Notes under the pieces: model-generated | Databases searched by the model: none | What the model was told of the DNA's origin: nothing | Seen by the model: only the letters and a program-made list of their open reading frames with translations | Source: a virus | IMG/VR virus record: IMGVR_UViG_3300028388_002072 | Coordinates: 1 to 23,499 of that record | Direction: 5' to 3' (one strand) | DNA length: 23,499 nucleotides | Translations under genes and position numbers: made by a program | In this document: piece by piece, positions 1 to 23,499 of the stretch | Numbering within the stretch: position 1 is the stretch's first letter | Layout of the letters: each line of letters starts with the position of its first letter

Positions 1-577
1 AAATACTAGGTGCAGTAAAATACCACCATTCTAACCATCCTGTAATAGTACTATCTCCAATTACCTCTCCTACAGAAGGAGTTCTAAGTATAGGTCTATC
101 GGAATCAAACGTAGAGCTACTTGCAATTCCTTGTTGTATAGATATGTCTAACTGCTCTGAAAAGTATCGAGAAATACATTCAGTTAATAAATCAGAAGCG
201 TCTGATGGTATAAACACATATGCGTTATTATCTGTATAACGCATTAAAACTGAGTTTTGAGTACTAGGAGCACCTTGTCCATTAGAAATAACTCTAATAG
301 TTACTTGTGCAGAAAATGCTTGTAAGATTGAATCTATTTGCATTTGACGACAAGTATCACCAGGATTAATTGGTGGTGTCCAAAGATAATCACCGGGTAA
401 CAAATCCGATCCAGTAGTTACTTGCGTAGGATCATTATAATTACCACTTATTGTATAAGTTCCATCTTGATTATCGGTCACATTTAATCCAGTAAAAGTA
501 GCACCTAGTCCTTGTGAAAATAAATTTAATGCGAATAGCATTAAAATAAAACTATATATGATTCTCATTATATTCAT
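1..577 (-). CDS. Exported virion-type protein, 5' part only (runs off window)
   Basis: An open frame starts at ATG 577-575 and stays open to the window edge, giving 192 codons without a stop. The first 22 or so residues (MNIMRIIYSFILMLFALNLF, then SQ) are a typical short signal peptide: a basic start, a hydrophobic core and a Ser-Gln cleavage region, as in many Bacteroidota secreted proteins. The mature part is rich in Thr, Ser, Asn and Gly (for example TGLNVTDNQDGTYTISGNYN), which fits a beta-rich surface or fibre protein. A second start at Met4 (568) is possible. It follows the 203-aa gene after one base, so it belongs to the same leftward structural operon. No family was recognised. A signal peptide on a phage structural-cluster protein is unusual. 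A tail-fibre or receptor-associated role is inference only. Confidence 0.75.
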   Translation of the reverse strand, partial: MNIMRIIYSFILMLFALNLFSQGLGATFTGLNVTDNQDGTYTISGNYNDPTQVTTGSDLLPGDYLWTPPINPGDTCRQMQIDSILQAFSAQVTIRVISNGQGAPSTQNSVLMRYTDNNAYVFIPSDASDLLTECISRYFSEQLDISIQQGIASSSTFDSDRPILRTPSVGEVIGDSTITGWLEWWYFTAPSI

Positions 578-578
578 A

Positions 579-1190
579 TTAAGGTAGTACAAAGTTAATT
601 AAAATGTCAGAAAATAAATTTCCAGCATCTTTTATCATAACTTCAATATTATTTGAACCTACTCCCGTTAGAGCGGTTTGTACAATATTAGATTTATAAG
701 AAGGAACGCCTCTACTCGGTAGAGCTTGACCATTACTAACATCAATTATAGGTTTCCAGGCAGTTTGTACTGATTGATTAAACAAACGAGTACCCGCAAA
801 ATTTAGCTGAATGAATGCATCATCATTACTATCAGTATCATCAGTACTAATTAATACACCTCCACCAGAAATTAATACGTTATCTGGGATAGAGAACAGT
901 AGCTCACCAGTTGTTGAATTTTTAGCAAACGTAACACCTTCTCCATTAGCAAATACATATGCGTTATCACCCAAATCATAAAACTGAAAACTTACGGCTG
1001 ATTTTATATCAATTAATCCTTCTTTAACGGCAAATTCTAAAGCATCATATAAAGAAACTTCATATGGGCTACCTCTACGCTCTGTTGCAAAGTCTGTTCC
1101 TTCAACTAAGAACATATCTAATGGAATCTGAAAATTATCCTCTAAACGATTTAGAGCTAAGTTTCGTAAATTTAAGAGTTTATTAGCCAT
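579..1190 (-). CDS. Hypothetical virion-associated protein (203 aa)
   Basis: ATG at 1190 encodes 203 aa starting MANKLLNLRNLALNRLEDNF. It has a short helical N-terminus, then a Gly/Ser/Thr/Asn-rich, probably beta-rich body (SFQFYDLGDNAYVFANGEG; SIPDNVLISGGGVLIST) ending in a hydrophobic strand (DILINFVLP). No catalytic motif is visible and no family was recognised. It lies just after the terminator that follows the 442-aa tail-type protein and is immediately followed by the partial exported gene. Composition and position suggest a tail, baseplate or fibre component, but this is inferred from context. Confidence 0.75.
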   Translation of the reverse strand: MANKLLNLRNLALNRLEDNFQIPLDMFLVEGTDFATERRGSPYEVSLYDALEFAVKEGLIDIKSAVSFQFYDLGDNAYVFANGEGVTFAKNSTTGELLFSIPDNVLISGGGVLISTDDTDSNDDAFIQLNFAGTRLFNQSVQTAWKPIIDVSNGQALPSRGVPSYKSNIVQTALTGVGSNNIEVMIKDAGNLFSDILINFVLP

Positions 1191-1200
1191 AGTTTAATGT

Positions 1201-1238
1201 AAAAAAAAAGGGAAAGAAAAAGCATCAGCCTTTCCCTT
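1201..1238 (-). terminator. Rho-independent terminator after the 442-aa tail-type gene
   Basis: On the minus strand AAGGGAAAG (1238-1230) pairs perfectly with CTTTCCCTT (1216-1208) across a 13-nt loop. An uninterrupted run of U follows (A tract at 1201-1207 on the plus strand). It sits between the 442-aa gene (ends 1263) and the 203-aa gene (starts 1190), so it should cap a highly transcribed unit or reduce read-through to the left-end genes. Confidence 0.8.
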
Positions 1239-1262
1239 CCCTCTTATAAATAATAAGGATTA

Positions 1263-2591
1263 TTATCCTACCCAAGATTCAAAAGTAGAAATGTGTGCAC
1301 TAATATCTACGGTATTGGTAACTCCAACCGCAGGGTTAGTAAGACCAATATTTGCAATAGCAGAAGTTACCGTTTCAGTATCTTCAACTTGCGGGTATAG
1401 AATAGTTACAGACATTTCGTATTTTCCACGTCCAGATAGTGTTTCTTCGTAATTATAGAACTCTACAGTGTAGGAACCATAATTAGTAGATTCATCTACA
1501 TAAGTAATACCATCCGAGTATACTTCACCATGAGGGTGATTCTGCATCGTGTGAATACGTGCTTGTGCGCGACGCTCATTTTTAATTTTCCATTGACGAC
1601 CAAGACCCGTAGGGGTAACTGGCGTAGTGGTAGAAAGAGTAACTTCACCGTCAAGACCATCAGAAGGATTGACATCAATAACAGTCATTAGACTCATTAC
1701 ATCATCATCAATCGCAAACGGTTCTTTCGGTAGAGCTACAAACAAGAGTGCATCAATGTTGTCAGCATCACCAGCAGTAGACAGATCGATAGGTTCGATT
1801 GTCGAAGTTTCTGCGAGCGAAGTAGCACCAATTTGATCGGCAAGCATACGTACCATTGCAGCATCAGATGTAATATTATACGTGATACCATCATGTACCA
1901 TTACAGGAATAGTAGTTCCAGCAGTAGAAATACCACCAAGAGCTACACCTGCGCCACCGCTAGTATCGATACCGAGTACAACTACATCTTTCGTACCAAT
2001 AGTAGCTTTCGAGCGAAGGTTAATATCAGCAGCGATTTCTTGTAGTACTTTATCGGTAGCATTAGTGATACCACTTAAAGAAGCGGGAGTGTCATAAGAT
2101 GCAAAAATTACATCATCATTGTCGCCGTAAAATACATCATTCTTAACTGACTTCATACGAACATAAACACCGTAAGTGGTGTCTACTACAATCGTAGGAG
2201 TAGCGGATAGTTGTACAGCATTGCTAGTACCACTATTAAAAGAAGTTTGCTTGTAATTACGAACTAAATCTTTATGAATAATATCAGAAGCGATATAAGC
2301 TTGATGATCGACTTCCCAAGGAGTAACTTTCTGCGTAGTTGCAGAATTAGGCGTACCTTGTACAAAAATAACTGCTTCGTTGGTAGAAGCACCAACATTT
2401 GCAGCCGTTACAAAATCACCAAGCGCAGGTGATCCGTCCAAATCAGCGGACAAAAGACCGATACTACCGTTATCTAAATTTAGAGCAGTAGTTGCGGTTA
2501 CTAGTGTACCCGTTTGTTCAGTAGCGTCACTAGCTACTAGAGTAGTTTCCATTTGTGCCTGAACGCGAGCGTTAGATTTAATGCTAGGCAT
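1263..2591 (-). CDS. Probable major tail (tube or sheath-like) structural protein (442 aa)
   Basis: ATG at 2591 encodes 442 aa starting MPSIKSNARVQAQMETTLVA. The protein is acidic and very rich in Thr, Ala, Val, Gly and Asp, with many alternating hydrophobic stretches, as in beta-rich virion proteins. It has almost no Cys. Codons are less AT-biased than in neighbouring genes, as in the capsid gene, which suggests high expression. It is flanked by the connector-like gene (2609-3328) upstream and a strong terminator downstream. High-level beta-rich composition, position after the connector and its own terminator fit a major tail protein. I see no diagnostic motif separating tube, sheath and head-decoration protein, so the sub-assignment is inference. 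Confidence 0.6.
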   Translation of the reverse strand: MPSIKSNARVQAQMETTLVASDATEQTGTLVTATTALNLDNGSIGLLSADLDGSPALGDFVTAANVGASTNEAVIFVQGTPNSATTQKVTPWEVDHQAYIASDIIHKDLVRNYKQTSFNSGTSNAVQLSATPTIVVDTTYGVYVRMKSVKNDVFYGDNDDVIFASYDTPASLSGITNATDKVLQEIAADINLRSKATIGTKDVVVLGIDTSGGAGVALGGISTAGTTIPVMVHDGITYNITSDAAMVRMLADQIGATSLAETSTIEPIDLSTAGDADNIDALLFVALPKEPFAIDDDVMSLMTVIDVNPSDGLDGEVTLSTTTPVTPTGLGRQWKIKNERRAQARIHTMQNHPHGEVYSDGITYVDESTNYGSYTVEFYNYEETLSGRGKYEMSVTILYPQVEDTETVTSAIANIGLTNPAVGVTNTVDISAHISTFESWVG

Positions 2592-2608
2592 TTAATTAAA
2601 ATTTAATT

Positions 2609-3328
2609 CTAAAAATTTTGATTAATTAGTTCTTTTTCTTTAATAGAACCAAAGTTATAGTCTCGTAAGTTATTAAATACATTCTGTACGGCAATATCGA
2701 TTAATACCCGGCAATAAGTATCAGGTACATCTGAATGTACTACTGAAGAAGTTTGACTCGGATAAGTTACGTCGCCGTTAATAAATTCTAATGTATCATA
2801 ACCCCCAATAAAGGGTTTATTAGGTTTTTTAACATAAACCTGCTTTATGGAATTAATTGTATTTGGAAAATAAACCACAAGTTTATTATTCTCAATTACA
2901 GCGTAAGCTTTATTCCATAATAATTGTTGTTTATAGTTTAAAGAAGAATTAAGGTCTTGATGTTCGATAATTTCTACATTAATAAGATTACCACAATCAT
3001 CAAAAGCAGTTAGTGTACTGTTATGATAATAGTCTTGTGGTAGAGCAAATATCATTTCAAACTGATCAGAATAAGTTTGTAAACTTTCACGAGTAATGGT
3101 TGTGGGTTGAACTAAATTGCCAAGCATATCAATGCGTTGTTGATTAGTTTCAAAACCTAAAGTATATCCTCGATAATTCTTACCAGTAAAAAATAAATCT
3201 ACGTAGTCTAACGAGGCATCATACAATATGTCATCAATTATAGCATCATGAAAATCACGATAATGATTGGTGTCATATTTATTAGCTTCTTGTTTAAACA
3301 TTGCGTGTAAACGATGTACCGTACACAT
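2609..3328 (-). CDS. Putative head-tail connector / ring protein (239 aa)
   Basis: The frame opens at ATG 3328 with MCTVHRLHAMFKQEANKYDT. As I recall, this start resembles small connector-type proteins of Bacteroidota phages, which begin with a motif like M-T-x-H-E-L-H-x-x-F-K followed by a Lys-x-Asp and a helical segment (here FHDAIIDDILYDASLDYVDLF). This similarity supports the upstream ATG rather than Met10. The middle is beta-rich. The C-terminus contains a short helix (VLIDIAVQNVFNNLRDY). The gene lies between two larger structural genes and ends 17 bases before the 442-aa tail-type gene, a usual place for an adaptor or ring component. A collar or tail-completion protein is an alternative. 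Confidence 0.5.
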   Translation of the reverse strand: MCTVHRLHAMFKQEANKYDTNHYRDFHDAIIDDILYDASLDYVDLFFTGKNYRGYTLGFETNQQRIDMLGNLVQPTTITRESLQTYSDQFEMIFALPQDYYHNSTLTAFDDCGNLINVEIIEHQDLNSSLNYKQQLLWNKAYAVIENNKLVVYFPNTINSIKQVYVKKPNKPFIGGYDTLEFINGDVTYPSQTSSVVHSDVPDTYCRVLIDIAVQNVFNNLRDYNFGSIKEKELINQNF

Positions 3329-3339
3329 TTAATAAAGTT

Positions 3340-4482
3340 TTATTCAAATCGAATATTCTTACTTTTAACTTCTTCGTATAAATCTTTATACCAGTTAGTT
3401 AATGTTTTATCTTTAGGATTATACTGCTTGTATTCTTTTAAGAAAAATGCAATCAGTTTTTCGTATGAAGTACCTAAGTCATAAACATCAGGTGTTCCTT
3501 GCTTTGAATGCCAAATATACCGTTGATCGCGGTGAGTGAGTACATTTGTATTCAATGCTTGTTGTACTAGATATTTAATGTCTAATCGTTCTGCTCCATC
3601 GGGAGTAGTAGTTAGATTAAATACTTCGTTGAAGTTTTCAATATTAATATCTTGATTCGCATTGGAATCATTAATATATTCAGATAATGCTTTACTTACT
3701 CGTTCAGAAGAAACATCTCCTTGAATGATTACTCGACCATCGGTTTCTCTTAATACACAAGCAACTTGATATGCTTTAAACGGACTCATCTTTTTCTTAA
3801 GTGTATAAAGATTATGAATAGCTTCTTCAATACGTTCACGCGAGCGTGCGTAATTAACTTCTTGTTCATTGTCTTCAGATACATAAAAGTCATGTAAAGA
3901 AGAATTATACTCAGTAGAAGATTTCGCAATAATATCAGCATCAACTAATGCTTCCACCATTTTAATCAGGAGTTCCTGCCGTGGAGTTTCATTAGTTAAC
4001 ATATTAGGTCGCGGGTAAAGAATAAGCTTTAATTGCTGAAGATAAGTCATTTCATCTTCAAAGCGATTAATGTCTGAAGGTAAGTTTAACATTGTATAGC
4101 TAACTCGATCACTGTAGAAATCAGGAGCTTGACCATGTTTTAATTCTAGTAAGGTTTGCTCAGTGATTTTCTTTTGATCAAGAATAAAATCGAGTTGTTT
4201 CTGATAATCAGGATGCACATTATATGCATTAATTACATCTTCTGCGTTTAATCCTTGTAATGGATTAACAATAACTCGATCTAATAAAGTATGTAATTTA
4301 TTCTTCCCTGCATTATACGGAAAAGAATATTCTACCGTAGTTCCGTTTTCACGTGACTTACGCATAGAAGTTACTGGTGTAGCTACATCACCAATCTTAG
4401 TTACATACATTTGTTTATGTCGTCCCTGGGGAGAGTTTCGTTCAACCGGGTTGACCCAAATTTTTCTTATTTTTTGTTCCAT
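3340..4482 (-). CDS. Unrecognised structural-cluster protein (380 aa)
   Basis: ATG at 4482 encodes 380 aa (MEQKIRKIWVNPVERNSPQG). It is mixed charged, largely helical by composition, with a basic N-terminal 40 residues and a long central region rich in Lys/Glu and Gln (DYQKQLDFILDQKKITEQTL; RERIEEAIHNLYTLKKKM). No nuclease, protease or lysin motif was identified. It overlaps the 3' end of the upstream amidohydrolase-like gene by 16 bases, suggesting coupled translation, and precedes the connector by 11 bases. Position between capsid and connector suggests a head-completion, tail-assembly or internal virion protein. No family was recognised. Confidence 0.65.
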   Translation of the reverse strand: MEQKIRKIWVNPVERNSPQGRHKQMYVTKIGDVATPVTSMRKSRENGTTVEYSFPYNAGKNKLHTLLDRVIVNPLQGLNAEDVINAYNVHPDYQKQLDFILDQKKITEQTLLELKHGQAPDFYSDRVSYTMLNLPSDINRFEDEMTYLQQLKLILYPRPNMLTNETPRQELLIKMVEALVDADIIAKSSTEYNSSLHDFYVSEDNEQEVNYARSRERIEEAIHNLYTLKKKMSPFKAYQVACVLRETDGRVIIQGDVSSERVSKALSEYINDSNANQDINIENFNEVFNLTTTPDGAERLDIKYLVQQALNTNVLTHRDQRYIWHSKQGTPDVYDLGTSYEKLIAFFLKEYKQYNPKDKTLTNWYKDLYEEVKSKNIRFE

Positions 4483-5183
4483 TTTATTTTTTCATAATAA
4501 GTTAGTAAATGTTTAGCCATTTCTTGACTAAACTCATCTCTTAGATTTTTGTTAAATCGAAGTTCTTTTGGTAATTCTATTTGTATAGCTAATACATCAT
4601 CAGAACCATACTGTTCAACAGTATAGCCACCATTAAAATAAGAACCATTTAAAGTTTGTATTTTACTTGATGGATAACTTAAATAGCTTAAGTAGTTACC
4701 TAACGAATAATTAAACAATATATCTTCTTGAGATAAGTGAAATTGTTTATACTTTAAATTAGGTGAATAAGTTCTATTGTTTATATCTTGTTTAGATACA
4801 TCATAACCAAACTCAATTAATTCATGTTTATGCGTATGTCCATGTAAGTCTATTAACAAATTAATTTCTGGTAATAGTTTTTGAATCGCATAATGATACA
4901 TTTCATAATAAAAAGTACCATCGCTAGGACGATTAACATCAACATCTTTACGATGTAAGTCAAAAATTAATATGTGTGGTTTAACTTCAGATAACTCATA
5001 AATAGCATTAGCTATACTACGTGTATAAAGATCAGCCAGTTTATTTGGATTATCTTCAATAAATGGAGTATTATAAGTACCGTTATGAGGAACTGTTATT
5101 AATATAGGAACTTCACCTTCTAAATAAACAACTTGTGCTTCTACAGTAAAACTAAGTAGAAGTAATAGTAAAATGTTTTTCAT
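4467..5183 (-). CDS. Exported N-formylglutamate-amidohydrolase-like zinc enzyme (238 aa)
   Basis: ATG at 5183 gives a clear signal peptide (MKNILLLLLLSFTVEAQ) followed by a mature domain. Family-type motifs are VPHNG (His33), FDLHRKD (Asp75, His77, Arg78), VNRP (Asn84-Arg85), IDLHGHTH (Asp112, His114, His116) and E122. This His/Asp/Glu pattern is that of the N-formylglutamate amidohydrolase family, whose zinc-dependent members hydrolyse amide bonds and are related in fold to zinc carboxypeptidases. The signal peptide implies action in the periplasm or outside the cell. The gene begins just after the capsid-gene terminator and overlaps the next gene. Inside a virion cluster, a role on cell-wall peptide, capsule or the virion surface is more plausible than histidine catabolism, but the substrate is unknown. 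Confidence 0.65.
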   Translation of the reverse strand: MKNILLLLLLSFTVEAQVVYLEGEVPILITVPHNGTYNTPFIEDNPNKLADLYTRSIANAIYELSEVKPHILIFDLHRKDVDVNRPSDGTFYYEMYHYAIQKLLPEINLLIDLHGHTHKHELIEFGYDVSKQDINNRTYSPNLKYKQFHLSQEDILFNYSLGNYLSYLSYPSSKIQTLNGSYFNGGYTVEQYGSDDVLAIQIELPKELRFNKNLRDEFSQEMAKHLLTYYEKIKWNKK

Positions 5184-5189
5184 GCATCT

Positions 5190-5227
5190 TAGATTAAAAA
5201 GAAAAAGAGGCTTTTTACGGCCTCTTT
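5190..5227 (-). terminator. Rho-independent terminator after the major capsid gene
   Basis: On the minus strand AAAGAGGC (5227-5220) pairs with GCCTCTTT (5211-5204) around an 8-nt loop. A U-rich tract (TTTTTCTTTTTAAT, 5203-5190) follows. It lies between the capsid gene stop (5251) and the amidohydrolase-like start (5183) and should end most capsid transcripts. Confidence 0.8.
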
Positions 5228-5250
5228 CTCAACTAAAAAATTATAATCAA

Positions 5251-6858
5251 TTATGCAGCAAGCGGCTTAAATTCGACGCGTCCAATACGGCTTACGTCCC
5301 ATACACAAAGAGCACCACTAGTCTCACGATAAAGACCAAGTTCTTTGTTAGGAGAATAAGCATTGGAACCATCGGTAATCGCACCAGTCTCGAAGTTATA
5401 AACGTTCGATACACTGAAATACGATTCAACACCATCTTGCATTACGCAAGTCATGTTTTCGGTACGAGAAGCATCATATGCTTTCTGGTTAGTTGCACCG
5501 AAATCAAAAATGTCCATAGCATAAGACTCAATCGTACGATTAGTACCAGGAGCAAGTTCAGGGAAAAGACTACGATCATCCTTAATGGGATCGTAAGCAA
5601 TTTCAAGAACGTAACCCATAGGCAACTTAATCTTGGTGAATTGAGCACCATACTCTAGTTCATTTTCATGATAACCTTCAGGATCATTGCGCTTCTCAGT
5701 AAAGAGCGTATCAATATACTGGAATTGCGATGCTTCTGCGGCAATCAAGCGATGTAAGAATTCTACACCAGCTTCACCAGACGCAAGCTTAATCTTACGA
5801 TCCGGGAAGTCTTTACGAGTCAAGAAAATCTCAGCAAGGTATTCACGAAGTTCGGTAAGCGTTAAGCTACCATTGTGAACTTTGTAGTGACCATCACGAA
5901 CAATCTGACGCCAACCGCTAGCTACTTTCATAGTGCGACCAGAATCATTATCGGTAGTTTTTTCAATATTACCGAATTCCATATTCATTTCACGATCACG
6001 CATTAGACGCTCTTCAAGACGAGCTTCTACTTGCGTTACGAATACACCTTTAGTGATTTTCTTACTTTCGTTAGTCTCAAAGTCTTGCTGATAAACATAA
6101 CCAACTCCAATCGCACCATCATAATAGGTTTTACCAGCAATGCTGTAACCCATGTTTTGAGGCATGCGACGACCTTCTTTACGACAAGCAATCTCAGTAC
6201 GAATGAATTTGTCAGAGAACTCAGCTTTACGAGCAAAGTTACCAACCCAAGATTGCAGTTTGTACATTTCACCGTACTGATCACCACCATACTTTTGGTT
6301 CAGTTCATCACTTACCGAAGTAGTGAGATCGATCAGACGACGACCCGGTTGTAGATATTTAACCGGAATATAAGCATTCATGTCACTAGTTTGTAGTTCA
6401 CCTACATACTCATAAGAGTTAGCCGAACGTTGTTTCGGATAACCAATGACACGAATACCCGGAAGATTACTATTTTCCGTTTTGAGAATTACGGGTTCAT
6501 GAACCCAGTTACGATCTAGTGCAAACTTAAAGCGTTGTTTACCTTTACCAACTAATGCAGCATCAGCACTAAGTTGTTCAGAAATACGGAAATCAACATC
6601 CGTTGCCGTAGTTAAACTCCACTGATAATCATCTACACCACCAGGAAGCATGTATACGTTCTTTTTAGCGACCGTATAGTATGTGAACTTCTTGTTGATT
6701 AGGTGACTACCTAATTGTGAAGCATAAAGCTGTGCCGACTTAACGCCAAAGTTATAAGGCTTATAAGCACGGAACATAGCGGCGTGAGTAATACTATCGA
6801 AATAAGTACCACCCCACGACTGCCGCTGAATTGTTTCTAAAGCAGTTTTTCTAGCCAT
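5251..6858 (-). CDS. Probable major capsid protein (535 aa)
   Basis: ATG at 6858 encodes 535 aa starting MARKTALETIQRQSWGGTYF. Its length, its position directly after an acidic scaffold-like gene and downstream of the portal, and its dedicated terminator are those of a tailed-phage major capsid protein. The sequence alternates charged helical segments (QVEARLEERLMRDREMNMEF; NGSLTLTELREYLAEIFL) with beta-rich segments, compatible with an HK97 fold, though that fold cannot be proven by eye. Base composition is clearly less AT-rich than in the surrounding genes, as expected for codon selection in a highly expressed protein. A promoter just upstream of the scaffold gene can raise expression of scaffold and capsid together. 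The main alternative is another abundant head protein. Confidence 0.75.
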   Translation of the reverse strand: MARKTALETIQRQSWGGTYFDSITHAAMFRAYKPYNFGVKSAQLYASQLGSHLINKKFTYYTVAKKNVYMLPGGVDDYQWSLTTATDVDFRISEQLSADAALVGKGKQRFKFALDRNWVHEPVILKTENSNLPGIRVIGYPKQRSANSYEYVGELQTSDMNAYIPVKYLQPGRRLIDLTTSVSDELNQKYGGDQYGEMYKLQSWVGNFARKAEFSDKFIRTEIACRKEGRRMPQNMGYSIAGKTYYDGAIGVGYVYQQDFETNESKKITKGVFVTQVEARLEERLMRDREMNMEFGNIEKTTDNDSGRTMKVASGWRQIVRDGHYKVHNGSLTLTELREYLAEIFLTRKDFPDRKIKLASGEAGVEFLHRLIAAEASQFQYIDTLFTEKRNDPEGYHENELEYGAQFTKIKLPMGYVLEIAYDPIKDDRSLFPELAPGTNRTIESYAMDIFDFGATNQKAYDASRTENMTCVMQDGVESYFSVSNVYNFETGAITDGSNAYSPNKELGLYRETSGALCVWDVSRIGRVEFKPLAA

Positions 6859-6864
6859 TTAATA

Positions 6865-7863
6865 TTAAATTATAGGTTTTAACCCACCGCGAGTTATTTT
6901 TTCTTTTTGTTTACCATTACCGCTTCCAGCAGAACTAAACATATCACGATTAATACGATCTTTTAAAGACTTCTTTTTCTGACTTTGAGCTTGTTGCGTA
7001 AAGTCACTTAAGTCAAACGTATTAGTTTTTGCATCGTAATAAGTTAGAATATTAGCCAATTGTACTAATCCTTTTGGATCGCTAATAATGGTTTGTAATG
7101 TTTGATTAGTATTTCCAGATACTAATTCATTTTTAAGCTTTCTAATTCGTGAAGGTCGCCAATCGAGTTGATTGAGTTCTTCACCTAATTGATTAATAAA
7201 AGCTTGTTGTTGCTGTTGTTTTTGTTGAACACTTTCCTTAGTTTGATCAAGTAACTCTTTTGATTTACGATTTTTTGCAAGTTCTTTTGCTTTTTCAACA
7301 ATATCTACATTATCATCTTCTAAAGCATCAACAGCAGACTCCGCTTGTGTTTTTGTAAATCCTTTATCTTCATAAGTTTTTACTAAAAATCCTCGTGCTG
7401 AATCTTCATCATTAATATTATCGGGAGCAGTAATATCGTTTAAGTAAGTAGAATAAAACTCTTTTAAATCTTCCTTACTTAGTTCAGAACCTTTAGTTAA
7501 TACGTAATCAATTAAATCTTTCCCTAGATCAGGGGATTGATTTACAATATTATTTACAATCTGATTCGGTAGCTCAGTTTTATAGGATTCAATCGTACTA
7601 TGTACATCATCCCAAGTAATGTTTTCTTTTTCACTTTCGGGAGCAATACCTTGATCGACTAATTCTTGATAGTATAATGCAGCTAAATCAGCATTGGCAT
7701 CTGAATCAGATTCTATAGTATCTTCTTGTATAATTGGTTCTTCTTCCTGCTCTTCCACAGGAGTAACAATTTCTTCTTGTTCTTCTTCTTGTTCTTCAAC
7801 TTCCGGCTTGGAAGGTAGATCATCTAAAGAAGGAATAATTGCATCAATTGAAAATTCTTCCAT
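6865..7863 (-). CDS. Probable capsid scaffold protein (332 aa)
   Basis: ATG at 7863 encodes 332 aa. Residues 21-56 are extremely acidic (long Glu/Gln runs). Residues 60-200 are helical and charged. Residues 203-230 hold a Gln-rich stretch (QQKQQQQQ at 213-220). The C-terminus is basic (QKKKSLKDRINRDMF, then KQKEKITRGGLKPII). An acidic, helical, low-complexity protein with a basic tail placed directly before the capsid gene (6 bases apart) is the usual picture of a scaffolding protein, whose basic C-terminus binds the capsid shell. An AAAGGA sequence lies a few bases upstream of the start, one of the few Shine-Dalgarno-like sites here, and a promoter-like -7 box lies 22 bases upstream. No protease signature is visible. 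Confidence 0.7.
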   Translation of the reverse strand: MEEFSIDAIIPSLDDLPSKPEVEEQEEEQEEIVTPVEEQEEEPIIQEDTIESDSDANADLAALYYQELVDQGIAPESEKENITWDDVHSTIESYKTELPNQIVNNIVNQSPDLGKDLIDYVLTKGSELSKEDLKEFYSTYLNDITAPDNINDEDSARGFLVKTYEDKGFTKTQAESAVDALEDDNVDIVEKAKELAKNRKSKELLDQTKESVQQKQQQQQAFINQLGEELNQLDWRPSRIRKLKNELVSGNTNQTLQTIISDPKGLVQLANILTYYDAKTNTFDLSDFTQQAQSQKKKSLKDRINRDMFSSAGSGNGKQKEKITRGGLKPII

Positions 7864-7885
7864 AATTTTTCCTTTTATGTTTTTA

Positions 7886-7908
7886 CAAATTTAATAAATA
7901 AGTTTTTT
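7886..7908 (-). promoter_or_regulatory. Internal promoter for scaffold and capsid genes
   Basis: The minus strand carries TAAATTTG (7893-7886), a match to the Bacteroidota -7 box TAnnTTTG, followed by TA. It is preceded by AAAACTT, exactly as at the main leftward promoter near 18032-18057. Aligned without gaps over 23 positions, the two agree at 18. It lies in the only long gap between portal and scaffold genes, 22 bases before the scaffold ATG. A higher dose of scaffold and capsid than of portal is expected biologically. Confidence 0.55.
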
Positions 7909-7935
7909 AAATATTCGTAATATTATATAATATAT

Positions 7936-7953
7936 AATATTTTATAAAATATT
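7936..7953. repeat. AT-only perfect palindrome at the portal gene end
   Basis: AATATTTTATAAAATATT is a perfect 18-base palindrome overlapping the portal stop codon. It is followed on the minus strand by a run of TA-rich partial repeats (7919-7935). It may form a weak hairpin at the portal 3' end or just melt easily upstream of the internal promoter. It has no GC pair, so it is a poor terminator. Confidence 0.5.
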
Positions 7954-10318
7954 ATTCACTTTTCTTTAAACTTTCTTTTTGCAAGTCATATTCACCTTTT
8001 AATCTTTCTTCTAATTCTATCTTTTCAAGCTCACGTTGATGTTCAGCAACCTTCATTTGTTCCTGCTTATCCAATAATTCTAGCTGTGCTTGTTTCTCTT
8101 GTTCAGCCATTTGTTGCTGGAACTCACGTAGCTGCTTAGCACGAATCTGAATTAAACGATGTGTTTCTTCTGGTGAATTACCAGCAGTAATAGCAGAAAT
8201 AATTTCAGATACAGCCTCAACACCTTCACCTGCGTTCTGTGCAAACGCTTGCGAATATTGTAGCATATACTCATTATACTCTTTACGATTAGAAGAAGAC
8301 TTAAGATGTAAATCAATATCACCTGCTTGAAGCATATACGGAGTTACTTCAAAAAGTTCTTGCGTTCCATCAGGAAGAACATAAGAAAATAATAGATTGT
8401 TAGGGTTACGATCTAATTCATTTTTACAATAAGTTTTAAAGTTATGTAACCAGTCTTTAATAGCTTGTCGCCATACTTCGTCGATCTTTGCAAAGTAGGG
8501 TTCAGTAATATGATAAGATTGTAACAATGCCTGACGATTATCGGAAGCATTAGAATTAGCGGAAAACTGTGCTTCTCGTTGTGGAGGAACGCCTAATGCC
8601 ATACCTATTTCGTTTTCAATTAATCCTAAAAACTGTTGAAGATTGAATATTTCGGCAGCAGTACCAATAATATGTGCTGTTGATCCTGGACTTCTAGTAG
8701 GGGGTGGTGGCATATTATTCGTAGTCTGTGATCCAGAATACAAATTCAAACCTTCCATTTTACGATACGTTAACCACACTTTAATTGGGTCACGTAAATC
8801 ATTACCATCAATATCCTGACCTAATTGCTTGGGAATTTGATCAACATCAACGTTTTGAATGAAACCTTGATACTTTCTAAGTTCTCGATTCTCTAAATCT
8901 TTTACATAAAGATACTGCATATAAAGGGGTAATACTCTTTGTAAAGGAGAAATAGATCGAGCATTTCGTGCCGTAAAGACGCAACCAAAAGTAGATAGAT
9001 TAAAACTACCATACGGATCATTAACATCAATTTGTTGATGTGGAACACGACGATAGATAGGGTAAATATCGCCCTCTAATCGCACTACTTCGTGTTTAAT
9101 AGGAATCTTTAGCTTTTCAGCTTGATACTCAACATCGTCTTCAGTCCATATATACTTAACTGATTTATTACCAAAACGATTAACAAATTTTACTTTATTG
9201 GCATCTTTGGGGATTTCAAAATCAGCAGGTAAAGTTAAAATAATTTCTTCATTGTAATCATCGTGATAATGTAAAAAGATAATATCTTCAAAATGTCTAA
9301 ACTCAAAATGAGTTTCCCAAATTAAATTATCTCTAAAATCAGTCCCGGCTCTTGATTGAGAATGACCAATATGTTTATCAGGACGATAGTGTAAGTTAGG
9401 ATGATCTTCAACACGGGAAAATATAGACTCATCAATTAAATCACGCAATGGTTTAGCTTTACCACTCATTACATCATTGCTCTGATCGTAAATAGAAGAA
9501 CCATATTTACGTCTAATGCGTTCTAATTCCTCATCAGTAAGTAGATGTTGATAATCTTGATAGATTTCATCATAAGTTCTAGCTTTACGATAAGCAACGT
9601 AATCACCTTTATTAACATAGTGTTCATTACTAGCTTTTGAAAAAGCAGTAAATAGTGTATTACGTAATTCAAGAACGGGTTTACCATAACGCCAACCAGA
9701 ATAAACAAAAAATCTATCCGCACAATAAACATCTTCTAACGCTTCAACTTTTTTATGTTTAATGCCTTGTTGATGCTTACATAGTCGAATTGCTTTTTCC
9801 CAAAAGATTTCCCAATCATGTTTAAAGTTTTTAACATCAATATCTTCGGGTTGAATTCTTTTTTGTTCTTCTTCTACGTAACGATCTAGTTCTTCGGGAG
9901 CAACATTTTGCTGAATCTTTTCAATAAACTCTTGTATTTGTGGCTGAAGCTTTGCTATAATATTTTCTCTGATCTGTTCGTTCTTTTCTTTTAACAAGCT
10001 TTGATAAAGATTAACAATAGATAAATCATCTTCACGCTTATACATTTCTCCTTTTAAAATATTAATTTTATTATGAAGAACTGGATAAGGTTTAACCTTA
10101 GTAAGATTATCTCTCTCACCGAGTGGGTTACAAAACTCTTCAAATTCTTTCTGAAGAGCACGAAGATCGTCATGATAAATATCATAAGCAAGCTTCATTT
10201 TGTGAATATCTTCTAAATCCTCATATTCAGGAATTACAGTATTAATCTTGTGTTTATACCATTCCAAGCTATATTCTTTTGGTTCGGTATTATTTGAATA
10301 AAGTTCGTTAATGTACAT
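7952..10318 (-). CDS. Portal protein (788 aa)
   Basis: ATG at 10318 encodes 788 aa starting MYINELYSNNTEPKEYSLEW. The size, position between terminase/chaperonin and scaffold/capsid, and architecture are those of large portal proteins. There is a charged N-terminal region and a middle part with mixed beta structure and a proline-rich loop (NNMPPPPTRSPG) before a helical segment (AAEIFNLQQFLGLIENEIGM). The last 70 or so residues form a Gln/Glu/Lys-rich coiled coil (LREFQQQMAEQEKQAQLELL onward) that would correspond to the crown. Portal rings form the channel through which terminase pumps DNA. The start overlaps the chaperonin stop by 11 bases, suggesting coupled translation. I recognise the general type rather than a specific family. 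Confidence 0.75.
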   Translation of the reverse strand: MYINELYSNNTEPKEYSLEWYKHKINTVIPEYEDLEDIHKMKLAYDIYHDDLRALQKEFEEFCNPLGERDNLTKVKPYPVLHNKINILKGEMYKREDDLSIVNLYQSLLKEKNEQIRENIIAKLQPQIQEFIEKIQQNVAPEELDRYVEEEQKRIQPEDIDVKNFKHDWEIFWEKAIRLCKHQQGIKHKKVEALEDVYCADRFFVYSGWRYGKPVLELRNTLFTAFSKASNEHYVNKGDYVAYRKARTYDEIYQDYQHLLTDEELERIRRKYGSSIYDQSNDVMSGKAKPLRDLIDESIFSRVEDHPNLHYRPDKHIGHSQSRAGTDFRDNLIWETHFEFRHFEDIIFLHYHDDYNEEIILTLPADFEIPKDANKVKFVNRFGNKSVKYIWTEDDVEYQAEKLKIPIKHEVVRLEGDIYPIYRRVPHQQIDVNDPYGSFNLSTFGCVFTARNARSISPLQRVLPLYMQYLYVKDLENRELRKYQGFIQNVDVDQIPKQLGQDIDGNDLRDPIKVWLTYRKMEGLNLYSGSQTTNNMPPPPTRSPGSTAHIIGTAAEIFNLQQFLGLIENEIGMALGVPPQREAQFSANSNASDNRQALLQSYHITEPYFAKIDEVWRQAIKDWLHNFKTYCKNELDRNPNNLLFSYVLPDGTQELFEVTPYMLQAGDIDLHLKSSSNRKEYNEYMLQYSQAFAQNAGEGVEAVSEIISAITAGNSPEETHRLIQIRAKQLREFQQQMAEQEKQAQLELLDKQEQMKVAEHQRELEKIELEERLKGEYDLQKESLKKSE

Positions 10319-11735
10319 TATATAAAGAGTAGTTAGTATTAATTATCAACTTAGTGTTTGATAAAGCATTGAGTAATGCTTCAATTAATACTCGGGCAGA
10401 ATCTAATACACCAGCTTCAACTAAGTCTTCAATTGAGTTAGTGTGAATAGAATATCCAAAATTAGGTGTTGATAATAAAAATTCATTAATATCATCAAGT
10501 TCTACATTGGAATTTTGTAGAATTTTATAAGTAGGTTCTTTAAATACAGATAATTCAGAATCAAACTGATAAAGAATACTACCAGCACCCGGTACAAATC
10601 CATATTTAATACTAGATTGTACGGAACCGATTGCATCTTCAATTCGATCATATTGTTCTTTCATTGCTTCTTTAGTAGGACTACCAACGTAAATAACTGC
10701 AATATTATTACCTAAACGATAATAACGATTTCTATAATCTTCAATATCGTAAGGCTCGATTGCGTTTTCCCATTTATGCTTTAATTCTTCACGACGTTCT
10801 TCTAAGTGAGAATGATAAGAATTATAAAAAATACAAGAGTAATCATCGATTACTACTTTTTCACAAGAAGAATCTTCCGATAAAAAAGCTTGTAAATCAT
10901 CCATATTTTTATCTTGTCCCATACCGTAACCAGGCGTTCTAACTAAACACACCGGAGCACCTTCATTAACACGCAACATAGAAGCCTGACGAAAGAAAGC
11001 ATCGGAAAAGTCTGGTGCAATAATAACTAAAGGAATTTGTTCCTTTAATGCTGTGCTTAAATAATTTTGATATTCTTGCGGAATACCACGAATGGGATGC
11101 GAAGAAATATGTATGTAAGCATCTTCATAAACTGTGCGTTCAGCTTTACGATCAGTCATGAACGAGCGATGAATAAAACCAGAATCGAATTTTAATCCTG
11201 CTTCTACTTCGTACCGAGTATAAGGTTCTTCGGTTTCTTCTAATTCAATCATAATATCAAAATCAGTCTGTTCATAAATCTCTCTAAACAATTCACCAAT
11301 TTCTTCTGAATTAGAAGCAGTGGTTGCAATATTTTTAATCTGTTCAAGCGTATTTACTTTTCGTGTATGTTGTTTTATATGATCAATACACTTTTTAACT
11401 TCCTTTTCAAGAATATTATATTTTTTATGATCTTCTTTGCAATACTCTACAAACTTTTGTAACAAAAGAGAAGTAAGTGTCGTTCCATCACCAACTGAAT
11501 CTACTGTTTCTTTTGCCGCAGAAATCAAAAGCTTAGCTCCAATATTTTCAATTGGATCAGGTAAGTTAATTTCTTTAGCAACAGATACACCATCTTTAGT
11601 AATCTTTAAATCATTATCAGAATTAATAATAACTGTTTTTCCATTAGCTGACATTGTTGAAGTAATAATATTAGCAGCTTTATTTAGGCCAGTGATGATT
11701 GAATCTTGACCTTTTGAAATCATTTCCGTTTTCAT
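10308..11735 (-). CDS. Phage-encoded GroEL-type chaperonin (about 475 aa)
   Basis: The protein is a divergent group I chaperonin. Numbered from an upstream ATG at 11771, ITKDGVSVAKEI (57-68) matches the GroEL segment around Asp52 (Asp60 here). VGDGTT (93-98) is the ATP-binding motif containing the GroEL Asp87 equivalent (Asp95). RIEDAI (376-381) matches the region of catalytic Asp398 (Asp379), followed by FVPGAG (392-397), the counterpart of the GroEL VVAGGG. All three ATPase aspartates are therefore kept. It is about 60 residues shorter than GroEL and lacks a GGM tail. I prefer the ATG at 11735 (MKTEMISKGQDSI), which matches the GroEL N-terminus. Even so the gene overlaps the terminase end by 56 bases, and its stop overlaps the portal start. 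Likely role: folding capsid or other virion proteins. Confidence 0.9.
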   Translation of the reverse strand: MKTEMISKGQDSIITGLNKAANIITSTMSANGKTVIINSDNDLKITKDGVSVAKEINLPDPIENIGAKLLISAAKETVDSVGDGTTLTSLLLQKFVEYCKEDHKKYNILEKEVKKCIDHIKQHTRKVNTLEQIKNIATTASNSEEIGELFREIYEQTDFDIMIELEETEEPYTRYEVEAGLKFDSGFIHRSFMTDRKAERTVYEDAYIHISSHPIRGIPQEYQNYLSTALKEQIPLVIIAPDFSDAFFRQASMLRVNEGAPVCLVRTPGYGMGQDKNMDDLQAFLSEDSSCEKVVIDDYSCIFYNSYHSHLEERREELKHKWENAIEPYDIEDYRNRYYRLGNNIAVIYVGSPTKEAMKEQYDRIEDAIGSVQSSIKYGFVPGAGSILYQFDSELSVFKEPTYKILQNSNVELDDINEFLLSTPNFGYSIHTNSIEDLVEAGVLDSARVLIEALLNALSNTKLIINTNYSLYNVH

Positions 11736-14082
11736 TGAAAATTTTATTTTGTGAGAAAAAAACAAGTTCATTCTTTTCTCGTTTTTTAATTGCTTCTGTT
11801 TGTAATTGCGATTCTAATATACCTACGTGAACCGCACCCATTATCATTGATGAAACTGCATCAAAGTTACCATCTAATTCATAAGCAACAATTTGCTTAG
11901 TTGAAAATAAACAAGGTAACGTTTCTATAAATCTTAAACCGTTTGGTAATTCTTCTAGTAACCAATCATTTAATCTTTTTAACTTAACTAATTTATCCAT
12001 TTTATTTCCTACTACATACCCATACTCATTTACTCTTGTAGAATAAATTCTTTTTGAATCATGAACAACGGGTCTAAGCGTAAGTAAATATTCTTTATTC
12101 TTATTCATGTAGTAGTTTTTACAATCTGATCCTTTGTTTGCCTCATAAGCTAATCCTCTCACAGGATTGCCGTAAAACTGAATTAGCTTTTCTTGATTAA
12201 GATAATATTGCGATAAACCTTTTTCTGGTTTACCAATATACGTACAAACCATTGGTCCTGAAGGGGGCATATATTCATTCCAATACTTAGGACTAATAAA
12301 CCCATGAGTAACTCCTAACGAACCCCCATTATCAATATTCTCTGATACATAAGGGTCATGAGTAAAGAAATAAAAATCATTAGGTGCATCAAATTTAGGT
12401 AGATCATAAATAACAATTGATCCTTCGTGACTTGTTTTAGTACTATCAATTGGAAAATTATAAAAAGGATCGGCTTTATTGTCAATCTTATAAGCAACAC
12501 CATTAGGTTGATAAGAATCAAAACTAAGTGTTACGGGTAATGCTAAATCTAAATATGCGTTGTTTTTTATTAAAGCCTTTTCTCTAGTCACTCCTTCTTC
12601 GTATGGTAAATAATAACCTTTACTTTGTAACCACATTTCAGATGGAACAATTGGTCTGTTCATCTTTTCTTCTCTAATCACTGAAGCATCAGATGAAGAG
12701 AATCTTTTACGGTTACGATAAACGTGTTCAAAAGCTTTTGCAAAATCAGTATTACCATCTTTATCTTTAAATTGACGATAAGTGAGATATGCGGGTAAAA
12801 AGAATCCAATCATTCCATCTTTACCCATGCCTTCCCAAGAATCTTTGTAGGCAACAATATTATAATCCTGTGGATTAAGAAACATTCGTTTAGTCTGTTG
12901 GATAGCATCAATATTACCAGACGTACCTAAAAAACACTGAACGCCAAACTGTACACCATTACGAGCAACAATGTTGTTATTAGAATTGTATACATCAATT
13001 GCGTTTTGTGTAAGGCCGGTTTCCTCAACAATAGAATATTTAGTACGTCCACCAGCAGCGGCTTGTGCACCCTTACCCTTAGCTTTTTGAGCAGAATATG
13101 AAACATGATAAATTTTAGAGTTAGTACCATCATAAGTTTCTCTACCTTTAGATACAACCTTATATTCATGTCGCCAGGGATTCTTTTTATTACCAGGACT
13201 TAGTGAACCAGCCATATCTTTATATAAAGGATTAGGCGTATAGTCCTCATCCCCAGGTTCACCCCATACACCAAAAGCAGGGTTAATAGCTAAAACGTTC
13301 ATAGATGCTTTAATCTTGTTTAGAAACTCAGAAGATTTATCAGTATCTCCCGAACCAACAACAATTTCAACAAGTGTATTATCGTGTATTTCTTGATAAT
13401 CAGGTAATGTATAAAAATCACCATTATTATAATAATTAGCACCATCCGTAACAATTTGATGTAATGCTTTACCTAACGCAACAGAATAAGATTTTCCTCC
13501 GCCACGGGAACCCAAGATAAGATAGTTCTTAGCTTCATTAAACCATAAAGGAACACCTTTAGGTTTTTTATGTAATTTACGTATATTTTCTCTAGGTGTA
13601 ATATAACGTTTCTTTTCACCTTTAGAATTAAACAATTGTCTTTCTCTAAACGTCTCGGGAAACTTTTTATTATACGTAAATATTAACTCATCAGATGTAA
13701 ACATATCATCATCGTAATAGCCAGAAAAACCTTCTGCTTCCATTAATCCATAAAATATTTCCCATTCTAAATCAGTAATAGTAGGTTTAATATAAGTAGT
13801 AACTTTAGATTCATCAGTATCCTGAATCAGTGTATAATTACCATAAAAATATAAAGCGCCCGGCATATAACGATAACCTTGAGATTCTTGACCCCACAAA
13901 CCTTCAGTAACTATTTTCTTTTGTTGTTGCCAATATTCAATATAATTAATCTCATTTAAAGGATTAATACGAAGAATCTTATGCATATATTGTTGAAGAT
14001 TCTCAATACGTATATAATCTGTATTTAGTGTATACAAAGGTATATCACCAATCTTCTTTATTGTGCCAATATTCTCAATCAT
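11680..14082 (-). CDS. terL: Terminase large subunit (800 aa)
   Basis: This is the DNA-packaging motor ATPase and nuclease. After an N-terminal extension of about 185 residues comes Walker A GSRGGGKS (191-198). A Walker B region YSIVEETG (349-356, acidic pair Glu353-Glu354) and a coupling motif LGTSGN (385-390) follow. The C-terminal part shows an RNase H-type nuclease pattern: THDPYV with Asp576, AYEANKG with Glu647 and FDAVSSMIMG with Asp741. The length exceeds the usual 450-700 aa mainly because of the N-terminal domain (WQQQKKIVTEGLWGQESQGY region), which I recall also being long in crAss-like and other Bacteroidota phages. It overlaps the preceding gene by 4 bases (ATGA) and the chaperonin by over 50 bases. 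Confidence 0.93.
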   Translation of the reverse strand: MIENIGTIKKIGDIPLYTLNTDYIRIENLQQYMHKILRINPLNEINYIEYWQQQKKIVTEGLWGQESQGYRYMPGALYFYGNYTLIQDTDESKVTTYIKPTITDLEWEIFYGLMEAEGFSGYYDDDMFTSDELIFTYNKKFPETFRERQLFNSKGEKKRYITPRENIRKLHKKPKGVPLWFNEAKNYLILGSRGGGKSYSVALGKALHQIVTDGANYYNNGDFYTLPDYQEIHDNTLVEIVVGSGDTDKSSEFLNKIKASMNVLAINPAFGVWGEPGDEDYTPNPLYKDMAGSLSPGNKKNPWRHEYKVVSKGRETYDGTNSKIYHVSYSAQKAKGKGAQAAAGGRTKYSIVEETGLTQNAIDVYNSNNNIVARNGVQFGVQCFLGTSGNIDAIQQTKRMFLNPQDYNIVAYKDSWEGMGKDGMIGFFLPAYLTYRQFKDKDGNTDFAKAFEHVYRNRKRFSSSDASVIREEKMNRPIVPSEMWLQSKGYYLPYEEGVTREKALIKNNAYLDLALPVTLSFDSYQPNGVAYKIDNKADPFYNFPIDSTKTSHEGSIVIYDLPKFDAPNDFYFFTHDPYVSENIDNGGSLGVTHGFISPKYWNEYMPPSGPMVCTYIGKPEKGLSQYYLNQEKLIQFYGNPVRGLAYEANKGSDCKNYYMNKNKEYLLTLRPVVHDSKRIYSTRVNEYGYVVGNKMDKLVKLKRLNDWLLEELPNGLRFIETLPCLFSTKQIVAYELDGNFDAVSSMIMGAVHVGILESQLQTEAIKKREKNELVFFSQNKIFNENGNDFKRSRFNHHWPK

Positions 14083-14690
14083 ACTAATCCTTTCTCTGAA
14101 AATGTTTTCTTGCGTCCACCTCTAACTCGTGCTTCTTCTTCTTTTTCACGTTGAAACTTAGCTAGTGCCTTTTCTAATCGAGTATAAATTAACTCACTAT
14201 TTTTATAAACATCATCTAACTGTTTAGATGTGCCTTTAATAAGAATGGGTTTACCAGAGTTATCTAATTTATAATTACCCTGATCATCCTTCATATAATA
14301 ATCAACGTAATAATCAATCTTATCAATTTCTTGTGTACGCTTTTCAATAGCTTTTTGTTCTAATAATAACGCACGTTGTACAGAAGATAAACACTTAGAG
14401 GGGTATGCTTTTAATGCTTTACGATAAAGCTCATTAGTAAGATCAATATCGGGAAAGAACTTCTTAATTGCTTTAATGCGTTCTTTTGTGGGGTAACGAT
14501 AAAGTAAGTTTTCTTCTTCATCATTGTCTTGCATAAAAAACACGGCCCACATATAATTTGAAGACTCTAAACCACCTTCGTCTGTATCGTATAATTCAGA
14601 AAAAGGTTCTATATAAGCTAACTGAGGATTAAGTTCCCAGAAATTCTGTTCCGGGTGAAACTTCTTGTTTATTTTTATCCAACTTTTCAT
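14079..14690 (-). CDS. Packaging-associated protein, possibly small terminase (203 aa)
   Basis: ATG at 14690 encodes 203 aa starting MKSWIKINKKFHPEQNFWEL. The N-terminal half has Trp and acidic residues (DTDEGGLESSNYMWAVFFMQ). The C-terminal half is a charged helical region ending in a strongly basic tail (REKEEEARVRGGRKKTFSEK). The stop overlaps the terminase start in an ATGA arrangement, so the two are probably translated together. A small terminase subunit is often found here, and the basic tail could contact DNA, but no helix-turn-helix was clearly visible. The alternative is a packaging accessory protein particular to this phage group. Its own start lies inside the 3' end of the DUF1573-like gene (62-base overlap). 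Confidence 0.55.
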   Translation of the reverse strand: MKSWIKINKKFHPEQNFWELNPQLAYIEPFSELYDTDEGGLESSNYMWAVFFMQDNDEEENLLYRYPTKERIKAIKKFFPDIDLTNELYRKALKAYPSKCLSSVQRALLLEQKAIEKRTQEIDKIDYYVDYYMKDDQGNYKLDNSGKPILIKGTSKQLDDVYKNSELIYTRLEKALAKFQREKEEEARVRGGRKKTFSEKGLV

Positions 14691-14982
14691 GTCGATAAAT
14701 ATTTAATTTTACGGTTAAAGTATCTTGGGTGTCATCCGCATAAGTAACTTTAGCTGTAACTGTTTTGTCGTAGTTGTCTTTAGTAGAATGCTTTGGTAGG
14801 ATATTATCTACACGATGGGTAGATATATTAAGTGTAATTGCTTGATCATTAATGGTATGATTGGTACAACCACACGATGTTGTAACTGACTTAATTGATT
14901 TAGAATTATCATGTTCAAAATGAACTAGATGTTCTGTGTATAAATCACTAGTCTTGAACGTCTTTGTTAATTGTGTAAACAT
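14629..14982 (-). CDS. DUF1573-like immunoglobulin-fold small protein (117 aa)
   Basis: ATG at 14982 encodes 117 aa. Residues 20-80 resemble DUF1573 domains, which are common in Bacteroidota: a strand VHFEHDNSKSIKSV, then TTSCGCTNHTI (Cys37, Cys39; the family hallmark is TSCGCT), then repeated beta strands (KTVTAKVTYADDTQDTLTVK). Bacterial members usually have signal peptides and act in the envelope. Here there is none, so it probably stays in the cell or joins the virion. Its first codons (Met-Phe-Thr-Gln) are the same as those of the preceding gene. The start codon shares one base with that gene's stop (TAATG). Confidence 0.6.
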   Translation of the reverse strand: MFTQLTKTFKTSDLYTEHLVHFEHDNSKSIKSVTTSCGCTNHTINDQAITLNISTHRVDNILPKHSTKDNYDKTVTAKVTYADDTQDTLTVKLNIYRHEKLDKNKQEVSPGTEFLGT

Positions 14983-15263
14983 TAATTTTCATTTTTTAAA
15001 GTAATAAGAACATAAGGTAAGAAAGTATTTTGTTCAGAAAAGCTCCAAGCAAAATCAGTTGTTGGAGAAGATATTGTTCCTCCCATTCCATTATCATAAA
15101 CACAATATACTGAATCAGTTAATTCAACAAAGTCTTCATCAATATATTTAATATGTTCAACTTCTTCATCGCCAAAACCAGTATTAACAACTTTAATTGA
15201 TTCTACTTGAAACGGTAGCACAATATTATTTGCAGACTTATCGTTGTTTGATTGTGTAAACAT
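14982..15263 (-). CDS. Hypothetical protein with shared MFTQ start (93 aa)
   Basis: ATG at 15263 encodes 93 aa (MFTQSNNDKSANNIVLPFQV). It is acidic and apparently beta-rich with a Gly-rich turn (VYDNGMGGTISSPTTDF) and ends LPYVLITLKNEN, a strand resembling a phage tail- or head-completion fold. No family was recognised. It overlaps the preceding gene by 26 bases and is followed at a TAATG junction by the DUF1573-like gene, which starts with the same Met-Phe-Thr-Gln codons. The two may have a common origin, at least at their starts. Confidence 0.65.
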   Translation of the reverse strand: MFTQSNNDKSANNIVLPFQVESIKVVNTGFGDEEVEHIKYIDEDFVELTDSVYCVYDNGMGGTISSPTTDFAWSFSEQNTFLPYVLITLKNEN

Positions 15264-15660
15264 TTGGAGAATTTAAGATTGATAAAATTAATTCAATGAT
15301 TTGTTTAGCTTTTAACAAATACCATAAAATATTTCTTTTTTCGGGAATAGCCTGTTGAATTTTATCTAACTTATCAGTTAAGTTTTTATTATCAAAATAC
15401 AAATCTTCTATTACTTTGTTAGTATTAACAAACTTAAAATGCTTTGCTTCAATATTAAACTTTTCAAGTGTTTTTAAATCTACCTTCGGTTCATAATACG
15501 TATCAGACGAAAAGGATATAAAACCATCTTCAGGACACATATAACTAGGGTTATATAAAATTACTTGTTTAGTAAACTTACCGGGATTATCTTGATTAAT
15601 ATCTATATAAAGTTTTTTCCAACCAATTTTATCTAATTCTTCTTTAGTTATGTTTTGCAT
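15238..15660 (-). CDS. Hypothetical protein with C-terminal hydrophobic helix (140 aa)
   Basis: ATG at 15660 encodes 140 aa (MQNITKEELDKIGWKKLYID). The N-terminal 80 residues are mixed alpha/beta. Residues 85-110 are a charged helix (FDNKNLTDKLDKIQQAIPEK). Residues 112-128 are hydrophobic with a few charged residues (ILWYLLKAKQIIELILSIL) and could be a membrane-associated or packed helix. A coiled coil followed by a hydrophobic helix is compatible with a spanin-like or membrane-tethered protein, but the order is unlike a holin. No family was recognised. It begins 60 bases after the Cys-rich gene ends, a gap with no clear signal. Confidence 0.65.
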   Translation of the reverse strand: MQNITKEELDKIGWKKLYIDINQDNPGKFTKQVILYNPSYMCPEDGFISFSSDTYYEPKVDLKTLEKFNIEAKHFKFVNTNKVIEDLYFDNKNLTDKLDKIQQAIPEKRNILWYLLKAKQIIELILSILNSPNVYTIKQR

Positions 15661-15720
15661 AATTAATTATTGCAGTCAATATAAAATATATTACTAAGTA
15701 AAATAGTGTAGTTATGATTA

Positions 15721-15954
15721 TCAAAATTTACCGTGTTTACAATGTTTATTAGTTAATAGTGCATCCTTAAAATTACAACCACAGCATTCCATAATACCAT
15801 TATTATAACATTTAGAGCATTGTGATACTTTGTATAACATATCATCAATCTTATCTTGCGTAAATATTCTATTATATTCTTGTTTAATAAACTTGCGATA
15901 CTGAGCTAATAAAAATAACTTAATATTATTTATTGTAATTGATTTTAGTTTCAT
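15721..15954 (-). CDS. Small cysteine-rich putative zinc-binding protein (77 aa)
   Basis: ATG at 15954 encodes 77 aa. The first 45 residues are basic and hydrophobic (MKLKSITINNIKLFLLAQYR). The C-terminal 32 contain CSKC (46-49), ECCGC (Cys57, 58, 60) and a HCKH end (His71, Cys72, His74), enough ligands for one or two zinc sites. The start overlaps the stop of the 39-aa zinc-ribbon gene in an ATGA junction, so the two are probably translated together. Small zinc proteins in phages often modify host transcription or translation, but nothing in the sequence specifies the target. Confidence 0.65.
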   Translation of the reverse strand: MKLKSITINNIKLFLLAQYRKFIKQEYNRIFTQDKIDDMLYKVSQCSKCYNNGIMECCGCNFKDALLTNKHCKHGKF

Positions 15955-16070
15955 TTGGGTAAGTTGTGTAATAGTCTACATTCAGGACTACAGAATCCTT
16001 TCTTTGCGTGAGTAGAATTATTTTTAGTAAAAAACTGTTTGCATTCTTTACATCTAATTCTAATTTCCAT
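15951..16070 (-). CDS. Tiny zinc-ribbon protein (39 aa)
   Basis: A 40-codon frame from ATG 16070 to TGA at 15953-15951 encodes a 39-aa protein with CKEC (Cys7, Cys10) and CSPEC (Cys27, Cys31), i.e. C-x2-C-x16-C-x3-C, starting MEIRIRCKEC. Four well-spaced cysteines in so short a protein make a structural zinc ribbon likely. It follows the terminator at 16093-16117 and its stop overlaps the next gene's start (ATGA). The coupling and the second cysteine-rich product downstream support it as a real gene. The function may be nucleic-acid or protein binding. Confidence 0.7.
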   Translation of the reverse strand: MEIRIRCKECKQFFTKNNSTHAKKGFCSPECRLLHNLPK

Positions 16071-16080
16071 AATTGTTTAA

Positions 16081-16117
16081 TTAAAAGGAGAAAAGAAGAG
16101 GGAATAACCCTCTTCTT
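16081..16117 (-). terminator. Rho-independent terminator after the 128-aa gene
   Basis: On the minus strand AAGAAGAGGG (16117-16108) pairs perfectly with CCCTCTTCTT (16102-16093) around a 5-nt loop. A pyrimidine-rich tail follows (TTCTCCTTTT). It ends the first segment of the leftward operon. Because the same stem also forms on the plus strand, it could act in both directions. Terminase and portal genes lie beyond it, so it must be partial or suppressed, or a promoter not seen here lies downstream. Confidence 0.75.
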
Positions 16118-16124
16118 TAGTAAA

Positions 16125-16511
16125 TTACTTAGTTGATATTGAATCATCTTCGACGCTAATAGTATCAATACTGGGACGAGTAACTGCCTCTTCGATTTCT
16201 TGCGATACAATTTCATTAATTGCATCACCGGCAATTGCTAAACCTTTAAACACACGTTGATAGCGCTCATCGGCTACAATTTCACCAAAACGTTCAGTCA
16301 ATACATCAATTTCGGCTTGATCTAGATCATCTAATTCTTTAGGAATTTCATCTAAGCCATCTAATGCAGCGGGAAGTGCGGTGAGAAAACCAATAAAGTT
16401 TAACAGATCACCAGGAAAGTTAACTTTACCATCATTTTGACGGCTAATTTTAATTGCTTCTTTTAATGCAATCCCTGCATCAAAAAATTCTACAGTTTGT
16501 TGAATATTCAT
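16125..16511 (-). CDS. Small acidic conserved phage-type protein (128 aa)
   Basis: ATG at 16511 encodes 128 aa, strongly acidic and probably all helical. The stretch GDLLNFIGFLTALPAALDGL followed by DEIPKELDDLDQAEIDVL resembles a family of small proteins of unknown function that I recall from many tailed phages. The tail is Ser/Thr/Asp-rich. No catalytic residues are seen. It follows the GroES-like gene by 11 bases and is followed by a terminator. Possible roles are a virion-internal or membrane-associated protein, but nothing decisive is visible. Confidence 0.65.
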   Translation of the reverse strand: MNIQQTVEFFDAGIALKEAIKISRQNDGKVNFPGDLLNFIGFLTALPAALDGLDEIPKELDDLDQAEIDVLTERFGEIVADERYQRVFKGLAIAGDAINEIVSQEIEEAVTRPSIDTISVEDDSISTK

Positions 16512-16522
16512 AATAAATTAAT

Positions 16523-17125
16523 TTATATAGTTAATTGGATACCATAATCATCTACCATTAGATAACCATAGTTTTCATCATCAGGAGATTCGGGAAAACC
16601 ATTAAGATAATCTTGTTTTTTATCAGGATGTACGAAAGCATTCTCAATAACAATAATTCCATCTTTAGCTTTACCTTGTGCGATTACAACTGGACGATGA
16701 CGTAAATAAACATCTTGTCCTTCTTTTAAATCACCATTATAATTCTTAGGTAGTGCAACTACTACTGCCTTTCGAGTTAAAGGAAATGGATTAGGTGTAA
16801 AAGCATGATCGGCAATTTTGTTCTGAGTCTTTACAGGAAGAAATTCCATGTTAGAAGAATATAAACCGTTTTCATCTTGAGTAAGTTCTTTAAGATATGC
16901 GCGTACTAACACCTCATTAAACCGAGGGTTAATACTAGTATAACGAGGATGAAACGTTTTGATATTTTCATTATAAGCAATAATCTTATTTTGAAACTCT
17001 TGATCAAACTGAAATTCTTCTACAGAACGTGCTTCAGAATACGAAGATTTAGTTGGTTGTTGTTTCACTTGATCTTTATGAAACTGATCTTTCATTGAGT
17101 AATTTTTTTTCCGCTTTTTTGCCAT
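16523..17125 (-). CDS. Candidate GroES-like co-chaperonin (200 aa)
   Basis: ATG at 17125 encodes 200 aa. Residues 1-65 are basic and probably disordered (MAKKRKKNYSMKDQFHKDQV). The order of elements from 70 on follows GroES. A first strand NEVLVRAYL (70-78) corresponds to GroES RVIVK. A loop with ENGLYSS (85-91) sits where GroES has its mobile loop. RKAVVVALP (118-126) corresponds to RGEVLAVG, and LKEGQDVYL (133-141) to VKVGDIVIF. The final YLMVDDYGIQLTI (188-200) corresponds to VLIMSESDILAIV. It is longer than bacterial GroES (97 aa), with insertions, as in other divergent phage co-chaperonins such as T4 gp31. A chaperonin gene lies in the same operon. The alternative is an unrelated beta-barrel protein. 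Confidence 0.55.
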   Translation of the reverse strand: MAKKRKKNYSMKDQFHKDQVKQQPTKSSYSEARSVEEFQFDQEFQNKIIAYNENIKTFHPRYTSINPRFNEVLVRAYLKELTQDENGLYSSNMEFLPVKTQNKIADHAFTPNPFPLTRKAVVVALPKNYNGDLKEGQDVYLRHRPVVIAQGKAKDGIIVIENAFVHPDKKQDYLNGFPESPDDENYGYLMVDDYGIQLTI

Positions 17126-17400
17126 AATTTTTTAATGTTTTTAAATAATTCTTTACGTGGTTCAGAAATGTCTTGATTAATTTTTTTTTCTATATAATAC
17201 TTACGTATGTAAAAAGTTAAAAAAGTATTAAGTAATATACCTCTGGGTGCCTCTAATGGATTAAAGAGATAATATCTTATACCCTCCCATAAATTATTAT
17301 GCAACCTTTTAATATCTTCTTCTTTTAGTCTAGGTAAATCTTTTTGTCTAGCTTCTACCTGAACAGCCTTAAATACATCATCCCAGGATTTTATTTCCAT
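17092..17400 (-). CDS. Hypothetical protein (102 aa)
   Basis: ATG at 17400 encodes 102 aa (MEIKSWDDVFKAVQVEARQK). It is predicted mostly helical, with a conserved-looking core LWEGIRYYLFNPLEAPRGIL (residues 37-56) followed by a hydrophobic/aromatic segment and a basic end. I recall similar short phage proteins with an IRYYL...P..A..GI pattern but no function. It overlaps both neighbours (34 bases with the GroES-like gene and 23 bases with the 71-aa gene), so it lies inside a tightly coupled leftward operon. Confidence 0.65.
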   Translation of the reverse strand: MEIKSWDDVFKAVQVEARQKDLPRLKEEDIKRLHNNLWEGIRYYLFNPLEAPRGILLNTFLTFYIRKYYIEKKINQDISEPRKELFKNIKKLWQKSGKKITQ

Positions 17401-17578
17401 AATAAAATGTCATTTTTACATCAGGCTTAATAATAAGTTTAATACCATACAATTCAGTAATATCTACATCGTACCTAATTTCTAATTCTTCTCTTAATCC
17501 CGCAATATCATGATCTGAAAGTAATAAGTGTGTTGGGACCAATTTATTCTTCTTGATCGTCGTGAGTAGTTTCTTCAT
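17378..17578 (-). CDS. Hypothetical small protein (66 aa)
   Basis: An in-frame ATG at 17578 (MKKLLTTIKKNKLVPTHLLL) is preferred over the one at 17593, since it reduces overlap with the upstream gene and gives a normal Lys-rich N-terminus. The body is mixed alpha/beta (DHDIAGLREELEIRYDVDIT; LYGIKLIIKPDVKMTFYYG). No family was recognised. Its position as second gene of the morphogenesis operon suggests a small regulatory or assembly role at most. Confidence 0.55.
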   Translation of the reverse strand: MKKLLTTIKKNKLVPTHLLLSDHDIAGLREELEIRYDVDITELYGIKLIIKPDVKMTFYYGNKILG

Positions 17579-18002
17579 TATCTTTTGTAGCATTATTATT
17601 AATTTTATACGGGTAAAAGAAATAAACTTTATTACTGTGTTCCCGAAAATATTCTTTCATTTTTCTTTGGAACTGTTCTAAGCTCTTATTAAAATAAGTT
17701 ACTTTATTGTCATCGGTGTATATAACACCTTTTCTACGTAAAGAGTAGAAAATTTGTTTAAAATAAACTGTTGACATTTCGTACTTATTCGTTACTTCTT
17801 CATAATAAGGATAGTCAAACCAATTAGTATCTGGATTACGAGATAAAACATCTGATAATATCTCTATTTCTTTATTAGTTAAGTCTACAGGTTTTGACAA
17901 CCCCTGTAAAATAAAAAACTGTTTCCAAAATTCTTGTTCAGTAATTTCGGTGGGTGTCTCCACATCACGTAAGATGTTTTGATTTAGTAAATTAAATACC
18001 AT
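17544..18002 (-). CDS. Putative winged-helix-type DNA-binding protein (152 aa)
   Basis: ATG at 18002 encodes 152 aa (MVFNLLNQNILRDVETPTEI). Residues 40-105 suggest a winged helix: a helix LTNKEIEILSDVL, a second helix near YYEEVTNKYEMS, a recognition-type helix TVYFKQIFYSLRRKGVIY and a wing DDNKVTYFNKSL. The C-terminus is acidic (NATKDNEETTHDDQEE). It is the first gene after the leftward promoter, with a leader of about 25 bases. A late-gene regulator or small terminase subunit would both fit a helix-turn-helix protein at the head of a packaging and head operon. The sequence does not decide between them. Confidence 0.55.
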   Translation of the reverse strand: MVFNLLNQNILRDVETPTEITEQEFWKQFFILQGLSKPVDLTNKEIEILSDVLSRNPDTNWFDYPYYEEVTNKYEMSTVYFKQIFYSLRRKGVIYTDDNKVTYFNKSLEQFQRKMKEYFREHSNKVYFFYPYKINNNATKDNEETTHDDQEE

Positions 18003-18031
18003 GATTCATAAGTTTTTTCGTTACTTTGATA

Positions 18032-18057
18032 CAAATATACAAAGAAAGTTTTACTAG
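18032..18057 (-). promoter_or_regulatory. Main leftward promoter of the morphogenesis operon
   Basis: On the minus strand TATATTTG (18039-18032) matches the Bacteroidota -7 box TAnnTTTG. An extra box CTAGTAAAA (18057-18049) lies exactly 9 bases upstream of it. No classical -33 TTTG is evident at the usual distance. The start codon at 18002 lies about 25 bases below the expected transcript start. Confidence 0.75.
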
Positions 18058-18122
18058 GGGGTTTTTCATTTTTAGTAGGGTAGTTTTTATTAGCAAATCT
18101 TGTTTAGAAAATGAAAAAGTAC

Positions 18123-18148
18123 CTAGTAAAAAAAGTTTTGTATATTTG
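18123..18148 (+). promoter_or_regulatory. Rightward promoter, sister copy of the leftward one
   Basis: The plus strand carries CTAGTAAAA (18123-18131), then 9 bases, then TATATTTG (18141-18148) and TA. Box sequences and spacing are identical to the leftward promoter facing away from it, which makes a chance match unlikely. Transcription would begin about 18150-18155 and run into the structured untranslated region and the glycosyltransferase operon. Confidence 0.75.
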
Positions 18149-18149
18149 T

Positions 18150-18530
18150 ACCCAACGGAAGGTTTTTGAGCTTGCACCTTACCAAAACCACATAGAAGCA
18201 AGTGTTTATCCGACTATTAGCCCTGAAATTATGCCAAGGAAAGCTTGGGGTTGATAAGGACTCCTAGTAGTCGTGTAAACGTAAATCACGATACAGACTA
18301 AATTGTAATAATGTATGTAACGCCCGTTTCTTAGAAACAGGGTGCAAAGATGATGGGAAACGTTCTACGACCCTACGCCTGTGAGCGGAATCATTACATA
18401 CTAAAAGCAAACATAAACTGTATGTTAAAAATAAGCCCATTTACTCAGGGTTGATAAAATGAGTAACGCTAAAATTCAAAATGCCTTGGGTTTTAATAAC
18501 CCTTGGTATGTCTATAACTAACATAAAAGA
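18150..18530 (+). ncRNA. Structured leader or non-coding RNA, about 380 nt
   Basis: This gap of over 500 bases (18003-18535) has no convincing gene but many local helices. GGTTTT (18161-18166) pairs with AAAACC (18183-18188), and CTTGC in its loop can pair with GCAAG further down, an H-type pseudoknot. Other helices are CCAAG/CTTGG near 18233-18247, GACT/AGTC and TCGTG/CACGA near 18258-18291, and a hairpin CCCGTTTC-TTA-GAAACAGGG (18323-18342). That hairpin lies inside a TATGTAA/TTACATA helix. AACATA/TATGTT, TTACTCA/TGAGTAA and GGGTT/AACCC near 18500 complete the set. GGGTTGATAA occurs twice (near 18247 and 18448). The 5' end ACCCAA can pair with TTGGGT near 18486. It could be an independent RNA or a regulatory leader. 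No known class was recognised. Confidence 0.55.
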
Positions 18531-18535
18531 AAAAT

Positions 18536-18712
18536 ATGAAAACAATTAAAAATCCAGACGTAAAAGAATACTGTAGTTTACGTGGCTTAGTTGAGCCTAG
18601 TGCGGGAAAATGTACAATAGATTTTTGTTTAAGATGTAAAAAGCTTGCTAATTCTAAAACAATAGAAAATAATCGAATATATCCTTTCACCACATTAAAT
18701 TTATTACCATGA
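18536..18712 (+). CDS. Small cysteine-containing protein upstream of the glycosyltransferase (58 aa)
   Basis: ATG at 18536 opens a 58-codon frame ending in TGA at 18710-18712, which overlaps the glycosyltransferase start in an ATGA junction. The product begins MKTIKNPDVKEYCSLRGLVE and has cysteines at 13, 26, 31 and 34, with the last two in CLRC, so a single zinc site is possible. The overlap and the promoter-driven leader upstream support translation. No family was recognised. A regulatory leader peptide coupled to glycosyltransferase translation is an alternative. Confidence 0.6.
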   Translation: MKTIKNPDVKEYCSLRGLVEPSAGKCTIDFCLRCKKLANSKTIENNRIYPFTTLNLLP

Positions 18713-19740
18713 GTTTGCCTCTCCCCTCAATTCTATTTATAAGTAGAGATAACAATGTGTATAATTCTAATGGCCAATATACATATGCTAGTGCGGGATT
18801 AAGTAACTCTGCAAAGTTTTTAGCTAATGCGTTAAACGATTATGGATACAGAACTAAAGTAGTTAGTGTAACAGATAGCAATAGCATTGATAAAGAAGTA
18901 CAAGACTTTAATGCCGACGTTATAATAACTGAAGCATTATTCATCCCTCCATACAAATGGACTGAACTATTATTAATGCCAGAACATATAAATCGAAAAT
19001 GGTATGTACGAATTCATTCTAAATTCTCATTCTTATCTACTGAAGGTATTGCAACTAAATGGATAAGTGATTATGTAAAACTACAAACTGCTTTTAACAA
19101 CTTCTGGATTGCATCCAATAGTAAAGAAGACGTAGACGTATTAAGTAAGCTGTTTAAAAAAGGTAAATTTGTGTATCTCCCTAATGTATATAACCCTGAA
19201 TTATTTATAGGAGAAAAAGTAATTATAAAGGAATGTGATGAAGTGCATATTGGTCTATTCGGTGCAGTACGACCATTTAAAAACTTTTACACACAAGCAA
19301 TTGCAGCAATATTGTTTGCGGAAGCAATTAATAAAAAGCTAGTGTTGTACATGAACCCAGCAGGTAATACAGGTAAACAAGTGATGAAGAATATTAAAGC
19401 ATTATTTGAAAATGAACACAAACTAGTAATCATAAACTGGTTAGAACATAAAGACTTTTTGAATCTTGTAAAACACATGGATTACGGTCTACAAGTATCA
19501 TTTACTGAAACCTTCAATATCGTAAGTGCAGACTTTGTACACATGGAAGTACCAATTATAGTAAGTAATGAAATAGACTGGTTGAACCAATACGTAAATC
19601 CAACAAGCGTAGAAAGTATTGTTAACGCATTGTTGAGTGTACATAATCAAAAACGCAACGAAGTAATAATTAAAAATAAACAACTCTTAAGCGCGTATAA
19701 CTACAAATCATTACTTAATTGGATGCAGGTGATCGATTAA
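18709..19740 (+). CDS. GT-B fold glycosyltransferase, family 4-like (343 aa)
   Basis: ATG at 18709 encodes 343 aa. The N-terminal Rossmann-like half starts LPSILFISRDNN and contains GLSNSAKFLANALNDYGY, as in GT4 enzymes. The C-terminal domain starts HIGLFGAVRPFKN (180-192), where these enzymes have a Gly/Arg/Lys nucleotide-sugar-binding loop. It ends with SFTETFNIVSADFV (264-277) and EVPIIVS (280-286). These match the E-x7-E region, with Glu267 retained and Asp275 in place of the second Glu. It probably transfers a sugar from a nucleotide-sugar donor. The acceptor could be modified phage DNA, host surface glycan or a virion protein. It is the main enzyme of the rightward operon. Confidence 0.8.
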   Translation: MSLPLPSILFISRDNNVYNSNGQYTYASAGLSNSAKFLANALNDYGYRTKVVSVTDSNSIDKEVQDFNADVIITEALFIPPYKWTELLLMPEHINRKWYVRIHSKFSFLSTEGIATKWISDYVKLQTAFNNFWIASNSKEDVDVLSKLFKKGKFVYLPNVYNPELFIGEKVIIKECDEVHIGLFGAVRPFKNFYTQAIAAILFAEAINKKLVLYMNPAGNTGKQVMKNIKALFENEHKLVIINWLEHKDFLNLVKHMDYGLQVSFTETFNIVSADFVHMEVPIIVSNEIDWLNQYVNPTSVESIVNALLSVHNQKRNEVIIKNKQLLSAYNYKSLLNWMQVID

Positions 19741-19744
19741 GATA

Positions 19745-19753
19745 CCCCCCCCC
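19745..19753 (+). repeat. Run of nine C in an AT-rich intergenic gap
   Basis: Nine consecutive C follow five bases after the glycosyltransferase stop. Such tracts slip during replication. An alternative ATG at 19719 reads through this tract into the next gene, so a change in tract length would break or restore that longer form. The preferred start at 19773 avoids it. No effect on the glycosyltransferase itself is expected. Confidence 0.55.
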
Positions 19754-19772
19754 ATCAACAATTAAAAATAAT

Positions 19773-20093
19773 ATGAGACTAAAAATAAATAACAAAGAAT
19801 TACTATATCACATAGAAAAACCAGTTATAACTTTAGGTACAGTAGGATATAAGCTTCCTGAAAGTGAAAAATTTGAAATGGGAACAATAACCTTTAGATA
19901 CGATCCAGAGTACCAATCATTCATAAGTAACTGGGTAACCGGAACACTACGCATCGATGAAACAGTGGAATTCTTAGAAAAATTTAATGTAGTAAAATTT
20001 GGACTAGACTGGCAAAATAATCCGACATGCACAATACTACTATTCATGGGACAAAAGGGTGGACGACAGCCTGATAAAATTGAATTGATATGA
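19773..20093 (+). CDS. Hypothetical protein (106 aa)
   Basis: ATG at 19773 (MRLKINNKELLYHIEKPVIT) is preferred over 19719, whose extra 18 codons overlap the glycosyltransferase and read through the C tract. The product is mixed alpha/beta with alternating hydrophobic strands (KFEMGTITFRYDPEYQSF; TLRIDETVEFLEKFNVVKFG; PTCTILLFMGQKGG). No family was recognised. The stop overlaps the next gene's start (ATGA), indicating coupled translation in the rightward operon. Confidence 0.65.
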   Translation: MRLKINNKELLYHIEKPVITLGTVGYKLPESEKFEMGTITFRYDPEYQSFISNWVTGTLRIDETVEFLEKFNVVKFGLDWQNNPTCTILLFMGQKGGRQPDKIELI

Positions 20094-20338
20094 AACCAGG
20101 AACAATTGTAATGTTAAACAATTATCAATTAGTGCGCGTAGATGAGGTTAACGACTTAATAACCTCAATGTTAAAGAAAACCTGTTGGAACGGTACTAAC
20201 GTTAATTATCTTACGGGTAAGAGTAAAATTATTACTTGTGAGCCATTTACATGGGATGAAATCAGACATGTAGTTGCTCCATCGTTGGATGATTTGAGAC
20301 AAATGCTTGATGATGATTTATTGTTGGAGGAAGAGTAG
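20090..20338 (+). CDS. Hypothetical small acidic protein (82 aa)
   Basis: ATG at 20090 encodes 82 aa (MKPGTIVMLNNYQLVRVDEV). The N-terminal part resembles a small beta barrel (GTIVMLNNYQLVRVDEV, a pattern seen in SH3-like proteins). The C-terminus is a very acidic helix (SLDDLRQMLDDDLLLEEE). An acidic small protein could mimic nucleic acid or bind a host enzyme, but this is only suggestive. It closes the rightward operon; a terminator-like structure follows near 20411. Confidence 0.65.
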   Translation: MKPGTIVMLNNYQLVRVDEVNDLITSMLKKTCWNGTNVNYLTGKSKIITCEPFTWDEIRHVVAPSLDDLRQMLDDDLLLEEE

Positions 20339-20358
20339 GGGTTTTTGAAAATGTATCC

Positions 20359-20416
20359 CGTGTGGGGGTGATTAAATATTACTTGTGTAGTATACGTGTA
20401 GTATACGTGTGGGGGT
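20359..20416 (+). repeat. Operator-like direct repeats upstream of the GC-rich gene
   Basis: CGTGTGGGGGT occurs at 20359-20369 and again at 20406-20416. Between them an 11-base unit GTAGTATACGT is repeated in tandem (20387-20397 and 20398-20408), each containing the palindrome GTATAC. An 11-base period places the copies on the same face of the helix, typical of cooperative regulator binding. The segment lies between the small acidic gene and the GC-rich gene. Confidence 0.5.
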
Positions 20417-20446
20417 TCCTAACATCACTCCCCCGGAACTTTTTCT
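20411..20446 (+). terminator. Terminator or attenuator with two competing stems
   Basis: GGGGG (20411-20415) can pair with CCCCC (20430-20434). Alternatively GTTCC (20415-20419) can pair with GGAAC (20435-20439), directly followed by TTTTTCTAATTTTT. The two stems exclude each other. The second has the form of a rho-independent terminator. It should end the glycosyltransferase operon and may control entry into the GC-rich gene. Confidence 0.5.
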
Positions 20447-20454
20447 AATTTTTG

Positions 20455-20482
20455 CTACCCCCGGTACTCTTCCGGACGGTAG
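20455..20482 (+). promoter_or_regulatory. Leader hairpin before the GC-rich gene
   Basis: CTACC (20455-20459) pairs with GGTAG (20478-20482), and inside it CCGG (20461-20464) pairs with CCGG (20472-20475). It ends 27 bases before the ATG at 20510, where it could protect the mRNA or influence translation. Confidence 0.4.
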
Positions 20483-20509
20483 TTCTTTAACCTTCTAAAC
20501 CGTTTTGCC

Positions 20510-20968
20510 ATGCAAAAGGTCATTATTAATCCGGAGACCAACCATCCGGAGATCCACACCGATGGTGTCGCCCTCGACATCAACTTCCGCACCGAACTTA
20601 CCAATAGCAACGACACCCCTTACTACTTGGGGACGTTCGCTATTGATTTAGCGCATCCGACTACGGGTGAAGTACAGACCATGCGCCCGACGGCCATGAT
20701 CTACAAAGCTTCGCTCTTCGAGTCTACCGTTGAAGACGACGAGCGTACGTACACCAAAGACGCCGACGGTAAGTTGGTGCCCCTCATGAAGGTCGGTGAG
20801 CGCTATCCGATTCGCCTGATCGACACACAGGACCCGGAGCAACCGGAACTCCTGGTAATCGCGTCGAGTTTGACGCAGGGTGAGCGGATCAGCAAGACCG
20901 ACAGTATTGCTGGTGCCATCTTTGGCGCTGGTGTCAGTCAGATCGACGCCGCTGAGGCTGAAGCGTAA
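20510..20968 (+). CDS. Unrecognised GC-rich orphan protein (152 aa)
   Basis: ATG at 20510 encodes 152 acidic residues (MQKVIINPETNHPEIHTDGV). The DNA is about 55 per cent GC in its first 60 bases and stays GC-rich, whereas the glycosyltransferase operon beside it is around one third GC. Codons such as ACC, GAC, CGC and GGT are preferred. The protein is probably beta-rich in the first 110 residues (TYTKDADGKLVPLMKVGERY; PELLVIASSL) with an Ala-rich C-terminus. No family was recognised. With operator-like repeats and a structured leader upstream and a strong terminator with a UUCG loop downstream, it looks like an independently regulated, highly expressed cassette. The composition may reflect codon selection or acquisition from another source. 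Confidence 0.8.
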   Translation: MQKVIINPETNHPEIHTDGVALDINFRTELTNSNDTPYYLGTFAIDLAHPTTGEVQTMRPTAMIYKASLFESTVEDDERTYTKDADGKLVPLMKVGERYPIRLIDTQDPEQPELLVIASSLTQGERISKTDSIAGAIFGAGVSQIDAAEAEA

Positions 20969-20980
20969 TCTTCCGGGTGT

Positions 20981-21015
20981 GTGCTGTCCTTCGGGGCAGT
21001 GCACTACCTTTTTTT
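20981..21015 (+). terminator. Strong rho-independent terminator with UUCG loop
   Basis: CTGTCC (20984-20989) pairs with GGGCAG (20994-20999) around a TTCG tetraloop. The stem is extended by GTG (20981-20983) with CAC (21002-21004) across a small bulge. A run of seven T lies at 21009-21015. It follows the GC-rich gene by 12 bases. Confidence 0.85.
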
Positions 21016-21018
21016 AAT

Positions 21019-21038
21019 GGCTCTACCGTTTCAGAGCC
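21019..21038 (+). promoter_or_regulatory. Leader hairpin before the 69-aa gene
   Basis: GGCTCT (21019-21024) pairs with AGAGCC (21033-21038) across an 8-nt loop. It ends 15 bases before ATG 21054, directly after the preceding terminator's T tract. Confidence 0.45.
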
Positions 21039-21053
21039 GTATAACATCGAATC

Positions 21054-21263
21054 ATGGACAAGCAGAGATTAATTCGTTATCACGGAAATGTGGATAACAT
21101 CGACGACAGCTACTGGCTGTACCACTTAGACATTGCTCGGAGGTTACTCAGGCAAGAGTTTAAGAATTACGAAGAATACGTTGATGCGTGTAAATATCAC
21201 GGAATCAATTACTACAACAAGACAGTCTTTGATGACTATTTCGAGTACTACAATACGTTTTAG
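21054..21263 (+). CDS. Hypothetical small Tyr-rich protein (69 aa)
   Basis: ATG at 21054 encodes 69 aa (MDKQRLIRYHGNVDNIDDSY), rich in Tyr, Asp and aromatic residues, probably helical (WLYHLDIARRLLRQEFKNYE). No family was recognised. It is bounded by a terminator on each side, the downstream one starting inside its stop codon, so it appears to be a single-gene unit. Its promoter was not identified. Small acidic-aromatic phage proteins of this kind are often early host-interaction factors, but that is inference. Confidence 0.7.
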   Translation: MDKQRLIRYHGNVDNIDDSYWLYHLDIARRLLRQEFKNYEEYVDACKYHGINYYNKTVFDDYFEYYNTF

Positions 21264-21305
21264 GTTAAATCTAACGTCGTAAGACAGGGGATTTAACCTT
21301 TTTTT
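21263..21305 (+). terminator. Rho-independent terminator after the 69-aa gene
   Basis: GGTTAAATC (21263-21271) pairs with GATTTAACC (21290-21298), enclosing a small GTC-GTAA-GAC hairpin. Seven T follow (21299-21305). The stem begins with the last base of the stop codon. Confidence 0.8.
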
Positions 21306-21318
21306 AGTGTGTTTGTGG

Positions 21319-21359
21319 GGTAGGAGTAAAACCTCAAGCCCTCAACCACTACACCTACC
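21319..21359 (+). promoter_or_regulatory. Structured 5' leader of the 72-aa gene
   Basis: GGTAGG (21319-21324) pairs with CCTACC (21354-21359) in the 137-base gap before ATG 21443. The rest of the gap shows no clear promoter box. The leader may carry regulatory structure but no known riboswitch was recognised. Confidence 0.35.
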
Positions 21360-21442
21360 ATCTCTTCAAACCCATTCCATGCTACATAGTATGGACCAAC
21401 AGATAAATAGCAACTACTGGTAAAATCACCAAAACAATTGCT

Positions 21443-21661
21443 ATGTTTATCTTTTTAGGGGAAACAAGAGAGTTTGAAGTTGGAGGAATTGAAGAGGTTA
21501 TCTTAATTGCTGCTTCGCAAGAAGACGCATTAGAATACCTAATCAATGAGTACGATCGTTCCGATTGGGACATTGAGCAATTAGGAACTTACACTGGTAA
21601 GGACCGTAAGCACAATGAACTAATGTGGAAGTCTGACGACTCCAACATGATTGGCTTGTAA
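21443..21661 (+). CDS. Hypothetical small acidic protein (72 aa)
   Basis: ATG at 21443 encodes 72 aa (MFIFLGETREFEVGGIEEVI) with a mixed fold: a strand FIFLGETREFEV, then a strand and helix (VILIAASQEDALEYLINEYD). The C-terminus is polar (MWKSDDSNMIGL). The pattern of a strand followed by a helix carrying A-x-x-E-D-A resembles small ferredoxin-like host-interaction proteins, but no specific family was recognised. It is a stand-alone gene with a long leader and a hairpin downstream. Confidence 0.7.
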   Translation: MFIFLGETREFEVGGIEEVILIAASQEDALEYLINEYDRSDWDIEQLGTYTGKDRKHNELMWKSDDSNMIGL

Positions 21662-21677
21662 TTCAAAGAAGAATAAA

Positions 21678-21701
21678 GTGGTAGTCATCAGCGGCTACCA
21701 C
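21678..21701 (+). terminator. Probable terminator hairpin after the 72-aa gene
   Basis: GTGGTAG (21678-21684) pairs perfectly with CTACCAC (21695-21701) around a 10-nt loop. The downstream tract (TGCTTCTTATTA) is only moderately T-rich, so termination efficiency is uncertain. Confidence 0.5.
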
Positions 21702-21736
21702 TGCTTCTTATTACTCAAGATTAAAATCTCAACATC

Positions 21737-22096
21737 ATGAGTTTACATAAATTTCAAATATTCCTACTGAACCTTCAGCGGGAGGCCATTGCCGATAAGG
21801 AAATAGGCAAAGTGGAAATCCTAAACGATTATCTGTTGACTAGCATGGCTAGCCACAGAACTGAACAAGAAAACATCAGTCGTATTCAGAAGCAGGCGAT
21901 CCAGCGGTCCATGTGGGACAATAGCTGCCGGGTAATGCTTGAAAAGATTGAGGTATGGCCGACGATCATCGGCCCTTATGCTAAGATCAGCATAAAAACC
22001 GGAAAAATCCTTGGCTACACGAAGTATGACGCTATTGATACGTCATATTTGCAAGAGCCGGCGGATTATGTGATTCGTCATTTAGACGATTTGTAG
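21737..22096 (+). CDS. Hypothetical protein (119 aa)
   Basis: ATG at 21737 encodes 119 aa (MSLHKFQIFLLNLQREAIAD). The first 65 residues are helical and rich in Gln, Glu, Arg and Lys. The rest is mixed, with a strand-like CRVMLEKIEVWPTIIGPYAK segment. No family was recognised. The start is preceded by CAACATC, as at several other starts in this region, without a Shine-Dalgarno sequence. Its stop codon lies inside the stem of a hairpin (22093-22114). Confidence 0.7.
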   Translation: MSLHKFQIFLLNLQREAIADKEIGKVEILNDYLLTSMASHRTEQENISRIQKQAIQRSMWDNSCRVMLEKIEVWPTIIGPYAKISIKTGKILGYTKYDAIDTSYLQEPADYVIRHLDDL

Positions 22097-22188
22097 CAGA
22101 ACATTTTCTGTTACAGCCACACTAGTTGTGGTACTCCTTTACAACAACAGCCGTTACGAGGCAAAGGAGATAAGTAACTCGCAAGAGT
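22093..22188 (+). promoter_or_regulatory. Cluster of hairpins between the 119-aa and 81-aa genes
   Basis: Four helices follow one another. GTAGCAGAA/TTCTGTTAC (22093-22114) has a CATT loop. CCACA/TGTGG lies at 22117-22131. CTCCTTT (22134-22140) pairs with AAAGGAG (22163-22169). ACTC-GCAA-GAGT lies at 22177-22188. AAAGGAG is also the only purine-rich Shine-Dalgarno-like site nearby and would be hidden in its helix. The first hairpin may act as terminator of the 119-aa gene, but no T run follows. The others may form a translational control element. Confidence 0.45.
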
Positions 22189-22234
22189 GAAACTAATGTT
22201 GTTAATTGTCACTAACCTCAAAACACACAACGTC

Positions 22235-22477
22235 ATGTACAGTTTACAACTAGCGTTCTTTAAAGTATTCAAAGTATGGCCAACGTGGTACAACTTTTTT
22301 AAGTTGTTCCGCTATAAAAGCCGTACTAACCACGTACCCAAAACCAAATGGACTGAAGCCGTGGGATATAAGATGGTTGAAGGGTACAATCCCTTTGATC
22401 GCAAATATAAGGATTTCCACAATCCTTATAAATTCCGCGAGTACACCATCCGGCAACCGAAATTGCCGTGGGAATAG
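22235..22477 (+). CDS. Hypothetical basic aromatic protein (80 aa)
   Basis: ATG at 22235 (MYSLQLAFFKVFKVWPTWYN) is preferred over an in-frame GTG at 22187 because it is preceded by CACAACGTC, matching other starts here (CAACATC, ACATCGAATC). The longer form would add 16 residues. The product is strongly basic and aromatic (FFKLFRYKSR; GYNPFDRKYKDFHNPYKF) and ends RQPKLPWE. No family was recognised. A membrane-surface or nucleic-acid contact is possible from the charge, but unproven. Confidence 0.6.
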   Translation: MYSLQLAFFKVFKVWPTWYNFFKLFRYKSRTNHVPKTKWTEAVGYKMVEGYNPFDRKYKDFHNPYKFREYTIRQPKLPWE

Positions 22478-22520
22478 AAACAAGTGTAGAAGTCAAATCA
22501 CCTTTCAATAATTAAATAAA

Positions 22521-22745
22521 GCTCAAGACGAAAGTCTTAACCAGTGCGGTTATGTAAACCGTGTAGTACGATATTATATTAATTAGCTGCGACCGCAAAT
22601 CGTATCTATGACATATAACTATCCTATAGCTGGTTCAATAAGGCTTAATGGCGCTGACTGCAAATCGCTGCTATTAAGTACGAACAAGTCTATCTGGTTT
22701 AGCCAGTACGAAAAAAAGCTACAATAGACTTGGCTTTATTTTTAT
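22521..22745 (+). ncRNA. Structured non-coding RNA candidate ending in a terminator-like stem
   Basis: No gene is visible between 22478 and 22862. The first part folds locally. AAGAC-GAAA-GTCTT lies at 22525-22538 and CGGTT/AACCG at 22547-22561. TACGAT (22567-22572) pairs with ATCGTA (22599-22604). CTTAAT (22644-22649) pairs with ATTAAG (22673-22678). A 9-base stem CAAGTCTAT (22685-22693) with ATAGACTTG (22724-22732) contains a CTGG/CCAG hairpin and leads into GCTTTATTTTTATT. A 17-base motif occurs in similar form at 22586-22602 and 22651-22667, both ending GCAAATCG. No known class was recognised. Confidence 0.5.
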
Positions 22746-22752
22746 TAAATAT

Positions 22753-22886
22753 AATTCCCTTAGCATAAGCACCTTAGCGGGTCATCGGTAATGCGCCTGA
22801 CTTTACTCAGGAGAAGCGTTTAATAGTTATACTAGGAAAACTATTAAAGAGATTTAACAATCTTGGTTCGAATCCCGGGGGAATTA
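22753..22886 (+). other. Abnormal tRNA-like element
   Basis: The 3' half follows tRNA spacing exactly: T-loop TTCGAAT (22867-22873) in GGTTCGAATCCC, 3' T-strand 22874-22878, then GGGAATT (22879-22885). GGGAATT pairs perfectly with AATTCCC at 22753-22759 as a 7-base acceptor stem. The 5' half has a D-arm-like GGTAATGC and an anticodon-arm-like CCTGA-CTTTAC-TCAGG (22796-22811), whose loop has only six bases. The region before the D-arm contains a CCTTAGC direct repeat that adds about 14 bases. A 10-base hairpin (TTTAATAGTT/AACTATTAAA, 22819-22848) sits where the variable arm should be. The T-stem has one mismatch and no CCA is encoded. No anticodon is assigned. It could be a decayed or interrupted tRNA, a tRNA mimic, or a tRNA-derived attachment site. 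Confidence 0.4.
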
Positions 22887-23081
22887 CTAACAGTTCATTG
22901 TAAGAAAGGGTTCGACATACTCAAACGTGGATTCTCTACTGAAGAAGATACTATTGTTCAAGTAAAAGGACTAGATGCGATGCAAGAAACCAATCTAGCA
23001 TTGTATCTGGAAGAATGGGTAAAACGTTACCCTAAAGACACCAAGCGCAAAGAACTACTTGATCAACTCAATCATTATTAA
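22863..23081 (+). CDS. Hypothetical small protein with uncertain start (up to 72 aa)
   Basis: The frame from TTG 22863 to TAA 23081 encodes up to 72 aa. The middle and C-terminal parts look like a genuine protein (KKGFDILKRGFSTEEDTIVQ; LALYLEEWVKRYPKDTKRKE). The only ATG is at 22980 and would give 33 aa. The TTG is preceded by AACAATC, like the other start contexts in this region, but lies inside the T-arm of the tRNA-like element. Either translation starts at this TTG, or another non-ATG codon is used, or only the short form is made. No family was recognised. Confidence 0.45.
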   Translation: MVRIPGELLTVHCKKGFDILKRGFSTEEDTIVQVKGLDAMQETNLALYLEEWVKRYPKDTKRKELLDQLNHY

Positions 23082-23093
23082 ATAAGATTTAAG

Positions 23094-23267
23094 ATGAAGT
23101 ATTATAACTTGTTCTATCAGATCGTAAAACCGATTGCAATCAAGATTGTTAAACTCAAAGCATCCTCGTTAAATGATAAAAAGCAAGATGAACTTGCTTA
23201 TCACTTGACGCGTGCTATTCTCACAACAATCAAAGAGCACTTTAAGCTCTACAAAGAACATTACTAA
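23094..23267 (+). CDS. Hypothetical small basic helical protein (57 aa)
   Basis: ATG at 23094 opens a 57-codon frame ending in TAA at 23265-23267, 13 bases after the preceding gene. The product begins MKYYNLFYQIVKPIAIKIVK and continues as a basic, helical protein (DELAYHLTRAILTTIKEHFK). The reading frame shows normal codon use and a short intergenic spacing. No family was recognised. Confidence 0.6.
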   Translation: MKYYNLFYQIVKPIAIKIVKLKASSLNDKKQDELAYHLTRAILTTIKEHFKLYKEHY

Positions 23268-23280
23268 ACTCTATTCGGGA

Positions 23281-23499
23281 CACTTCTATACGTTAATTCG
23301 TATAGAAATCGAAGGATAGACTAACCGCACATTTTAAGTCAATACTATTGGTACGTATTGATGGAGGTTAGAAAAGTCAGCAAACCTTTTAATTAAGGCG
23401 ATAGGTGAGAAACCTGCTGATGATACCAGATTGCATAATAAGGCTAACGTGGCCTGGGGTATCTGTCAACCAACAATGACAGTGTGTAATCGAAAGCAC
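23281..23499 (+). ncRNA. Highly structured RNA candidate, 5' part (runs off window)
   Basis: Downstream of the last gene nearly every stretch takes part in a perfect helix. TTCTATACG/CGTATAGAA lies at 23284-23307. CTAACC (23321-23326) with GGTTAG (23366-23371) encloses TCAATAC/GTATTGA (23339-23361). TCAGCA (23377-23382) with TGCTGA (23415-23420) encloses CCTT/AAGG. GATACC (23422-23427) with GGTATC (23458-23463) encloses AGGC/GCCT (23441-23455). CTGTCA with TGACAG lies at 23463-23482. Consecutive helices with nested internal ones, and no open frame, argue for an ornate structured RNA. Large phage RNA classes near tRNA genes such as GOLLD or ROOL are candidates to test, but no class was recognised. 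Confidence 0.55.

Follow-up and report, generated by a model that had tools for sequence, protein, structure and literature searches.

The Crassvirales rank among the most abundant of all known phages, and the switch of their transcription is poorly understood. Here, we analysed a 23,499-nt stretch of viral DNA (IMG/VR record IMGVR_UViG_3300028388_002072, positions 1 to 23,499; hereafter the window), in which a promoter is followed by 386 nt before the first ORF (18150-18535, + strand). What, then, is transcribed from this promoter, and what is it for? A sequence-only reading had suggested a structured RNA that acts independently or regulates a glycosyltransferase operon. Based on homology and covariation, we are almost certain that the region is a real structured RNA. 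A conserved RNA located exactly at an early promoter is a concrete and testable element for the study of Crassvirales transcription, and the covariance model and sequence blocks presented here allow others to find more members.

Gene layout and promoters

Judged by its proteins, the window derives from a crAss-like phage, of whose genome it covers a part: the major capsid protein matches the Pfam family Crass_capsid (E 4.7e-36), terminase and portal match PHROG head-and-packaging families, and the best match of the terminase among named phages is Cellulophaga phage phi14:2 (30% identity). A Cpn60-type chaperonin is encoded between terminase and portal (10308-11771). The structural genes occupy the part up to 18002 and run leftward, while the other block runs rightward from 18536. 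Since regulatory and replication genes are early and structural genes late in phi14:2 and crAss001 (PMC10136315), we termed the rightward block 'early'. It opens with a 58-aa ORF (18536-18712, + strand) without any family match, followed by a second gene (18709-19740, + strand) with a weak glycosyltransferase-like match (PHROG 2170, E 1.7e-5). Upstream of both, the absence of a good gene from about 380 nt, as read from the sequence, was borne out: in the standard code no credible gene lies within 18150-18535, where all ORFs wholly inside are short. A gene in which TAG and TGA are read as sense codons was rejected as well, as the frames opened in this way contain several such codons and look chance-like.

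An inverted repeat at 18025-18155 (arms 18025-18072 and 18108-18155, 48 nt each, 79% complementary) contains a pair of identical promoter cores that have CCTAGTAAAA elements and point away from each other. The 14-mer TTTGTATATTTGTA is found exactly on both strands: the copy at 18030-18043 (- strand), inside the 48-nt inverted repeat, is the promoter core of the late (structural) block and precedes the ATG at 18002 by 28 nt, and the copy at 18137-18150 (+ strand) is the core for the RNA and the early block. In the latter, TATATTTG at 18141-18148 is a perfect Bacteroidetes-type -7 element (TAnnTTTG). On the + strand between 18000 and 23499 this motif recurs only once, within the glycosyltransferase gene. 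Transcription of the RNA would start at about 18152-18155.

Homologues in other phages

Relatives were gathered by terminase-guided searches. When 1.6 Mb were searched with the region by nhmmer, a single match emerged (E 0.028). It lies on L112, an IMG/VR contig of a crAss-like phage with a 42% identical terminase, and is encoded on the other strand than this terminase. The exact blocks GGGTTGATAAGGACTCC, TTATGC, AACGCCC and GGGTGCAAA are common to L112 and the window. An exact 23-mer pattern gave no match in IMG/VR; it was too long, because L112 diverges after GGACTCC. The gapped pattern TTATG N10-26 GGTTGATAAGGAC, derived from two of the shared blocks, hit 19 stretches in IMG/VR, two of which bear the rest of the architecture, namely L112 again (as L161) and L159, a 31-kb IMG/VR contig with early and replication genes; the other 17 lack the other blocks and look like chance. 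As the gapped pattern sets no condition on helices, these provide an independent test, and a covariance model built from the window and L159 alone recovered L112 with 61.6 bits (E=2.4e-11, a rough value from a short calibration). A structured RNA on the + strand is common to the window and at least two other phages, one of them certainly crAss-like, and the family as known comprises three members.

A search of 50,697 phage records with megablast and with sensitive blastn gave nothing convincing. No further members were found with the covariance model on the loci of the collected relatives, in about 30 whole crAss-like records or in a second IMG/VR pattern scan, and a pattern scan of one genome per species across 84,980 bacterial and archaeal species yielded five matches, all apparently due to chance. 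Weak model matches in L016, L017, L005, L040 and L026 were rejected because the conserved blocks are missing, and TTGATAA was rejected as a family motif of crAss-like noncoding regions, being about equally frequent in both orientations. Applying blastn, nhmmer and the model, we detected no homology with noncoding stretches of phi14:2 (L011 2905-3589), L020 (3132-3668), L045 and L039.

In L159, the RNA opens a 31-kb block that is encoded on a single strand and contains genes for a DNA polymerase, a helicase and a Sak4-like ATPase, and CCTAG...GTATATTGTA can be read from the sequence at the place corresponding to the promoter core of the window. In both phages, the RNA directly follows the early-block promoter. 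In L112, genes on the same strand and one gene on the opposite strand come before the RNA, and no adjoining TAnnTTTG was detected. For the window, the evidence strongly indicates that transcription of the RNA begins from the host-type promoter (18137-18150) and continues into the early regulatory and replication genes.

Structure and covariation of the core

The core domain (18204-18280, + strand) consists of an outer helix (18204-18209/18275-18280), P1 (18211-18220/18264-18273), the short internal helix P1b (18222-18224/18257-18259; CCU/AGG, shorter in L112) and P2 (18234-18238/18244-18248), all on the + strand. Folded separately, the three cores assume the same P1/P1b/P2 shape in their minimum free energy (MFE) structures. 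Two blocks stand out by their conservation: GCCCTGAAATTATGC at 18220-18234 (+ strand), which reads GCCC-Y-GAA-R-TTATGC in all three members, and the block around GGGTTGATAAGGACT at 18247-18262 (+ strand), which is identical in all three.

The trimmed cores of the window and L159 were aligned with MAFFT by sequence only, and part of the P3 hairpin of the window (described below) was removed for the alignment only. Each of the 20 modelled pairs forms in both phages and none is broken, with seven changed on both sides and one on one side; sliding the partner strand by 1-3 columns left 0-1 two-sided changes. When L112 was included, two-sided changes were seen in 13/20 pairs with 96.7% of cells paired, compared to 1-3 pairs and 40-50% of cells in the slid controls. 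The count for window and L159 is the cleaner one, since the three-way alignment was fitted to the model. The alignment of related phages and the test for covarying pairs had been proposed along with the sequence-only reading; homologues do exist and their pairs covary, which supports a structured RNA with its own promoter.

Chance hairpins in an untranslated spacer without function would be another explanation for the region, and its overall fold energy is indeed ordinary. The 386-nt region reaches a z of -2.8 to -3.1 (two runs), whereas 386-nt segments along the contig have a mean z of -1.7 (sd 1.6) with 33 of 156 at or below -3.1, so energy alone proves nothing. The absence of a member from about 30 other crAss-like records would also fit this explanation. 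An 84-nt core alone, however, is unusual in the window (z -4.7, reached by 0/200 shuffles), while the other two cores score -1.8 and -2.3. Chance hairpins are contradicted by the recovery of L112 with the model and by the compensatory changes across three phages, in which unpaired blocks are exactly conserved as well. We thus consider a lack of function hardly credible.

The pairing could also act in the DNA, as a replication origin or as an N4-like hairpin promoter for a virion RNA polymerase. The position at a strand switch beside the large inverted repeat would suit such a role, as would the use of a virion RNA polymerase for early genes by crAss-like phages (PMC10136315). But the inverted repeat is separate, and the structure that covaries is situated downstream of the promoter and fits the transcribed strand only: read from the other strand, its G.U pairs, among them an invariant one in P3, would turn into A.C mismatches, which identifies the + strand as the functional one. 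Moreover, loops and unpaired bases are conserved as expected for an RNA fold. A role in DNA is therefore very improbable, and we regard existence, strand and structure of the RNA core as demonstrated.

Elements flanking the core

Upstream of the core, the possible pseudoknot 'near 18161-18202' turned out to be present, together with the hairpins, as an H-type pseudoknot at 18159-18203 (+ strand), composed of S1 (18159-18163/18176-18180) and the abutting S2 (18170-18175/18198-18203). An H-type pseudoknot is expected in 9-13% of shuffles for each sequence and in 13% for the stretch of the window. In L159, its counterpart likewise stands about 10-12 nt after the -7 element, with an identical S1 (AAGGT/ACCTT) and S2 again abutting; S2 differs in its letters (GCTTGC/GCAAGT in the window, CCTAT/ATAGG in L159) and is complementary in both. 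Because the two phages agree in place and in S1, a chance pseudoknot is unlikely. The element was not found in L112.

Downstream, the hairpin P3 (18319-18348, + strand) with the invariant flanks AACGCCC...GGGTGCAAA has an identical stem including one G.U pair in all three members and a loop of varying length. It may be part of a second domain (18313-18401, + strand), in which P4 (18313-18320/18394-18401) would enclose P3 and a small junction (P5, 18349-18354/18390-18395). Compared by eye, P4-P7 (18313-18401) appear similar between window and L159, e.g. in the GCAG/CTGT of P4; this assignment is tentative, as P4 is found in the MFE structure of the window but not in that of L159.

Two further features pointed out in the sequence-only reading lost their weight. 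The repeated GGGTTGATAA (18248 and 18448) is present, yet 12% of shuffles also contain a repeated 10-mer, and GGTTGATAAGGAC has only one copy each in L159 and L112. The end-to-end pairing of ACCCAA with TTGGGT is likewise found in the window, but also in 6% of shuffles, and it was not seen in L159.

For the stretch 18215-18226, a local partner competes with 18445-18456. The full-length MFE structure of the window prefers the latter, so that pairing with the second GGGTTGATAA takes the place of the core. This model fold is a caveat or possibly a switch. A riboswitch or another ligand-sensing leader controlling the first early gene would make use of such competing folds, and the 5' position, the pseudoknot and the invariant unpaired bases would be in line with it. 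Nevertheless, the competing partner 18445-18456 is not conserved, no Rfam riboswitch family matched above its cut-off and the three phages have unrelated first genes, which renders ligand sensing improbable.

Comparison with known RNAs

The Rfam search suggested beforehand placed the region outside known families: among all 4227 families of Rfam 15, none reached its gathering threshold, and matches with E up to 5 were only low-complexity chance matches. The covariance models of GOLLD and ROOL did not match, nor did the group I and group II intron models, and no split gene surrounds the RNA. The literature searched held no description of this RNA, nor of structured RNA in Crassvirales. Following these comparisons, we rate the RNA as a new family, structured phage RNAs of puzzling function being already known from GOLLD and ROOL. 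With these it shares the features of phage-encoded large structured RNAs with pseudoknots and unexplained function outside coding sequence; GOLLD members are often longer than 800 nt and near tRNA islands (PMC12286853), whereas the window RNA is smaller than GOLLD and ROOL.

As a TROVE protein is encoded among the early genes of crAss001 (PMC10136315), we also considered a partner RNA of the bacterial Y RNA type (Ro60/TROVE). No TROVE gene was found in 22 records (window, L159, L112 and 19 others, of which most, including these three, are fragments), and no Y RNA fold was recognised.

Phage phi14:2 (NC_021806.1, L011) itself appears to encode a tmRNA in its early block at 4031-4500 (ARAGORN tag GSSVQKLAMVA; 46 bits against Rfam RF00023, cut-off 47), where the record shows only removed short ORFs. 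In this crAss-like relative, too, a structured RNA is thus apparently encoded among the early genes, but the window RNA has no tRNA-like end or tag frame, and both ARAGORN and Rfam were negative for tRNA and tmRNA.

Possible role in the early transcription unit

But, why should these phages maintain such an RNA in front of unrelated genes? A regulator specific for the glycosyltransferase operon, as originally suggested, finds no support: the gene adjoins the RNA in neither homologue and had no tblastn match in phage records and no pattern match in IMG/VR. The first ORF is different in all three phages (a 102-aa ORF in L159, the start of another short ORF in L112), so that control of any single gene is unlikely, too. 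The distance from core to first ORF ranges from about 130 to 340 nt.

We tentatively favour, at somewhat less than even probability, that the RNA acts in cis at the head of the early transcription unit, as its leader. Upon synthesis, the 5' pseudoknot would fold, as would the P1/P2 core with its invariant unpaired bases, and together they would cap the 5' end; a protein, or RNA polymerase itself, might bind the folded leader, which could then promote processive transcription through terminator-like hairpins between the downstream genes, protect the transcript, or both. This leader is favoured by (i) the placement at the start of the block in the window and L159, (ii) the lack of any detected intrinsic terminator between RNA and first ORF, and (iii) terminator-like hairpins further downstream. 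By consensus matching, the early block of L159 has 29 such hairpins in 20 kb on both strands, compared to 11.8 (sd 3.2) expected; the window shows no excess (5 versus 3.6), with a strong one at 20979-21004. That the early half of the window contains only one intergenic TAnnTTTG on the + strand also counts for a leader.

HK022 put, EAR and LoaP-dependent leaders are structured and located just after the promoter of a long early or operon transcript. A comparable promoter-proximal place is taken by the RNA in the window and L159; in L112 it stands elsewhere than at the start of the early block. The proposed mode would be like that of HK022 put or Bacillus EAR in manner, without any claim of identity; both are short, sequence-unrelated and from a different host phylum, and read-through is an analogy here. 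In phi14:2, a virion RNA polymerase transcribes the early genes (PMC10136315), for which reason host-type terminators and promoters may not matter.

The main point against a leader is the L112 copy, which is placed away from an operon start and stands alone at a second divergent junction. This copy would better suit the main rival, which we judge nearly as likely: a noncoding phage RNA that stands alone after processing or termination and acts in trans, e.g. within an RNP, as decoy for host defence or a translation factor, or in assemblies like GOLLD and ROOL. The conserved core with many invariant unpaired bases would be expected of a free RNA, which also fits the unrelated downstream genes and the variable distance to the next ORF, and the early blocks of other crAss-like relatives also contain stretches of 400-700 nt without ORFs. 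On the other hand, no terminator-like 3' end was found, the RNA is smaller than GOLLD and ROOL and without Rfam match, and the 22 related records, most of them fragments, offer no Ro60-like TROVE partner protein.

Returning to the cis-acting leader, a bolder and rather unlikely version of it may be formulated: this would be the first described structured-RNA family at a crAss-like early promoter that acts directly on the polymerase making it, host or virion-borne, as a device for processivity or takeover, and the ORF-less stretches of other early blocks would be diverged or analogous versions.

Further observations in crAss-like relatives

ORF-less, hairpin-rich stretches of 400-700 nt were observed in the early blocks of L020 (3132-3668), L045 (4788-5277), L102 (4400-4940) and L109 (3570-4280), all on the - strand, and phi14:2 has one of about 650 nt (L011 2905-3589) just upstream of its apparent tmRNA. 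Long stretches of this kind are possibly a general habit of crAss-like relatives. A second noncoding stretch of the window (22483-22890) shows a tRNA-like outline with an acceptor AATTCCC...GGTTCGAATCCC...GGGAATT, a long variable arm and a CTTTACT loop; ARAGORN makes no call there and the fold is not unusual. Minimal tRNA-like elements, composed of acceptor stem and T-arm only (e.g. GAAGCA...ACATGAGTTCGATTCTCATGTGCTTC), stand at the ends of noncoding stretches in L039 (about 3050-3100, - strand) and L046 (about 1400-1460, - strand).

At the end of contig L003, part of the first late gene is repeated nearly identically (1-205 and 730-890), probably an assembly artefact or a rearrangement at the strand switch. 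The terminase large subunit of L006 (3895-7356) carries an intein-like insertion within an ORF of 1153 aa. In L172 (1748-4668), a 242-aa ORF that by eye resembles a homing endonuclease splits the DNA polymerase into two ORFs, an arrangement expected of a mobile intron.
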